A stretch of DNA of 64,000 nt from Vibrio pomeroyi (GTDB lineage Bacteria > Pseudomonadota > Gammaproteobacteria > Enterobacterales > Vibrionaceae). The first letter of the stretch is position 1, and each line of letters opens with the position of its first letter. The stretch covers positions 2,232,001 to 2,296,000 of the forward strand of contig NZ_AP025506.1 of assembly GCF_024347595.1 (NCBI RefSeq). Direction: 5' to 3'. The position numbers and the translations under genes are program-made. Below are positions 1 through 64,000 of this stretch, piece by piece. The notes under the pieces were generated by a model. The model was given only the letters and a program-made list of their open reading frames with translations. It was not told the DNA's origin and searched no databases.

Positions 1-235
1 CAACTGCCGAGGCGGTTTCGACTTTGATCGGGTTAACGGTGGTTTTCCGTTTTCGAAACTCCCAGATACCTGATAATCCGACCACGCCACTCAATGCGAT
101 ACCAATACCTAAAACGACTGGCTTAAAAGGCAATACTATTGCCGCCGTACTTAGTTGTTGAGCACAGAAATAAGACGCAACTATTACCAATATAAACAGA
201 GCAACCGGTGGTACTTTTAACTCAAGAAATCTCAT
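1..235 (-). CDS. isoprenylcysteine carboxylmethyltransferase-like membrane protein (5' part only)
   Basis: The gene starts at the ATG at 235, with a GGAAAG Shine-Dalgarno just upstream, and runs off the left edge, so only about 78 N-terminal residues are visible. They show two hydrophobic helices (about residues 9-30 and 38-58), then a basic stretch and the string T-T-V-N-P-I-K, where small bacterial isoprenylcysteine carboxylmethyltransferase/PEMT-type membrane methyltransferases usually read on to an R-N-P-M-Y motif. That motif and the SAM-binding C-terminus lie outside the window, so the family is inferred from the N-terminal pattern. It lies downstream of ydiJ on the same strand but is separated from it by a strong terminator, so it is probably transcribed independently. 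Confidence 0.5.
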   Translation of the reverse strand, partial: MRFLELKVPPVALFILVIVASYFCAQQLSTAAIVLPFKPVVLGIGIALSGVVGLSGIWEFRKRKTTVNPIKVETASAV

Positions 236-270
236 AGCTTTCCTTATTAACAATTCCATTGTTAGTTTAG

Positions 271-295
271 AAAAAAGCCCAGCAATTGCTGGGCT
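271..295 (-). terminator. rho-independent terminator of ydiJ
   Basis: A perfect 20-base palindrome at 276-295 (arms AGCCCAGCAA/TTGCTGGGCT) is followed on the minus strand by a run of T. It lies 7 bases past the end of ydiJ. Confidence 0.85.
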
Positions 296-302
296 AAATA
301 GT

Positions 303-3300
303 TTATAGAATTTTTGCGAGCGCCTGTAATGGATGGGCAAGCTTCTCACCCTCAAAACGCTTCACTTGGCTTCGGCAGGAATAACCCGTCACTAAGCAAC
401 GCTCTTTCGGCAAGTCCTGCATCCTTGGCTTCCAACTTAAACCGTATATGTCTTTCGACATTTGTAGCTTATCGACTTCGTGTCCAAAGGTACCCGCCAT
501 GCCACAACAGCCGACAGGAACGCTGGTAAGTGCAGCACCAAAGTGTTTGAAGATAACACCCCACTCTTTTTCAGCGTTTGGCATCTTGGTTTTCTCGGTA
601 CAGTGAGCGAATAAGTACCACATCTCTTCGCTTGCAGAACGCGCTTCAAAGTCACCGAGCGATGGCATTAACCATTCATGCACGGTGAGCACATCAAAGT
701 CGCCACGCTTATCCGCTAAGATCTCGACGTACTCATCTCGGTAACAAAGCACAAGTGCAGGGTCGACACCCACTAAAGGAATACCGATATCAGCGACCAT
801 CGACAAGAAATCAGACGTCGATTTAGCCTCACGTGCAAAACGGCTTAAGAAGCCTTTGATGTGCAGTGCTTTACCATTTGGCTTAAATGGCAGTAAGACC
901 GGAGTTTTGCCAAGCTTTTGAGCCAGAGTGACAAAGTCTTCAACCACCTCGGCATCATAGAAGCTAGTAAACGGGTCTTGGACGATCAATACATGCTGCT
1001 TCTTCTCTTCCGAAGAAAGCCCTTCAAGATATTGAATATCGAACAGTTGCAGCTCTTTGCTCGCCAGACGATTTTTCAGCGTAGGTACTGACATCAACGG
1101 TGCATCGACATAACCGACGGTTTTCGCTGTTGCAGATTGAACCCACTTTTGACCCAATGCAGCATTAACGACTTTTGGCGCTTTCGCCATTAGGGGCAGC
1201 ATGGTTTCAATGTTTGCCACCAAGTAATCTTTTGCTGGGCGTTGGTAACGTGAGTAATAGATATTTAAGAATCGTGAACGGAAACTCGGCACATCAACTT
1301 TGATCGGACACTGGCTCGCACACGCTTTACATGCAAGACAACCGTTCATTGCTTCGTGCACTTCGTGTGAGAAGTCGTACTCATGGCGTTTGTTCATCGT
1401 GTTACGAACACGTTCCACCATGGTTTTGACTGGTGTATTGTCCTTCAGCGCTTCTTGCTCTAAATCGAGAATATCGACGCCTTGTTCAGTTAGTTGACGT
1501 AACCATTCTCTTACTAAGCCTGCACGGCCTTTTGGAGAATGACGACGGTCAGCGGTCACTTTCATTGAAGGACACATTGGCGAGCTCGTATCGTAGTTAA
1601 AGCACAAACCGTTGCCGTTACATTCCATTGCTTGCTTAAAGCTGTCACGGACTTGAACGTCGATCTGACGATCATAGAAACCGCGCTTGGTGTCGGTGAC
1701 TTTCACCAATTCAGCGTCGCTTTCTAAAGGCGTGCAGATCTTGCCTGGGTTCATCTTGTTGTGTGGGTCGAATGCCGCTTTAACGCGTCTTAATTCGGTA
1801 AATAGCTCTTCACCGAAGAAGTCTGGACCATACTCAGAGCGAAAGCCTTTACCATGTTCGCCCCACATTAAGCCGCCGTATTTCGCCACCAGCTTAACCA
1901 CTTCATCAGAGACTTCGTGCATCAAGGCTTCTTGCATAGGATCACACAAGTCTAGGGCTGGGCGAACGTGCAGTACGCCTGCATCAACGTGACCAAACAT
2001 GCCGTAGTTCAACTCTTTTGAATCAAGTAAAACTCTGAATTCAGAGATGAAATCCGCCAAGTTTTCAGGTGGTACACAGGTATCTTCAGCAAAAGCGACA
2101 GGCTTAGCTCGGCCTTTCGCCGCACCTAATAGACCTACCGCTTTCTTGCGCATGTTGTAGATTCGGCCAATACTCGCCAAATCGCTACACACTTGGAAGC
2201 CAATCACGCCTGCTTCTTCGCTTTCAACCATGGTTTCAAGGCGTGCTGTCAGCGCTTGAACTTGTTGTTCAACTTCCGCTTCATCTTGGCCTGCAAACTC
2301 AACCATGTTGATGCCAAGCATTTCTTTGTTTGGAACATCAGTCAGCAAATCGCTCACGGTGTGCCAAACAATGTCTTGCTTCGCGAGGTTCAATACTCTT
2401 GAATCTACCGTTTCAACAGACAGTGCTTTCGCTTCAACCATGAACGGCGCATTGCGCAGCGCAGAGTCAAACGTATTGTATTTCACGTTAACCAGTGTGC
2501 GCGCTTTTGGAATCGGCGTTAGGTTGAGCTTTGCTTCTGTAATGAATGCTAAAGAACCTTCTGCACCACATAGGACACGAGTCAGGTCAAAGCTGTCATC
2601 TTGTTCATTGATTGCATTCTTTAGATCGTAACCTGTTAAGAAGCGGTTCAACGGAGGGAATTTATCTAAGATTTGAGCACGCTTGTCACGACAAACAGCC
2701 TCAGTTACCGCAAGTGCATGGTGAGCAAATTCACCTTCATCAGGCAAGCCATGTGATAAATCAGATTCTAGACATGAACCGTCTGCGAAGACCGCTTGCA
2801 GCGACAACACGTGATCAGACGTTTTGCCGTACTTCAATGACCCTTGGCCAGAAGCATCGGTGTTTATCATGCCACCCAAGGTTGCTCGGTTACTGGTTGA
2901 TAGATCAGGAGAGAAAAAGTAACCATAAGGGCGAACTGCATCGTTCAATTGGTCTTTAACGACACCAGACTGAACTCTTACCCAGCCTTCTTTCTCGTTA
3001 ATCTCAAGAACCTTATTCATGTAGCGTGATAGGTCAACCACAACACCTTTTGTTAAGGATTGTCCGTTGGTTCCGGTACCACCACCACGAGGGGAAAAAG
3101 TCACGCGTTCGTAAGCAGATTTAGAACCCACTTTGCCGAGCAGTACAACGTCTTGAGTTGTTTTAGGAAGGATGACCGCCTGCGGTAATTGCTGATAGAC
3201 GCTGTTATCAGTCGCCACAGCCAAACGGCTAGAATATTGAGATTCAATGTCGCCAGTAAAGCCCGCTGTTTTTAGTTCATCTAAAAAGCGTACGACAACT

Positions 3301-3338
3301 GGATCGACATCAGCATTGAGTTGAAGTCTTGGTAACAT
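303..3338 (-). CDS. ydiJ: FAD-binding and Fe-S oxidoreductase YdiJ (D-2-hydroxyglutarate dehydrogenase type)
   Basis: A 1011-residue fusion protein close in size to E. coli YdiJ. The N-terminal half is a GlcD-like FAD-binding oxidase: the FAD loop S-P-R-G-G-G-T-G-T-N-G lies near residues 82-92, and the linked-oxidase C-terminal domain follows. The second half carries a cysteine cluster C-N-G-N-G-L-C...M-C-P near 572-592, a ferredoxin-like C-L-A-C-K-A-C-A-S-Q-C-P near 666-677, and a C-terminal Cys-rich (CCG-type) domain with G-C-C-G-M-A-G near 946. Members oxidise D-2-hydroxy acids using FAD and iron-sulfur centres; E. coli YdiJ has been described as a D-2-hydroxyglutarate dehydrogenase, which I infer here from the shared architecture. 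It is a single-gene unit with its own terminator, divergent from the DUF3334 gene across about 220 bases. Confidence 0.88.
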   Translation of the reverse strand: MLPRLQLNADVDPVVVRFLDELKTAGFTGDIESQYSSRLAVATDNSVYQQLPQAVILPKTTQDVVLLGKVGSKSAYERVTFSPRGGGTGTNGQSLTKGVVVDLSRYMNKVLEINEKEGWVRVQSGVVKDQLNDAVRPYGYFFSPDLSTSNRATLGGMINTDASGQGSLKYGKTSDHVLSLQAVFADGSCLESDLSHGLPDEGEFAHHALAVTEAVCRDKRAQILDKFPPLNRFLTGYDLKNAINEQDDSFDLTRVLCGAEGSLAFITEAKLNLTPIPKARTLVNVKYNTFDSALRNAPFMVEAKALSVETVDSRVLNLAKQDIVWHTVSDLLTDVPNKEMLGINMVEFAGQDEAEVEQQVQALTARLETMVESEEAGVIGFQVCSDLASIGRIYNMRKKAVGLLGAAKGRAKPVAFAEDTCVPPENLADFISEFRVLLDSKELNYGMFGHVDAGVLHVRPALDLCDPMQEALMHEVSDEVVKLVAKYGGLMWGEHGKGFRSEYGPDFFGEELFTELRRVKAAFDPHNKMNPGKICTPLESDAELVKVTDTKRGFYDRQIDVQVRDSFKQAMECNGNGLCFNYDTSSPMCPSMKVTADRRHSPKGRAGLVREWLRQLTEQGVDILDLEQEALKDNTPVKTMVERVRNTMNKRHEYDFSHEVHEAMNGCLACKACASQCPIKVDVPSFRSRFLNIYYSRYQRPAKDYLVANIETMLPLMAKAPKVVNAALGQKWVQSATAKTVGYVDAPLMSVPTLKNRLASKELQLFDIQYLEGLSSEEKKQHVLIVQDPFTSFYDAEVVEDFVTLAQKLGKTPVLLPFKPNGKALHIKGFLSRFAREAKSTSDFLSMVADIGIPLVGVDPALVLCYRDEYVEILADKRGDFDVLTVHEWLMPSLGDFEARSASEEMWYLFAHCTEKTKMPNAEKEWGVIFKHFGAALTSVPVGCCGMAGTFGHEVDKLQMSKDIYGLSWKPRMQDLPKERCLVTGYSCRSQVKRFEGEKLAHPLQALAKIL

Positions 3339-3560
3339 TTGCTTCCTGCCCCTACTTCGCTGATCCTATCAGCATTGGGTTATCTGAGATTTTTAATAAT
3401 TTTCTTTGAATTTCGTCACTTTACTACTATTAAGATCATATAAAAAGGTGATCAAATCAGAATCTCAGTGCAAGAATGGAGAAATAGTCACTTTCGTCTT
3501 AATTCGGTAGTAATATACTGAATAACATTTTGTTTAAGACATCTCCATGAGCACATCACA

Positions 3561-4244
3561 ATGAAAAAAAACAAAACAGTCACAACTGAAGATATTCTTC
3601 TTAAGCTATGCCAATCAGTCTCAAGCGTACTCACTTCAGCGACGGCTTCTCAGGTGTCCTATTCAGCCATGGTTCAAAAGATCAACAAGACGAGTCTGAA
3701 GCCAGATTTCGGTTGTTTCGTTCTTTTTGACGGCGGTTTTTCTGGTCTTGTTGTTATCAATTTTACGTCGAAAGCAGCACTAGAGATCTATACCAATTAC
3801 ATGCGTAACATGGGCATGCCTGAAAATGAGCTAGCCGTGCTGCATACGTCAGATGAAGTGGGCGATGTATTAGGCGAATTGATGAACCAACTGGTGGGTG
3901 ATTTCACCAATAAAATCCGTAAAGAGCTACAAACCAACATCACTCAAAACCAACCGAAGATGCTAGCACTGAACAAGCAAGTAAACCTTTCTGTTGATAC
4001 CAATCTCGATCGCCCACAAGCTCGTCGTGTTACCTTCTCGACTCAAAACAACAACATCTTCTACCTCGAGCTTGCTATGGATAAGACAGAATTCATCCAA
4101 TTGGAAGAATTTGAAATTGCAGAAGACGAGTGTCCAGATAGCATCCTAGAAGCGACTCAGAAAAAAATGCAGGAAGAGAACAAACCAGCACAAAGCTCAG
4201 GCAACGATTCAGCAGCAGATCTGCTCGATGAACTGGGTATCTAG
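3561..4244 (+). CDS. DUF3334 protein; probable CheC/CheX-family CheY-P phosphatase with a CheZ-like tail
   Basis: A 227-residue soluble acidic protein that I recognise as a Vibrio DUF3334 family member. The helix at residues 98-120 carries D102-x3-E106-x2-N109, and P132 follows exactly 22 residues after N109. This is the (D/S)-x3-E-x2-N-x22-P signature of CheC/CheX/FliY phosphatases, whose Glu and Asn act on phospho-CheY. The C-terminus is a flexible Ser/Gln/Asn-rich linker ending in A-D-L-L-D-E-L-G-I, very like the CheY-docking C-terminus of CheZ (D-D-L-L-D-S-L-G-F). The family name is known; the phosphatase role is my inference. No chemotaxis gene is adjacent. A five-codon reading frame (ATG at 3547) ends across the start codon, so translation may be coupled. 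A strong terminator follows. Confidence 0.8.
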   Translation: MKKNKTVTTEDILLKLCQSVSSVLTSATASQVSYSAMVQKINKTSLKPDFGCFVLFDGGFSGLVVINFTSKAALEIYTNYMRNMGMPENELAVLHTSDEVGDVLGELMNQLVGDFTNKIRKELQTNITQNQPKMLALNKQVNLSVDTNLDRPQARRVTFSTQNNNIFYLELAMDKTEFIQLEEFEIAEDECPDSILEATQKKMQEENKPAQSSGNDSAADLLDELGI

Positions 4245-4283
4245 TTTGCGAATGCTCTAGTCATTCTAAAAAACTGTGTCACT

Positions 4284-4313
4284 AACGCCATCTATCTTCT
4301 TGATGGCGTTTTT
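4284..4313 (+). terminator. rho-independent terminator after the DUF3334 gene
   Basis: Stem AACGCCATC/GATGGCGTT (4284-4292 with 4302-4310), 9-base loop, then a T-rich tail. Confidence 0.85.
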
Positions 4314-4453
4314 GTTTATGTAACCAAGCTGCCTTTTACTTTCCTATCTTAACCGCCTCACTTGTGCCTCAAACGAGTTTTGCCTTTCTGTTACCAGCGA
4401 AAACATGTAAAATGTCGGACTTTTAAAAATTTGCGGTAATGATTAAGTAGTCG

Positions 4454-5143
4454 ATGGATAAGAAAAAAGCCCTAAAGAAAATTGCCAAGTGTCTTGAGCT
4501 TGGAAATTCTGCGAACGTCAATGAAGCTGCCAATGCGATAAAAATGGCGCATAACTTGATGCTGAAATATGGTCTCGAAAAAGACGATATTGAATTTATC
4601 AAGATGGGGAAAACTCAATCCACTCACCTGTTACCTGCAAATATCAGTTCTACACTGCTGCGTGTTATTCGCGGTATCAACACCAAGTTTGGCGTAGAAG
4701 CCGTATTGCTAAACCACAAAGGCCTCAAGCGTGTTGAGTTCATTGGTGAAGCCGATCGCGCAATCTTCGCTGCCTTCGCTTTCGATATCATTTATCGTGA
4801 ACTGAATGAGCACACTGGCCAATTCAGAAATAGCTTTGCTGGTTCAGGTACAGGTTCTTTAGAAGTGACACGTCGTGTGAACTCGTTTGTTTCAGGCTGG
4901 GTTGAAGGTGCGCTTGAGAAGCTGCCGACTATTACTCCAGATGACGAGTCGAACAACAAGATCAATAACTACATTGATAAAGAATTCAAAAATATCGACC
5001 GCGAAACCTTCAAACAACAACTCAGAGAAGCGATGAAAAATCTTACCGCCGATTATGAAGTTGGCCTGAAGAAAGGTCGTAAATTGTCTGTTAATCGACC
5101 AGTTGCCGGCGCCCAGGCAGCTAAAAAGATAACTAAATCATAG
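4454..5143 (+). CDS. DUF2786 domain protein
   Basis: A 229-residue basic soluble protein. Residues 1-45 match the DUF2786 pattern: short helices rich in Lys/Ala, with L-E-L-G-N-S-A-N-x-N-E-A-A-N-A and then M-x-K-Y-G-L. The middle part (about 60-160) is the conserved partner region usually found with DUF2786, and the C-terminal 60 residues are helical, lysine-rich and end in a basic tail. No catalytic motif or membrane segment is visible. The molecular function of the family is unknown to me. It stands alone between the DUF3334 terminator and the OmpA-like lipoprotein gene, and its codon use looks like that of its neighbours. Confidence 0.75.
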   Translation: MDKKKALKKIAKCLELGNSANVNEAANAIKMAHNLMLKYGLEKDDIEFIKMGKTQSTHLLPANISSTLLRVIRGINTKFGVEAVLLNHKGLKRVEFIGEADRAIFAAFAFDIIYRELNEHTGQFRNSFAGSGTGSLEVTRRVNSFVSGWVEGALEKLPTITPDDESNNKINNYIDKEFKNIDRETFKQQLREAMKNLTADYEVGLKKGRKLSVNRPVAGAQAAKKITKS

Positions 5144-5256
5144 AGCCGCTTTACATTGCTTCAACGTATTGATAAAAACCATCAATAAGATTTACAGGAC
5201 TATGTTTGTCATTCGAATTCATTTGTTTGACAGAAGTACATGATGGAGAAAATACG

Positions 5257-5922
5257 TTGAAAAAAATCACACTAGCCCTAGCGCTTGCTATCGCTTTAAC
5301 GGGTTGTCAGGCAACTCAACGCCAAAACGCAACAACTGGCGAATCTGAGACGAACTCTGCAACTCAAGGCGCTCTAATTGGTGCACTTGCTGGTGCCGTT
5401 GCTGGTGCTGCTACCGGTGACTCTAAAGACCGTGGTAAACGTGCACTTATTGGTGCAGCAGGCGGTGCGGCTGTTGGCGGTGGTATTGGTTACTACTTTG
5501 ACCGACAAGAAGCAGCACTTCGTGAAGAGCTAATGAACTCTGGCGTTCAAGTAGAACGTGTTGGTGAGAATCAACTTCTACTTCGCCTAGAAAACGGCAT
5601 CGGCTTTGATTCTGGTTCTTACGCTTTGGAATCAAGCATTCACAACACACTTCGCGGCGTTGCGCGTATCCTGGTTGAATACCCAGACACAAGCCTAGTG
5701 ATCGAAGGTCACACGGACAGCACTGGCAGTGAGTCGACTAACCAAATCCTTTCTGAGCGTCGTGCTGAATCTGTTCGTGCATTCTTGATCTCTCAAGATG
5801 TAGCAGCAGGTCGTGCTATTGCTCGTGGTAATGGTGAACGTTACCCTCTATGTGATAACAACACGTCTCAAGGTCGTGCTTGTAACCGTCGCGTAGAAAT
5901 TCAAATCTTGCCGCTTAAGTAG
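5257..5922 (+). CDS. OmpA-family outer-membrane lipoprotein with glycine zipper (YiaD-like)
   Basis: The TTG at 5257 is preferred because GGAG lies 8 bases upstream and the product then begins M-K-K-I-T-L-A-L-A-L, a signal peptide ending in the lipobox L-T-G-C17. A longer frame from 5206 would put 17 irrelevant residues before it. The mature 221-residue precursor has a glycine-zipper segment (about 37-80: repeated G-A-L-I-G-A, G-A-A-G-G-A-A-V-G-G-G) and a C-terminal OmpA-like peptidoglycan-binding domain (about 105-221) with G-H-T-D-S-T-G and L-S-E-R-R-A-x-S-V. It should be a lipid-anchored envelope protein that tethers the outer membrane to peptidoglycan. It is like E. coli YiaD in layout. 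The stop codon is followed by an unusual long-range stem. Confidence 0.88.
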   Translation: MKKITLALALAIALTGCQATQRQNATTGESETNSATQGALIGALAGAVAGAATGDSKDRGKRALIGAAGGAAVGGGIGYYFDRQEAALREELMNSGVQVERVGENQLLLRLENGIGFDSGSYALESSIHNTLRGVARILVEYPDTSLVIEGHTDSTGSESTNQILSERRAESVRAFLISQDVAAGRAIARGNGERYPLCDNNTSQGRACNRRVEIQILPLK

Positions 5923-5929
5923 CACGATT

Positions 5930-6065
5930 AAAGCCCAGTCGCCTTTATCTATTGAATTAACCACTATATAGTTGTTTGTCAGTTGTCGCGCTTGTCTCAA
6001 ACGTTACAACCTAATTAACAGCCACATAGCATATTCATATTGATATATCGGCACTGGGCTTTTTT
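5930..6065 (+). other. terminator-like stem whose arms are about 113 bases apart
   Basis: The arms AAAGCCCAGT (5930-5939) and ACTGGGCTTT (6053-6062) are exactly complementary and the second runs into six T, as in a normal terminator. A further GCC/GGC pairing extends the stem past one bulge. The same arms form a compact terminator after trxB (32137-32165), so this copy looks like a terminator whose loop has been opened by about 110 bases. The interior includes a smaller possible stem (GTTGT near 5972 with ACAAC near 6006). It may be a structured RNA or a long-loop terminator. Confidence 0.4.
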
Positions 6066-6079
6066 ACGAGACTTATCTT

Positions 6080-7195
6080 TTGCTTATCCTATCCAACTTT
6101 CTGTCATCATCGCCTCTAAGAACTCTGCTTCTTACCTTCATCTTTGCCACGATACAGCTGTTCTCGACACATTTGGTTCATGCAGAAAGTAGCCCTCAGC
6201 AGCCACTAGATTCACAACCTCAAGACCCTGCCTCTCAATACCAATTGGCGCAAGCGTATGAATTGGGAACCGATGTGCCTAAAAATATCGACGACGCATT
6301 CTATTGGTACTCGCAATCTGCAGACAATGGCAATGCAGCTGCGCAATTTAAACTCGGCGAGTGGTACTTGGCAGGTACAAGTGTCGAGCAAGACAACAAA
6401 CAAGCCTTAGAGTGGTTCATCAAAGCAGCACTGCAAGGCAACAAGCAAGCGCCTCTAGAAGTCGCCAAGATCTACGAATCCTCGCTTGATAAGGAGCTCC
6501 TTCAACCACTAGACGAGGCGCAACTATGGTATGAAGCCGCTTTAAAAGACAACCCGCATGGAGAAGATGGCTACAACCGTATTCTAGAAGCACAATTCAA
6601 CCAGCAACGTGCCAAGCAGATCTCTTCAATAGAACAGCTCGATGACAGCATCGACTCTGAAATAGACAGCAGTCAGGGGTTACCTCAGCAAGTGCAATCT
6701 AGCCAAATTCAATCTGACCAAATGCTATCTGACCCAGCGACACGCTCTAACCTCTCCAGTTCTAACCTAACCAGCTCTGACTATATGATTGGTGCTGCGT
6801 TGGCCTTACTGATTGCGATCGTGAGTATCAGCGCGACTCTGGTGATCTCGCGAAAGAGACAGGTGCTCAAGTCTGGCGAATTGAATCAGCAACAACAGAC
6901 GCTTGAAGCGCAGCTTAGCTCGAAGGATTTCACCATTAAGCAGCAAAAGCGTCAGCTTCAAACCATTTATCACGAATTGAAGAAGCAGAAAAACAGCAAA
7001 AGCCTAAATCAATTACAAGTGGCTTGTGCTCTTTTTGGGTACACACCGAGTTCAATCCCTGACCAAAAAAGCATCAAAGTTCGATACAAACAACTCTCGA
7101 AAATTTATCATCCTGATGGTCATGGATGTGACGAAGAAATGAAACGTTTGAACAATGCGCTAAAAACCATTTTACAAAGTGTTACAAAATCGTAA
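6080..7195 (+). CDS. membrane-anchored Sel1-repeat protein with C-terminal J domain
   Basis: A 371-residue protein starting at a TTG (no usable ATG nearby; weak GAG-type ribosome site). In order: a signal sequence (about 1-35), Sel1-like repeats (about 51-135, with the A-x-x-W-Y/F-x-x-A-A-x-x-G pattern), a Ser/Gln-rich spacer (180-233), a transmembrane helix (236-257), a basic stop-transfer and Gln-rich coiled coil (262-305), and a C-terminal J-like domain (about 315-370) with the H-P-D motif at 344-346. The Sel1 part should be periplasmic and the J domain cytoplasmic, where J proteins stimulate DnaK. The topology and DnaK link are inference from the order of segments. It is transcribed in the same direction as the OmpA-like lipoprotein, beyond the long-range stem. 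Confidence 0.75.
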   Translation: MLILSNFLSSSPLRTLLLTFIFATIQLFSTHLVHAESSPQQPLDSQPQDPASQYQLAQAYELGTDVPKNIDDAFYWYSQSADNGNAAAQFKLGEWYLAGTSVEQDNKQALEWFIKAALQGNKQAPLEVAKIYESSLDKELLQPLDEAQLWYEAALKDNPHGEDGYNRILEAQFNQQRAKQISSIEQLDDSIDSEIDSSQGLPQQVQSSQIQSDQMLSDPATRSNLSSSNLTSSDYMIGAALALLIAIVSISATLVISRKRQVLKSGELNQQQQTLEAQLSSKDFTIKQQKRQLQTIYHELKKQKNSKSLNQLQVACALFGYTPSSIPDQKSIKVRYKQLSKIYHPDGHGCDEEMKRLNNALKTILQSVTKS

Positions 7196-7360
7196 ACAAG
7201 CACACACCTTTGGCTTTCCAATTCACGGAGATATCGATTTTATTGGTGTTGCAATCGATCACCTTCTCAAAAACGGGTAACAAACTATTAACTAATGGGT
7301 CTTACTTGTGTCATAATTTGCGCCGAAAATACACCTGACATATACAGGTGAGGAGAGAAT

Positions 7361-7549
7361 ATGTTCACAATAGAAGGCGTTTGTGATTGGTGCAAAAAGC
7401 CAAGCCTAGTAAAAAAACACGACTACCTAGATGGTAAGTGTCATCATGCATGTAAAGAGTGCAATGATATTGCAACCATTGATGTTCGCCAGTTCAATAT
7501 TGGTGAAATGGAAATGAGAGCAAAACTCTCCCAAGCAACACTGAGATAA
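7361..7549 (+). CDS. small cysteine-rich putative zinc-binding protein, 62 aa
   Basis: A short gene with a strong ribosome-binding site (GAGGAGAG, 8 bases before the ATG) and its own terminator, so it is very likely real. The product has C8-x2-C11 and C27-x3-C31-x2-C34, a pattern typical of a small zinc ribbon, plus two histidines at 28-29. The C-terminal half is a plain helix. I do not recognise the family. There is no sequence sign of transfer. Confidence 0.7.
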   Translation: MFTIEGVCDWCKKPSLVKKHDYLDGKCHHACKECNDIATIDVRQFNIGEMEMRAKLSQATLR

Positions 7550-7570
7550 GTTACACCGTTGAAATATAAG

Positions 7571-7593
7571 AAAGCGCCCAAGGCGCTTTTTTT
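7571..7593 (+). terminator. rho-independent terminator after the 62-aa gene
   Basis: Stem AAAGCGCC/GGCGCTTT with a CAA loop followed by seven T. Confidence 0.9.
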
Positions 7594-7604
7594 GTATCTG
7601 GGAT

Positions 7605-7668
7605 TTATCTTCTTATCTTCTTATCTTCTTATCTTCTTATCTTCTTATCTTCTTATCTTCTTATCTTC
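7605..7668 (+). repeat. octanucleotide microsatellite (TTATCTTC)x8
   Basis: Eight perfect head-to-tail copies of TTATCTTC fill 7605-7668. The tract lies between the terminator of the 62-aa gene and sulA, about 250 bases before the sulA start. It is not within a convincing gene. The copy number is expected to vary by slippage. Confidence 0.95.
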
Positions 7669-7721
7669 TATACAGGTGTATACAGTACTTTTCTGTAAAA
7701 ACCACTGTGTACACCTGTATA
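7669..7721. repeat. 17-base inverted repeat next to the microsatellite
   Basis: Arms 7669-7685 (TATACAGGTGTATACAG) and 7705-7721 (CTGTGTACACCTGTATA) are complementary over 17 bases with a single G-T pair, separated by 19 bases. It could form a hairpin or be a protein-binding site; it has no T tail. It abuts the octamer tract directly. Confidence 0.75.
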
Positions 7722-7879
7722 AAGCTCACATTTCTTCAACTTATGAGACAAAACAACAAATTCATTCGAATTTAATTTAGACAATAATTTCAATTACTTA
7801 AGTTAAAACCATCCCCTTACCTGTGCAAAATCGTCCAATAATCCCACAAAAAACGCTTGATCTTATAAGCAACAAAAAC

Positions 7880-7899
7880 TACTGTATACACATACAGCA
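7880..7899 (+). promoter_or_regulatory. LexA (SOS) box of sulA
   Basis: TACTGTATACACATACAGCA contains the required CTGT-N8-ACAG core at 7882-7897 and matches most of the enterobacterial/Vibrio consensus. It ends 19 bases before the sulA ATG, the usual place for LexA repression. Confidence 0.88.
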
Positions 7900-7918
7900 T
7901 GTATATAAGGACAGCAAA

Positions 7919-8326
7919 ATGATTCAAGCACACGTTAAAGCCCAACACTCTAGCCCGCTAGTTCACTGCGCATTTACATCAGTTTCTCGTAAAAGCAAAA
8001 ATTCAAACGAGGAAGCGTTGTTCGCAAGAATGGCGTTGCTGTCCAATCAACATCAGTGGTTGCTGTTTACAGCGCAAACACCAAGACCATCGGCTAAGCA
8101 GCTTAAGCAACACAACGTGTGCTGCGACCGCATTATTCACATGAAAGCCTCTCACCAGATGACGGAAGTTGAAACGGTTGAGAAAGCCATCCGTTCAAAA
8201 AATGCGAGTGCGATTGTTGCGAGCGCATCGATTGATCAGTTCAGCCAGCAATACCTAAGAACATTAGGAATGCGCTTTCAATGTGAAGTCTTCTTTATGG
8301 ATGCAAATTCAGAGCGCATTCACTAA
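7919..8326 (+). CDS. sulA: SOS cell-division inhibitor SulA
   Basis: The start at ATG 7919 is set by AAGGA 7 bases upstream and by the LexA box just before it; the open frame continues upstream to 7823 only by chance, across the operator. The 135-residue product shows the SulA core: N-Q-H-Q-W-L-L-F-T at 43-51, the segment V-E-T-V-E-K-A-I-R-S-K-N-A-S-A-I-V at 84-100 and the C-terminal C-E-V-F-F-M-D. It is shorter than E. coli SulA (169 aa), with a short N-terminus. SulA binds FtsZ and blocks septation while DNA is damaged. Single gene, followed by a GC-rich hairpin. Confidence 0.82.
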   Translation: MIQAHVKAQHSSPLVHCAFTSVSRKSKNSNEEALFARMALLSNQHQWLLFTAQTPRPSAKQLKQHNVCCDRIIHMKASHQMTEVETVEKAIRSKNASAIVASASIDQFSQQYLRTLGMRFQCEVFFMDANSERIH

Positions 8327-8378
8327 GCAACATAGCTCTGCTAGATAGTTCAGTAATATAGTCCAAACATACTGCCTT

Positions 8379-8431
8379 CCCCTGCCCTACAATTCACCAA
8401 TTTTTCAGCGGATGGTTAGGCGGGGGTTTTT
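8379..8431 (+). terminator. probable terminator after sulA
   Basis: CCCCTGCC (8379-8386) pairs with GGCGGGGG (8419-8426, one G-T pair) and a T run follows. The 32-base loop is long, so this is less certain than the other terminators. Confidence 0.5.
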
Positions 8432-8447
8432 ATTTGATGAATAGATT

Positions 8448-8463
8448 TAGCAATCGTTTGCTT
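8448..8463 (+). promoter_or_regulatory. PurR operator (PUR box) of purC
   Basis: TAGCAATCGTTTGCTT fits the PUR box pattern ANGCAANCGNTTNCNT at every fixed position except the first base. It lies just upstream of the purC -10 element. Confidence 0.75.
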
Positions 8464-8491
8464 TTTCTCTGGAAGCAAACAGTAGATTGGG

Positions 8492-8497
8492 TATAAT
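8492..8497 (+). promoter_or_regulatory. -10 element of the purC promoter
   Basis: A perfect TATAAT lies 66 bases before the purC start, downstream of the PurR box. The -35 is weak (best candidate around 8468-8474), so the exact promoter is an inference. Confidence 0.6.
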
Positions 8498-8563
8498 GCC
8501 CGTCTAATCATGTGCACACCGCACTTCTCTGTATGACGTTTGATAAAAGATAGGAATGTCTAA

Positions 8564-9667
8564 ATGAGCCTTGCTGATCAAGTTCTTGCCGTAAATGATG
8601 ACCTACCAATCCGTACTGACAAACCTGTCCACAGTGGCAAGGTTCGCTCAGTCTACTGGTTAACTGAAGAAGATAGCCAACGACTAATTAAAGAGAAAGG
8701 CTACGACGTAGCACCCGATGCGCCTCTAGCTATCATGGTGATCAGTGATCGTATCTCTGCGTTTGATTGTATCTGGCGCGGTGAAGGTAATCTTAAAGGT
8801 GTTCCAGGTAAGGGAGCGGCTCTGAATGCTATCTCTAACCACTGGTTCAAATTGTTTAAAGACAACGGCCTTGCTGACAGTCATATCCTTGATATCCCTC
8901 ATCCATTCGTATGGATTGTACAAAAAGCTCGCCCAGTAATGATTGAAGCGATTTGTCGTCAATACATTACAGGTTCTATGTGGCGTGCGTACGCGAACGG
9001 CGAACGTGAATTCTGCGGTATTGAGATGCCTGAAGGCCTAGAGAAAGACAAGAAGCTGCCTGAGCTACTCATCACGCCTTCTACTAAAGGGATTCTGAAA
9101 GGCATTCCTGGTGTACCAGAAGCTGACGATGTGAACATCACACGTAACAACATCGAAGATAACTTTGCAGCGTTCAACTTTACTCAAGCAAGTGACATCG
9201 CGCATTACGAAAAGCTACTAAAAGAAGGCTTCAACGTGATCAGCCAAGCACTGGCGAAAGTAGACCAAACCTTCGTTGATACCAAGTTTGAGTTTGGTTA
9301 CGTGAACGATGCTCAAGGCAAAGAGAAGCTAATCTACATGGACGAAGTCGGTACTCCAGATTCATCTCGTATTTGGGATACTCAGGAATACGACAATGGC
9401 AACATCGTTGAAAACTCGAAAGAGGGTTTCCGTCAGTTCTTGCTTAACTACTTCCCTGATGCAGACATTCTGTTGAACAAAGAACGTATGCCAGAGCGCG
9501 AAGCATTAGCGCGTGATAATGAACTTCCTTTGGACGCATTAATGTCGCTTTCTCGCACTTACCTTGATATCGCAGCGAAAATCACAGGTGCTGAGATTGT
9601 ATTGAGCGACAATCCGAAGCAAGAGATCATCGACGTATTACGTGCAGACTACGGACTGATCGATTAA
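8564..9667 (+). CDS. purC: phosphoribosylaminoimidazole-succinocarboxamide synthase
   Basis: A 367-residue SAICAR synthetase of the long form found in Vibrio. It joins CAIR and aspartate with ATP hydrolysis, step 8 of IMP biosynthesis, in the cytosol. The sequence begins with the ATP-loop region G-K-V-R-S-V-Y-W (near 25-32), has S-D-R-I-S-A-F-D (near 62-69), the CAIR-binding stretch [13 protein letters not shown] (near 128-140), and [11 protein letters not shown] near 265-275, all conserved in PurC. An AGGA ribosome site precedes the ATG. It is a single-gene unit with a PurR box and TATAAT upstream and a perfect terminator downstream, so control by purine supply is likely. Confidence 0.95.
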
Positions 9668-9697
9668 GACCAAATCTGTAGCACCACCAAAATACAA

Positions 9698-9723
9698 AAA
9701 GGGCCTCAATACTGAGGCCCTTT
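9698..9723 (+). terminator. rho-independent terminator of purC
   Basis: Perfect stem AAAGGGCCTCA/TGAGGCCCTTT with an ATAC loop. Confidence 0.9.
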
Positions 9724-9791
9724 CTACATGTACGTTTCTGATACGCTTTTATCTGTATCCAGATCTGTAAGCTCTAAGCAATACTGAGAAA

Positions 9792-10169
9792 TTACAGCTT
9801 GATAGTAAACTCTTCTCCAGTATTACCTGCAATCACTAAATGACTGCGAGATTCGATGTACTCGATCTGCTCTTCTTCAAGAGAATATGGCATAACCACC
9901 TTGAGTTCATTGATACCTTCAAGCTTCGCAAGCTTAAGCAAAGTAACAATGTTTGATTCATCGCTTTTACGTGTCGACATTGATTTCAATGCCATCTGCC
10001 ATAAGCGATCCTCTGGGGTGCCCAACTCTTTAATGCTATCTCGCCAAACGGTACTGAACACTGGCGCAATTGTGGTGAGTGCTTCCAGAAAAGTCCATTT
10101 TTTACTGCATGAGGCGCCAAGAAATGTTGTGTAATCAAACTCTACACGCGTCTCTTTCTGTTTATCCAT
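9792..10169 (-). CDS. hypothetical protein, about 125 aa
   Basis: The ATG at 10169 is chosen because GGGGGA lies just upstream; a GTG 15 bases earlier has no ribosome site. The product is soluble and mixed alpha/beta, with a Trp-containing helix region (W-T-F-L-E-A-L near 25-31, V-W-R-D-S near 41-45) and an acidic, Glu-rich C-terminal half ending in a predicted beta hairpin. No domain, metal site or signal peptide is visible and I do not recognise the family. It is convergent with purC and separated by about 200 bases from the helicase gene upstream on the same strand. Confidence 0.6.
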   Translation of the reverse strand: MDKQKETRVEFDYTTFLGASCSKKWTFLEALTTIAPVFSTVWRDSIKELGTPEDRLWQMALKSMSTRKSDESNIVTLLKLAKLEGINELKVVMPYSLEEEQIEYIESRSHLVIAGNTGEEFTIKL

Positions 10170-10372
10170 GATGTCCCCCGACACTTTGGCAACACAATAT
10201 ACTCAATATCTATCAACTTTTTCTTTATAGCAATAGGATATAGAAGAATAGTCTTTTATGACCTTTTGATTGGTTAAAAAGGCATATAAAAATCAAATCC
10301 GTAACATAATAAGCACCGAAAAATAATATATGCGCCTATTTGATTAATATTTTAGAGATAAAACTTATCCAT

Positions 10373-12772
10373 CTATTTTATATCAATTATTCGGCTCGCT
10401 TTTTTATACTGAATACGCCACCCAGACCATGTGGGTAGCTCCCAGCGTTTTAGTGATAACTTCCGACTGCCCGATTGATAATGAACGTAAATCAACTTCC
10501 TTCCAGTCAGGTATTCCACCTCAAGTTGCAAGTCGGCAAGGCACAATGAAAACGGGTATTTTTCCGAGAACTCGTTATACAGCCAAGTAGGTATACCATC
10601 AAAGGTAATATCGTCATGTTCGAACATTTCCAGCTCGCCAACATCCGTCACGCCTAATACTTCCAGTTGCTCTATAAACCATAGTTCAAAGCTCAATTGT
10701 TCGATCTCTGGTGTAAATTGAGTCTGCTCATCCAGCCCAAGTTTCACGTAAAGCTGCCAATGCTTAATCTCTTGAGTGCGAGCCTTTGCAAAGCCAGGAA
10801 GTTGAGCACCACTTACCACGAGATCAACGATAGGCTTTAAAGACAACTGACCTTCTGCGGCCACCAGCTTAGTCGTAATCGAGCGGCCAGCGTAAACCAA
10901 TGCCATTTCGGTGAACACGCCCTCATCATTAACCACGGTGTCACCTTGCTGCCATTCACCTAATTCTGCTTCAACAACGAGTTCTAAAGGAACAGGCGCA
11001 GTGGTCGTTGCTAAGGTAAGTGTTTGCTTCACACCTCGCCCCGGTAAGCTGTGAGTGTCCAACACCAACATCGCTTGCGCATTATCTGGGAAACGATTCT
11101 GGCGACCGAGTACGACTTCTAACATCCCGTTGGCAAACGCTTCTTTTCGTTTCAATCGACGAACAAACACCAATTCGGGGTGCAGTTGAATAATGGTTTC
11201 AAGTAGCGCGGTACGTTGATAGCGAGAGGCAACCTCTAACTGCGGAAGTTCAAACACCTCACGCATTTGCTTCGCCAAACCTTGGGCTTCATTCAATGCC
11301 TGCTGGTCGATTTCAAGGTGTGGATAATCACGACCGCGGACAATCTGAATTAACAGGGATAAATCACACCCTTCTTTCTCTTGTTGTGCGAGCGCTTGCA
11401 GATGTTCTGCATTGCTAGGTAACTGATACAGGCGAGCAGGCACAGACAACGCAGCCGTGAGATCGACCATCGCTTCTTTGAGTGCTTTGGTTTTAATGCG
11501 AGTTACAATATCGGCATACAAGGCATCAATCGGCAGCGGATACAGCTTTTTGCCGTGCTCGGTAATTTGATGGTCGGCGTTAATCGCTTCCATCATCAGC
11601 AAGGTTTGAGTTGCGCTGTTTAGCGACTTTTCAGGAATAGGATCGAGGAAAGACAAACTCTCTAGAGCCGCACCACAACATGCCGCCGCCAACATAGGTT
11701 CGGTCAGTTCTTCACGCTGTAGCTCAGGCGGTGTAACTAATTCCAACGCCGCATGCTCACCATACAAACGAACGCAGACGCCATCCATTACCCTACCCGC
11801 ACGACCTGCGCGTTGTTTGGCGCTAGCCCGTGATATGGATTTAAGCATCAGCGTGGTTCTGCCGTTACGCTGAACGGTGCGTCTTTCCAGTCCTGAGTCG
11901 ATCACCACACCAATATCAGGAATGGTTAATGAGGTTTCTGCCACGTTGGTCGCAAGGATGACTTTTCGTAATCCGCTGCCATCGTCGCTATTGCCATCAT
12001 AGCTATTGCCAGTATTGAGACCAGACAACGCAAGATCTCGCTCTTTATCACTCACCGAGGCATGCAATTTAACGACTTGGATATCTGGATTCTTTGCCAA
12101 GGCTTGCTCACATTGCACAATCTCTTTCTTACCCGGTAGGAAAACCAAGATATCGCCATGTGAGGCAATCAGTTGATGATTCACTTCTTCAGCGATGCGC
12201 TGCTCTAGATGTCGACTATCCGGCAGAGCTCTGGATTCATTCGCCCTGTGTTCAATTTCAACCTGATAAGTTCGCCCTTCACAACTGATTCGATTCGCAT
12301 CCAAATAATCAGCAAGACGCTCACCCTCAATGGTTGCCGATGTGATGACTAAACGATGATTCGCTTTTTTCTTTAGGATCGCCACCAGCAAGTCGATATC
12401 CCAGCGTCTCTCATGGAATTCATCTACCACAATCACATCAAAGCCAGCGAGCCCATCTTCAGATAGCCAACGCAGCGCGATACCGGGCGTCACAAACACA
12501 ACGTCCGTTTGCTCGTTGTATTCCGACTCTAGCTTGATCGCATAACCAACCTTTGAACCCAGCTGTTCACCTGATTGTTGCGCTAGATATTTCGCAAGTG
12601 ACGTACACGCGATACGTCTCGGCTCCACCACCAAAACGCGTCCATGTTGTGATGCCCAAATTGGCAAGCGCGTTGATTTGCCCGATCCGGTTTCTGCTTC
12701 GACAACAAGATGAGAATGGGCGATCTGTTCATGGAAAACATTTTGATAAGAATCGATGGGAAGTTGAGACAT
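10373..12772 (-). CDS. DEAH-box ATP-dependent RNA helicase, HrpB-like
   Basis: A 799-residue superfamily 2 helicase. Motif I is E-T-G-S-G-K-S-T (27-34), motif Ia P-R-R-I-A (51-55), motif II D-E-F-H (117-120, the DEFH form seen in HrpB), motif III S-A-T (145-147), motif V around T-N-V-A-E-T-S-L-T-I-P (275-285) and motif VI Q-R-A-G-R-A-G-R (320-327). The size and C-terminal layout suit HrpB (about 800 aa), but the sequence departs from classical HrpB, so it may be a Vibrio paralogue rather than the orthologue. A Gly/Asn/Asp/Ser-rich insert (about 263-277), encoded by a short imperfect DNA repeat, sits between motifs IV and V. The cellular RNA substrate is unknown. Divergent from maeA. Confidence 0.85.
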   Translation of the reverse strand: MSQLPIDSYQNVFHEQIAHSHLVVEAETGSGKSTRLPIWASQHGRVLVVEPRRIACTSLAKYLAQQSGEQLGSKVGYAIKLESEYNEQTDVVFVTPGIALRWLSEDGLAGFDVIVVDEFHERRWDIDLLVAILKKKANHRLVITSATIEGERLADYLDANRISCEGRTYQVEIEHRANESRALPDSRHLEQRIAEEVNHQLIASHGDILVFLPGKKEIVQCEQALAKNPDIQVVKLHASVSDKERDLALSGLNTGNSYDGNSDDGSGLRKVILATNVAETSLTIPDIGVVIDSGLERRTVQRNGRTTLMLKSISRASAKQRAGRAGRVMDGVCVRLYGEHAALELVTPPELQREELTEPMLAAACCGAALESLSFLDPIPEKSLNSATQTLLMMEAINADHQITEHGKKLYPLPIDALYADIVTRIKTKALKEAMVDLTAALSVPARLYQLPSNAEHLQALAQQEKEGCDLSLLIQIVRGRDYPHLEIDQQALNEAQGLAKQMREVFELPQLEVASRYQRTALLETIIQLHPELVFVRRLKRKEAFANGMLEVVLGRQNRFPDNAQAMLVLDTHSLPGRGVKQTLTLATTTAPVPLELVVEAELGEWQQGDTVVNDEGVFTEMALVYAGRSITTKLVAAEGQLSLKPIVDLVVSGAQLPGFAKARTQEIKHWQLYVKLGLDEQTQFTPEIEQLSFELWFIEQLEVLGVTDVGELEMFEHDDITFDGIPTWLYNEFSEKYPFSLCLADLQLEVEYLTGRKLIYVHYQSGSRKLSLKRWELPTWSGWRIQYKKASRIIDIK

Positions 12773-12956
12773 AAAAAGGAAGCGTCGCGAAAAAGTGTGA
12801 GCAAAGTATAACGAATTATGGCGTTCAAATTCGATAAGTGTGGGACATGGGTAAGAATATCATTTTGTTTGCTAAGATCGGAGGGAAACTATTTACAATT
12901 GAATAACTAAACCGTTATCATTTTTCAGTTACCCTTTCTCCCATATTAGGCATCCA

Positions 12957-14645
12957 ATGAACAACGATAAACGCCCTCTATATATCCCTTATGCTGGTCC
13001 TGCTCTACTTAGTACCCCTCTTTTAAACAAAGGCAGCGCATTCTCTGCTGAAGAGCGCAGTTCTTTCAACCTTGAAGGTTTGTTACCGGAAACAACCGAA
13101 ACAATCCAGGAGCAAGTAGGACGTGCATACAAACAATATTGTAACTTCGAAAGTGATATGGATAAGCATATCTACCTTCGTAACATCCAAGACACTAATG
13201 AAACGCTTTTTTATCGTTTAGTTCAAAACCACATTTCTGAAATGATGCCTATCATTTACACGCCAACGGTTGGCGCAGCATGTGAGAACTTCTCAAATAT
13301 TTACCGTCGTGGTCGTGGTCTGTTTATCTCTTACCCGAACCGCGATCGTATCGATGATCTACTGAATAATGCGACAAACCACAATGTTAAAGTTATCGTG
13401 GTTACGGATGGTGAGCGCATTCTTGGTTTGGGAGACCAAGGTATCGGTGGCATGGGTATTCCAATCGGTAAGCTAGCACTTTACACAGCGTGTGGCGGTA
13501 TCAGCCCTGCTTACATGCTACCAATCGTACTTGATGTAGGTACAAATAACCCTCAACGTCTTGCAGACCCAATGTACATGGGCTGGCGTCACCCTCGTAT
13601 CACAGGTGCTGACTACGATGCATTCGTTGAAGAGTTCATCCAAGCGGTTCAACGTCGTTGGCCTGATGCTCTAGTTCAGTTCGAAGATTTCGCACAAAAG
13701 AACGCAATGCCACTGCTTGAGCGTTACAAAGATCGCATCTGTTGTTTCAACGATGATATCCAAGGTACAGCAGCAGTAACGGTAGGTTCTCTACTTGCAG
13801 CATGTAAAGCAGCAAACAGCAAACTTTCAGACCAACGTATTACCTTCTTAGGTGCGGGTTCTGCGGGTTGTGGTATTGCTGAAGCTATCATTGCTCAAAT
13901 GGTGTCTGAAGGTATCAGCGATGCACAAGCACGCTCTCAAGTTTACATGGTTGACCGTTGGGGTCTGCTACAGGAAGGCATGCAGAACCTGCTTGATTTC
14001 CAACAGCGCCTAGTTCAAACCAACGCGAATACTAAAGATTGGGAAAGCGATGGCACTGGCTTCTCACTACTAGACGTTGTTCGTCACGCAAAACCAACAG
14101 TATTGGTTGGTGTATCTGGTGCGCCGGGTCTGTTCAGCAAAGAAGTTATCAAAGAGATGAACCTTCACTGCGAACGCCCTATCGTGTTCCCACTGTCGAA
14201 CCCAACTAGCCGTGTTGAAGCAACGCCAAACGACATCATTCGTTGGACTGATGGCCAAGCACTTGTAGCAACAGGTAGCCCATTTGAGCCAGTGGTTCAC
14301 AACGGCACGACTTACCCAATCGCTCAGTGTAACAACAGCTACATCTTCCCAGGTATTGGCCTTGGTGTACTGGCTGTGAACGCTTCACGCATCACTGACG
14401 AAATGCTAATGGAATCGAGCCGTGCGCTTGCAACATGTTCTCCGCTAGCAATCAACGGTTCAGGCGCTCTACTTCCACCATTGGAAGAGATCCACACAGT
14501 ATCTAAGAAGATCGCTTTTGCTGTTGGTAAGAAAGCGATTGAACAAGGTGTTGCACTAGAGATCACTGAAGAAGCACTACAACAAGCGATTGACCAGCAC
14601 TTCTGGCAGCCGGTTTACCGTCGCTACAAGCGTACTGCATTCTAA
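12957..14645 (+). CDS. maeA: NAD-dependent malic enzyme
   Basis: A 562-residue malate dehydrogenase (oxaloacetate-decarboxylating), the size of E. coli MaeA/SfcA. It converts malate to pyruvate and CO2 with NAD. Visible landmarks are the catalytic Tyr in Y101-T-P-T-V-G, the catalytic Lys region [10 protein letters not shown] (near 160-169), the metal-binding [12 protein letters not shown] segments (near 241-244 and 263-270) and the dinucleotide fold [13 protein letters not shown] (near 298-310). Single-gene unit, divergent from the helicase gene, with a strong terminator. Confidence 0.95.
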
Positions 14646-14681
14646 TAGAGCGTACTTGTTCTCAAATACCACTCTTACAAG

Positions 14682-14708
14682 AGCCTCTGCAATCGCAGAG
14701 GCTTTTTT
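14682..14708 (+). terminator. rho-independent terminator of maeA
   Basis: Stem AGCCTCTGC/GCAGAGGCT with an AATC loop and a run of T. Confidence 0.9.
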
Positions 14709-14805
14709 CTTTACACTGTCTTGTCTTTTTAACTGATTTTTCTCATTTTTATTTGGTATTATCGAGCACTCAAAAATTAATGCCCAGTCAAGGACCATAC
14801 CGAGA

Positions 14806-15606
14806 GTGAAATTCGATTCTCACATTTACCGTAGCTACCTATCAAAAGCTTACAAAAAACTGCAAGGTTTTCTGTTTGGCGCTTTCCTCGTGTTCTTAGT
14901 AGGCAGCGCTTCGGTTATTGCGATCGATTATTGGGTTTCATGGCAAGCAGAAGACCGCATCATTTACGATGTTGATGAAGTGCCTGAGCTTGAAGTTGCG
15001 GTGGTACTTGGCACCAGCAAGTATTTGGGTAGAACACTCAACGACTATTATAAGTATCGAATTGAAGCCGCGATTGAGCTCTTCGACCGTGAAAAAGTCG
15101 ACCAGTTTCTGTTAAGTGGTGACAACGCTCATCGCTCTTACAATGAACCGTGGACGATGAAACGAGATTTGCTGAAAGCCGGTGTGCCTGATGAACGTAT
15201 TAATCTCGATTATGCAGGGTTTAGGACATTAGACTCGATTGTTCGCGCTAAAAAGATCTTCGACACTGACAACTTCCTGATCATCACTCAGAAATTCCAC
15301 TGTGAAAGAGCACTGTTTATCGCTAATTCTTACGATATTCATGCACAATGTTTAGCGGTTTCAGGTCCTACTCACCATTCAGGCACCTCTATCCGTTTAC
15401 GTGAAGTTTTTGCGCGTACCAAAGCCTTCTTAGACTTGTATATTATGGGGACAACGCCAAAGTTCCTTGGACCTAAAGAGCCTATTCAACCGAGTCCAAA
15501 ACCAGAATCATTTCCGATTCCAAACCCTATGACTGACCCCTCTGTAAACCCTGTTGTAGAGCCTACAACAAACCCTATTGCAGACCCAGCAGAGACGGAT
15601 GTGTAG
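14806..15606 (+). CDS. SanA/ElyC/YdcF-family (DUF218) envelope protein
   Basis: A 266-residue protein starting at GTG 14806 (no ATG near; AAGGA about 10 bases upstream). After a short cytoplasmic N-terminus comes one transmembrane helix (about 22-44) and then a periplasmic DUF218 domain with V-V-L-G-T-S-K (near 66-72), L-L-S-G-D-N near 102-107 and Q-K-F-H-C-E-R-A near 163-170, the conserved pattern of SanA. SanA-type proteins affect envelope barrier function; the reaction is not known. The last 40 residues are an unusual Pro/Asn/Thr-rich tail with spaced N-P and P-T/P-V units, absent from the E. coli protein as I know it. Single gene. Confidence 0.82.
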   Translation: MKFDSHIYRSYLSKAYKKLQGFLFGAFLVFLVGSASVIAIDYWVSWQAEDRIIYDVDEVPELEVAVVLGTSKYLGRTLNDYYKYRIEAAIELFDREKVDQFLLSGDNAHRSYNEPWTMKRDLLKAGVPDERINLDYAGFRTLDSIVRAKKIFDTDNFLIITQKFHCERALFIANSYDIHAQCLAVSGPTHHSGTSIRLREVFARTKAFLDLYIMGTTPKFLGPKEPIQPSPKPESFPIPNPMTDPSVNPVVEPTTNPIADPAETDV

Positions 15607-15802
15607 AAAACTACACATTTTGAATTTGTTGCCTCACATTTCCCCACTGTTACACAAAAACACACCAACACGCCTTTATTAACTTAAGTAACATTCTCCC
15701 AACAAAGTCTGACCCTACATCAAGCTATATACCTCGAAAATAATAAACACGGCTCAATGAAGTCGTGCACCAATAAAACGAGGATAACAAAAGGAGCGTC
15801 TT

Positions 15803-17173
15803 ATGACGGCACTTGTTACTACACTGAAACACTGGTTGTTCACCCGCAACAGCATGATATTAATTGGTAATTTCATGTTATTTGCTCTGTTAATCAATAC
15901 CCTCCCTTTCGAAACACAAGTCAATACTGGTCTGAGTATTCTCGTGTTTGTCGCCGTTTTATGGTTAACCGAAGCAATTCACGTCAGCATTACTGCTCTG
16001 CTCGTTCCACTCTTGGCCGTGCTGTTTGGTGTGTTCAACACATCGGCTGCATTGGCGAACTTCTCGAACCCAATCATCTTCCTATTCATGGGTGGTTTTG
16101 CCCTTGCTGCTGCGCTCAACAAGCAAGAGCTCGATAAGGCGATTGCCGACAAAGTACTGCTGATTGCAAAAGGCAGAATGTCGGTGGCAGTGTTCATGCT
16201 ATTCGGTGTGAGTGCAGGTTTGTCGATGTGGATTTCGAACACAGCAACCACTGCAATGATGCTTCCCCTTGTTCTTGGCATCATGAACAAAGTTGACCAA
16301 AGTGAAGACCGCAACACGTACGTGTTCGTGCTGCTGGGTATCGCTTACTGTGCATCGATTGGTGGTATCGCGACTTTAGTGGGTAGCCCACCGAACGCAA
16401 TCGCCGCTGCAGAAGTGGGTTTGAGCTTTACTGAGTGGATGGCGCTAGGTCTTCCAATCTCACTTATCTTGATGCCTATCGCGATGTTCATCCTTTACGT
16501 GATGACAAAGCCTAAGCTTGACCACAAATTCGAGCTAGACCACGCACCGGTAGAGTGGACGAACAGCAAAAAAATCACGCTCTCTATCTTCTTGCTAACG
16601 GTTACGCTTTGGATATTTGGTAAGCCAATTAATGCAATGATCGGCGGTTTCTCTAAGTTTGACAGCTTGGTAGCGATTGGTGCGATTGTACTATTAGGCG
16701 CTTCTAGAGCGGTTGAATGGAAAGATGTTGAGAAGACAACAGACTGGGGTGTATTAATCCTGTTCGGTGGCGGTATCTGTCTAAGTAACATTCTTAAAGC
16801 AACAGGCACCAGCGTATTCCTAGCACACTCACTAAGTGGCTTCTTGGAAACAGCAGGCGTTCTGCTAACGATTCTAGCGGTAGTTGCATTCGTAGTGTTC
16901 CTAACTGAATTCGCAAGTAACACAGCCAGTGCAGCGCTTCTGGTGCCAGTATTCGCAACCATCGCTGAAGCACTTGGTATGTCGCCAGTTATCTTGTCTG
17001 CACTGATCGCTGTTGCTGCGTCTTGTGCCTTCATGCTTCCTGTAGCAACACCACCAAATGCTATTGTGTTTGCCTCTGGTCATATCAAGCAGAAAGAGAT
17101 GATGCGAATCGGTATGGTACTAAACCTAGTTTGTATCCTAGTACTGACACTGTTCGCTTGGATTTTCTGGTAA
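15803..17173 (+). CDS. INDY-type (SLC13/DASS) Na+:dicarboxylate symporter
   Basis: A 456-residue polytopic inner-membrane protein of the divalent-anion:sodium symporter family, the size of the structurally characterised VcINDY of V. cholerae. The two signature S-N-T motifs that bind Na+ and the carboxylate lie in [12 protein letters not shown] (near residue 145) and [12 protein letters not shown] (near 372), and V-G-S-P-P-N-A and V-A-T-P-P-N-A repeat the internal twofold symmetry. It should import succinate-type dicarboxylates with Na+. AAGGAG lies 7 bases before the ATG. It is two genes from malic enzyme, which could use the malate formed from such substrates. Confidence 0.9.
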
Positions 17174-17223
17174 GCAATAAATGCTCCCCTAAACTGGCTG
17201 CAGTTCCCCCACTCAGCCAATAT

Positions 17224-17261
17224 AAAAAGCCCGCTCAACATGAAACACACACTGAGCGGGC
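17224..17261 (-). terminator. rho-independent terminator serving glpM
   Basis: Stem GCCCGCTCA (17229-17237) with TGAGCGGGC (17253-17261); on the minus strand it runs into TTTTTATA. It lies beyond the 3' end of glpM. Confidence 0.7.
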
Positions 17262-17294
17262 ATCCAAAAAAACAATAAAACGCTTTTCCCTTTT

Positions 17295-17317
17295 GGTGGC
17301 TCTTCGCCACCTTTTTT
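17295..17317 (+). terminator. rho-independent terminator after the INDY transporter
   Basis: Stem GGTGGC/GCCACC with a TCTTC loop and six T. Confidence 0.8.
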
Positions 17318-17384
17318 GTTTCTAACCGCTAGCCTTCCAATATTCCAACTAACCAACTCACCAATGACTAAATTGCGCTCGGAA

Positions 17385-17735
17385 CTAGATTGCACTTGGG
17401 ACTAGACGCGTCCAACCCAACAGCAGCATAGATGCACACAGAACCCACACGACTGTTGCCAATGACAACGTCGACACCAAATTGTAGCGATAACTAAACA
17501 CATAGACTGCACCAAGATAAGCCGCGTAAGGCACAAGCGAAAACAAGCCAAACAGTGCTGTGGTACGCAATTCCACCATGGTTTGTTCCGTGCCGACAAT
17601 GTAGTGGGCAATCAAAGCAAAAGTAGGAAACAGAGGCACAAGGCCAGAGATATAAAAGCTCTTACTTTTCGACAACAGCGCAATCAATAAAACAGCCGCG
17701 GCACCAAGCAAGCATTTAAAGAACAGGGAAATCAT
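17385..17735 (-). CDS. glpM: GlpM family inner-membrane protein
   Basis: A 116-residue protein with four predicted transmembrane helices. The N-terminal part (K-x-L-L-G-A-A-A-V-L-L-I-A then S-K-S-K-x-F/Y-Y-I-S-G-L-V-P-L-F-P-T-F-A-L-I-A-H-Y-I-V) follows the known GlpM protein closely. GlpM was linked to alginate production in Pseudomonas; its action is not established. It lies between the INDY transporter (convergent) and a diguanylate cyclase upstream on the same strand, the latter with its own terminator. Confidence 0.85.
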   Translation of the reverse strand: MISLFFKCLLGAAAVLLIALLSKSKSFYISGLVPLFPTFALIAHYIVGTEQTMVELRTTALFGLFSLVPYAAYLGAVYVFSYRYNLVSTLSLATVVWVLCASMLLLGWTRLVPSAI

Positions 17736-17798
17736 TTCAATACGTTATCCAAACAAACCAACAAAAGGCTCTAGAGGGTAAACTCATATAGCACCCAT

Positions 17799-17831
17799 AA
17801 AAACGCCACACGTCACATATGCACGTGTGGC
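17799..17831 (-). terminator. rho-independent terminator after the diguanylate cyclase gene
   Basis: Stem GCCACACGT (17805-17813) with ACGTGTGGC (17823-17831); on the minus strand it is followed by GTTTTTATG. Confidence 0.8.
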
Positions 17832-17859
17832 TTATTAAGTAATCAAAACAATTTGCAGA

Positions 17860-19155
17860 TTAGTGACTCAAGATCACCTGATTACGCCCTGAGTGTTTAG
17901 CTTGATAGAGCGCTTCATCGGCGCGAGCTATCGTCTCTGTCACTCTCTCTTGTTTCATCTCGGCGATACCAATACTGCAAGTAAGCGGGTCACCATGAAC
18001 CCAAAGGTGCTGGCTAACCAATAATCGAATGCGCTCGGCTTTCATCTGCGCCTCTCCGGCTTCGGTCTCTGGACAGAAAACGATAAATTCTTCACCGCCC
18101 CAACGCACCAGTTTGTCGGTCGCACTGATAGAACTGCCTACAACCATGCTGAATTCACGCAGAATATGGTCACCCATTTGGTGTCCGTATTTGTCATTCA
18201 CACTCTTGAAGTAGTCAATATCGAGATAGAGCATACTGAGCTTACCGTGGCCTTGCTTCACGTGCTGCGACTGCATCTTCAACCAATCACGAATTGCGTG
18301 TCGATTGAGGATCCCCGTTAACTCATCACGGTGCGCTTTCTCAGAGAATTCAAAGTTCTGCTCTCTCAATGCTCGGTTCACATTCTTTAAGTGATTGTGT
18401 CTCTTCTCGGCAATCACCATACGCTTTCTTGAACGATGTAATTCTGAAAGTAAGAACACAGTGCCCGTTCCGACCCAGATAAACAGCAAGATCAAGAACA
18501 AGCTTTCCGCAGAGATATACGAGCCTTCAAACTCAATGCTGCGAATAACAATTCGATGATGGCCTAGCTTCGCTCCAGATGCGGTAGCAAATTCGACCAT
18601 ATTCACGTTCGAATATTCAGGTGCCGAGTGCTCTAACGCCACATCATTATCGGCTAACCACCATGTCATCACTTGCAGGTTTTTGATCGGAATCTCAATC
18701 ACACCACCATCGATTCCTGGAGAAAACTCCATCCCGTTGTACTTGTGTGTGTACTCGTCATCAGGAACAGAATAAGCAGGATTGTAGTTGCGTAGGTAAG
18801 TTCTCAAACGGCCACTAGAGTCCGCTTCCGCATGGTAATCAATATTCACTCTAAAGGTGTGATACTGGGAGAGATCAAGGCCTTCGGTAATGTCTGGATT
18901 AATACGAATCGACAGGCCGCAATAAGGCCAAGGATACTCCGACTCTTTAAGCTCACAGTCGAGAATATACTGCCCATTTTCATAGGATAATTGGGATGTA
19001 CTGACGCCCCTATCAACTCGATCGCTGGTCGCGATAAATTCATATTTATCAGGGGTTATTGCTGTTATCACACGATTTCCGCTCACACGGTAATACTGAA
19101 CAATGGCAAGCGTTGCGATAACGAGAAAGATAACAATCTTATGGATCCACTTCAC
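17860..19155 (-). CDS. membrane diguanylate cyclase with periplasmic sensor (GGEEF)
   Basis: A 431-residue protein starting at GTG 19155 (GGAAG 8 bases before). Order: N-terminal transmembrane helix (about 7-23), a periplasmic beta-rich domain (about 30-215) of a type resembling carbohydrate-binding sensor folds, a second helix (about 219-240), a short coiled coil, and a GGDEF domain (about 275-431). The active site is G-G-E-E-F near residue 352, preceded by L-D-I-D-Y-F-K-S-V-N-D-x-Y-G-H-Q-M-G-D, so the enzyme should make cyclic di-GMP from GTP. The RxxD inhibitory site that normally lies five residues before the motif reads S-A-T-D, so product inhibition at that site is unlikely. The ligand is unknown. 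Confidence 0.88.
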   Translation of the reverse strand: MKWIHKIVIFLVIATLAIVQYYRVSGNRVITAITPDKYEFIATSDRVDRGVSTSQLSYENGQYILDCELKESEYPWPYCGLSIRINPDITEGLDLSQYHTFRVNIDYHAEADSSGRLRTYLRNYNPAYSVPDDEYTHKYNGMEFSPGIDGGVIEIPIKNLQVMTWWLADNDVALEHSAPEYSNVNMVEFATASGAKLGHHRIVIRSIEFEGSYISAESLFLILLFIWVGTGTVFLLSELHRSRKRMVIAEKRHNHLKNVNRALREQNFEFSEKAHRDELTGILNRHAIRDWLKMQSQHVKQGHGKLSMLYLDIDYFKSVNDKYGHQMGDHILREFSMVVGSSISATDKLVRWGGEEFIVFCPETEAGEAQMKAERIRLLVSQHLWVHGDPLTCSIGIAEMKQERVTETIARADEALYQAKHSGRNQVILSH

Positions 19156-19458
19156 GTCTAAGCTTCCGGCTTAATATCCCTATAGTTGGGATTTCACGAT
19201 AAAAAACAAGTCAGATAAATTAGTGATCTTAATACCAATAAATCACTAAAAAACGTTATATCACGCCCGAACAAAATGTCATACTATATTTTTATGCATG
19301 TATTTGCTGTTGATTATTCACGGCGAGAATCAAGTAATATTGCGTATAAAAACAGGCTCTATTTGTTATACTCATCGCATAATCATCGTTAACCGTACTG
19401 CCTGCTCACAGCGCAATCGAGTCGACGAAATAATAATCAAAATACAACGAGTAATGTC
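19156..19458. other. divergent intergenic region, 303 bases
   Basis: Holds the 5' regions of the diguanylate cyclase and DUF2797 genes. It is AT-rich, with a possible -10 (TATACT near 19367) for the rightward gene. I see no gene, repeat or recognisable operator in it. Confidence 0.5.
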
Positions 19459-20283
19459 ATGTCTTTATTAGCAAAAGGAACACTCAAAAAGATGAGTGCT
19501 TCCCTTGATGGCGCGGTTACCTACCGTTTGCCCGTAGGCGAAGAGTTTGTAGAGCTAAACCCTCTGATTGGTAAAACCATCAACCTAACTCACACTGGCA
19601 ACATTTTTTGTTGCTCATGTGGTAAGAAAACTAAGAAGAGCTACTCTCAAGGCCACTGTTTTGTGTGCATGAAAAAGCTAGCAAGCTGCGACATGTGCAT
19701 CATGAAACCAGAGACTTGTCACTACGATGAAGGCACGTGTCGCGAGCCTCAATGGGGTGAAGAGAACTGCATGGTTGATCACTTCGTTTACCTATCGAAC
19801 ACGTCTAGCCTTAAGGTTGGTATCACGCGTCACACTCAAATCCCAACACGTTGGATTGACCAAGGTGCGACTCAAGGCCTACCTATCTTGAAGGTAAAAA
19901 CTCGTCAGATTTCTGGCCTGATTGAAGTTGAATTGGCAAAACACATCGCAGACAAAACCAACTGGCGCACGCTGTTAAAAGGCGATGGCGACGATATGGA
20001 GTTGGTAGAGAAAGCCAAAGAACTGTTGCCATTGGTTGAGGATAAAATCCAAGAGATCAGAGCAAAATTTGGTGACGATGCTATCGAAATTCTGAGTGAG
20101 AACATCACTTCACTGAGCTACCCAGTTGAACAGCACCCAGTGAAGATTGTGTCGCACAACTTTGACAAGAACCCTGAGGTATCTGGTGTGCTGCAAGGCA
20201 TTAAAGGTCAATACCTAATCTTAGATACGGGCGTAATTAACATTCGTAAATTTGGCTCTTACGAAGTTGAGGTTTCTGCATAA
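19459..20283 (+). CDS. DUF2797 protein with zinc cysteines and GIY-YIG-like segment
   Basis: A 274-residue soluble protein that I recognise as DUF2797. The N-terminal part contains many cysteines (C51, C52, C54, C67, C70, C77, C80, C87, C94, C104), which suggests one or two structural zinc sites. The central segment, F-V-Y-L-S-N at 109-114, L-K-V-G-I-T-R at 118-124, P-T-R-W at 129-132 and D-Q-G-A at 134-137, followed by an L-I-E-V-E-L helix at 154-159, resembles the Y...KVGI/T...R...E arrangement of GIY-YIG-like nucleases. The family has no assigned function that I know. Nuclease activity is only inference from this pattern. Single gene ending in a bidirectional terminator. Confidence 0.8.
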   Translation: MSLLAKGTLKKMSASLDGAVTYRLPVGEEFVELNPLIGKTINLTHTGNIFCCSCGKKTKKSYSQGHCFVCMKKLASCDMCIMKPETCHYDEGTCREPQWGEENCMVDHFVYLSNTSSLKVGITRHTQIPTRWIDQGATQGLPILKVKTRQISGLIEVELAKHIADKTNWRTLLKGDGDDMELVEKAKELLPLVEDKIQEIRAKFGDDAIEILSENITSLSYPVEQHPVKIVSHNFDKNPEVSGVLQGIKGQYLILDTGVINIRKFGSYEVEVSA

Positions 20284-20339
20284 TTTGTAGAACTTGAGCG
20301 CTTCTAATTGTTAGCGCTCTGTCGCGATAGCCAAAACAA

Positions 20340-20374
20340 AAATGCCCTGAAGCTCATTACTTCAGGGCATTTTT
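20340..20374. terminator. bidirectional terminator between DUF2797 and the PAS-GGDEF gene
   Basis: Perfect stem AAATGCCCTGAAG/CTTCAGGGCATTT (20340-20352 with 20360-20372), 7-base loop, T run on both strands. Confidence 0.92.
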
Positions 20375-20405
20375 AATTAAAAACTGTGTTACGTATTATC
20401 AAGCT

Positions 20406-21656
20406 CTAAAGCACGACCACATCGCCACACACGCGATTCTTGCCAGCCGCTTTTGCACGATAAAGGGATTGGTCAGTCACATTCACAAGTGCATCGATAG
20501 AAACCGTTCCTTCACAAGCTCGGCTATCACTCACCCCGATACTCACACTCACATTAAAGCGAACGTGCTCATCAATCTTAAATTCGGTTTGATTAAACTG
20601 CTCTCGGATCTGGTCAGACACTTGACGCGAAACCTGAGGCGACGCATTTGGGATAAATACAATGAACTCTTCACCGCCCCATCGACCCGCGACACCGCCC
20701 ACAGCCTCAACATTACGCTTGGTAATATCAGCCAGTGCGCAAATCACCTCGTCACCCACCATGTGCCCGTAGGTATCATTGATTGATTTGAAATCATCGA
20801 TATCAAGCAGCATACACACTAAGTGAGTCTCAGAGACAAGGTGCTCTCTCAGCCACTCATAAATTGCCCTACGGTTAAGCAAATCGGTCATTTCATCGTA
20901 ATTCGCTTGGTGAACTAACTGCCTTTCTAACATCACCTTCTGAGTCACGTCTTCGAGCACAACCTGAACCGCAGGCTGGCCTTTCCAAGTGATCGCATTA
21001 TCGTAGATATTGAAGAAGCGATGAACACCATCTAAACCGATATTCTCGACCACATTGCTCATGCCTGAAGGTTCACCCGAAATCACCGACTGATAGCGTT
21101 GATAGATGCTTTCGACATTTTGCTTCGGTACCAAATCAAGGATAGAGTCTAGCTTCAAGGCTTGCTCAATCGACTCACCGCCCTGGAGTTTTACCCAAGA
21201 TTGATTGACCATTAATGGCTTAAAATCTCGATGAACTAAGATGCCCTGACCAGATTGCATGATCATATCGTGGTACATCTTATCTTGCTCGCGCACCACG
21301 TTTTGTAGCTGAATCGCAGGAGAAAGGTCGATAACCGTCACTTGCAGTGCTGGTCTACCATGCCACTCAGTGACATGGTCGATAGAGAACACCGTGAACT
21401 CTCTGTCATGGCGATCAACATTGGTGTAAGTATGCACCTGCGGGTCGCGTTGACCACTGACGGTTTCAAGGTAATTTTGGTAGGCGAGAACGTGAAACTC
21501 TTCTGGAATGAGGTCCAGAAAGCTATCTATATTGGAAAGTAGTTCTTCGGGTGATTGGTATCCATAAATACGAGCATAATTAGCGTCAACACTAACCACA
21601 TTCATATCTTGAATAGTTATTACACCGTACGTGGATTCGAAATTTATTGAAGACAT
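20406..21656 (-). CDS. cytoplasmic PAS-PAS-GGDEF diguanylate cyclase
   Basis: The ATG at 21656 is chosen because GGAG lies 7 bases upstream; the frame stays open 27 codons further but without a ribosome site. The 416-residue product has two PAS-like domains (about 5-120 and 130-245), each ending in a W-x-G-x-P-A-x-Q-V strand typical of PAS folds, then a GGDEF domain (about 255-416) with L-D-I-D-D-F-K-S-I-N-D-T-Y-G-H and the active site R-W-G-G-E-E-F near 324-330. No transmembrane segment. The inhibitory RxxD is absent (the position reads within A-V-G-G-V-A-G). It should synthesise cyclic di-GMP under control of an unknown cytoplasmic signal. Confidence 0.88.
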   Translation of the reverse strand: MSSINFESTYGVITIQDMNVVSVDANYARIYGYQSPEELLSNIDSFLDLIPEEFHVLAYQNYLETVSGQRDPQVHTYTNVDRHDREFTVFSIDHVTEWHGRPALQVTVIDLSPAIQLQNVVREQDKMYHDMIMQSGQGILVHRDFKPLMVNQSWVKLQGGESIEQALKLDSILDLVPKQNVESIYQRYQSVISGEPSGMSNVVENIGLDGVHRFFNIYDNAITWKGQPAVQVVLEDVTQKVMLERQLVHQANYDEMTDLLNRRAIYEWLREHLVSETHLVCMLLDIDDFKSINDTYGHMVGDEVICALADITKRNVEAVGGVAGRWGGEEFIVFIPNASPQVSRQVSDQIREQFNQTEFKIDEHVRFNVSVSIGVSDSRACEGTVSIDALVNVTDQSLYRAKAAGKNRVCGDVVVL

Positions 21657-21939
21657 TGCCAACTCCGTATTATAGCTATACTTCACGAACTGGAGCATAA
21701 CAACACATCCTGCCAACGCTTCCACACAATCTATCACGCGCTAGGGACATTAATATGCCATCTAGTATATCGTACTGTTGCGGCCTTCTCTACAACTCAA
21801 TCGCTAACACGAGTTAGTAAAAGTAGACAAGCATCTCAATCCCATTATTCGCGTCAAAAAACAGAAATAGATAACCTATACCAATGTAATCATTATCTTT
21901 TTCTATTTTTGGGTTAAATCTGATGAAAGAACCCGTGCA

Positions 21940-22824
21940 CTACTCATTCCAATCAGAGAAATAAGAGACTAAGAAGTCGATAGCCAACCGTGCTCGCTGT
22001 GGAAGAAAGCGACGGTTCTGATAAACAATCCAGCTGCTTGTGCCCGCTCCCCAATACTCTTCTAACACAGGGACGAGTTTTCCATTGCTAAGGCCACCAT
22101 TGAAGCTGCTTTTAGGTAGATAAACGATGCCAAGCCCCTCTTCGCAAGCTTTAAGTACCGCGCTTGAATTGTTACTTCTCCAACGGCCATGAACTCTTAC
22201 CGCAGTTAGCGGATTTCCATCTTTCTCGAATAACCACTGGTCACTGTTAGCGATAATACAGCTGTGCAATTTAAGTTGTTCTGGATTCGCTGGCGCTCCA
22301 AACTCAGCAATGTAATCTTTGCTTGCTGCGGCGGCCATTGGGCGATCAACCAACTTTCTTGCCACCAGCCCCGAATCGTCTAATCGACCGTAGCGAATGG
22401 CGAAGTCGATACCATCCTCGATAAAGTTAACCATCTTGGTGTTGAAGTTCATTTCGATAGTCAGATCAGGGTGATCTTTAGCAAATTCCATCAGTGCTGC
22501 GGCAACATGGTTCTCTGCAAATGCACCTGCAGCACTGACACGTAAAGTACCGCTAAGTTGAGTTTGTTGAGACGTAACTTGTTCATTCGCCTGTTGCAGC
22601 CCAATCACTAAGTCTTTGCACTGTTGGTAATAAGTGTGGCCAGATTCAGTCAGGCTAACCATACGTGTTGAACGCGCAAGCAGAGCCACTCCCACTCTCT
22701 CTTCCAACCTTGAAACCTGCCGACTCACATGGCTGGTACTGCAACCTAACTGCTTGGCGGCCGCTGAAAAGCCGTGGCACTCAGCAACCGCAACAAATTC
22801 ATTAATCCCTTCAAAGCTAACCAT
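21940..22824 (-). CDS. LysR-family transcriptional regulator
   Basis: A 294-residue LysR-type regulator: the N-terminal winged helix (about 2-60) shows F-S-A-A-A-K-Q-L-G-C-S-T-S-H-V-S-R-Q-V-S-R-L-E-E-R-V-G spread in the standard way, followed by a periplasmic-binding-like effector domain (about 90-290). It belongs to the common subgroup with the I-E-D-G-I-D-F-A-I-R-Y-G motif. It is divergent from the DJ-1/PfpI gene across about 240 bases, the usual arrangement for a LysR regulator and its target, so control of that gene is likely but not shown. Confidence 0.9.
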   Translation of the reverse strand: MVSFEGINEFVAVAECHGFSAAAKQLGCSTSHVSRQVSRLEERVGVALLARSTRMVSLTESGHTYYQQCKDLVIGLQQANEQVTSQQTQLSGTLRVSAAGAFAENHVAAALMEFAKDHPDLTIEMNFNTKMVNFIEDGIDFAIRYGRLDDSGLVARKLVDRPMAAAASKDYIAEFGAPANPEQLKLHSCIIANSDQWLFEKDGNPLTAVRVHGRWRSNNSSAVLKACEEGLGIVYLPKSSFNGGLSNGKLVPVLEEYWGAGTSSWIVYQNRRFLPQRARLAIDFLVSYFSDWNE

Positions 22825-22954
22825 ACTTAATATACTCGCATTCTATCTTTGCTATATAGCAACAATGTTTTGCCTGTTTAGCATATTATCACCTAATCGG
22901 TTTGGAACTAGTATTAGATACAACAAGACGCGATAGCTAAGTAACAACACGATA

Positions 22955-23037
22955 CCTAGCGCTAAGCGTTAGCGCCTAACGAACAGCATCAGCGCTTAAC
23001 GAAAAGCGTCAGTATCTAACTACAGGCATCGTTTCTA
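22955..23037. repeat. short degenerate repeats and hairpin in the LysR/DJ-1 spacer
   Basis: GCGCTAA-GCG-TTAGCGC (22959-22975) is a 7-bp hairpin. It is followed by related short units (CTAACGAACAGC, CTTAACGAAAAGC, CTAACTACAGGC), giving a roughly 25-base periodic pattern up to the downstream gene. Possible regulator-binding repeats. Confidence 0.55.
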
Positions 23038-23067
23038 AATAAAAACAGCAGCTCAAAGGGATGAATC

Positions 23068-23739
23068 ATGAAAAAAATACTAATTCCAGTAACGAACCAC
23101 GCAACACTTGGCGATACAGACCAAGCTAACGGTACTTACGCTCCAGAACTTACCCACGCTCTGAAAGAGATCATGGCTGCTGGATATGAATACGACATCG
23201 CTTCTATCCATGGTGGCAAAGCCCCGCTCTACGGAACGGATATTGAGGGAGATGCAGTTAACGCTGATATCTTGGCGGATGATGACTTCCAAAACCGCAT
23301 TAACAACACGATTCCAGTCAGCCAAATTAATGCAGAAAGCTACGACGCTATCTTCTACCCGGGTGGTTTTGGTCTGCTTTCAGACTTAGCAACCAATGAG
23401 CAGTTTGCTAGCATCGCAGCAAAGCATTATGAAGATGGTGGTATTGTCGCGGCGGTATGTCACGGCCCTGCAGCCCTACTTCCTATCTTACTGAGCAACG
23501 GCGAGAAGCTACTAAGCTCTAAATCGGTGACTGGCTTTACACGTGAAGAAGAGATCGACTTTGGTACGATCAACGACATTCCATTCCTACTGGAAGAGTC
23601 GCTTGCTCGTAGCGCTGCGCGTTTCAACAAGGTTCAACCTTGGCAAGAGCTTGTGATTGTTGATGAGCGAGTCATTACAGGCCAAAACCCGACTAGCGCA
23701 CACGCAGTGGGTGTCGCCATTGTTGAGCAGCTTTCTTAG
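23068..23739 (+). CDS. DJ-1/PfpI-family (type 1 glutamine amidotransferase-like) protein
   Basis: A 223-residue cytosolic protein of the Hsp31-like branch of the DJ-1/PfpI superfamily. The nucleophile is C131 in A-A-V-C-H-G-P-A-A-L, preceded by F-Y-P-G-G-F-G (the conserved Glu-equivalent strand region), and followed by I-T-G-Q-N-P-T-S-A, which closes the active site. Relatives are glyoxalase III-like or chaperone/deglycase proteins; the reaction here cannot be told from sequence. AAGGGA precedes the ATG. Likely regulated by the divergent LysR gene. A bidirectional terminator follows. Confidence 0.88.
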   Translation: MKKILIPVTNHATLGDTDQANGTYAPELTHALKEIMAAGYEYDIASIHGGKAPLYGTDIEGDAVNADILADDDFQNRINNTIPVSQINAESYDAIFYPGGFGLLSDLATNEQFASIAAKHYEDGGIVAAVCHGPAALLPILLSNGEKLLSSKSVTGFTREEEIDFGTINDIPFLLEESLARSAARFNKVQPWQELVIVDERVITGQNPTSAHAVGVAIVEQLS

Positions 23740-23796
23740 TCGAATCGCTGTTTTAATTAGGTCACTGGCGCTAACTACATAAGCGCGGTGAAACGA

Positions 23797-23845
23797 AAAA
23801 GAGCATACTTCCTACTCACTATTCATGAGAGAAGTATGCTCTTTT
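23797..23845. terminator. bidirectional terminator
   Basis: Perfect 15-bp stem AAAAGAGCATACTTC/GAAGTATGCTCTTTT with a 19-base loop between the DJ-1 gene and the convergent aminotransferase gene. Confidence 0.88.
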
Positions 23846-23894
23846 CTAATTCTGTCGCGATTAAGTGCTAGTGCCTTATTGCTAATAACTTCTG

Positions 23895-25130
23895 CTAATG
23901 GCTTCGCAAGATCCCTTCAAGCACATTGAACAGCAAATCGATCTCTTCAATCGAGTTGTAATGCATACAGCCAATACGCACCACGCCCTGCTCTTCGATA
24001 CCCAACTGCTTCACCAAACCTAGCGCGTAGAAGTGTCCGTTCCATACACATATATTATGCTCACCCAACTTCTTAGCGATGAACTCTGGAGAATGGTTAT
24101 CAAAGGTGATGGCGAACGTTGGTGTTCTCAGGTTCGAATCAAACTCTGTTTTACCATAAAGCTTCGCCCCTTCCAGATCGCCCAAGCGTTTTAGGAAGTA
24201 CTCGCTCAGCAGGCTTTCATGCTTGTTATAAAGCGCGTAGCTTTGCTCTAAACGAGAACGCAGTGAATCTGTTGGCTCACCAAACTGTGCTAAGTAATCC
24301 ACCGCCGCAATCACACCTGCAAGGCCTTCGAAACTTTGTGTTCCTGTCTCAAATCGACCAGGGCCAATGTTAGTGGCAGGCTCTACCTTGTATGGCTTTA
24401 ACGTGTGCAGCCATTGAGGTGCAATGTAAGCAATGCCCACATGCGGGCCGAAGAACTTATAAGCCGAGCACGCTAAGAAATCACAATGCAGTTGTTGAAC
24501 ATCGATCAAGTGATGAGGAGCATAATGAACCGCATCAACATAAACCTGAGCCCCGTGCTGATGTGCAAGTTCGATGACCTTCGCCATATCAACAATCGAA
24601 CCTGTGGTGTTCGAAGCAAACGTCACAGCAACAAGCTTGGTCTTCTCATTTAACAGAGACTCAAAGTGCGCCATGTCTAGGCTGCAATCCGACTCGTCGA
24701 CACGAACTTGGCGAACAATCGCGCCTTTGTCGTCTGCCGCTTGCTGCCAGCTTGATACATTCGAATAATGGTCTAACGCAGTGACGATAACTTCATCGCC
24801 CTCTTTCCAATCTCGGCTGATTGCACGGCTAAGCTGGAAGGTCAGTGAGGTCATGTTCGCACCGAACACAACGTTGCCAGAAGACTCAGCATTGAGTAGC
24901 GCTTGTGCCGCTTCTCGCGCTTGCTGCATTAAACCTGTGGTCTTTTGGCTAGAAAAGTAATGTCCGCCTAGGTTTGAATTAAAGTGCCCGAGGTATTCCG
25001 TCATGGATGCTAAAACATTTTCAGGAACCTGAGAGCCACCCGGTCCATCAAAAAAGGTCACCGGCTTACCGTTATGGTATTGGCCTAGCGCGCTAAACTG
25101 CTGGCGCACATCATTAAGAGTGAAGGACAT
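23895..25130 (-). CDS. class V aminotransferase / cysteine-desulfurase-like protein (VC1184 type)
   Basis: A PLP enzyme of fold type I, about 411 residues from the ATG at 25130 (AGGA 8 bases upstream; an ATG three codons earlier would have no spacing). It shows F-F-D-G-P-G-G-S-Q-V-P near the N-terminus, N-M-T-S-L-T cofactor-phosphate contacts, D-A-V-H-Y-A-P-H for the ring, and the Schiff-base lysine in S-A-Y-K-F-F-G-P-H near residue 225. This matches the cysteine desulfurase-like family typified by V. cholerae VC1184. No mobile active-site cysteine typical of IscS/SufS is evident, so the substrate may be an amino acid other than cysteine. It overlaps the 3' end of the dioxygenase gene by 17 bases, so the two are translationally coupled. 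Confidence 0.85.
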   Translation of the reverse strand: MSFTLNDVRQQFSALGQYHNGKPVTFFDGPGGSQVPENVLASMTEYLGHFNSNLGGHYFSSQKTTGLMQQAREAAQALLNAESSGNVVFGANMTSLTFQLSRAISRDWKEGDEVIVTALDHYSNVSSWQQAADDKGAIVRQVRVDESDCSLDMAHFESLLNEKTKLVAVTFASNTTGSIVDMAKVIELAHQHGAQVYVDAVHYAPHHLIDVQQLHCDFLACSAYKFFGPHVGIAYIAPQWLHTLKPYKVEPATNIGPGRFETGTQSFEGLAGVIAAVDYLAQFGEPTDSLRSRLEQSYALYNKHESLLSEYFLKRLGDLEGAKLYGKTEFDSNLRTPTFAITFDNHSPEFIAKKLGEHNICVWNGHFYALGLVKQLGIEEQGVVRIGCMHYNSIEEIDLLFNVLEGILRSH

Positions 25131-25773
25131 TGCGCGCATCCTTAGCCGTTAGAACAAACACATCCATATAGCCCATCTCATCGTGGTCTATGGTACGAAT
25201 CGGCTGTGCGTTGTGCCAAAGCTTGCTGTCGGCCAGCATTGCGACTTCACCGTCTTCAAGCACTTTTCTAAAGAATGGCGCTTCATGAGAATCTTGGTAC
25301 AGCATGATCTCGCCGCCCACAATGTTATGACGGTTAACACCAATTAAAGCGATGTGGTCGAAGCCATCTTGGTGAACACCTTCTGGCGCAACCTGTGTCT
25401 CTTCAAAAATGGCTGCAATACGAATTTGGTGGATTTCGATTTCTTGTCCGTCTTCAAGCCCATTGGTTTCAATAAACAGCTCACACATCTCTTGCATGCC
25501 TTCGCTGCTTAGGATTGGTGCTTCAATTGGCTCGAATTGGCGAACAACGTCACCTTGAAAGTGATTAATGTCTTCAGACTGAACAAAGTTATGTTTGTCT
25601 AGCTCTACGACTTGTCCATTACTGAATTGAACCACCGAGTACCTTCTCAATCGAAACTGACCATCCGCATGCTCTGTGCTTGGAAGCTTAGAGAATGACG
25701 GTGACAACTCCTCAACTGCGTGGTTACTGAGGTGGGTAATATGTAGGGTATTTTCGTGAGCATGTAACATCAT
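25114..25773 (-). CDS. 2-oxoglutarate/Fe(II) dioxygenase, IDO-like free amino-acid hydroxylase family
   Basis: A 219-residue soluble protein of the 2OG-Fe_diox family (the family of Bacillus L-isoleucine dioxygenase). The iron facial triad is visible as H134-x-D136 (in E-G-V-H-Q-D-G-F) and H187 (in L-W-H-N-A-Q-P-I), with R193 as the probable 2-oxoglutarate-binding arginine; G-G-E-I-M-L-Y at 153-159 is also conserved. Members hydroxylate free aliphatic amino acids; the substrate here is not determined. AAGGAG precedes the ATG. First gene of a two-gene operon with the aminotransferase, which could act on the hydroxylated product. Confidence 0.82.
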   Translation of the reverse strand: MMLHAHENTLHITHLSNHAVEELSPSFSKLPSTEHADGQFRLRRYSVVQFSNGQVVELDKHNFVQSEDINHFQGDVVRQFEPIEAPILSSEGMQEMCELFIETNGLEDGQEIEIHQIRIAAIFEETQVAPEGVHQDGFDHIALIGVNRHNIVGGEIMLYQDSHEAPFFRKVLEDGEVAMLADSKLWHNAQPIRTIDHDEMGYMDVFVLTAKDARNVLHS

Positions 25774-26194
25774 CGACTCCTTAATGATTGTTAATTAACT
25801 TTCGATATTTAACGTTTTGTTTACATAAAGGATACTTGAAGATCTTGCCAAATCAACATTAAACAATCATTTATCCCGTCAGATTTAATAATTAAGACAC
25901 TAAATCTAACCTGAAATCCAAAAGCAGTGTATAACACCAGAATAAAAGATGACCAACTCTTAAAACTAGCACACTCCACTAGCTAGTTATAAATCCCTAC
26001 AAATTTAGATTTAACGATATTATTAACTAGCAAGTGATGTTTCATATTGTGTCAGCCCTTTCGCTTCAATACGCCAGCCTCCTTGCATGAGTTCAGGCAT
26101 CATACTCGTCATCATTCATTTCTATGCTTTTGCACAGCGAAATACGACCTACCTATCAATTGCCAAGCTATTGATTATTTACACAACAAACTGA

Positions 26195-26461
26195 AATTGG
26201 TTAATTTATGAGTACGCCAGAATCCACACGCCTTTGCTTGCGCGTCTGGAACAGGTCGAGTTCGGGGGGAACTCGGCCGCCCCAAAGGTTTACTTCTTTT
26301 AATGGAGAATTGAGTATTCTTCCAATCTGGAAAGTGCTCTTAATTAAATGCGCGGGTAGGGTTTACTCAGTGTTTTCTTACGGCGAGAACATGAAGCGTT
26401 TGAAATCGACTATAGCGATGGACGTAACTTTGAGATCATCTGCAGGCACAAGCGTGTTTGA
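26195..26461 (+). pseudogene. possible decayed gene fragments, family unknown
   Basis: Two stretches read like protein but in interrupted frames. Fragment one (26195-26302) gives a 35-residue run including T-P-L-L-A-R-L-E-Q-V-E-F-G-G and ends at a stop. Fragment two (26360-26461) gives 33 residues including E-A-F-E-I-D-Y-S-D-G-R-N-F-E-I-I-C and also ends at a stop. The intervening 57 bases and the region before have stops in both frames. A 89-codon frame through the same bases (26208-26477) has implausible composition (Ser/Arg-rich). I cannot name a parent family. Confidence 0.22.
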
Positions 26462-26462
26462 T

Positions 26463-26488
26463 AAAGCGCGCCGATAACGGTGCGCTTT
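26463..26488. terminator. hairpin between gene debris and the large accessory gene
   Basis: AAAGCGCGCCG/CGGTGCGCTTT, an 11-bp stem with one G-T pair and an ATAA loop, lying 10 bases beyond the stop of the large minus-strand gene. The T tail is weak on both strands. Confidence 0.5.
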
Positions 26489-26498
26489 GCCTTTACTA

Positions 26499-29400
26499 TT
26501 ACTTCTTCTCAGACTGAGGCAACGTCAGATCAATTAGAATATGATATATAGAGATTTCTTTACCGCCACGAAATCTTGACTCTACAGTACAAAAATACTC
26601 AGAACCACGATCAAGCCTTTTTAGCTGATGACTTTGGGTATTTATAACATCAAACCCATTGTATTGTTCGCTTTTGATATGCTCACAATAATCATTAACT
26701 TTTGTACTGAATTTCTCGAAATAGCAATAAGATACGATAAAAACTGGAGATACGCTTTCACGGTCATATTTAGTGATTTTATTAAGATGTTTGTTTATCA
26801 CGGTTTTATCAATGGATGTAAGATTCAATGCTTCAAATATTGATATAGATGAACTTTGAGAATCACGGATTAAACCATCAGTTTCACCTACATTTTTATT
26901 ACTCTCAGCAGAACCTATGCGTGCTTGATCAGATAACTCAATTGAAAAACTAGACATTTTTTGATTAAAAAGAGATGCAAACCAGTCATTGATAGAATTT
27001 TCATCTTTATTATTGATTAACTTCTCTAAATTTCTCCCTCTCTTTAATATTTCCTTTAAGCAAGAAAAAACTTGATTGTAGAGAAAATCTTCCATTCTAG
27101 TTTCAGAATCATTTGAGACTATCTTAGCTAAGTCAGATATAGGTTTTCTAATTATTTCATTATAAATCATTCTAAGTTCATCATTAGATTTGTTAGAAAA
27201 TAAAACTTGACTTTTTATCTTCTCAATTTGTAGTGAGCTTGTAGAGTTCTCAATTTCAATTTCAATCTCTGTAATCTCTTGCTCCAACGCCTGATCGTTT
27301 AACTCAACTGAATGATATTTTTTATAGTCTTCGAGAAGTTTCAGTGCTGATTTGAAGTTATCCTTTGCACGAAGCGATTTGCAATATGTAATCGTAATTG
27401 AACGATAAAATTTTTCTGACCGAACTAACTTTGAACATTCAGCATCTACTTCATTGAAGTTACCTGAAAGCAACAGAGCATGTAGATAATCTGACTTATT
27501 TTTTAATGACAAGGTGTCAATATTAAAGTTCTCTTGGCTTGCTTTGTATTCTTTAATTAATATTCTATAATTATCATTATCAGACTTGCTTTTGATCAAC
27601 TCCTGAAGTTTTGAAGTGAATACAAGATGAGAAAACATAGAAGATTTGTGTTCTTTGTATAACTGTTCAAATATTTGTTTTGAATTTTCAGGCTCATCAT
27701 TTAACTTAATCAAACCAACTATATATCGTCTGAATAAATCTACTTCTTTGTGCCAATCGTTTTTATTATCTTGGTAAGGTTTTTTCTGCTCTAAATCAGG
27801 TTGAGATATTTCATTGATTAGTTTGGTTTTATCTTCACATGAATCAGAAGAGTAAAATATCCTTAAAATTTTGTATTTATAATCGAAAACAGACCATTGT
27901 TCTATCGTTTCTTTGAATCGTTTATCCTGTCTCCAAGGATGATTCTCTATAAATTCGTTAGCGGCGGTTAATGCCACGTTAGCTATGTCTAGTTTATTTT
28001 CTTCTAATGCCAACAGAAACGATTTTTCAATGTCAGGTAAATTATTTTTATCTAATTCCCAGTTGTTACGATGTTCAACTTTCTCTGCTACCTTATTTCT
28101 TCTTTCTTGCTTAGATGCGTTAGAGTATAGAGACATCATCGCATCTAATGGTGCATGCTCTGAAATGCACAACATGATTTCGTCAAATGCAGCTTCATCG
28201 AAGTCGTTAATTACTTTGGTAAACTTAGACCATAAATCGTACTTCTCACCAGAGAAATGATTTATAAAAACAGGGATTTCAACATCTTCTGACTCGAAAC
28301 CGACACTTTTTACTATATCTAATAATACTCTTTGAATTTTATTCTTGTTCGCATTTGATAGAGAATGTAAGTTAATGAGAACTTGAATATAGGATCTAAT
28401 CGATTGCATATAATAAATTGAATTTTTATTATCTTCGAAGAAGAATCCTTTAACTAGTTCTCTGATGGATGGTTTTAAGTTGATAAAGCTATCTATTACG
28501 CTTTCATTATTACATACTTCCCAATTAAGGCTGTCATAAAAATCATCAGAGTTCAAACAATGAGAGTCATGATTTAGGCTAAAATTAAAATACTTTTCAT
28601 ACTCAATATAAATCTCTTCACTTAGTATTAATGATATATCTCCCAGTTTATTTCCATGTAAACTAACAGATATATCGGCAAACAAGAATAATAAGTAAAT
28701 TGTATAGCAAGGCCAAGTACCAGATACATCCATATTTTTTAAATTCTGGATCAAAGCCGCTGATACTTTTGTAAACTCTTCAGGGGATAGTTTATTTACA
28801 ATATTTTCAACTAAAACCTTTTCGAATTGATTACTATCTCTACTATCTCCAACGTAATCTTTAGCAAACGAAATAATAAGTGATGAAAGTTCGTATTCTT
28901 TGTTATGGGTCATTGAAACTTTAATTATCGCATCTGCTAATATCTTAGATATATTTGATTTTACTTCTATGAAAGAAACTTCATTAGAGTGATATTTTCT
29001 TTTTACCTTTTTTATTAAATTTAATGTTCCAACTTCAAAGTAATTTTCTCGAGATAGCAGATAGAGATCATAAGTGTTGTCTTTTAGATAGTTGGGGATT
29101 ACATTTATTAAGTAGTGTCTAAGAGTTTCATTTTTTTGAGACTCACCGAGTAGATACTCGGTGTATTCTTTACTTATAACCTTCTGATAGTCGAAGAGTA
29201 AATCATTTCTAACTATAAACAATAATGCCGACATGATTTCATCGTCAAAAAACATTAAGTGGTTGAGATGATTTCCCAAATTAACTAACTCTAAGTTATT
29301 CCTGAACTTGTTTTTATTATTTAGGTTGTATAAACTTCGAACTTCATCAATAGTCAAAGAAGTACGCGTGGTGGTATCTCTATTAGTATTTGATGTATCA

Positions 29401-30275
29401 GATTCAGGACCTAAATTAAAGTTAATATGAGTAGTGGTTGCTATGAGGTTTGCATCTAAATATCTATGTGACCGTAATATATTCTGAAATTTCCCAAACG
29501 AATATTTAAGTAATTCAGAGTTATTAATTATATCAATACATATTTCAGAAAATATTTTTCTTTCTTCAATGGAGAGCGTTGATAAGCTTGGTGGTGAAAC
29601 TAAATCAGAAAATAAAATCTTTACATTATTATGCCTATTCAAGAATTCGCTTCGATTAGTTGAATTGATGATTTTTTTCCAATAATACTTAGATACTAAT
29701 GTTTTGATACCTCTATCTTCTGATGAAAATTCGATATGATGATAATCAGATTCTTCAGAAACATTTAGAGTGCATTTTTTAAACTGGTAGTCGGCAGGAA
29801 CAATAGTTGAATACACTTCCTTATCAATACCTAGTTTTACGGTTTGGAAATCATCTCTTGAGTAAACTATATCTTTTAATGAACGAGCAAAAGATAGTAA
29901 GGGTTTGATGGTTTCGTGTATATATTCATCGTGACGACTACTAGGCAGCATTGCACTAACTCTAAGCCAGTCGTGTTCGAAAAAGATAATACCCAGCTCT
30001 TCTAGCAAATCAAAGTCAAAGTTTTCAGCTATGTACCTGTCACTACCATCTATTGTCTTCCAACTAACTTCTCCTGAATGCAACTTTTTTACAAACTCAC
30101 GAGTCAATTTCGGGCTTTTTAACTTCATGTTTAAGAGTAACTCAGAAACATAGTTTGCTTCAGTATGAGCGACAATATCAAAAATTGGAATATTGGTATT
30201 ATGCTGTTGATATTGATCAAGGTCTGCTAGAAGCTCGTTTAGTTCTTTGAGCGGTAATTGGTTGTTCTGATACAT
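26499..30275 (-). CDS. large helical-repeat accessory protein with nuclease-like C-terminal domain, candidate defence protein
   Basis: About 1258 residues from the ATG at 30275 (GGAAAG upstream); the open frame extends 20 codons further without a ribosome site. I do not recognise the full-length family. The bulk is alpha-helical, with TPR-like helical pairs near 925-990 (L-H-A-L-L-L-S-G-N-F-N-E-V and S-A-L-K-L-L-E-D-Y). No P-loop or other NTPase motif, signal peptide or membrane helix is visible. The last 170 residues look like a C-terminal domain I associate with phage-defence proteins: G-E-T-D-G (1130-1134), I-F-E-A-L (1146-1150), N-K-H-L-N-K and a hydrophobic F-I-V-S-Y strand, a pattern recalling PD-(D/E)xK nucleases with a changed last residue. 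The gene is strongly AT-rich (18 of 60 bases G+C at 28861-28920, against 32 of 60 in trxB at 31501-31560), a sign of transfer. It follows the 128-aa gene on the same strand, 123 bases apart. Confidence 0.75.
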   Translation of the reverse strand: MYQNNQLPLKELNELLADLDQYQQHNTNIPIFDIVAHTEANYVSELLLNMKLKSPKLTREFVKKLHSGEVSWKTIDGSDRYIAENFDFDLLEELGIIFFEHDWLRVSAMLPSSRHDEYIHETIKPLLSFARSLKDIVYSRDDFQTVKLGIDKEVYSTIVPADYQFKKCTLNVSEESDYHHIEFSSEDRGIKTLVSKYYWKKIINSTNRSEFLNRHNNVKILFSDLVSPPSLSTLSIEERKIFSEICIDIINNSELLKYSFGKFQNILRSHRYLDANLIATTTHINFNLGPESDTSNTNRDTTTRTSLTIDEVRSLYNLNNKNKFRNNLELVNLGNHLNHLMFFDDEIMSALLFIVRNDLLFDYQKVISKEYTEYLLGESQKNETLRHYLINVIPNYLKDNTYDLYLLSRENYFEVGTLNLIKKVKRKYHSNEVSFIEVKSNISKILADAIIKVSMTHNKEYELSSLIISFAKDYVGDSRDSNQFEKVLVENIVNKLSPEEFTKVSAALIQNLKNMDVSGTWPCYTIYLLFLFADISVSLHGNKLGDISLILSEEIYIEYEKYFNFSLNHDSHCLNSDDFYDSLNWEVCNNESVIDSFINLKPSIRELVKGFFFEDNKNSIYYMQSIRSYIQVLINLHSLSNANKNKIQRVLLDIVKSVGFESEDVEIPVFINHFSGEKYDLWSKFTKVINDFDEAAFDEIMLCISEHAPLDAMMSLYSNASKQERRNKVAEKVEHRNNWELDKNNLPDIEKSFLLALEENKLDIANVALTAANEFIENHPWRQDKRFKETIEQWSVFDYKYKILRIFYSSDSCEDKTKLINEISQPDLEQKKPYQDNKNDWHKEVDLFRRYIVGLIKLNDEPENSKQIFEQLYKEHKSSMFSHLVFTSKLQELIKSKSDNDNYRILIKEYKASQENFNIDTLSLKNKSDYLHALLLSGNFNEVDAECSKLVRSEKFYRSITITYCKSLRAKDNFKSALKLLEDYKKYHSVELNDQALEQEITEIEIEIENSTSSLQIEKIKSQVLFSNKSNDELRMIYNEIIRKPISDLAKIVSNDSETRMEDFLYNQVFSCLKEILKRGRNLEKLINNKDENSINDWFASLFNQKMSSFSIELSDQARIGSAESNKNVGETDGLIRDSQSSSISIFEALNLTSIDKTVINKHLNKITKYDRESVSPVFIVSYCYFEKFSTKVNDYCEHIKSEQYNGFDVINTQSHQLKRLDRGSEYFCTVESRFRGGKEISIYHILIDLTLPQSEKK

Positions 30276-30303
30276 AGCACTTTCCACTAACACAAGATGT
30301 TGA

Positions 30304-30330
30304 TATACATACAGTATCTTACTATGTATA
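30304..30330. promoter_or_regulatory. palindromic site upstream of the large accessory gene
   Basis: TATACATA (30304-30311) and TATGTATA (30323-30330) are perfect inverted arms around an 11-base centre, 29-55 bases before the start codon at 30275. Within it the minus strand reads TACTGTATGTATAT, one good LexA half-site, but the other half is missing. Probable operator or promoter region. Confidence 0.4.
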
Positions 30331-30367
30331 TACAATTACTCCAATGTTCTGATTTGGTTTTATCCAA

Positions 30368-30401
30368 TAGTGTGTAGAGCCTACAAGGTCTCTACACACT
30401 A
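30368..30401 (-). other. perfect hairpin over the stop codon of the 128-aa gene
   Basis: TAGTGTGTAGAG (30368-30379) and CTCTACACACTA (30390-30401) form a perfect 12-bp stem with a 10-base loop. On the minus strand the 5' arm starts with the TAG stop codon of the small gene. There is no T run, so it is more likely an attenuator, processing site or translational switch than a full terminator. Confidence 0.7.
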
Positions 30402-30785
30402 AAACATACAAGCTTCTTCAAGGTCGATTTCAAAATCAACGGGCGGTAGGTTTGCTAGATGCTTGTTCGTAGCATTCAGTAGTTCGACCTTCGCGGACTT
30501 CCCTACTTCGTTTGTGTAGATAGTCGCTAGATAAAGTTTGTCTGAACGGTGGAATGCGGCGTGAAAGCTCACTTCTTTGTTTAACAAGCTGGCTAGCAAT
30601 GGTTTGGTTACCGGAATGTAAGCCCACTTAATGCACTGGCCGTTGTCATAGTCCCCACTCCAATACACCATAAACCTTTGGGTGTTTTCATTCTTAACCG
30701 AGAAACACTTCGGTCCTAAGACGTCTTGATACACTTCCAGTAGTTCCAATTTACCTAGCTGTGTGCCTGTTGGGAGTAAGTTCAT
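30399..30785 (-). CDS. small accessory protein, 128 aa, possibly DUF6575-like
   Basis: A soluble beta-rich protein that opens with L-L-P-T-G-T-Q-L-G-K-L-E-L-L-E-V-Y-Q, then C-F-S-V-K-N, Y-W-S-G-D-Y, W-A-Y-I-P-V-T and a C-terminal acidic strand. This order resembles the DUF6575 family as I remember it; the match is by memory and uncertain. No catalytic motif is evident. GAGGA lies 7 bases before the ATG. It is the first gene of the two-gene cassette with the 1258-residue protein and lies 61 bases downstream of a LexA box, so it should be induced by DNA damage. A small first gene before a large effector suggests a sensor, inhibitor or activator of the large protein; this is inference. Confidence 0.7.
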   Translation of the reverse strand: MNLLPTGTQLGKLELLEVYQDVLGPKCFSVKNENTQRFMVYWSGDYDNGQCIKWAYIPVTKPLLASLLNKEVSFHAAFHRSDKLYLATIYTNEVGKSAKVELLNATNKHLANLPPVDFEIDLEEACMF

Positions 30786-30845
30786 TGCTCGTTCCTCATG
30801 TTTCTAACGTTGCTATCAAACATTGCGAATAATCTTACAATTAAA

Positions 30846-30865
30846 TACTGTTTTTATATACAGTT
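30846..30865 (-). promoter_or_regulatory. LexA (SOS) box upstream of the accessory cassette
   Basis: TACTGTTTTTATATACAGTT matches the consensus TACTGTATATATATACAGTA at 17 of 20 positions, with the obligatory CTGT-N8-ACAG core intact. It lies 61 bases before the ATG of the 128-aa gene and would overlap the -35 region of a promoter with TAAGAT as -10 (minus strand). The trxB start is more than 230 bases away in the other direction. Confidence 0.8.
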
Positions 30866-31058
30866 ATCTGAGCGTATTTTGATATGGCAATAAGAAATCG
30901 ATAACGAAGCAGCACGAACCCTTGAAGAACACAGTGCTTTCACTGATCTTTCAGCCACGAAAACGTTTGTCTCGATTAAGTTCTAAACTATAACGATTAA
31001 TTACACTTCAGCCCTTGTTTACACTTTTATTGCCTCCATATTTTCCATACAATCCTAA

Positions 31059-32057
<999 letters not shown>

Positions 32058-32136
32058 ATCTGAGATTGCAGATTTGATTATCGGTGCTCTCGCCTCAGTA
32101 GATGCAGGGCGTCATCACATTTTGTTGTAAATCCCT

Positions 32137-32170
32137 AAAGCCCAGTGGTATATCCACTGGGCTTTCTTTT
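32137..32170 (+). terminator. rho-independent terminator of trxB
   Basis: Perfect stem AAAGCCCAGTGG/CCACTGGGCTTT (32137-32148 with 32154-32165), loop TATAT, T-rich tail. Confidence 0.9.
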
Positions 32171-32191
32171 GTATACTAGCCGCCCTCAACA

Positions 32192-32210
32192 AATAATAAT
32201 TATCATTAAG
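32192..32210. promoter_or_regulatory. Fur-box-like sequence before cydD
   Basis: AATAATAATTATCATTAAG agrees with the 19-base Fur consensus at 14 positions. It ends 8 bases before the cydD start, where bound repressor would block transcription or initiation. AT-richness makes a chance match possible. Confidence 0.35.
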
Positions 32211-32218
32211 CCTTCATA

Positions 32219-34003
32219 ATGGATAAGAAAAAACAACGCAGCTTGAACAAGTGGCTTAAGCAACAGAGTAAGTTAGCGAAACGCTGGCTTATGATTGCGA
32301 TTAGCCTTGGCGTACTTTCAAGCGTGTTTTTAATTGCTCAAGCAGCTCTTCTCGCCTCTATTCTTCACCAGCTGATCATCGAGAATGTCGATAAGTCTGA
32401 ACTGGTTGGTCATTTTGCTGGCTTGGCACTTTCGGTCGTTGGCCGTGCGGGCTGTACATGGGGTCGTGAAATCGCAGGTTATCGCTGTGGTGAACAGATC
32501 CGTGTTTACATTAGGCAGCTCATTCTCGATAAGTTACGCGAACTTGGTCCTGCTTACATCAAAGGTAAGCCTGCAGGTACGTGGGCAACCTTGTTGCTAG
32601 AACAAGTTGAAGACATGCAAGACTTCTTCTCTCGTTACTTACCTCAGATGTCTTTGTCGGTAATGATTCCGTTCATTATTTTAGTCGTGGTGTTCCCAGT
32701 AAACTGGGCAGCTGGCCTTATCTTCTTGCTGACTGCGCCACTGGTACCGATGTTCATGGCACTTGTAGGTATGAAAGCGGCCGATGCAAACCGTAAAAAC
32801 TTCAAAGCGCTTCAGCGTCTTTCAGGTCACTTTTACGACCGTTTGCAATCCATGACAACGATTCGTCTTTTCGACCGTACTAGCGCTGAAACAGAAGTAT
32901 TGAAAGGTGCATCTGAGGTGTTCAGAACGCGCACCATGGATGTGTTGAAGATCGCTTTCTTGTCTTCTGCTGTACTTGAGTTCTTCACATCTATCTCTAT
33001 TGCGATGACAGCGGTTTACTTTGGTTTCACTTACATCGGCGAGCTTAACTTCGGTCACTACGGCGTTGGTATTACGCTATTCGCTGGTTTGTTTATCCTT
33101 ATCTTGGCACCTGAGTTTTACCAGCCTCTGCGCGACTTAGGTACGTTCTACCACGCGAAGCAACAAGCGGTGGGTGCTGCCGAGAGTATTGTTGAGTTCC
33201 TAGAAACCGACATCACTAAGGTTAAATCAGGTGACACGCAACTAGACCCAGCTCAAGGCATCAATATTGAGGCTCAAGATCTGAAAGTGTTGAGTCCTGA
33301 AGGTGTTCAACTGGTTGGCCCTATCTCGTTTGCACTGAATACTCGCCAGTCGACTGCATTAGTTGGTCCAAGTGGTGCGGGTAAAACAAGTTTGATTAAT
33401 GCCATTCTTGGTTTCATGCCTTATGAAGGAAGCTTGAAAATCAATGGCGTCGAACTGCGTGATTTAGACTTGGCATCTTGGCGTAAGACGATCAGTTGGG
33501 TTGGTCAAAACCCATTGTTGCTTCACGGCAGCATTCGTGACAACGTCACTCTAGGGAAGCAAGATATCACTGACCAAACTGTTCAAAACGCACTAGAGCA
33601 ATCTTTTGCTAACGAATTTGTCAGCGAACATGGCTTGGATTACATGATTTCTGATCGTTCAGGTGGCCTATCTGTTGGTCAATCTCAGCGTTTAGCTTTG
33701 GCTCGTGCAATGATTCAAGACGGCCAATTCTGGTTATTAGATGAACCCACTGCCAGCCTAGATACTCGCAGTGAACAGCTCGTGATGAAAGGCATTAACA
33801 GCAACATCGAAAGTCGCACTGCCCTGCTTGTGACGCACCAACTTGCTCCTCTTCAATCGGTCGATAACATTCTGGTTATGCGCGATGGTGGTCTTGTGGA
33901 ACAAGGTCATTACTCTCAGCTTTCGACTGCGGGTGGTTTATTCGAAGAGATGCTTAACGCGAACTTAGCTCAACAAGACAATAAGGGTAATTTAGATGCG
34001 TGA
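32219..34003 (+). CDS. cydD: cysteine/glutathione ABC exporter subunit CydD
   Basis: A 594-residue half-transporter: six transmembrane helices (about 20-315) and an ATP-binding domain with Walker A G-P-S-G-A-G-K-T-S (near 387-395), the signature L-S-V-G-Q-S-Q (near 482-488, an S-V-G-Q variant) and Walker B F-W-L-L-D-E-P-T. With CydC it exports thiols to the periplasm, needed for cytochrome bd and c maturation. It overlaps cydC by 8 bases (translational coupling). Confidence 0.95.
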   Translation: MDKKKQRSLNKWLKQQSKLAKRWLMIAISLGVLSSVFLIAQAALLASILHQLIIENVDKSELVGHFAGLALSVVGRAGCTWGREIAGYRCGEQIRVYIRQLILDKLRELGPAYIKGKPAGTWATLLLEQVEDMQDFFSRYLPQMSLSVMIPFIILVVVFPVNWAAGLIFLLTAPLVPMFMALVGMKAADANRKNFKALQRLSGHFYDRLQSMTTIRLFDRTSAETEVLKGASEVFRTRTMDVLKIAFLSSAVLEFFTSISIAMTAVYFGFTYIGELNFGHYGVGITLFAGLFILILAPEFYQPLRDLGTFYHAKQQAVGAAESIVEFLETDITKVKSGDTQLDPAQGINIEAQDLKVLSPEGVQLVGPISFALNTRQSTALVGPSGAGKTSLINAILGFMPYEGSLKINGVELRDLDLASWRKTISWVGQNPLLLHGSIRDNVTLGKQDITDQTVQNALEQSFANEFVSEHGLDYMISDRSGGLSVGQSQRLALARAMIQDGQFWLLDEPTASLDTRSEQLVMKGINSNIESRTALLVTHQLAPLQSVDNILVMRDGGLVEQGHYSQLSTAGGLFEEMLNANLAQQDNKGNLDA

Positions 34004-35717
34004 TTTACTGCCTTACCTGAAACTCTATAAAAAGCATTGGTTTGGCCTATCGCTAGGCATGCTATTGGCTTTTGCTACTCTGTCGGCTTCTATCGGCTTG
34101 TTAACGCTATCGGGTTGGTTCATTTCAGCTTCTGCGGTTGCTGGCCTTACGATTGCGCGTGAAACCTTCAACTACATGCTGCCGGGTGGCGGTGTACGTG
34201 GTTTGGCAATGAGCCGTACTGCGGGTCGTTGGGGTGAACGTGTTGTGAGCCACAATGCGACATTCAAGCTTCTGACTGATCTGCGTATCTTCTTCTTCAA
34301 GAAGCTGGCTCCGCTGATCCCAGGTCGTATTTCAAACCTACGTGACGCCGACCTACTGAACCGCTTGGTTGCTGACGTCGACGCAATGGACCACGTTTAC
34401 TTACGCTTAGTAAGCCCAGTGACGGTTGGTGTGTTGGGTATCTTCTTCCTGACTCTGTTCTTGATGTGGTTCGATAGTTCGCTTGGTTTAATCTTAGGTT
34501 CTATCCTTCTGATCATGCTGTTGGTTTGGCCTATCTTGTTCTACAAGCTGGGTAAACGTAACGGCGGTGAGCTTACACAGAACAAAGCGGATCTTCGTGT
34601 TACAACGCTAGATTGGATTGAAGGCTACAGCGAACTGACTCTGTTCGGTGCGGAAGAGCGTTACCGTAATGCGATTCTAGAAACACAACACAAGCTGATG
34701 GCGAATCAGTTTGTAAACGCTAACCTAACCGGTATGGCTTCAGCAGCATTAATGCTGTTCAACGGTTTGACGCTTGTTCTTATGCTTTGGCTTGCGGCTG
34801 ATGGTGTTGGCGGCAATGCTCCAGACCCGTTCATCGCGCTAATGGCGTTCGCTACTATGGCAAGTTTTGAATTGTTGATGCCAATCGCAGGCGCGTTCCA
34901 GCATTTAGGTCAAACTCTGTCTTCTGCTCGTCGCTTGAATGAAGTGATTCTTTCTGAGCCTGAAGTTCAGTTCGCTGAAGAGAAGCTCGACATCAACAAG
35001 CCGCTGGATATTACGTTCTCAAACGTAACGTTCAACTACCCTGATTCTGAACGCAGTGTTCTGAACGCTGTCGACCTAACGATCCCTGCTACGAATAAAG
35101 TTGCGATTGTGGGTCAAACGGGTTCTGGTAAATCGACTCTGATTCAGCTTCTAACTCGCTACTGGGATCCGAAAAAGGGTTACATCTCTATCGCGGGTAT
35201 TGAGCTGACACAATGGAACGAGTCACAACTGCGTGAATCTATCAGTGTGGTAAGCCAGCGTGTCGATATCTTAAATGGCACGTTACGCGACAACTTGTTG
35301 ATTGCAAAACCAGATGCCAATGATGATCACCTAGCTAACATCCTTAAAGACGTTGGCCTAGAGAAGCTGCTTGAGAATACTGCTCTTGATAGCTGGTTAG
35401 GTGACGGTGGTCGTCAACTGTCTGGTGGTGAGAAGCGCCGTATTGGCATCGCTCGTGCGATTCTTCATGATGCCCCTATCCTGCTTCTTGATGAGCCTAC
35501 AGAAGGCTTAGATAAGCAAACTGAGCAGAGCATCATGGCACTGTTCGAGCAGCACTTTGAAGGCAAGACGGTTATCTTCATTACGCACCGTTTGATTGGT
35601 CTGGAATCGATGGATTCTATCGTTCTGATTGAACAAGGCGAGATTGTAGAAAACGGTTCTCACGAGACACTGTTGAACGAAGAAGGACGTTATTTCCAAC
35701 TTCGTCAGGCAATCTAG
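33996..35717 (+). CDS. cydC: cysteine/glutathione ABC exporter subunit CydC
   Basis: A 573-residue partner half-transporter: transmembrane domain (about 15-315), Walker A G-Q-T-G-S-G-K-S-T (near 375-383), signature L-S-G-G-E-K-R-R (near 475-482) and Walker B I-L-L-L-D-E-P-T-E-G-L-D. It forms the CydDC heterodimer in the inner membrane. The start codon lies inside the 3' end of cydD. A strong terminator follows. Confidence 0.95.
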   Translation: MRDLLPYLKLYKKHWFGLSLGMLLAFATLSASIGLLTLSGWFISASAVAGLTIARETFNYMLPGGGVRGLAMSRTAGRWGERVVSHNATFKLLTDLRIFFFKKLAPLIPGRISNLRDADLLNRLVADVDAMDHVYLRLVSPVTVGVLGIFFLTLFLMWFDSSLGLILGSILLIMLLVWPILFYKLGKRNGGELTQNKADLRVTTLDWIEGYSELTLFGAEERYRNAILETQHKLMANQFVNANLTGMASAALMLFNGLTLVLMLWLAADGVGGNAPDPFIALMAFATMASFELLMPIAGAFQHLGQTLSSARRLNEVILSEPEVQFAEEKLDINKPLDITFSNVTFNYPDSERSVLNAVDLTIPATNKVAIVGQTGSGKSTLIQLLTRYWDPKKGYISIAGIELTQWNESQLRESISVVSQRVDILNGTLRDNLLIAKPDANDDHLANILKDVGLEKLLENTALDSWLGDGGRQLSGGEKRRIGIARAILHDAPILLLDEPTEGLDKQTEQSIMALFEQHFEGKTVIFITHRLIGLESMDSIVLIEQGEIVENGSHETLLNEEGRYFQLRQAI

Positions 35718-35758
35718 CGCCTTCATAGGTTCTACTTAAGCTGTAAAGAAAACCATTC

Positions 35759-35786
35759 AAAGCCCGAACTCATGCTCGGGCTTTTT
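35759..35786 (+). terminator. rho-independent terminator of cydDC
   Basis: Stem AAAGCCCGA/TCGGGCTTT with an 8-base loop and T tail. The next 278 bases, up to the start at 36065, hold no gene or recognisable element. Confidence 0.88.
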
Positions 35787-36064
35787 GTTGCCTGTCGATT
35801 TTGTTCCATCTAAAAACATTCCACCTTCCCCTTAGACTCGCCACGACACTCACGCCTCATCGAGCACAAAATAGCCCCCAAGCAATATTCAAATCATAAA
35901 CTTAAGCAAGGCTGAGTGAATCCGTTACTTTTTAAACCATAAAGCTAAAAACACACCAAAATCACACATTATCAAACCGTGTACTTTCGGTTATTACTTA
36001 AACAATCCAATAGATAAAAATATCAGCACAAACACCAGCACCGTTGCTAATCAGGAGTTAAACG

Positions 36065-36640
36065 TTGAAACGTATTTATCTAGCAGGACCAGAAGTATTT
36101 TTAAGTGACGCCGTCTCTATCGGTGATCAAAAGAAGAAGATTTGTGAAGCGTATGGGTTCGAGGGTATTTTTCCGCTCGACAATATTTTAGAGTTGAATG
36201 AACCTAGCCCGCAGCAAAACGGCTTGAAGATTGGCCGAGCAAACGAAGAGTTGATTGAAAGCTGTGATGTGGTGATTGCTAACATGACCCCTTTCAGAGG
36301 CGCAAGCTGCGATGTGGGCACAGCCTATGAGATGGGCTTTGGTAAAGCGCTGGGTAAAACGGTACTTGCTTATACCAACAACTCCGATCTTTTCTTAAAA
36401 CGAAACCTAGACCAATTGCCAAACGCAAAACAAGTAGACGACCAAACCTATGTAGATGGCATCGGCATGACCCTAGAAAACTTTGGTTTAGTGGACAACC
36501 TAATGCTTGATAATTCAGTGTCAGGGCCGATTGAACTAGAAAACGTCACCATGTTTTATGACCAAACGGATGTGTATCGTAACCTGCGTGCGTTTATCCG
36601 TTGCCTCGAACAGCTAAAAAGTAACGTTAAGGCAGCATAA
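36065..36640 (+). CDS. nucleoside 2-deoxyribosyltransferase
   Basis: A 191-residue protein starting at TTG 36065, set by AGGAG 8 bases upstream. The N-terminus R-I-Y-L-A-G-P-E-V-F opens the nucleoside deoxyribosyltransferase fold; A-N-M-T-P-F-R-G (near 75-82) and D-V-G-T-A-Y-E-M-G-F (near 86-95) carry the catalytic glutamate. It exchanges or hydrolyses the base of 2-deoxynucleosides or nucleotides in salvage; the preferred base cannot be told. Single gene. Confidence 0.85.
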   Translation: MKRIYLAGPEVFLSDAVSIGDQKKKICEAYGFEGIFPLDNILELNEPSPQQNGLKIGRANEELIESCDVVIANMTPFRGASCDVGTAYEMGFGKALGKTVLAYTNNSDLFLKRNLDQLPNAKQVDDQTYVDGIGMTLENFGLVDNLMLDNSVSGPIELENVTMFYDQTDVYRNLRAFIRCLEQLKSNVKAA

Positions 36641-36736
36641 ACCGCAAGCCAAGTAGACTGACTATGATTCTCCCGGCATCCTCACAATGTTGGGAGACTT
36701 ATATTAACTCTAAGATATTAACGCTAAGGAAGAAAT

Positions 36737-37093
36737 ATGAACGAGACTTGCATGATGTCTCTGACAAGAGACGAAATAGCAGAGGGCAAAGACTATGATG
36801 CAATCAAAGCATCCTTCGATGATTTATGGTCTTCGATTGACTCAAACGAAAACGCCAACGTTAGTATTTGTACCAGTGAAGGGACTTGTCTTTTTGTGGA
36901 TCGAAAACACCAGTTGTACAACATCCAGCTAGGCGTTGATCAGAACGAAGAATATCTATCATGCAGAGTTAATCAGGCTGGCCTTGAAGAGGTTGAGAGA
37001 TTTCTCCATGCCTATTGCACGTACAGCAAAAGCCAATTGATTCAGTTAATCAAAGAACACAATTCAGAAAGCAATTCAGAAAGCGAGCTGTAA
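36737..37093 (+). CDS. hypothetical acidic protein, 118 aa
   Basis: AAGGAAG lies 7 bases before the ATG and codon use is normal, so it is probably real. The product is acidic and soluble, with a central beta region (V-S-I-C-T-S-E-G-T-C-L-F-V-D) and a C-terminal helix plus a Ser/Glu-rich tail containing a short E-S-N-S repeat. I do not recognise a family and see no motif. It is 97 bases after the deoxyribosyltransferase gene, with no clear terminator between them. Confidence 0.6.
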   Translation: MNETCMMSLTRDEIAEGKDYDAIKASFDDLWSSIDSNENANVSICTSEGTCLFVDRKHQLYNIQLGVDQNEEYLSCRVNQAGLEEVERFLHAYCTYSKSQLIQLIKEHNSESNSESEL

Positions 37094-37294
37094 TCATCGA
37101 TTGGAATACTGATAGCCCTCCCCTCCTAAACTATTCTTTTCAAAGTCATTCAAATAGCGTTCAATCCTATCGATTTCACGTGCTAAAAAGCTAACCTCCC
37201 ACACGAGAGGTTAGTGAACTAAAAGCAAAGGCAGTTCAGTTAAGGGAAATCTAAAAATTGTCTATTTTTAAACGCTGTTCTATCACTCAGCGAG

Positions 37295-38152
37295 TTAAGT
37301 ACTACTACTCGTGACTCTTGTTTTCTTACTCAGATAAGTATTTAGCCGAAACTTCTCATCGGGCTTTGTCTCACCTTGTTTCATTAGGTTTACTGGGTAT
37401 GGCTTAGGAAGATCTAAGTAATAGCCCTGATAATAATCAGCCCCATATCGACCCGCAGTCTGATAATTTTCGACATTTTCAATACCCTCAAAGATCACCT
37501 TGATGCCTTGCAGGCTAGTGATGGTATTCAGCTCTTCAAGCAGGTTGTTCTCTATTGATTCGCTCATACCAAATTCGATCAACATCTCTCTGCTGACTTT
37601 GATGTAGTTGGGCTGCACGATCGCCATGCGGCTATAACCAGACCAACCCGTACCAAAGTCGTCTAGTGCAAACGATATACCAATACTCTTCAGGTACTCT
37701 GTGCCTTTATGTAAGCTCTCGATATCCGCTAATGGGCAGTAATCTTCGACAATTTCTACGACTATCTGACTGAGGTCGACCTGCTCTTCTACGATTAACG
37801 GAAGGTATAAATTGTTTAAATCATGCCCGTGTGAAAAGTATTTAAAGAAACAAGGTGTCACATTGAGGAATAACTTGGTATCACGATCGTAGATGCTCGA
37901 TTGCCTAAAGTTTCTTAAATGCATGATGTTCAGAAAGAACTTAAACCTGAACTCTGATTTTTCACCAAAGCCCTCGAGTATTTTAAAGAACCTCTTGATG
38001 TTAACTTTTTCACCTTGCATCTCAATCCGGCAAAGCGCTTCATAGCCAAACACACTCTGAGAATCATCACTAATGGATTGAAATACACTGTGTACTTTGA
38101 ATCCAAGTATGGTCATCTCATATCGACTGTTCTCTGAATTCCACTCAAGCAT
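37295..38152 (-). CDS. EAL-domain cyclic di-GMP phosphodiesterase
   Basis: A 285-residue single-domain EAL protein with no transmembrane segment. Catalytic landmarks are present: E-A-L near 39-41 (in G-Y-E-A-L-C-R-I), N-V-T-P near 97-100, V-E-I-V-E-D near 133-138, D-D-F-G-T-G near 158-163, the lysine in Y-I-K-V near 179, E-G-I-E near 213 and the closing Q-G-Y near 233. This suggests an active phosphodiesterase that hydrolyses cyclic di-GMP. It is the second gene of a two-gene unit, 9 bases after a small hypothetical gene. Confidence 0.85.
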   Translation of the reverse strand: MLEWNSENSRYEMTILGFKVHSVFQSISDDSQSVFGYEALCRIEMQGEKVNIKRFFKILEGFGEKSEFRFKFFLNIMHLRNFRQSSIYDRDTKLFLNVTPCFFKYFSHGHDLNNLYLPLIVEEQVDLSQIVVEIVEDYCPLADIESLHKGTEYLKSIGISFALDDFGTGWSGYSRMAIVQPNYIKVSREMLIEFGMSESIENNLLEELNTITSLQGIKVIFEGIENVENYQTAGRYGADYYQGYYLDLPKPYPVNLMKQGETKPDEKFRLNTYLSKKTRVTSSST

Positions 38153-38161
38153 AAGAGAGCC

Positions 38162-38452
38162 TCACTTGGCTTGGTTAGAACAGCACAGAGGCTGAATTGA
38201 ATCCAATAAGATGGCTTCTGCCTCTTCTAACTCCATATTACGAGCAAATGTGAGCTCTTCAGAAACCAGCTCTTTAATATGGTCAGCTAAGATTTGGCGA
38301 TCATCGGTTGAGATTTTTTTGCTCTGTAAATGGCACAGGCGCACCAATAAACCGATCACATCTAACCCTTTTGATTCCACGCAAGCGAGTTGTTTATACT
38401 CTTCAATGCTGCCTAGAATACGTGTAACACTTTCTTTAGAAACAACTTTCAT
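38162..38452 (-). CDS. small hypothetical protein co-transcribed with the EAL gene
   Basis: The ATG at 38452 is preferred because GGAG lies 6 bases before it; a frame six codons longer lacks a ribosome site. The 96-residue product is helical and charged, with two short amphipathic helices and a C-C pair near the end (Q-P-L-C-C-S). No known domain is visible. The 9-base spacing to the EAL gene implies one transcript and suggests a modulator or partner of the phosphodiesterase, which is inference. Confidence 0.65.
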   Translation of the reverse strand: MKVVSKESVTRILGSIEEYKQLACVESKGLDVIGLLVRLCHLQSKKISTDDRQILADHIKELVSEELTFARNMELEEAEAILLDSIQPLCCSNQAK

Positions 38453-38711
38453 TTCCACTCCCAAAAACAAACAACACGATTGATTATCCCTTTTTCTGTT
38501 GATGCTCTATCCGTGAATAAGTTTTTAATGTTACTTACGCCCTTCTCAAACCACATCATTCAAAAATAATGAAAAACACACCAAATCTACATTCCACACA
38601 TTTTTCAAACGAACTGGATTTTTGATAGCCAAAGCGATGAAAAAAAATAGAATCGACAGCAAATAGGTTAGGCGCAATAACGACAACAATAATTAATTTT
38701 TGAGAAGTAGA

Positions 38712-39596
38712 ATGAATAATGATAATTCACTTGTAATTAATGATGAGTTACATATAAACCTTAGCGATCGTTCAATAATGAACATTGAAAATAAAACCTT
38801 AATCAAATTAAGGCCAAAGCCCTTTCGCGTTTTACTCTACCTTCATACCCACAGTGGCCTTTGTATTAGTAAGGATGAGCTATTTAATGAATGTTGGAAT
38901 GGCGCAGTGGTATCCGATCAATCTCTTACCAATACAATAAGTACGCTAAGAAAAGCACTGAGCACACTTGAAATAAAGAACGTAAAACTCACCACAGTAA
39001 GTAAAGCTGGCTACTTACTTGAGAACGTAGTGCTTGAAGAAACTACAAATATTGTGGTTCCTGCCGACAAGGTTACTGAATATTTAGAGGTTGAAGTTGA
39101 AGCTGAGGCTGACGTTAAGGCCGATGTAAAAGTCGAAGCATTACCCCTTATTGAAGTGCGCGCGATAACAGAAGTCCCAACCAAAAGTAATGAAAAACTG
39201 GCTTATCTGAGAAAGGTAATGATGTTGTTATTGGCTATTACTTCCCTCTCACTCATCAGAGGCTGCTATAACACCAATAATATTAATAAGAACATGAATC
39301 AGCGTTTGGTCTCTACCGAGAATATTTCATACAACCTTGTTGATCATACGGGAATATTAGATCTTGATAACGTTGAAGGAATAATAAGATTCAACTCATA
39401 CAAAGACTGTAAGGCGCGTCATATTGATATAACCGTAACTAAAAATGATGATGGCGTCTTCGAAACAGACTTCTCAATCATTTATCGAAATAAAGCTCAT
39501 AATTACTTACATTCTTACAAAGTAAGAAATGACAATTCGGAAGTTAGAATAATACAGATTTCTAAGATTCTCAGTTTGTGTAAACTGTCTTTTTAA
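38712..39596 (+). CDS. ToxR/CadC-like membrane transcriptional regulator
   Basis: A 294-residue protein from ATG 38712 (a TTG 12 bases earlier is also possible). The N-terminal 105 residues form an OmpR-type winged helix: R-P-K-P-F-R-V-L-L-Y-L (34-44), C-W-N-G-x-V-V-S-D-Q-S-L-T-N-T-I-S-T-L-R-K-A-L (61-83) and K-A-G-Y-L-L near 98-103. A Glu/Val/Ala-rich linker (110-160) leads to one transmembrane helix (about 168-182), then a periplasmic domain with three cysteines. This is the ToxR/CadC design, in which an envelope signal controls DNA binding directly. The region is AT-rich. Neighbouring genes on the same strand are an exported peroxidase and a lipoprotein, possible targets. Confidence 0.85.
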   Translation: MNNDNSLVINDELHINLSDRSIMNIENKTLIKLRPKPFRVLLYLHTHSGLCISKDELFNECWNGAVVSDQSLTNTISTLRKALSTLEIKNVKLTTVSKAGYLLENVVLEETTNIVVPADKVTEYLEVEVEAEADVKADVKVEALPLIEVRAITEVPTKSNEKLAYLRKVMMLLLAITSLSLIRGCYNTNNINKNMNQRLVSTENISYNLVDHTGILDLDNVEGIIRFNSYKDCKARHIDITVTKNDDGVFETDFSIIYRNKAHNYLHSYKVRNDNSEVRIIQISKILSLCKLSF

Positions 39597-39776
39597 TCAA
39601 TAAGTCAATAGTGAGTCGTCCATCGATATTAGCAGGTTAATTCAGTTGCTATTCGCGTATTACATCGATTGGTGTAATTTTCATTATCTATTTGTTTGAA
39701 CAAAACCCGAGTAACTCAGATAGAGTTCGCTCCGCTTTGAAACTGAGCTTAATTAAACAAATTCAAGAGACTAAAC

Positions 39777-40394
39777 ATGAAAAAAACGCTAATCACGCTA
39801 GCTGCACTATTTCTTACATCAACCGTTAGCGCTGCGGACTACTTAACCACCAGCGAAACGGCTCCTACAGGGAAAGACAATACGCTGACTTTATACTATG
39901 AGACGACTTTCAACCTAGTTGGTAACAGCCTGTCTGTGGGTGATTACCTGCCATCGGTTACGTTAATGACAAACCAAAATCATCCATACGACACGACAGC
40001 GAAAACGGATAAGGTCCGTATTTTTAGCGTACTAGCGTCTATTGATACACCAGTATGTAACCAACAGGCTCAGGACCTTTCGAACTTCGTCAAAGCAAAC
40101 CCTGAACTCACCAATAATATTGAATTCATTGGTTTGAGCGCAGACACCACGTTCGCACTTGATCGATTCAAGAAAGAGAAAGGCATCACTGACAAGCTAA
40201 CTTTGCTTTCAGATGCCAAAGACCACGTATTTGGTTTTGAATCAGGCACACAAATCAACGAACTTGGACTACTGGCTCGTAGCACGTTCGTTGTCGATAA
40301 AGACAACAAAATTGTTCATATTCAGCGAGTTCCAGAGCTGACTATGATTCCCGACTTGAACAAGGCTGTTGAAGTCGCGAAACAATACTTCTAA
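39777..40394 (+). CDS. exported Tpx-family thiol peroxidase with a single cysteine
   Basis: A 205-residue precursor with a clear Sec signal peptide (K-K-T-L-I-T-L-A-A-L-F-L-T-S-T-V-S-A-A, cut near 19-20). The mature part is a peroxiredoxin of the Tpx group: V-G-D-Y-L-P near 54-59, the peroxidatic C94 in S-I-D-T-P-V-C-N-Q-Q, and L-L-A-R-S-T-F-V-V near 166-174. C94 is the only cysteine in the protein; the resolving cysteine of cytosolic Tpx (C95 in E. coli) is missing. It should reduce peroxides in the periplasm with an external thiol partner. Single gene. Confidence 0.85.
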   Translation: MKKTLITLAALFLTSTVSAADYLTTSETAPTGKDNTLTLYYETTFNLVGNSLSVGDYLPSVTLMTNQNHPYDTTAKTDKVRIFSVLASIDTPVCNQQAQDLSNFVKANPELTNNIEFIGLSADTTFALDRFKKEKGITDKLTLLSDAKDHVFGFESGTQINELGLLARSTFVVDKDNKIVHIQRVPELTMIPDLNKAVEVAKQYF

Positions 40395-40597
40395 ATAAAG
40401 TCAACCAGTGGGCAAGTTTAGGCTTGTCCACTTAAAACCGATTCTCTTCCCTTGCACCACGAAATCAATAACCCAGATCAATCACTCGTAACACATTTGT
40501 AAGCACTATCAATACGCAACTTACAAAAGCTTACCAAGAGCAAATGCCATTTCTTGTAACATGCTGGCTTTATAGCTTGTAGATAACTTGGTCCCCT

Positions 40598-42016
40598 ATG
40601 GTATACAAACTCACAATTCCCACTCTAGTTCTGACTACGATGCTCACTGCGTGCGGCGGAAGTAGCGACAGCAATAACACGAGCGCATCAAAGAATGTCA
40701 TCGATGCATCAAGCGCCAAATCCGTTGTTAGCTTAGGAAGTAATTACTCGTTGCAATTCAGTGTTAAATCGATTGCAACGGGTACAGACAAGAACGTGAA
40801 CATTGATATTACCCAGTACGGTAATACACAAAAAGCGAGCGGCAGTTTCGCGCAAGTCCACGGCATTCCTGAGCGCAATTACAAGACTCAAAGCGATGCA
40901 GATATCACCTTCTCTGTGACGGCAACAAACTCAGCGGGTAAGACGTTCGACGTTGAAAACTTCAGTATTTACTACGAAAACTTTAACTCAACGAGCACTC
41001 TTGAAAAGCTTGCAATTGCCGAAGTTGAAAACAATATAAATAACGTTGTTCGATGGAAACAGGCCGATACTGTCACTATCAACAAGCAATTCATTACTGA
41101 TAGCACAGGCGTCAAATTTAATATCGATCAAATGAGACCAATGAACCTCTATGTTCGTGTGGGCAACACTTTGAGTAACGGTATTCAATTTGTTCCATCC
41201 TTTGCTCAAAGTGCATCAGAGACGTTTGCACGTGTACCAACGAGTGATTGCTCTGTTATCACAAATACGACAGGTGATTTGCTCGCCAATGGCATCAAGC
41301 AACGCACATGCGTAGAAGCACACGGTTATAAGATTCCAATGTTGATTGAAGACCAGTCAAAGAATAACGGTGCAGCAAAAGTCGCTCACGTTAAGAACAT
41401 CATGCAGTACTACCTTGATAGCTTCCCGGCAGAAGTGACCAAGGCCATTTACGACAGTAAAGCGACAATGGGGTTCTTTTACGATGAAGATTGGGCTGAT
41501 GGCCCAAATAGAGATGCAGGCGAATATTTAGATGAGAATTACCGCTTCCAAGATCTGTTTGCGACTGAAACTACAGACACGACAAAAGGCGAGAACAAAC
41601 CGGACTTAGCAACTCAGAGAGACGCTGCGTTTGAAGAGATCATCCACTTTGTACACGATTACGGTGTGATGAACTTGGCGGTACAATCATCTTCTTCGAA
41701 ATGGGCGACGATGCAAAAAGAGTTAGATGAACTCAATGAAAAAGCAATTCTTGCGGGTTCTTACTTTCCAAACGGAAAAGACTCAACGATCGTCGAAGCG
41801 GATCTAGATGCAGAGTCATACGATCAAGAATATCTAGCTTACTCTCTGTATGCTTACTACGACGTGAACTACAAAGGCTACCGTGCTCAAGAGCTAAGTT
41901 CTGCGACATTCACAGAGCTACAAGCTAACGACCCAGAGATGGTTAAATTCATGGAAGAATACTTCCCTACTCGTGCAGCTCTTAAGGCTAAGTTCCCAGG
42001 TTACCCTAACAACTAG
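40598..42016 (+). CDS. lipoprotein of unknown function with a possible metal-binding segment
   Basis: A 472-residue precursor with lipobox L-T-A-C19-G-G-S-S, so an outer-membrane or secreted lipoprotein. Residues 40-140 look like an immunoglobulin/cadherin-like beta domain; the C-terminal 230 residues contain E-D-W-A-D-G-P-N near 297 and A-F-E-E-I-I-H-F-V-H-D-Y-G near 350, a histidine/glutamate arrangement that recalls metalloprotease helices but is not a standard HExxH. Two cysteines (near 217 and 237) could form a disulfide. I do not recognise the family. Single gene ending at a bidirectional terminator. Confidence 0.7.
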   Translation: MVYKLTIPTLVLTTMLTACGGSSDSNNTSASKNVIDASSAKSVVSLGSNYSLQFSVKSIATGTDKNVNIDITQYGNTQKASGSFAQVHGIPERNYKTQSDADITFSVTATNSAGKTFDVENFSIYYENFNSTSTLEKLAIAEVENNINNVVRWKQADTVTINKQFITDSTGVKFNIDQMRPMNLYVRVGNTLSNGIQFVPSFAQSASETFARVPTSDCSVITNTTGDLLANGIKQRTCVEAHGYKIPMLIEDQSKNNGAAKVAHVKNIMQYYLDSFPAEVTKAIYDSKATMGFFYDEDWADGPNRDAGEYLDENYRFQDLFATETTDTTKGENKPDLATQRDAAFEEIIHFVHDYGVMNLAVQSSSSKWATMQKELDELNEKAILAGSYFPNGKDSTIVEADLDAESYDQEYLAYSLYAYYDVNYKGYRAQELSSATFTELQANDPEMVKFMEEYFPTRAALKAKFPGYPNN

Positions 42017-42051
42017 TTCTAGCTGAGTAAGCCTCTAACGAGCAGGCACAA

Positions 42052-42084
42052 AAAAGCCGAATGTGACAATCACATTCGGCTTTT
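42052..42084. terminator. bidirectional terminator
   Basis: Perfect 15-bp stem AAAAGCCGAATGTGA/TCACATTCGGCTTTT with a CAA loop between convergent genes. Confidence 0.92.
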
Positions 42085-42101
42085 AAATGACGAGTTAGCG
42101 C

Positions 42102-43985
42102 TTACAGCTTGAAGCGGCTGATTTCGCTCTCTAGTTCGTGAGACAGTTCAGACAGCTGAGCAGCTTGCTCTGCCGCTTGGTGTGCTTCGTCAGCTAGCTC
42201 GTTAGACACGTCACGGATTCCTTCAGTGTTACGAGTAATCTCAGACGTTACAGACGCTTGCTCTTCTGCAGCAGAAGCAATCTGTGTTGCCATGTCACTG
42301 ATGCGTTCAACAGCTGCATGAATTTGCGTTAGGCTCGCTGCTGCCGAGTTAGCGTCATCAACGCTGGTTTCAGCAAGCGTACGGCTATCATTCATGATGT
42401 TAACCGCTTTACCTGTCGTGCCTTGCAGTAATTCAATCGTCTGTTGAATTTCTTGTGTTGAGCCGTGTGTACGTTGGCTCAGAACACGAACTTCATCAGC
42501 AACAACCGCGAAACCACGACCTTGTTCACCCGCACGTGCAGCTTCGATCGCCGCGTTAAGTGCTAGTAGGTTAGTCTGTTCAGCGATACCTTGGATGTTC
42601 GACAGGATAGCGTTGATGCTGTTGCCGTGCTCTTCAAGTTCTAGAATCACGTTTGTTGCGATTTGAACTTCTTGAGCAAGGTTTTGGATTGAGCTTTGAG
42701 TCTGTGTCACTTGACCAGTACCGTGCTCACACGCGCCAACCGCTTCAGATGAGTTCTGAGCTGTGTGGTCAGCGTTACCCGCGATTTCTTGTGTTGCCGC
42801 AGCCATTTCGTTAACAGCTGTCGCTACCATGTTGATTTCGTCTTGTTGCATCTGGATGCGAGCACTACGTTCTTCAGCCTGAGAAGCCGTTTGGCGCGCT
42901 TGGTTGCCCAATGCAGCAGACACTTCGCTTAGCTTGATAACCATAGTGTGCATGTTGCCCACGAAACGGTTGAAGTTTGTAGCAAGCTGACCAATCTCGT
43001 CATCGCTCTTAGGCTCAAGACGTTGAGTAAGGTCACCTTCACCTGAAGCAATCTCTTCAAGTGCAGCAGAAACACGGTTTAGGTCGCGGAATAGGAAGCT
43101 CACTAACCAAGACACTAGTACGATTACGATTAGAGTGATCACGATAGCAGTGATGATCAGCTGCGTAAGTAGCGTTGAGTGGTTCGCTTCTTCTGTTGCT
43201 TTATCCATCTGAACCGCGAAGATCCAGTTAGTGTTAGGAACCTTCGTGAAGTAAAGCAGCTTCTCAGCGCCACGTTCTTTAATGATCTCGATGCTACCAG
43301 TACGCACTGCGTTCTCGATGATTGGCATAGAGATGTCGTTTGAAAGATCGCTTACCGGTTTCAAGCTTAGAGCTGAATCTGGGTGCGCTAGGAACGTGCC
43401 GTCAGACGCATCGATCAGCATTGCGTGAGCGTTGTCACCCACATCTAGGCTGATTACGTCGTTAACGAGTTGGTCGATAAGTACGTCTGCACCGACAACA
43501 CCAACCAATTGACCATTGTGACGAACAGGTTCTGCAATCGTTACTAGAAGTGCTTTGGTGATCGCATCTTGGTAAGCCGTAGTAATGATCTGCTTACCTG
43601 CAGCGTTTGCTTCTTGGTACCAAGGACGTTGACGTGGATCGTAACCTGCACGGTTACGTTCAGGATGTGAACGGTACATTCCGCCTTCTGGAGTACCTAA
43701 AAAGATATCGTCAAAGCCACCCGCTACACGAGCTTGCTTAAGGAAAGGAACAACATCATCCTCTCGTGAAAAGTCATTAAATGCTGAAGCGATATCCGTA
43801 CGAATATCAATCCAGTTCTTAATACCTTCAGATGCTGCTTCTGATACGCTTTCAGCTCGTAGGTATACGCCATTACGAGTCTGTTCAAATAACTGGTTTG
43901 CTGATAACCAAGTCAGCGCTGTAGCCATAACGACAACAGCAGATAGGCTAGCACCTATTAACTTCTGTTTTAGTGTTAGTTTCAT
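42102..43985 (-). CDS. methyl-accepting chemotaxis protein with dCACHE sensor
   Basis: About 627 residues from the ATG at 43985; a GTG 12 bases earlier is also open. Order: transmembrane helix (about 5-27), periplasmic dCACHE domain (about 30-270), second helix (about 278-300), HAMP (about 300-355) and the signalling domain with the hairpin tip [24 protein letters not shown]. The sensor contains Y-D-P-R-Q-R-P-W-Y near 115-123, A-Y-Q-D-A near 138-142 and V-G-A-D-V near 166-170, the residue pattern of amino-acid-binding CACHE domains such as V. cholerae Mlp37. It probably guides chemotaxis to an amino acid or related amine. It ends near the convergent lipoprotein gene. Confidence 0.9.
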
Positions 43986-44221
43986 GTCAAAGTTCACGAG
44001 TGGTGGGAAATCCCGCGCATACTACCCAATATCAGTATTAAATTCGAGCGATTTCACAATTTAATAATGGAATATATTTTTATGTAAACCATAACCTTAG
44101 CATATGCCAATTAGTTGTCATGTCGCCAAATTCAAGGCGCTATTATGTGTATGGTTATTAGGAAATATGTCAGATCTAATACGGTAAAATAGGTGTGGAA
44201 ATCAAATAGAAAAATAGATGT
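43986..44221. other. intergenic region between the chemoreceptor and a BCCT gene
   Basis: Contains the 5' region of the chemoreceptor gene and ends at the BCCT terminator. The sequence is AT-rich. I see no gene or recognisable operator. Confidence 0.4.
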
Positions 44222-44253
44222 AAAAAAGGCAGGTGAGTCTCCTCACCTGCCTT
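44222..44253 (-). terminator. rho-independent terminator of the first BCCT gene
   Basis: Stem AAGGCAGGTGAG/CTCACCTGCCTT (44226-44237 with 44242-44253), TCTC loop, six T on the minus strand. Confidence 0.9.
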
Positions 44254-44308
44254 CTTATTATCTGTCGTTCGACCGCATATTCAACACGGTCGAATCGAGC
44301 TTTATGAG

Positions 44309-45880
44309 CTAGCGTTTCTCTGTACGCATACCCATTAGCAAGCTTACACACATCAACAATAGAATGATGGTGAACGGCAATGCTGTTGAAATAGCACCCG
44401 CTTGCAGAGCTTGCACTGCTTCTGTTCCGCCAACCCACAATAGAGCCACAGCGATCGCACCTTCAAGGAACGCCCAGAACACACGTTGAGGCACTGGCGT
44501 ATCAACTTTACCACCAGCAGTAATGCTGTCGATAACAAGAGAGCCTGAGTCAGACGATGTAATGAAGAATACTAGAACCAATACAACCGCAATGATTGAT
44601 AGCAGCGTACCAAACGGTAGAGCATCAAACATTTGGAACATCGCTAGTGACACATCAGTCAAACCTTCTTGACCAAGGATACCAACGTTATTCACGATTT
44701 GATCAATCGCCATGCCGCCAAATACTGACATCCAAATGATAGTTACAGTAGTTGGAACGATCAGAACCGCTGTGATGAATTCACGAACCGTACGACCTTT
44801 GGATACACGAGCGATGAACATACCTACGAATGGTGACCATGAAATCCACCAAGCCCAGTAGAATACCGTCCAACCGTGCAACCAAGCTTGGTCTTCACGA
44901 CCATGAGGGTTACTCAGTGGAATGATGTTCTCGATGTATGCCATCAATGTTGTTGGGATTGAACCTAGCGTTACTGCGTAGCCGATCAGTGCCACTAAGA
45001 TAAGCAGTAGGAAAGCCACCAACATGTTGATGTTACTAATAACCTTAACGCCGCCATCAATACCACGAAGTACCGAAACGACCGCCAGCAATGTCACTAC
45101 AGTAATAACGATAACTTGTAGCCCTAAACCAGCTTCAAGACCGAATACGTGTTGAATACCACTCGCGGCTTGCTGCGCACCTAAGCCTAGCGATGTCGCC
45201 AAACCAAACAGGGTTGCAAGAACGGCAAGGATATCAACAATGTGACCTGCCCAGCCCCACGCTCTATCACCTAAAATTGGGTAGAAGATAGAACGAATCG
45301 AAAGCGGTAATCCCTTGTTGTAAGAGAAGAAAGCCAGTGAAAGCGCTACAACACCATAAATAGCCCAAGGGTGAAGACCCCAGTGGTACATGGTTGCACC
45401 GAGTGCCAGTTTTGCTGCTTCTGGTGTATTTGGCTCTACGCCAAGTGGCGTTTCAAACCAACCCGTGTAGTAAGCCGCTGGCTCTGCCACACTCCAGAAC
45501 ATTAGGCCGATACCCATACCTGCTGCAAACAGCATTGATAGCCAAGACATGAAAGAGTAATCTGCCGTTGCATCAACACCACCAAGGCGGATTTTACCAA
45601 ACGGAGAAACAATCAAGCCTAAGCAGAAGAGTACGAAAATGTTGCCTGACCAGATGAACAGCCAATCAAATGAATTGATGATTTGCCCTTTAACGCCATC
45701 CAGTGCCGCCTTTGCGGATGCAGTATCAGTAACCAGAACACCAATCAAAAACAGAGTAATTAAACCTGCACTTATGCCAAATACTGGGTTATGAACATCA
45801 AAACCCCATTTTTGAACATTGTCCTGACCAACAGTGTAATCGGTACTGTCGATACTGTATTTATCTATACCTTTAGTCAT
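44309..45880 (-). CDS. BCCT-family (betaine/carnitine/choline) transporter 1
   Basis: A 523-residue inner-membrane protein with 12 predicted helices. Family marks are G-M-G-I-G-L-M-F-W (near 124-132, the glycine-rich stretch of helix 3 that coordinates Na+ in BetP) and the helix 8 signature W-T-V-F-Y-W-A-W-W-I-S-W-S-P-F-V-G-M-F (near 335-353). It should take up a quaternary ammonium compatible solute, driven by Na+ or protons. The cytoplasmic tails are short, so strong osmosensing of the BetP type is not obvious. GAGAGGG precedes the ATG. It is a close tandem paralogue of the next gene upstream. Confidence 0.9.
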   Translation of the reverse strand: MTKGIDKYSIDSTDYTVGQDNVQKWGFDVHNPVFGISAGLITLFLIGVLVTDTASAKAALDGVKGQIINSFDWLFIWSGNIFVLFCLGLIVSPFGKIRLGGVDATADYSFMSWLSMLFAAGMGIGLMFWSVAEPAAYYTGWFETPLGVEPNTPEAAKLALGATMYHWGLHPWAIYGVVALSLAFFSYNKGLPLSIRSIFYPILGDRAWGWAGHIVDILAVLATLFGLATSLGLGAQQAASGIQHVFGLEAGLGLQVIVITVVTLLAVVSVLRGIDGGVKVISNINMLVAFLLLILVALIGYAVTLGSIPTTLMAYIENIIPLSNPHGREDQAWLHGWTVFYWAWWISWSPFVGMFIARVSKGRTVREFITAVLIVPTTVTIIWMSVFGGMAIDQIVNNVGILGQEGLTDVSLAMFQMFDALPFGTLLSIIAVVLVLVFFITSSDSGSLVIDSITAGGKVDTPVPQRVFWAFLEGAIAVALLWVGGTEAVQALQAGAISTALPFTIILLLMCVSLLMGMRTEKR

Positions 45881-46110
45881 TATCCCTCTCTACGGAATAC
45901 TAATAGGGTCTGATGACCGAGTATCCCTTACTTACCTGTGACCTAATCACAAACTTGAACCTACGATCCAAGCAGAACAAGCGTGCTGTCACAATAATTC
46001 AAATACTTGGATGTCTGAAGTTTAGCAGGTTAACTTATTGTTTTCAGTAAACCTGAATCGGTTCGATGGGTTTTCATCCAATATTCACGTAATTACTCAA
46101 ATTACTGGCG

Positions 46111-46134
46111 AAAAAAAGGCCGAACGAGTCGGCC
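46111..46134 (-). terminator. rho-independent terminator of the second BCCT gene
   Basis: Stem GGCCGA/TCGGCC (46118-46123 with 46129-46134), loop ACGAG, seven T on the minus strand. Confidence 0.82.
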
Positions 46135-46152
46135 ATTGTTTCAAGAATACTT

Positions 46153-47751
46153 TTAGCTCAAAGCACTTTGCTGATTAACCAATTGATTTTCGGTTCGTAA
46201 ACCAAGCAATAAGCTTAGGCACATAAGCAATAATATGAATGCAAATGGTAGCGCCATAGAGACGGTTCCGGCTTGCAGTGCTTGGATAGATTCCGTACCA
46301 CCAACCCACAATAGAACCGCAGCAATAGCACCGCCCATCAACGCCCAAAATACACGTTGTGGTACTGGCGCATCGACTTTACCACCCGAGGTGATGCTAT
46401 CGATAACAAGCGAGCCAGAATCTGATGAGGTGATGAAGAACACCATGATCAAACCAATCGATACTACAGAAAGTACTGAGCTCATCGGCAGCGCATCGTA
46501 AGTATGGAACAGAGAAAGGGTAATATCTTGCAGACCATTCATGCCAATCTCACCCACCTTGTTCGCCACTTGATCAATCGCGATACCACCGAAAATAGCC
46601 ATCCAAATGATGATTACAGTGGTTGGGATGAACAGTACAGCCACGATAAACTCACGAATCGTACGTCCTTTAGAGATACGCGCGATGAACATACCTACGA
46701 ACGGAGACCAAGACATCCACCATGCCCAGTAGAATACCGTCCAACCTTGCATCCAAGTTTCATCGTCACGACCGTGTGGATTACTTAGAGGAATAAAGTT
46801 CTCAATGTAACCCATGAGTGCTGTTGGGATGGCTTTAATGCCCGCCATTCCACCCGCAATCGTTACGAAGATCAGCAGACCCAAAGCCACCAACATGTTG
46901 ACGTTACTTAGAACCTTTACACCACCGTTGATGCCACGAACTACTGACATTGTTGCTAAGAAAGTCACCACTGCGATAACAATCAACTGCATGCCAATAC
47001 CACCATCAGTACCGAACACATGGTTAATACCACTGGTTGCTTGTTGAGCGCCTAAACCTAACGATGTTGCAAGGCCGAACAAGGTTGCCAGTACCGCCAC
47101 GATATCAACGATATGGCCGAACCAACCCCAAGTTCTGTCACCCAAAATAGGATAGAAAATCGAGCGGATTGAAAGAGGCAGACCTTTATTGAAAGTGAAA
47201 AAGGCAAGAGCCAGAGCAACAACAGCGTAGATAGACCAGCCGTGTAAGCCCCAGTTGTAGATGGTTGCACCCAGTGCCAACTTAGCCGCTTCTGGCGAGT
47301 AAGCTTCGACACCTAATGGCGTTTCATACCAGCCAGTGAAGTAAGCGACTGGCTCAGCAACACCCCAGAACATCAAACCAATACCCATTCCCGCGGCGAA
47401 TAACATCGACATCCAAGATAGGTTGGAGTGCTCTGCTTTGGCATCATTGCCACCAATACGTATCTTGCCATACGGGGAGACAATGAGGGCAAAACAGAAA
47501 ATAACAAAGATGTTGGCTGCCCACATGAAGAAACCATCGAAGTTGCCGATGACTTTCCATTTGATTCCATCAAGAGCCGCTTTTGCAGTTTCCGGATCTG
47601 CGACTAAAAGTGCAATCAGGAAGATAATGATCGCCCCTGCACTGATTCCAAATACTGGGTTATGAACATCAAAACCCCATTTCTGAACGTTATCTTGTCC
47701 TACTGTATAATCGGTATTTTCAATACTATACCTATCTTTTACAGGCTCCAT
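46153..47751 (-). CDS. BCCT-family (betaine/carnitine/choline) transporter 2
   Basis: A 532-residue paralogue of the previous gene with the same start (Y-S-I-x-x-T-D-Y-T-V-G-Q-D-N-V-Q-K-W-G-F in both, read with one or two changes), the G-M-G-I-G-L-M-F-W stretch and the W-T-V-F-Y-W-A-W-W-M-S-W-S-P-F signature. The two are similar along the full length and most divergent at the C-terminus, pointing to tandem duplication and possible substrate divergence. GAGGAAG precedes the ATG. Each gene has its own terminator, so they may be regulated separately. Confidence 0.9.
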   Translation of the reverse strand: MEPVKDRYSIENTDYTVGQDNVQKWGFDVHNPVFGISAGAIIIFLIALLVADPETAKAALDGIKWKVIGNFDGFFMWAANIFVIFCFALIVSPYGKIRIGGNDAKAEHSNLSWMSMLFAAGMGIGLMFWGVAEPVAYFTGWYETPLGVEAYSPEAAKLALGATIYNWGLHGWSIYAVVALALAFFTFNKGLPLSIRSIFYPILGDRTWGWFGHIVDIVAVLATLFGLATSLGLGAQQATSGINHVFGTDGGIGMQLIVIAVVTFLATMSVVRGINGGVKVLSNVNMLVALGLLIFVTIAGGMAGIKAIPTALMGYIENFIPLSNPHGRDDETWMQGWTVFYWAWWMSWSPFVGMFIARISKGRTIREFIVAVLFIPTTVIIIWMAIFGGIAIDQVANKVGEIGMNGLQDITLSLFHTYDALPMSSVLSVVSIGLIMVFFITSSDSGSLVIDSITSGGKVDAPVPQRVFWALMGGAIAAVLLWVGGTESIQALQAGTVSMALPFAFILLLMCLSLLLGLRTENQLVNQQSALS

Positions 47752-47843
47752 GCTTCCTCTCTAATTTGCAGCGCACAGTTTGCAACATTGCATTCGGCGC
47801 TTAAATTTCGAAAAGAAGAATATCAACCTGTCGCAAAAATACT

Positions 47844-47865
47844 AAAAAAACCTCCATAAAGGAGG
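47844..47865 (-). terminator. rho-independent terminator of the two-component operon
   Basis: Stem CCTCC/GGAGG (47851-47855 with 47861-47865), ATAAA loop, T7 on the minus strand. Confidence 0.75.
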
Positions 47866-47867
47866 CC

Positions 47868-47912
47868 TAAATTACACATTTAGTAATTAAATTACACATT
47901 TAATGTAATTTA
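47868..47912. repeat. 15-base direct repeat with an overlapping hairpin
   Basis: TAAATTACACATTTA occurs at 47868-47882 and 47888-47902. The second copy also pairs with TGTAATTTA (ending at 47912). It lies between the regulator stop codon and the terminator. Confidence 0.75.
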
Positions 47913-47920
47913 GCGTAAGA

Positions 47921-48559
47921 TCAGTCCACAAGCCCGGAGCTGACCGCGTACTTAGCAAGCTCAGCTGTAGAGTGAATGTCGAGCTTATGCTTAATATTTT
48001 GTCGATGGGTTTCTACCGTTCGATAGCTGATATTCAGTGCCTTCGCGACCTCTTTGCTACTCTCCCCTTTCGCGACTAATTTCAACACCGCTTCTTCACG
48101 TCTGCTCAATGGATTCTTCACAGATTGCGTCGGAGTAATTGGCTGAGTAAACAAATTCTGCGTCACTTTTTCACAGAAATAGGTCGAGCCTTGATTGACC
48201 GTTTTGATTGCCTGCACCATTTTTTCAGCCGAAATCTCTTTCAACATATAGCCGACCGCACCCGACTGCATCACCTTCATGATGTATTCACGGTTGTTAT
48301 GCATGGTCAGCATCAGCACTTTCGCTTCTGGGTCTTCTTCTTTGATCAGGTGGGTTGCGTCAATGCCATTCATGATAGGCATACTGATATCCATCAACAC
48401 CACATCAGGGCGCAGCGTTTTCACTATCTCGACGGCTTCTAGCCCATTACTGGCCGTGCCAATCACGCTAATATCTGGCTCAAGTTCCAATCTCGCCATA
48501 AAGCCATCCATTACCACTTGGTGATCATCAGCGATCACAACTCGAATAACTTCACTCAT
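47921..48559 (-). CDS. NarL/LuxR-family response regulator
   Basis: A 212-residue regulator. The receiver (1-120) has D-D near 11-12, the phosphoryl-acceptor Asp in V-V-L-M-D57-I-S-M-P (near residue 57), T in L-M-L-T-M-H and K in Y-M-L-K-E. The C-terminal LuxR-type helix-turn-helix (about 148-210) contains L-S-R-R-E-E-A-V-L-K-L-V-A-K-G and I-S-Y-R-T-V-E-T-H-R-Q-N-I. It overlaps the sensor kinase gene by 8 bases, so the two are a cognate pair, and probably controls the TRAP operon next to it. Confidence 0.93.
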   Translation of the reverse strand: MSEVIRVVIADDHQVVMDGFMARLELEPDISVIGTASNGLEAVEIVKTLRPDVVLMDISMPIMNGIDATHLIKEEDPEAKVLMLTMHNNREYIMKVMQSGAVGYMLKEISAEKMVQAIKTVNQGSTYFCEKVTQNLFTQPITPTQSVKNPLSRREEAVLKLVAKGESSKEVAKALNISYRTVETHRQNIKHKLDIHSTAELAKYAVSSGLVD

Positions 48560-49907
48560 TCACTAATCCTTCTAGTGTCAGTAACACTGTAATTTCCGTT
48601 CCGAAGCCAATTTCACTCATCAGTTCAAAATCACCACCGATGAACTCCACTCGCTCTCTCATATTGCGTAGACCGATCCCTCGTTTTTCCATCGCTTTAT
48701 AGGTATTGAAACCGACACCGTTATCTTGAATCAGTAACTGAAGCACGTTACCGATTTGCTGTGCGATAACCGTTACCTTGGTCGCTTGTGCGTGTTTTTC
48801 TATGTTGTTCAGTGACTCTTGCACCACTCGATAAAGGGTCGTCGCCGCTTCTGATTTTAACTTGCCAGGTTGTGTAGCAAACATGGTTTCTACTTCTATG
48901 CCCGAGTGCGCCTGAAAATCTAACAGCAATGAAGACAGCGCCGCCTCTAAACCAATGTCATCCAGTGAACTTGGGCGAAGTTGGTGTGAGATATGCCGCA
49001 CCTCTTCAATGGCTCGCATCAGTGAATGCTGTGATTTATTCAGATGCGCTTTTAAGTCCTCACTCTGTAACTTATTACCAAGTAGCTCCAAGTGGCAACG
49101 ACTCGACACTAATAATTGATTAATACCGTCGTGCAGCTCTCGCGCTAGGTGTTTCTTCTCGTCTTCTTGGAACATCACCGTCTTATGTGCCAGCTCTTTG
49201 AGGTTGTTATCAGCAATGCGATGTTCATGCATGTTGATGGCTAAGGTAAGCACGATAATAACAGCGACTGTCACACTCAAAATCACCACAATAGAAAAGA
49301 ACGTGGTTTCAATATTCTTGTTTATCTCAGCCTGCATCGAAGCCACTTCTTGATGCACATCTTCGATATACAAACCAGTACCAATCATCCAGTCCCAGCG
49401 CTCTAGCCAAGCGGCATAACTCAACTTAGAAACAACCTCACCAGTCGACGGCTTTTGCCATAAATACTGGTGAAAACCTCCACCGGTTTGCGCCTCTCTT
49501 AACAGCGCTTCTATCAGAAAGTCGCCATCTTCGTCTTGTAGTTCGAGTAGGTTTTGACCAATCAATTCAGGCTGTATCGGATGAACTAAATTGGTTCCAT
49601 GGCGATCGTAGGCGAAAAAATACCCGTCAGATCCATATCTAAGTTTAGACAATATGGCTCGAACTTCCGTTTTGGCTTGGGCTTCTTGAATGTCAGGGTC
49701 GTTATAGATGTGCTCAATGGCATCGAATGCGAGGTCTACTGTGTCCTTAAGGGCGTTTTCACGCGACTTGATTAAGCTGTCTCTGAAGATCTCGACCTCT
49801 TTCGCACCCAACGTTTTAGTTTGGTGTAACGAGATCCAACTAATGCTCGCCGTTACCAGTAGCAACGGGAGTAGCGTCAGCAAAATCAGCTTGGCTTTTA
49901 GAGGCAT
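48552..49907 (-). CDS. CACHE-domain sensor histidine kinase
   Basis: A 451-residue kinase: transmembrane helix (about 7-26), periplasmic CACHE sensor (about 30-190) with Y-G-S-D-G-Y-F-F-A-Y-D and D-W-M-I-G-T-G-L-Y-I-E, second helix (about 200-225), a HisKA_3 dimerisation domain with the phosphoacceptor His in A-R-E-L-H-D-G-I-N-Q (near 259), and an ATPase domain with V-V-Q-E-S-L-N-N-I-E-K-H-A and D-N-G-V-G-F. It should phosphorylate the overlapping NarL-type regulator in response to a small periplasmic ligand. Its position next to a TRAP uptake operon suggests the ligand is the transported acid. Confidence 0.9.
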   Translation of the reverse strand: MPLKAKLILLTLLPLLLVTASISWISLHQTKTLGAKEVEIFRDSLIKSRENALKDTVDLAFDAIEHIYNDPDIQEAQAKTEVRAILSKLRYGSDGYFFAYDRHGTNLVHPIQPELIGQNLLELQDEDGDFLIEALLREAQTGGGFHQYLWQKPSTGEVVSKLSYAAWLERWDWMIGTGLYIEDVHQEVASMQAEINKNIETTFFSIVVILSVTVAVIIVLTLAINMHEHRIADNNLKELAHKTVMFQEDEKKHLARELHDGINQLLVSSRCHLELLGNKLQSEDLKAHLNKSQHSLMRAIEEVRHISHQLRPSSLDDIGLEAALSSLLLDFQAHSGIEVETMFATQPGKLKSEAATTLYRVVQESLNNIEKHAQATKVTVIAQQIGNVLQLLIQDNGVGFNTYKAMEKRGIGLRNMRERVEFIGGDFELMSEIGFGTEITVLLTLEGLVNE

Positions 49908-49922
49908 TCCTTTTCCTCACTA

Positions 49923-49955
49923 AAAACGGCCTATTGAACATCAATAAGCCGTTTT
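49923..49955 (-). terminator. rho-independent terminator of the TRAP operon
   Basis: Fifteen-position stem (49923-49937 with 49941-49955, one mismatch), loop ACA, then T on the minus strand. It separates the transporter genes from the kinase gene. Confidence 0.82.
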
Positions 49956-50011
49956 ATTTTAGCAATTTATAGATAGCCGTTGAAACATATCATTCACATT
50001 CTTGGCGTCAC

Positions 50012-51295
50012 TCACATTCCATAGAAGGCTGGAAATGCGAGAAGTGATCCAAGTACGAGGATTTGAATCAAAATGAATGGCATCACACCGCGGTAGATGT
50101 CTTTCGTTGTTACGCCTTTTGGTGCCACGCCTTTTAGATAGAACAGGCTAAAACCAAATGGCGGCGTCAGGAATGAGGTTTGCAGGTTCATCGCAATCAG
50201 GATAGCAAACCAAGTCATGTTGATGCCCATCAATTCAGCCACTGGCGCAATGATTGGGACGATGATGAAACAGATCTCTACGAAGTCGATGAAGAAACCC
50301 AAAATCAAAATAACCAACATGGTGATGATCAAGAAGCCCCATTTTTCACCCGGCAACTGCAACATCCACTCTTCAACCAGATAATCACCGCCCGTGTAAG
50401 TAAACGCCATCGAGAACGCAGTCGCACCCAGCAAGATAGCAAACACCATCGCTGTTACTTTCACCGTCTCTTTCGATGCGTCATACACCATCGACCAACT
50501 AAACTGACCATACAGCAGTGCCAATACCATCGCGCCCGCGCCACCTAATGCTGCAGACTCTGTTGGCGTTGCCACACCCGCAAAAATTGAACCCAGTACC
50601 ACAATTATTAACGCAAGAGGTGGAAGAATCGCTTTAAGTGCATCCAACACTTCTTGCTTGCGGCTGATTGAATCGTCCCGCTCAATCGGTTGAGCTGCTT
50701 CAGGGTGTAGCTTGGCATATATCAAGATGTAGAGAATGTACGCGCCGACTAACATCACGCCCGGCCAAATCGCCGCTTGGAACAAGTCCCCTACTGGTAC
50801 TCCTAATACGTCACCTAATAAGATCAATACGATGGATGGCGGAATGATTTGCCCTAACGTACCAGACGCACAAATGGTGCCGCACGCTAGGCCTTTGTCG
50901 TAATTGTACTTGAGCATTACTGGCAATGAGATAAGTCCCATTGCAACAACAGAAGCACCAACCACACCAGTAGAAGCTGCAAGCAGTGAACCTACTAATA
51001 CGGTTGAAATCGCGATACCACCACGAACGCCACCAAACAGCCTTCCCATAGACTCAAGCAACTGCTCAGCAAGCTTGGTCTTTTGTAGAACGAGCCCCAT
51101 AAAAACAAACAATGGAACGGCCATCAGAACCGTGTTTTCCATAATGGATTGAATTCGATATGGCATGAAGGCAAACATTTCAATGCCCTCAGCCCAAACA
51201 CCAAAGATTAACGCGATACCACCAAAGGTAAACGCCACTGGGAAGCCAAGTAAAAGCGCAAACAAGGCTACGAAAAACATTACTATTCCAATCAT
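50012..51295 (-). CDS. TRAP transporter large permease (DctM type)
   Basis: A 427-residue inner-membrane protein with about 12 helices: F-V-F-M-G-L-V-L-Q near 63, the duplicated loops A-S-T-G-V-V-G-A-S-V-V-A-M-G near 106-119 and P-P-S-I-V near 151, and F-I-D-F-V-E-I-C-F-I-I-V-P near 343, all typical of DctM. It forms the ion-coupled channel of a TRAP importer with the small permease encoded 9 bases upstream. Confidence 0.92.
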   Translation of the reverse strand: MIGIVMFFVALFALLLGFPVAFTFGGIALIFGVWAEGIEMFAFMPYRIQSIMENTVLMAVPLFVFMGLVLQKTKLAEQLLESMGRLFGGVRGGIAISTVLVGSLLAASTGVVGASVVAMGLISLPVMLKYNYDKGLACGTICASGTLGQIIPPSIVLILLGDVLGVPVGDLFQAAIWPGVMLVGAYILYILIYAKLHPEAAQPIERDDSISRKQEVLDALKAILPPLALIIVVLGSIFAGVATPTESAALGGAGAMVLALLYGQFSWSMVYDASKETVKVTAMVFAILLGATAFSMAFTYTGGDYLVEEWMLQLPGEKWGFLIITMLVILILGFFIDFVEICFIIVPIIAPVAELMGINMTWFAILIAMNLQTSFLTPPFGFSLFYLKGVAPKGVTTKDIYRGVMPFILIQILVLGSLLAFPAFYGM

Positions 51296-51304
51296 GTTCA
51301 GCCT

Positions 51305-51850
51305 CTACTTGTTGTTTGTATGAATATTGTTTGCATGGATAAGGTGCGGATTAAAAATCTTGTTCAGTGAATGCAGGATCAAACCTACGCCACTGAGTGC
51401 CATTAAGAAGAATGACAGCGGGATCATGGCTTTGATGATCCAGCGATACGGCAGGCCGCCGGGATCGCCCGAAGTTTCACCCAGTTCATAGCTCTCTTTG
51501 GCAACATCGATACCAAACCAAGCCACCAGCAGGCAAAACGGAAGTAAAAAGATAAGCGTACCTAGCAGGTCAATGATGGCTTGCGCCTTAAAGCTCAGTT
51601 GCTCGTAGAACACGTCAACTCGAACATGACCACCTGCTTTGATTGCATAAGGAACACCGAGTAGGAAAACGGCGGAGAAAAGGTGCCATTCCATCTCTTG
51701 GAAGGCAATAGAGACATCGTTGAAGGCATATCTCATGACAACGTCATACACGACATTGGCGATAAGTAAAATAAACAACATACTGGAAAGCCATCCCAGT
51801 GCGTCACCGATACGATTAAACAGGCGTTCAATATAAATTAGACTTCGCAT
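51305..51850 (-). CDS. TRAP transporter small permease (DctQ type)
   Basis: The ATG at 51850 is chosen because GGAG lies 7 bases upstream; an ATG four codons earlier lacks a site. The 181-residue protein has four transmembrane helices and the DctQ features R-Y-A-F-N-D-V-S-I-A-F-Q-E-M-E-W-H-L-F near 45-63 and H-V-R-V-D-V-F-Y near 83-90. It bridges the binding protein to the large permease. Confidence 0.9.
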   Translation of the reverse strand: MRSLIYIERLFNRIGDALGWLSSMLFILLIANVVYDVVMRYAFNDVSIAFQEMEWHLFSAVFLLGVPYAIKAGGHVRVDVFYEQLSFKAQAIIDLLGTLIFLLPFCLLVAWFGIDVAKESYELGETSGDPGGLPYRWIIKAMIPLSFFLMALSGVGLILHSLNKIFNPHLIHANNIHTNNK

Positions 51851-51968
51851 TCCCGACTCCATGGAATTTGAAAAGACATCGCGCAGCCGGGTTAATAAGC
51901 TGTTCGATGTAGAAAGGGTTCTTGGGCGTATTACAGGATTTATCCTGCTTAATTATTATGTTTTAAAT

Positions 51969-52020
51969 GAACCCTCGGCTTATTCACTCTTAAATACTCA
52001 ATAAGAAAAGCTTCGGGCTC
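51969..52020 (-). other. intercistronic hairpin between the binding protein and small permease genes
   Basis: GAGCCC/GGGTTC (with one G-T pair) and, further in, CTTATT/AATAAG form a branched-off stem on the minus strand, without a T run. Such structures often lower expression of permease genes relative to the binding protein. The assignment is tentative. Confidence 0.35.
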
Positions 52021-52047
52021 ATTTAGATTCAGTTCAACAACTGTCGA

Positions 52048-53142
52048 TTATTTCGCTTGGCTATTTAGGTAAGCTCTGTGAGAAATATCCGTCCATGAAC
52101 GTACTTGCTCTAGGTAGCTTGCTTGTGAAGCTTGAATCTCTTTTGCTAACTCATCTTTCTCAGCATGTGCAGCAAGTAGGCGATCGTTCGCTTCTTTCAG
52201 TGCAGACATAACCTCTGGCGGGAAATCTTTCACTTGTACATCAGGGTATTCAGTCTTCATTGAAACCCAGTTCTTACCACTTTCGTGCGTTGCTTGTGTG
52301 TACATGTCGTAAGCTGCTGTACGCATTGCAACACGCAGGATTTCTTGTAGGTCTTCAGGCAGCTTGTTCCATGTACGCTTGTTCACTAGGAATTGAAGCT
52401 CTGAACCCGGCTCGTGCCAACCTGTGTAGTAGTAAGGCGCGATTTTGTGGAAGCCCATTCGTAAATCCAGTGATGGACCTACCCACTCTAGTGCATCAAT
52501 CGTGCGACGCTCTAGGGACGTGTAAAGTTCACCTGGGGCAATGTTCGTCGGTTTAGCTCCTAACTCAGCAAGAATCTCGCCCGCAAAGCCTGGAATTCGC
52601 ATTTTCAGACCTTGTAGATCTTCAACGCTGTTGATCTCTTTTTGAAACCACCCACCCATCTGAATATCTGTGTTACCACCTGGGAACGACATCAAGTTGT
52701 GTGGAGAGTAAACCTGCTCCATCAACTCCATACCACCACCGTGATAGAACCACGCGTATTGTTCTGCTGGCGTCATACCGAAAGGCATAGAAGTGAAGTA
52801 AAGAGTGTTTGGAACTTTACCTTTCCAGTAGTAAGAGCCTGAGTGACCCATGTCGTATTGACCAGACTTAACCATGTCAAAAACGCCAAGAGGGGCTTTA
52901 TGTTTGTTTGCTGAATCGATTCTGATTTGAAGTCGACCATTCGACATCTTCTCAGCCATCGCTGCCATGTTCTTAGTTGCATCACCGAAAACTGGGAAGT
53001 TTGGTCCCCACGTTTCTGCAAGCTTTAAACGGTAAACCTTATCAGCGGCTGTAGCACCAGTAGCGACCAAAGCTAAACAAGCCGCAGCGGTTACTGCAAC
53101 GTTTTTAAAAACTCGTGTGAGGGAGTTAGAAATGAGACTCAT
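52048..53142 (-). CDS. TRAP transporter substrate-binding protein (2-oxoacid/lactate type, TakP-like)
   Basis: A 364-residue precursor from ATG 53142 (AAGGA 7 bases upstream). The signal peptide ends near A-T-A-A-D. The mature protein shows W-G-P-N-F-P-V-F near 45-52, W-F-Y-H-G-G-G near 127-133, P-G-G-N-T-D-I-Q-M-G-G-W-F near 150-162, G-L-K-M-R-I-P-G near 174-181 and A-L-E-W-V-G-P near 212-218. These match the TakP/lactate-binding group of TRAP receptors, which bind 2-oxo acids or calcium lactate. It captures the acid in the periplasm and hands it to the permease pair. First gene of the TRAP operon. Confidence 0.88.
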   Translation of the reverse strand: MSLISNSLTRVFKNVAVTAAACLALVATGATAADKVYRLKLAETWGPNFPVFGDATKNMAAMAEKMSNGRLQIRIDSANKHKAPLGVFDMVKSGQYDMGHSGSYYWKGKVPNTLYFTSMPFGMTPAEQYAWFYHGGGMELMEQVYSPHNLMSFPGGNTDIQMGGWFQKEINSVEDLQGLKMRIPGFAGEILAELGAKPTNIAPGELYTSLERRTIDALEWVGPSLDLRMGFHKIAPYYYTGWHEPGSELQFLVNKRTWNKLPEDLQEILRVAMRTAAYDMYTQATHESGKNWVSMKTEYPDVQVKDFPPEVMSALKEANDRLLAAHAEKDELAKEIQASQASYLEQVRSWTDISHRAYLNSQAK

Positions 53143-53663
53143 GTTCACGTCCTTTGTTGGGTTAACACTCTTTCTATGAGCATTTTTTATGATTCAACAT
53201 AAGAGTGCACCGTGATGAGGCAACAAGATATCAGGGAGAGCACGCACGCATGGCGTGAGCAAAGTTACGTATTAGACCAAAGGATTAAGTAGAACTACGT
53301 AGGAGATGATTGAATAGTGTCGATTTAAAAGGAGTTTGGATATTCACTAAGGCAATACGTATTGATAAATACCTAAGTAGTTATAATGAACCGCTATTAA
53401 CAATTGATTCCCATTTCGTGATGAAGCTCTATCCATTGCTGCATTTTAGGGAAAGTCACCCGCGCTTTTTAGTTAGGCGCCCTACTTTAGGGCTTGGTGA
53501 TTAGAAGCAAAACTAGGAATTAGAGATAGCAAGTTAGGCGGTCGCTTGGAATGGGAATAACTGGCAGATGAGAATAAGCGGTAAATGAAGTTTATGGCAG
53601 ATACAAAAAAGCCTCGATAATCGAGGCTTAAAAACTTAACGAAGCGAATGTAATCCCACAGGA
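53143..53663. other. about 520-base intergenic region
   Basis: Holds the 5' region of the TRAP operon and, at its right end, the terminator of the histone-like gene. A 64-codon open frame from TTG 53310, with AGGAG nearby, is too weak in composition to call a gene. No operator is recognisable. Confidence 0.5.
53604..53628 (-). terminator. rho-independent terminator of the histone-like gene
   Basis: Stem AGCCTCGA/TCGAGGCT (53610-53617 with 53621-53628) and six T on the minus strand. Confidence 0.9.
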
Positions 53664-54056
53664 TTAGATAGCTTTGTAGATAACCTTGTTACCTGCTAGC
53701 TGCTCTTTCGCTACTAGGTTTTCTTCAAGAAGTTTTTTCAATGCGCCTGTTGCCCATGAAGCTGCTTTCGCGTCTTCTTGACCAGCTTCTAGGCCGATAC
53801 CTTTAGGGTTAATGCCTTCAGCATTGCTAACAACGATGTCTAGAACTTGTTGTTGCTTAGGAGTCAGTGCTACTGCAACTTCTTTAGTTGCTGCTACTGT
53901 TTTCTCTACCGCTGGTTTTGCTGCTACAGTTTTTTCTGCTACAACTTTCTCTGCGACAGGCTTCGCTTTTTTCGGCGTTGCCACTGCTTTAACTACAGCC
54001 GCTTTAGTGCGTTTCTGCAGTTTAGCCTGCACCTTACGCTTATGAGCAAGTCTCAT
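53664..54056 (-). CDS. Lys/Ala-rich histone-H1-like protein with winged-helix C-terminus
   Basis: A 130-residue protein. The first 65 residues are basic and low-complexity, made of Lys, Ala, Val and Pro with repeated A-E-K-x-V-A and A-x-P-A-V-E-K-T-V-A units, much like a histone H1 tail or AlgP. The C-terminal 65 residues (L-T-P-K-Q-Q-Q-V-L-D-I-V, then S-W-A-T-G-A-L-K-K-L-L-E-E-N-L-V and K-V-I-Y-K-A-I) look like a small winged-helix DNA-binding domain. GGAG lies upstream of the ATG. A nucleoid-binding role is inferred from this composition; no such role is known to me for the exact family. Confidence 0.75.
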   Translation of the reverse strand: MRLAHKRKVQAKLQKRTKAAVVKAVATPKKAKPVAEKVVAEKTVAAKPAVEKTVAATKEVAVALTPKQQQVLDIVVSNAEGINPKGIGLEAGQEDAKAASWATGALKKLLEENLVAKEQLAGNKVIYKAI

Positions 54057-54276
54057 TGAATATTTCTCCAGTTCACTGCTCTTTTCGCAGTGGTGAAAAT
54101 TTGAAGCGCGATTTATACCAAAAAACAGGAGCTATTTGTAGAGTGAAGCGTCGAAAGTCGACGAAAAATACCGATATTGTCTACTAGCGTCTATTATTTA
54201 AACATCGACTTATCAATTCAGGGTCATATACACTGGTTATCCATCCAGACAAAAATATGAAAACTTGGTGTTGCCT

Positions 54277-55077
54277 ATGGACACTCGTCATCTTACTAAT
54301 TTCTCTTTGCCTTCATTCACTCGCTCGTACCGTATCCTAGCCGTTATTTTGGGCTTCATTTGCCTAATCGTTGCGCTCTACAGTGACAACCCAAAGTTAC
54401 TGATCGTTGGTGCTTTTTGCAGTATTACCCTTCTGGGAACTGGCTATTATTTGATGCTGCGCAGCCGAGTGATGTTCACGCTGACTCCGACTCATTTTCA
54501 GCAGCATTTCTATAAAGGCGGTTGGGTTTTGAAATGGAGCAACATCCAAAAAATAGGCCTGTGCACTTACGAACAAGATGGCTGGCACCAACCTTTGCCA
54601 TGGGTAGGAGTTAAGGTCAAAGACTACTCACCCTACCTCGATTCAATCTGCCCTAAGATCACCTGTGAATTATTGCTCAGCCAACGTGCACTTTTGTACT
54701 TGGGAGCAAAGCAAGCGGGTAAAGAGTCGAACTTTGAAGACATGGTTTTAGACTCATCGCACTACCACACGCGTTGTACCGAAAACGGCTGTGTTGAATT
54801 AAGCCAATATAAAGAATCAAAGAGTAATGACGAGGTGCATTTCAACGCTCAACAAGCACAAATGGATGCCGATTCATCTGATGAAGCAAATAATCAAAAC
54901 GCGGTGTTCAAAGACTATTCAGGCTTACAGGCGATGCTTGCCAACAGAATGAAGTATCAAAGAGGCTTCCACGGTTATGACATTTTCATATCAACCCATG
55001 ATTTGAATATTAGCGGAGAAGAGTTTGTTGGTCTGGCTCGACGCTACTTGGCAGCAGCCGAGCGCCTCTCTGATTAA
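54277..55077 (+). CDS. DUF2982 membrane protein
   Basis: About 266 residues from the ATG at 54277; GTG and TTG codons at 54268 and 54265 are also in frame, and no option has a good ribosome site. Two transmembrane helices (about 20-38 and 43-62) are followed by a cytoplasmic domain with W-V-L-K-W-S-N-I-Q-K-I-G, P-W-V-G-V-K-V-K-D-Y and a C-terminal F-H-G-Y-D-I-F-I-S. This is the DUF2982 pattern of Vibrio and relatives. Function unknown. It is convergent with the metallo-hydrolase gene. Confidence 0.78.
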   Translation: MDTRHLTNFSLPSFTRSYRILAVILGFICLIVALYSDNPKLLIVGAFCSITLLGTGYYLMLRSRVMFTLTPTHFQQHFYKGGWVLKWSNIQKIGLCTYEQDGWHQPLPWVGVKVKDYSPYLDSICPKITCELLLSQRALLYLGAKQAGKESNFEDMVLDSSHYHTRCTENGCVELSQYKESKSNDEVHFNAQQAQMDADSSDEANNQNAVFKDYSGLQAMLANRMKYQRGFHGYDIFISTHDLNISGEEFVGLARRYLAAAERLSD

Positions 55078-55110
55078 AGTTAAACCGGTTCATAATTAAA
55101 CTCGCACCCA

Positions 55111-55147
55111 ATAAAAAAGCTTAGCTTTCAGAAGAAAAGCTAAGCTT
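55111..55147 (-). terminator. rho-independent terminator of the metallo-hydrolase gene
   Basis: Perfect stem AAGCTTAGCTTT/AAAGCTAAGCTT (55117-55128 with 55136-55147) and six T on the minus strand. Confidence 0.9.
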
Positions 55148-55179
55148 CATTTCAATCGTTCTTTTATAAAATCAGAGGT

Positions 55180-55833
55180 TTAGTAGAGAGGCATTTCATC
55201 TGCTACGAACGGGTTTGATGCGCGCTCACGACCGAATGTTGATTCAGGGCCATGACCCGGCACGAATGTTACGTCACTGCCTAGCGGCCAAAGCTTAGTC
55301 TTGATTGAAGCGATAAGTGTATTGAAATCACCTTGTGGGAAATCAGTACGGCCAATTGCACCGTTAAACAACACATCACCAACAAACGCTAAACGAGCTT
55401 GCTCGCTGAACAGTACAACGTGACCTGGCGTGTGGCCCGGCGTGTGAATCACATCGATAACTTGGTTACCAAAAGTCACTTTGTCGCCCTCTTCTAACCA
55501 AGTGTTTGGTTCAAAGGCTTTACACAGTGGGAAACCAAACATCTGACTTTGATTCTCTAGACCTTGCAACCAGAAGTTATCAGCCTTATGTGGGCCAACA
55601 ATATTCACCTTCAAGATCTCAGCAAGAGGCACAGTGCCACCTACATGATCTAAGTGACCGTGCGTCAGTACCAAGTTCACCACTTTAACACCCAGTTCTT
55701 CGATGATAGCGGCTAGTTGTTGAACGTCACCACCCGGATCGACAACGATGCCTTCCATGGTTTCATCACACCACACAATCGAGCAGTTTTGAGCGAAAGA
55801 GGTAACAGGTACAACTTGATACTTAAGAGACAT
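55180..55833 (-). CDS. ycbL: metallo-beta-lactamase-fold hydrolase, glyoxalase-II-like (YcbL type)
   Basis: A 217-residue protein from ATG 55833 (AAGG upstream; a TTG two codons earlier is less likely). It has T-H-G-H-L-D-H (near 57-63) for the two metals, T-P-G-H-T-P-G-H near 132-139, G-D-V-L-F near 152-156 and V-P-G-H-G-P near 193-198, as in E. coli YcbL, which hydrolyses S-lactoylglutathione. The order ldtD-ycbK-ycbL on one strand is the same as in E. coli, supporting orthology. Confidence 0.88.
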   Translation of the reverse strand: MSLKYQVVPVTSFAQNCSIVWCDETMEGIVVDPGGDVQQLAAIIEELGVKVVNLVLTHGHLDHVGGTVPLAEILKVNIVGPHKADNFWLQGLENQSQMFGFPLCKAFEPNTWLEEGDKVTFGNQVIDVIHTPGHTPGHVVLFSEQARLAFVGDVLFNGAIGRTDFPQGDFNTLIASIKTKLWPLGSDVTFVPGHGPESTFGRERASNPFVADEMPLY

Positions 55834-55933
55834 ATACAAACCTTAAAGGGCAAACTGAAATTTGGGCAAACTATGACATTGGATGTCTACTTTGACAAGT
55901 GCCTACCGTATTGCCCTTCAACTCAGTTTAGCT

Positions 55934-56482
55934 TTACCAGCTGCGTACTGGGCCAGTATCAATATGGATAAAGTTGCTACGCGCATAATAACCGACGCCA
56001 CCTGCGTTCAGGCTTTTAGCTACGTCTCTCAGCTCTTTTAAGTCAACACCGTCGATACGGAAATCGATCGCTTTACCTAGCATGTGGTAACTCTTTTTAG
56101 CCACACCACTCGACTTAGAACGAAGTGCTTCATTAGTCGCTGGAGAGCGGTAACCAGAGATCACCTGAACTTCTTTCTGAATACCTAAGATATTCTGAAT
56201 CTGAGTAATCTGATCGAACAGGTTCTTATCCATAGGGTGAATTTCATTGCGGCGGAAATCGCGACATAGCTTGCTAAGGCGTGCCATCTCGTCACCAACA
56301 TAGTTAGTGCCATCGAAATAACAAGTCTCTAATCGTTCACCAGTGTGAAGATTGTTCATGCTAATCGTTCTTGGTTGATCAGGGTATGAAGCAAAAGCGA
56401 TAGAAGGAGTAAGAGAGGCGACAACAGCAGTACCACCAGCGTAAGTCAGAAACTGACGGCGTGAAAATAAACTTTGAGACAT
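55934..56482 (-). CDS. ycbK: Tat-exported M15-like/DUF882 protein (YcbK/MepK type)
   Basis: A 182-residue precursor from ATG 56482; a longer frame adds 24 residues without a ribosome site. The N-terminus has the twin-arginine motif S-R-R-Q-F-L followed by a hydrophobic stretch. The mature part is a DUF882/peptidase M15 domain: V-I-S-G-Y-R-S-P-A-T-N near 130, S-Y-H-M-L-G-K-A-I-D-F-R near 149-160 and F-I-H-I-D near 184, supplying the His/Asp/His zinc ligands. E. coli MepK of this family cleaves meso-DAP cross-links, which fits the neighbouring L,D-transpeptidase that forms them. Confidence 0.88.
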   Translation of the reverse strand: MSQSLFSRRQFLTYAGGTAVVASLTPSIAFASYPDQPRTISMNNLHTGERLETCYFDGTNYVGDEMARLSKLCRDFRRNEIHPMDKNLFDQITQIQNILGIQKEVQVISGYRSPATNEALRSKSSGVAKKSYHMLGKAIDFRIDGVDLKELRDVAKSLNAGGVGYYARSNFIHIDTGPVRSW

Positions 56483-56680
56483 ACAGCAAAAAAACCAATT
56501 AGATCGAACGAAAAATGCACGATACATAATGGTATTTGCTGCGTCAACGTACAAAAACCACGCAAAACGTTAGTATTTGCAACCTTTGCACGGTTAGTTA
56601 TTGATACTCATTATAATTTTATCAATAGAAGCTTCGTTGTCATTTTTTGGTCAAGATCACCTTTATTGGTCGTATTTTAA

Positions 56681-58219
56681 TCAGCCACCCTCTTTATCAT
56701 ATTGGTAGATGTCACCGCGGTACTGTATGCCGCCCTCTTCAAACAGCACGGTTTGATAGATGATATGCACGGGAATTCGCTTCTTGAGGCGAACCTTAGT
56801 ATTAGGAGCAAGGTCGTCATTCTGATTCGGGACCTTCCTTACCTTGGTCGCAAACAACAGCTCTGCCAGTTCTTCTGCGTGTTCAACACGTATGCAACCT
56901 GAGCTATAGGCACGGAAGTCGTCATTAAACAGACCTTTACTTGGTGTATCGTGTAGATAGATCGCTCGCTTATTGGGTGTATTGAACTTATACAAACCTA
57001 ATGCGTTGCGTGAGCCGGCCTGTTGACGCATTCGATATGGGAACGAATTGAAGTTGATGGTCTGCCAATCGATCTCTGTGGTGTCGACCGTTTCCATTGA
57101 ACGCCAACCATCAATCACTTGGAAGTTATTCGTTTCAAGGTAGCTTTCGTCGGCTTTGACCTTAGGCAAGATGTCTTTCACCATGATTTTCCACGGCACG
57201 TTCCAAGTCGGATTTAAGATGACTGAATCTAGGTTTATCTCTAGAAGCGGCGTTTTTCTCGATTTTCTACCGACCACAACTTTGGACTCAAAAACCTCTT
57301 CGCCACCTTCCCAATACTTCATGTCGAAACTCGGCACGTTAACAACAATGAGAGAGTCTCTGTCTCTTGGCCACAAACGAACACGTTCAGCATTCAGAGC
57401 TAGTGAGGTTAACCGATCATCAAAGCCCATGTTGATCCACTTGATCGTGTCAGGGCCGACGATCCCATCGTCTGTAAGACCGTGCATACGCTGGAAGGAC
57501 CTAATCGCCGTTTGCAGATCTCGATCGAACTTAGGGAAATCGACCGCAATCATCGAAGTATCAACGCCAACCAAGGCAATACGTTCAACAAGAATGGCTT
57601 TATCTGAAAGTTGGTCGCCCAAGCGTTTCAAGCCTTTCTGTCTGTACCGCTCAATCTTGAGTTCAGACGCCGTTTCTAACACAGAATAGGTTGCTTTGAA
57701 TTGGTCGAAATCCCCTACCGGTGGCGCGTAAGACAACACCATCTCCAATAAGTAATCATTGGCGACACTGCTTTTCAGTCTCATCAAAATATGGGGCGAA
57801 GGCGCAGGTAGTTTAGAATGTAGCTTACCCGAGAAGTACCACTCTTTACCGGCAAGTGGCGCATTTTCAACGTAGCTTAAGTAATAGATAAAGGTGTCGG
57901 TGAGTAAGATGTCTAGCTCTTGCCATTGACCACGAGATTGGTACTGACGGATTTGTTTTAATTGTCGATCAAACAGCGGTGCCATTTGCGCTTGTTCTAA
58001 CAGCGACAGTTGGAATTCAAACGCTTTAACAAGTTCCGGTGAATCCCAAAGGATAGGAAGAGAAGAGTCTTGATAAATACTCTGGGTGAGCTCTGGATAA
58101 ATCAGCATAAAAGAGAGTTCTGAATCAGCCGGAATGAAACGGCTCTCGCCAGAACTCGTATAGCTCCATGCATGCACAGAAACTAACACCAATAATCCAC
58201 AGAAGTATTTCGCTAACAT
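56681..58219 (-). CDS. ldtD: L,D-transpeptidase (YcbB/LdtD type)
   Basis: A 512-residue precursor from ATG 58219 (GGAG 7 bases upstream). A signal peptide (1-20), an N-terminal scaffold domain, a peptidoglycan-binding domain (about 232-262, A-I-R-S-F-Q-R-M-H-G-L-T-D-D-G-I-V-G-P with the usual spacing) and a YkuD catalytic domain with Y-L-H-D-T-P near 418-423 and S-S-G-C-I-R-V near 438-444 (catalytic His and Cys). It makes meso-DAP to meso-DAP cross-links in the periplasm. It is shorter than E. coli LdtD (615 aa). First gene of the ldtD-ycbK-ycbL series. Confidence 0.9.
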   Translation of the reverse strand: MLAKYFCGLLVLVSVHAWSYTSSGESRFIPADSELSFMLIYPELTQSIYQDSSLPILWDSPELVKAFEFQLSLLEQAQMAPLFDRQLKQIRQYQSRGQWQELDILLTDTFIYYLSYVENAPLAGKEWYFSGKLHSKLPAPSPHILMRLKSSVANDYLLEMVLSYAPPVGDFDQFKATYSVLETASELKIERYRQKGLKRLGDQLSDKAILVERIALVGVDTSMIAVDFPKFDRDLQTAIRSFQRMHGLTDDGIVGPDTIKWINMGFDDRLTSLALNAERVRLWPRDRDSLIVVNVPSFDMKYWEGGEEVFESKVVVGRKSRKTPLLEINLDSVILNPTWNVPWKIMVKDILPKVKADESYLETNNFQVIDGWRSMETVDTTEIDWQTINFNSFPYRMRQQAGSRNALGLYKFNTPNKRAIYLHDTPSKGLFNDDFRAYSSGCIRVEHAEELAELLFATKVRKVPNQNDDLAPNTKVRLKKRIPVHIIYQTVLFEEGGIQYRGDIYQYDKEGG

Positions 58220-58300
58220 GCTTAACTCCGTCACCAGTAATCCCATAAGTATGGCAAAGAAATGGGAGTAAGCATGTTATTTTTTAAGGGATTTTATGAA

Positions 58301-59398
58301 TCAGATTGCACTCCAGTGATTATCCCACTGGACGGATGATTGCTGGCTTGATTTCTCATAAGGCTTGCGTTGACTCACCACACTACCCGCTCCAGAACTG
58401 AGTCTAAACTCACCATCAAGCAGCACAGCACCAGAAGCATCGGATAGCGCAGACAGTTCCACTAACTCTTTCGTCTCTTTAGACCAAATACCGTAGCAAT
58501 TGCCTCGTGGTGAGGTAGCAATAATCCAATCATCTGACGCTGCAATACTTGCGATATAGTGATTGAACCTTGCCCACTGTTCAGGCTCTGCGTTCAGTGA
58601 TTCAAACTGTCCGCCTTTAGTGTGCATCGCCAACAGCGAAGGATACTCGTCCGGTTCACCGCGATATTGCTGACCACAAAGCACGGTTTCAGCGCCATCG
58701 TGGGCTAAGTGTCGAATGCTTAGCTTCTTGTCCAACAACTCAACCTGATCAAGTAGTACACCTTCAGGAGATATATAACTTAAACTCGGTTGCATTGAAT
58801 CCAAGTTTTTCGGTGTTCTTCCGTCAGTATGAACGCCACCAACGCCGATCGCGAGATTACCATCGGGCATGATGATCACTTCATGAGGGCCAATTCCAAA
58901 ACCGGTGAACTCTTCAACCTTACGATAGCCTTGAGCGACATCGTAAACACCAATCACACCTTGGCTGCTGTCCGTTTTACCTTCAGTGGCATACAGTAAC
59001 TTGCCATCTAAGGAGTAAACACCATGACCATAGAAGTGGCGGTTGTTCCCTTTCACCACCATTTTAATCTGCTCGCCCTTTTTATAGTCGAACACCATAA
59101 AATAGTCACCAGGACGACGAGCAAACACCACGGCATGCGATGAGGTTGGACAAATAGCGACGCCATGACCACGATCAGGAATCGGCAACTGGCTCAATGG
59201 CATGCCATATTCATCAGCCACAACCGCTGAATATTGACCACGGCCATTTAGCGCACAGCCAATCAGCTGAGGATCATTAGATGTACTCACGCCATCCTTT
59301 CGGCTCGCACAGCCAAATGGAAGCACAGGAACAGCTGCACAACCCAGTGCAGCCTTGAGTAGCGTTCTTCGCGTAGTATCAGTCACCATCGGTAGCAT
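58301..59398 (-). CDS. DUF1513 periplasmic protein (last gene of the imelysin operon)
   Basis: A 365-residue precursor with a twin-arginine-like start (T-T-R-R-T-L-L-K-A-A-L-G) and a following C-A-S at the end of the hydrophobic region. The mature part is a beta-propeller-like DUF1513 domain with D-R-G-H-G-V-A-I-C-P, R-R-P-G-D, F-Y-G-H-G-V-Y-S-L-D-G and G-P-H-E-V motifs. The ATG at 59398 has AGGA 5 bases upstream and overlaps the preceding gene by 20 bases, so translation is coupled. Function unknown; it always accompanies imelysin genes in the clusters I know, suggesting a part in iron handling. Confidence 0.85.
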   Translation of the reverse strand: MLPMVTDTTRRTLLKAALGCAAVPVLPFGCASRKDGVSTSNDPQLIGCALNGRGQYSAVVADEYGMPLSQLPIPDRGHGVAICPTSSHAVVFARRPGDYFMVFDYKKGEQIKMVVKGNNRHFYGHGVYSLDGKLLYATEGKTDSSQGVIGVYDVAQGYRKVEEFTGFGIGPHEVIIMPDGNLAIGVGGVHTDGRTPKNLDSMQPSLSYISPEGVLLDQVELLDKKLSIRHLAHDGAETVLCGQQYRGEPDEYPSLLAMHTKGGQFESLNAEPEQWARFNHYIASIAASDDWIIATSPRGNCYGIWSKETKELVELSALSDASGAVLLDGEFRLSSGAGSVVSQRKPYEKSSQQSSVQWDNHWSAI

Positions 59399-60440
59399 TA
59401 AATCCTATTACCACGCCAAGCTCGATCGCCACTTCTTCATGAATCAGGTACTTCAAACGTTCAAGTTTATTGTATTGAGTCAGCACCTCGCGGTAGCCCT
59501 CTTTACTCTGCAGTAACTCGAACAAGCTTGAATCAGTCGGCCAAGTCTCTAGCGTCAATATGAACTGGTCTGCAACACGATCAGCAAGGTCATTTAAGCC
59601 CTTCTCTCTCAATAATCCGTCTAGGCCATTGCCATCAGCAAGGTACAAGTTCTGAAGTGCTGCTACGTTTGCTTTTAGTTGAGTCATCGAGGTTTGTGCA
59701 CGCCATGATTCTGAGAAATAAGGACGCGGATGACCAATTTTCGCCATCGGACGACTCAGCTTTTTCATGCTGTAGTCAAGCTGGTTAGTCAATAAAGCAA
59801 TGTATTCAGATTCCCAACGCATCTCGTCCAGAGCTAACCACGGGTTTATCTGCCAAGCTTCAGCAATAGAGGCTGATTTCATCGCCAAGTTTTGGGCGAT
59901 AGCTTGTGAAGATAAACAACCTGAAGCTTTGTCTTGAAGCAGTGGAGATTGCTCGTCGTACAGAGACCACTCCAATGCGCCAAGCCCTTGAACAGTAACA
60001 CTCTGCTGTGCGATTTCGTCTTGTGACCAAGCTTTATCTTGCTGAGTCAGCTGACGCATCTTTAGGCCTGTGGTGTTCTTTTTGTCTGGCCAAAACTGAA
60101 CATTCCAGCTCTCTTCCAGCGCCGCTGTTGGGCCTCTTTCTTGACCTTGCAGTGCCATCCAACTGTTCATCGTAAGCTGCCACTGATTTTTCAACGCATC
60201 CAGCTCAACATTGTTGGTTTCACAGTAACCCTGCATCAAGACTTCTAGCTCACTGGCTTGCTTAGCGAATAGTACGGCTGAATCAAACTCTTGTTGATAC
60301 ACGCTACGGCTGATGTGAGCAGTCGTGTCTGCTTGATAAGAAACACCATTAACCTCAGATGAAGCCGTTTGCTCACCTGATGATTGGCAGCCTGCCATGA
60401 TTAATACCGACAAAGGCATTAACAAAAATTTATGTGTCAT
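59379..60440 (-). CDS. M75/imelysin-family lipoprotein lacking the usual GxHxxE histidine
   Basis: A 353-residue lipoprotein precursor with lipobox M-A-G-C18. The helical-bundle imelysin fold is indicated by the W-x-x-x-M-x-x-W-M-A-L-Q-G-Q-E-R-G-P and E-S-W-N-V-Q-F-W-P segments. At the family's GxHxxE motif it reads G-L-G-A-L-E, so the histidine is replaced by glycine; a metal-binding role at that site is doubtful. Third gene of the operon. Members of this group are found with IrpA-type imelysins and DUF1111 proteins. Confidence 0.85.
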   Translation of the reverse strand: MTHKFLLMPLSVLIMAGCQSSGEQTASSEVNGVSYQADTTAHISRSVYQQEFDSAVLFAKQASELEVLMQGYCETNNVELDALKNQWQLTMNSWMALQGQERGPTAALEESWNVQFWPDKKNTTGLKMRQLTQQDKAWSQDEIAQQSVTVQGLGALEWSLYDEQSPLLQDKASGCLSSQAIAQNLAMKSASIAEAWQINPWLALDEMRWESEYIALLTNQLDYSMKKLSRPMAKIGHPRPYFSESWRAQTSMTQLKANVAALQNLYLADGNGLDGLLREKGLNDLADRVADQFILTLETWPTDSSLFELLQSKEGYREVLTQYNKLERLKYLIHEEVAIELGVVIGFNATDGD

Positions 60441-60499
60441 GCTGTTACCTTACTTCCTAGTTTTTCTTTTAATTATATGAGTTCAATAAATATGAAACG

Positions 60500-60533
60500 A
60501 CCGCTGAGCTCGTATTGCTACAAGTTCAGCGGT
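60500..60533 (-). other. intercistronic hairpin in the imelysin operon
   Basis: ACCGCTGA (60500-60507) pairs with TCAGCGGT (60526-60533). The T tail is weak, so partial termination or mRNA stabilisation is more likely than full termination. Confidence 0.4.
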
Positions 60534-60599
60534 TGTGTGCTTTAAGTTAACTTTTTATTCGAGCTAACTCAGTCTTAGAGGCGCTTAGCTTCAAACTAC

Positions 60600-61988
60600 C
60601 TATAGCGAGTTCAAAAATGCCAACAGTGCTTCGCGCTCAGTCGCATTCAAAGACAGAACTTTTTGTTTCGCCATTTCAGCTTCACCACCGTGCCAAAGCA
60701 CCGCTTCCATAACATTTCTTGCGCGACCATCATGAAGCAAGAAGGTGTGACCATTCACTTCTTTGGTATAGCCTAATCCCCACAATGGCGTGGTGCGCCA
60801 CTCTTGACCATTGGCAAGATACTCAGGGCGATTGTCCGCTAAGCCTTCACCCATGTCGTGTAGCAGCATGTCGGTATATGGGCTAATTAACTGATTAGAT
60901 AATGCAGGTAGACCTTCACGCTCTGCCGTACGGAACTCAGCTTGGTGACAGCTTTGACAGCCAACGTCTTTGAACAGTTTTTTACCTTGCACAACAGCAG
61001 GGTTATCAACATCACGACGAATAGGTACCGCTAAGTGCTGCGAATAGAACTCAACAAAATCTAGGATGTTGTCGCTGACTTCTGGCTCACCACCATTTGG
61101 GAAATCATCACAAGTCGATTGCGCTGATGTGCAGTTTTCATTCGGGAACAAGCTGCTTGTTAGGCCTAAGTCACCATTAAATGCCGCTGCGTTTTGCTGC
61201 ATTAGATTTGGTTGTCCGGCTTTCCAACCGAAACGACCGAGCGCCATTTCATTGGTTTGAACATCAAGAACATAGTTGGCTTTACCCGACACGCCCTGTT
61301 TGTCTGCCAATTGTTGCTCAGCAAATCCTAAAATCGTTTCTTTTGGAATGCTCTCAAGCAAGCCAAGGCCGATCATTGGCGGCGCAACACGTGCTGAGAA
61401 TTCAGTTTTAGGATGCATCTCACCGAACGCAAATTCAGTAATTTTTAAAATGGGTTTACGCAGAGTAACGACAGTGCCGTCTTTGAATTCAACAGGAACA
61501 TCGGTGTAGCTGATGTTCACTTTACCCTCAGGTTTAACACCTTGAAGTGCGAAATCTTGTAGCTGACCACCGTAAGTCGGTTCAGGAATACCACCATCGC
61601 GAATAAAGGCTTGTCTCTGCTCTGGCGTTTCAGCCGGAATGCTTAAACGAACCAACATGGATACTGCGTTCTCATCGCCTTTTTCTGGCGCATGACCACG
61701 ACCATCTTTGATGTGGCAGTTTTGACAACCGTTAGTATTAAATAGCGGTCCTAATCCATCACGAGCATCCGTTGATGACGGTGCGGGAACCCAAGGGTTT
61801 CTAAAGAAGCTGTTACCTACGCTGAAATCCAAGCGTTTGCTCATAGGTAGATTGGCTGCGGGAAGAGAAAAAGCGTTCGCTCCCTCTTTCTTCACGGTCG
61901 TTTTGCCACCAGAGTAGGTTTCATGGGCGTGTAATGGAGATACGAAAAACAGTGCGGTTAATAGTGAGGCTGAGAGATACGACTTCAT
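60600..61988 (-). CDS. DUF1111 di-haem cytochrome c peroxidase-like protein
   Basis: A 462-residue precursor from ATG 61988 (AAGG 6 bases upstream). After a signal peptide (1-21) come two c-type haem sites, C-Q-N-C-H near residue 88 and C-Q-S-C-H near 347. The rest fits the DUF1111 di-haem oxidoreductase family (also called thiol oxidoreductase), with D-M-G-E-G-L-A near 382 and the H-D-G-R-A-R-N near 420. It works in the periplasm, probably as an electron-transfer partner, for instance ferric/ferrous cycling, next to imelysin proteins. Second gene of the operon. Confidence 0.9.
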   Translation of the reverse strand: MKSYLSASLLTALFFVSPLHAHETYSGGKTTVKKEGANAFSLPAANLPMSKRLDFSVGNSFFRNPWVPAPSSTDARDGLGPLFNTNGCQNCHIKDGRGHAPEKGDENAVSMLVRLSIPAETPEQRQAFIRDGGIPEPTYGGQLQDFALQGVKPEGKVNISYTDVPVEFKDGTVVTLRKPILKITEFAFGEMHPKTEFSARVAPPMIGLGLLESIPKETILGFAEQQLADKQGVSGKANYVLDVQTNEMALGRFGWKAGQPNLMQQNAAAFNGDLGLTSSLFPNENCTSAQSTCDDFPNGGEPEVSDNILDFVEFYSQHLAVPIRRDVDNPAVVQGKKLFKDVGCQSCHQAEFRTAEREGLPALSNQLISPYTDMLLHDMGEGLADNRPEYLANGQEWRTTPLWGLGYTKEVNGHTFLLHDGRARNVMEAVLWHGGEAEMAKQKVLSLNATEREALLAFLNSL

Positions 61989-62056
61989 ACATTGCCTTGC
62001 TGTGTTTTTGATTTTAGTTTTTATTTGGGAGTGACTTTCTTGAGTAGCAAACAATT

Positions 62057-62077
62057 AAGGGCTCAATGAGAGCCCTT
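62057..62077 (-). other. intercistronic hairpin after the first imelysin gene
   Basis: AAGGGCTC/GAGCCCTT with an AATGA loop, 24 bases past the imelysin stop codon, with only a weak T tail. Possible partial terminator that favours expression of the first gene. Confidence 0.5.
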
Positions 62078-62100
62078 ACATTGGTTTTGGTCTCGGGTTC

Positions 62101-63360
62101 TTAGAACTCGTGATCAGCCGTGTCTGGGTTTAGGCTATCAATACCAATCACACCAGCAGCACGCTCAATTGCAGCAGTTTGAGACACTAGCGCAACAATT
62201 GTTTTGTTTACTAGCGCGTTACCTGCAGCGTTGTCAGCAGCGATTAGCTGATCGAAGTGCTGGTTGTTTTTCTCTGCAGACGTTACTAGCTCGCCTACTT
62301 GTGCACGTGCTAGGTCAAACTGCTTTTGGATCTCTTTCGCAGCTTGCTCATCTTTTTGCTCTACTAGGTCAAACAGGCTTGGACCTGAAAGTAAAGTACC
62401 GTCTTCACGCTTGTATAGACCCGTGTAAACGTTGTAAATGCCTTGCTCGTTGTAGTAGTGAGAGTTGTGCGTGTTATCAGAGAAACAATCGTGCTCGTCT
62501 TCAGTCGAGTTAGCTTCTAGTGCCACTTTCATACGCTCGCCCGCTAGCTCACCTAGAGACAGTGACCCCATGCCGAATAGCATTTTACGTAGGCCATTCT
62601 CGCTAGATTCAGAAAGAAGCTCTTGACGGTAGTTGCCTTTCTCGCCTTCAGCCCACTGCTTTTCCATCCACTCTAGGTCTTGGATAAGTAGCTCAGCTGA
62701 TGCTTTTAGGTATGCGCCACGACGGTCACAGTTACCATTAGTACACTCAGCGCCAACAACGAAGTCAGTGTAAGCACGCTCACCTGCACCGCTGTTAGTA
62801 CCGTTTAAATCTTGACCCCAAAGTAGGAATTCAATCGCGTGGTAGCCAGATGCTACATTCGCTTCAGAACCGCCGATCTCGTTAAGGTCTGCGATTAGCT
62901 CAGGGGTGATGTTGGTTGCATCAACAGTAGTCTGACCAATTTGGAAAGTCTTGTTCGCAACGATGTTTGCGCTAGCGCCTTCGTTACCAAGCTCATATTG
63001 GTAATCAGAAGAAACGTAGTCGATAAGGCCTTCATCTAGTGGCCATGCGTTTAGTTGGCCTTCCCAATCATCAACAACAACGTTACCAAAGCGGAACACT
63101 TCAGATTGTTGGTAAGGAACACGAGACTCAAGCCAAGCTTGTTTTACTTGTTCGAAGTTGCCAGCAGAAGGAGAAGCTAAGAAGGTATCAATAGAAGAGT
63201 TCAACGCTTTTGCTGTGATTACTGAATCGGCAAACACTGCATGAGCAATATCTGCGTAATGTTCTACAACTTGATCTTGAGTTACTGCTGCGAAAGAAGA
63301 AGCAGAGGCAAAAATGAGTGACGAAGTTACGGCTTTTGTCACTAAAGATTTAATGGTCAT
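62101..63360 (-). CDS. imelysin-family iron-regulated protein (IrpA-like)
   Basis: A 419-residue precursor with a signal peptide ending near A-S-S-F-A-A. The imelysin fold is marked by W-L-E-S-R-V-P-Y-Q-Q-S-E-V-F-R-F-G, S-G-Y-H-A-I-E-F-L-L-W-G-Q-D (which carries the intact GxHxxE motif) and E-R-A-Y-T-D-F. Relatives (IrpA, ICMP) are iron-regulated envelope proteins. A Fur-like box lies about 45 bases upstream. First gene of a four-gene operon with the DUF1111, M75 and DUF1513 genes. Confidence 0.9.
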   Translation of the reverse strand: MTIKSLVTKAVTSSLIFASASSFAAVTQDQVVEHYADIAHAVFADSVITAKALNSSIDTFLASPSAGNFEQVKQAWLESRVPYQQSEVFRFGNVVVDDWEGQLNAWPLDEGLIDYVSSDYQYELGNEGASANIVANKTFQIGQTTVDATNITPELIADLNEIGGSEANVASGYHAIEFLLWGQDLNGTNSGAGERAYTDFVVGAECTNGNCDRRGAYLKASAELLIQDLEWMEKQWAEGEKGNYRQELLSESSENGLRKMLFGMGSLSLGELAGERMKVALEANSTEDEHDCFSDNTHNSHYYNEQGIYNVYTGLYKREDGTLLSGPSLFDLVEQKDEQAAKEIQKQFDLARAQVGELVTSAEKNNQHFDQLIAADNAAGNALVNKTIVALVSQTAAIERAAGVIGIDSLNPDTADHEF

Positions 63361-63404
63361 GAAGCATCCTTGTTGAGCTTTAAATTATTATTCGTAGTAA
63401 TAGT

Positions 63405-63423
63405 GCAAACCATTATCATTTAC
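63405..63423 (-). promoter_or_regulatory. Fur box upstream of the imelysin operon
   Basis: Read on the minus strand, GTAAATGATAATGGTTTGC agrees with the 19-base Fur consensus at 13 positions, including the unbroken centre ATGATAAT. It lies 45-63 bases before the imelysin ATG, where a promoter is expected. Iron repression also suits the gene family. Confidence 0.6.
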
Positions 63424-63472
63424 ACTACGGATTTGAATAATACAAACTTACAATTTTATTGCAAGATAAATA

Positions 63473-63497
63473 CAAAAAAACCTCACATTTGTGAGGT
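63473..63497 (-). terminator. rho-independent terminator of ribA
   Basis: Stem ACCTCACA/TGTGAGGT (63480-63487 with 63490-63497) and seven T on the minus strand. Confidence 0.85.
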
Positions 63498-63537
63498 CTT
63501 TGAACATTTTTGTGTTATACGCAACAAAGATGGCTAA

Positions 63538-64000
63538 TCAGATATCCAGATTATGCTTACCGTGTGAGACTTTGGCCTTCAAGTAGCTTTCGTTACCCGA
63601 CTTAATGTGAGCAGAGGTGTTCACTACTTCTGCAATCTCAATACCAAACTCTTTAAGTTCATTGATTTTCTTAGGATTGTTGGTCACTAAGCGAATTTTT
63701 GTGGTCCCCAAAGCACGCAGCATTTCTGCCGCTTCAGTGAAATCACGTAAGTCATCGCCAAAACCTAAGTGGTTATTCGCTTCGTAAGTGTTCATCCCTT
63801 CGCTTTGAAGACGGTACGCATCAATCTTGTTGTATAGACCAATACCACGACCTTCTTGGCGCAGATAAAGAATCACACCGCCCGTTTCACCCATGATTCT
63901 AATGGTTTCGTCTAGTTGCTCACCGCAGTCACAACGAGAAGAATGGAAAACATCACCAGTAAGACACTCAGAGTGCATACGAACAAGAGGTATGTCTTGT
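63538..64000 (-). CDS. ribA: GTP cyclohydrolase II (3' part; 5' end outside the window)
   Basis: The frame is open to the right edge, so the start lies beyond it. The visible 153 residues include [10 protein letters not shown] and the zinc cysteines in R-C-D-C-G, then [18 protein letters not shown]-x-R-D-F and V-T-N-N-P-K-K, all conserved in RibA, which converts GTP to the pyrimidine precursor of riboflavin. It lacks the usual DHBP-synthase half in this part, so it is either stand-alone RibA or the tail of a fusion. It lies upstream of the Fur-regulated imelysin operon, with a terminator between. Confidence 0.88.

Follow-up and report, generated by a model that had tools for sequence, protein, structure and literature searches.

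The 1258-aa protein encoded at this locus is probably the cargo of a defence hotspot of splendidus-type vibrios and a putative nuclease effector, and the small gene beside it, which is preceded by a LexA box, would be an independent gene at the edge of the site. The hotspot would be the stretch between this small DUF6575 gene and the dioxygenase operon, with the 1258-aa gene as the cargo in this strain. From genome to genome the content of the site is swapped, and in other places relatives of the large gene are found in the company of defence genes; the location of the gene argues strongly for a defence function. All positions refer to the window, that is, the whole 64-kb stretch of DNA that was analysed.

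The two genes and the LexA box

A sequence-only reading of the window had described two minus-strand ORFs, of 128 and 1258 aa and 123 bases apart, between trxB and a dioxygenase/aminotransferase pair (the names of the flanking genes are those of that reading). It had also taken the DNA to be from Vibrio, in agreement with the species names carried by matches (V. crassostreae, V. splendidus, V. atlanticus). Both the arrangement and the position are borne out (Table 1); as listed, the large ORF begins at an upstream TTG and has 1278 aa. The two genes had also both been called AT-rich, which is true of the large one (GC 0.310, GC3 0.271) but not of the small one (GC 0.444, GC3 0.512), which is near the flanks (trxB 0.480, dioxygenase 0.458). 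The margin on the dioxygenase side, taken earlier for gene debris, seems to be alignable with its counterpart in the eight other loci whose sequence extends to it, and it is therefore more likely the edge of the hotspot. It is present in a single copy in its own genome, and with these two observations the debris reading was discarded.

Table 1. Features of the locus, with positions in the window.
Feature	Position	Strand	Basis or remark
Conserved right flank of the hotspot, with conserved hairpin CGAGTTCCCCCCGAACTCG (minus strand) at its inner end	25774..26283	.	
Dioxygenase-side (right) variable margin of the hotspot, formerly read as gene debris	26284..26490	.	
Hairpin just past the stop of the large gene	26462-26489		terminator-like, plus strand in scan
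Large gene, candidate single-gene defence protein, 1258 aa from ATG	26499..30275	-	ORF
Predicted C-terminal restriction-endonuclease-like domain, about residues 1055-1258	26502..27113	-	model, fold comparison
Upstream region of the large gene, including ATACATAGTAAGATACT	30276..30360	-	ATACATAGTAAGATACT shared with Colwellia relative L023
Strong hairpin over the stop codon of the small gene, without T run	30369..30400	-	absent from terminator scan
Small gene, 128 aa, conserved and host-like, hotspot edge, outside the cargo	30399..30785	-	ORF, DUF6575 match
LexA box TACTGTTTTTATATACAGTT	30846..30865	.	intact in 12/12 copies with 5' end

The box before the small gene agrees with the 20-base LexA consensus at 17 positions, has an intact CTGT-N8-ACAG core, as had been noted before, and ends 60 bases before the ATG. 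Only two sites in the window score at least 15, the second one being located at 7880, before a SulA-like ORF. The rarity of the motif was rejected as proof, since the bare pattern TACTGT-N8-ACAG is not enriched genome-wide (13 matches, with 13 in the reversed control). Conservation is more informative. Namely, in all 11 relatives (L040-L050) the box is 85-100% identical to the window copy, compared to 35-82% for the 40 bases before it and 65-90% for the 40 bases after it (ungapped). Two long-form relatives of the small gene were tested and have no LexA box (best 11/20). The comparison of orthologues thus supports a real SOS-type box, and the small gene is by this conserved box a putative member of the LexA regulon.

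The small protein matches DUF6575 (PF20215) with 74.5 bits, the curated cut-off being 26.6, over positions 1-123 of 218 only and thus not over the whole domain. It also matches PADLOC PD-T4-10_B weakly (E 2.5e-5), at profile positions 28-99 of 353 and not as a full-length toxin. Matches to it occur in 15 of the 227 genomes of the genus; two of these, G039 and G204, have only the long form, which leaves 13 short-form genomes (a further long-form copy is the second match in G057). The gene lies near trxB in 12 of the 13, the window included, with a few extra genes in between in G139 and G023; the thirteenth copy, in G213, has one internal stop and sits on an 8-kb contig among other neighbours. 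In G203 the 5' half of the gene is lost and the 3' part is left. The dN/dS values of the window copy against eight close copies are 0.05-0.10 (dS is saturated for the ninth, L050), which indicates strong purifying selection on the small gene regardless of the cargo. No match to the small protein was found in phage records, and a sequence search for a solved relative, up to E 1, gave none.

One can ask whether the small gene is what remains, at the N-terminal end, of a PD-T4-10B-like toxin, now a putative SOS-induced decoy or immunity factor against full-length DUF6575 proteins. The partial coverage of DUF6575 would fit, since the open frames of the three relatives found outside the genus are 430-434 aa long, and so would the weak PADLOC match and the strong purifying selection. 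However, PD-T4-10A matched neither of the two genes nor, at E 1e-5, any of 46 further window ORFs with a length of 110 aa or more, and the scenario does not concern the large gene. We regard it as rather unlikely.

We now turn to the proposal of the sequence-only reading that the two genes form one SOS-induced operon, with the 128-aa DUF6575 protein as a damage sensor or as a restraint on the large effector. The shared strand, the 123-base gap, the LexA box before the first gene and an intergenic hairpin that lacks a U tract all speak for it, as does the weak match of the small protein to the toxin of a known toxin-antitoxin defence system. However, both intact genes occur together in only 1 of 227 Vibrio genomes, because the large family is found in four of these genomes, two of which (G200 and G135) lack the small gene, while G203 has only the C-terminal domain of the large protein, located elsewhere than its small-gene remnant. 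Conversely, 12 of the 13 short-form genomes are without an intact large gene, and 11 of those 12 keep the LexA box. A tblastn search for relatives of the small gene in the 17 loci from other genera (see below) gave none. The genes also differ in GC, and purifying selection acts on the small gene independently of what the cargo is.

Furthermore, the large gene has upstream sequence of its own (Table 1). When 16 upstream regions were compared by eye, this sequence was common to the window and a Colwellia relative that is 62% identical (L023), and was not seen in the others; the region would thus hold the promoter of the large gene. A LexA box belonging to the large gene itself was considered and rejected: the best site scores 14/20 and is without the ACAG half, the Colwellia relative has no LexA core, and among the 14 further loci compared none showed a conspicuous site of this kind. 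The independence of the two genes is thus well supported and an operon is very improbable. Each gene occurs alone, which gives no support to the small protein as a sensor or restraint of the large one, and the pair was not found together elsewhere in the genomes searched, the outcome that the earlier reading had itself named as refuting it. Since the hairpin between the genes has no U tract, some SOS read-through into the large gene may take place in this strain.

The site beside trxB

In all 12 trxB-linked genomes the site is bounded by trxB and, at its other end, by the dioxygenase, and the content in between is unlike in each, which agrees with the earlier description of an accessory insertion between conserved genes. 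The span from the small gene to the dioxygenase holds one to five ORFs of at least 90 aa in nine genomes; the longest spans are about 16 kb (G081) and about 23 kb (G029), and the shortest, about 0.3 kb in G171, has no ORF of that length. Among 56 cargo ORFs of at least 90 aa compared between genomes, there is only one matching pair (L047/L051, 82% over 80 residues), and this ORF adjoins the dioxygenase, inside the margin. The GC content of the cargo spans is 0.32-0.43.

The boundaries can be located quite closely. On the left, just past the stop of the small gene, the cargo begins near TTGGA(C/T)A: aligned with nine other copies (L048 not included), the window has TTGGATA, six of the nine have TTGGACA, L042 has TTTGGCA, and L047 and L050 deviate. 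On the right, the boundary is the hairpin at the inner end of the conserved flank, and about 500 bases from the hairpin to the dioxygenase are conserved in 9 of 10 aligned loci; in this alignment, which leaves out the more distant species L048 and L050, L066 covers the gene-proximal part only.

Ten cargo proteins from seven genomes were scanned singly. The 865-aa cargo of G139 is PDC-S06 (E 0, PADLOC). In G203, a 533-aa protein is NsnB/PDC-M55A-like (8e-45) with an AAA_15 match (7e-25), and is followed by a 366-aa protein that matches PDC-M55B (5.8e-5). The 856-aa cargo of G014 matches NACHT above cut-off (3e-7) and Mrr below it (0.004), and the cargo of G212 includes an ORC-CDC6-like ATPase (3e-11) and a weak HEPN match (0.003). 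Recognised defence genes are thus present in the site in G139 and G203 by PADLOC and in G014 and G212 by Pfam domain type. The cargo of G015 (two proteins), G023 and G057 gave no match in these single scans. When 48 cargo ORFs with a length of 110 aa or more were scanned together, DrmD (4e-23) and PbeA (5e-13) are among the matches listed (25 of 76 families), the member proteins not being named; many of the 76 families are ATPase cross-matches. A swap site with conserved flanks, variable content and recognised defence genes is thus well supported.

The large protein, its relatives and their neighbours

In Pfam nothing matches the large protein above cut-off, and in NCBIfam nothing at all; neither the protein nor its C-terminal domain matches any PADLOC 2.0.0 family up to E 1. 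Among the matches listed, the literature, Pfam, PADLOC and NCBIfam hold no description of the family or of the locus, and sequence searches up to E 1 gave no solved relative of the large family, nor of the protein P0043. A search of the protein database, in which the 7991 candidates sharing most words were scored, returned 25 matches including the protein itself. The others are 88% to 23% identical with 69-100% query coverage, and are named, where a name is given, 'hypothetical' or 'uncharacterized'. The earlier suggestion of a candidate undescribed defence gene thus holds for the large gene.

The four matches to the large protein among the 227 genomes of the genus are the own genome, G200, G135 (in two pieces) and G203 (C-terminal domain only). 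The large protein family was found in 2 of 197 genomes of a sample of the taxonomic family, both already among the genus matches, and in 6 of 394 of a sample of the order, four of them new. A contig search with the single protein confirmed no locus, and a search with the alignment gave 17 loci, full-length or partial, for example in Colwellia, Dyella, Citrobacter, Acinetobacter, Pseudomonas and Comamonas; a Saprospiraceae contig among them has the C-terminal domain only. Distant relatives are present on five plasmid records. Phage records gave no match to the large protein, and the DNA of the Citrobacter relative gave none in E. coli genomes.

According to the structure models and fold comparison, the protein consists of a long helical superhelix, with a TPR-like stretch at about residues 678-1018, and a C-terminal PD-(D/E)XK-like domain. 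Since the fold search with the whole model gave mainly helical-repeat proteins, the C-terminal domain was folded alone. Its predicted structure has the restriction-endonuclease-like fold, with fold scores only moderately above the background stated for the tool. Five residues are invariant (E1092, D1133, E1148, H1163 and K1166), and D1133 and E1148, present in 41 of 41 alignment rows, constitute the D-then-E of the core strands. It is important to point out that the position two residues after E1148 is F, L or M in all 41 rows, i.e. there is no catalytic lysine or glutamine, and the domain is for this reason classed by its fold and not as a proven active nuclease. The invariant K1166, which lies in the next helix, may replace the missing lysine. 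From the predicted fold and the conserved residues with their atypical lysine, we infer nuclease action of the large protein. The protein has no Walker A motif. Two loose R-x(4-6)-H matches are seen at residues 59 and 114.

The neighbours of the relatives were collected from 21 family loci, taking on each side at most three ORFs with a length of 110 aa or more, 103 in total, and leaving out L036 (a near-copy of L035), L039 and L062 (on the contig of L030). They match 125 PADLOC families, and the 25 listed include Drt4 (1e-235), ThsA (7e-196), ThsB (7e-84), HORMA (4e-80), CapP (4e-62, two members), PDC-M68B (2e-52, two), CapH (1e-32, two) and RmrA (three). Most of the families have a single member. 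In the Pfam scan, the 25 of 89 families listed include two ABC-3C CTD12 proteins, as well as transposases, LysR regulators and housekeeping genes. According to single scans, the gene that comes next to the large gene on one side is PDC-M68B in both L054 and L061, and in L054 Drt4 is also near the large gene; the scanned neighbours of L064, L023 and L035 gave no match. As a control, 46 core ORFs of the window matched 14 PADLOC families with a best E of 2.3e-30 (mad3, SspA, DndA, ZorB, CARF3, Cas3, SduA and others), which we read as housekeeping cross-matches.

A nuclease or helical-repeat protein without any defence role, acting in DNA repair, plasmid or element maintenance or mobile-element conflict, must also be considered. 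It would account for the transposase- and relaxase-type neighbours (rve with four members and TraI_2 with one, among the matches listed) and for the five plasmid records. On the other hand, the neighbour set contains Thoeris, CBASS, DRT and ABC-3C genes, and the nuclease-like domain is shared with proteins adjoining an ATPase and an Argonaute, which makes this alternative unlikely.

These two pairings are known from one case each. In G203, a 335-aa protein comes directly after a 583-aa protein matching NsnB (8e-51) and PDC-M55A; the C-terminal parts of the 335-aa protein and of the large window protein are 28% identical over 160 positions (E 2e-13, single comparison). The other case is the Saprospiraceae contig L039, where two ORFs have an overlap of 13 bases: one of 279 aa, which matches prokaryotic Argonautes in their C-terminal part (6.7e-85), and one of 380 aa, which has the C-terminal domain of the large protein (31% over 114 positions, E 1e-11, single comparison). 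It is conceivable, at somewhat less than an even chance, that the domain is a portable effector nuclease and a new PD-(D/E)XK branch, joined to superhelix, NsnB-like ATPase or prokaryotic Argonaute sensors. The signature of this putative branch would be an invariant E, G-x-x-D, EA and HxxK, with the lysine shifted to the next helix. If so, the large family would be a new single-gene defence system without an NTPase. As the same nuclease-like domain connects three possible types of sensor, a single biochemical assay could be informative on each.

In the explanation that we favour, i.e. hotspot cargo with an independent edge gene, the large gene is a candidate for an antiphage nuclease system of one gene, as yet without a name. 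The superhelix would sense a phage product or an infection-caused change, and the C-terminal nuclease would then be unleashed on phage or cell nucleic acid. The small gene, independent under its LexA box, would mark the edge of the site and be neither sensor nor antitoxin of the large protein.

Relation to known systems

What was guessed to be one two-gene SOS system becomes two things that can be tested apart from each other. One is a proteobacterial protein family without a name, which resembles a defence system of a single gene; the other is the swap site next to trxB, where further systems of splendidus-type vibrios can be sought. Moreover, a defence gene with an SOS box beside it need not for that reason be under SOS control. 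The main text of a 2026 study of V. crassostreae (PMC13230959) contains neither 'trxB' nor 'thioredoxin'.

PD-T4-10B is described as a toxin neutralised by PD-T4-10A (PMC9519451), and DUF6575 is among the new defence domains of the same paper, whose accessible text does not state the carrier system. The likeness to the present locus consists in the weak match of the small protein to PD-T4-10_B, the sole link between PD-T4-10B and DUF6575; in contrast to the system as described there, the small gene matches a limited part of the profile, has a LexA box and trxB upstream and no overlapping antitoxin ORF, and comes with no PD-T4-10A match in the ORFs scanned.

With the PD-(D/E)XK nucleases OkrAI, BglII, McrC, NucC, Card1 and SduA, the modelled C-terminal domain appears to share the fold and the invariant D1133 and E1148. 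It differs from them in having no lysine or glutamine at E+2, H1163 and K1166 being in the next helix, and in being joined to a superhelix of about 1000 residues without Walker A. The operons of the NsnB-like/PDC-M55A type are related through the 335-aa partner in G203 with its shared C-terminal domain, whereas the large protein of the window stands without an ATPase partner and has a superhelix of its own.

Finally, the site as a whole can be compared to the core defense hotspots cDHS1 and cDHS2 of Pseudomonas aeruginosa, which lie between core genes (PMC10250203). As far as these are described in the accessible text, the two have in common variable defence genes between core genes, a low inner GC and no single evident mobilising element. 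The site beside trxB is distinguished by another genus and other flanks, by the DUF6575 gene with its LexA box at one edge, and by a cargo that often consists of one or two genes.

Insertions around the small gene and a possible second swap site

In genomes G139 and G023 (loci L041 and L046 with L067 and L068), a few additional genes separate trxB from the small gene, which means that the latter accepts insertions on both sides. In the G203 locus L051, the small gene was found to be without its 5' half, and hence without the LexA box; the remnant, about the last 62 residues, sits between the cargo pair and trxB.

Three further loci possibly represent a second swap site, as they have flanking ORFs in common and differ in the content between them. 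This content is an NsnB-like protein and a nuclease-domain protein in L056 (G203), a DUF6575 protein of 471 aa with a NACHT/SNaCT1 protein in L052 (G039), and, in L049 (G213), a small-gene copy that is preceded by its LexA box and interrupted by one internal stop.

Additional features

Coordinates of the features discussed in this part
Feature	Location	Details
LexA box	window 7880-7899	17/20 consensus bases; within the region 7823-8326 (+), upstream of the SulA-like ORF
ORF with nuclease-like domain, then MvaT-type DNA-binding domain	L035 7713-9140	Pseudomonas baetica
420-aa DUF6575 protein and 126-aa ORF before it	L053 8448-10095	G057, contig C2

The second LexA box of the window precedes an ORF whose product, we presume, resembles the cell-division inhibitor SulA, and it constitutes a natural positive control.

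The P. baetica ORF, in which the MvaT-type domain (E 7e-18) is C-terminal to the nuclease-like domain, looks like a rearranged fragment of a large-family gene.

A long-form DUF6575 gene and the ORF before it

In G057, a gap of four bases separates the 126-aa ORF, for which no Pfam match was found, from the downstream DUF6575 gene, an arrangement that recalls the two-gene layout of the toxin-antitoxin defence system PD-T4-10.
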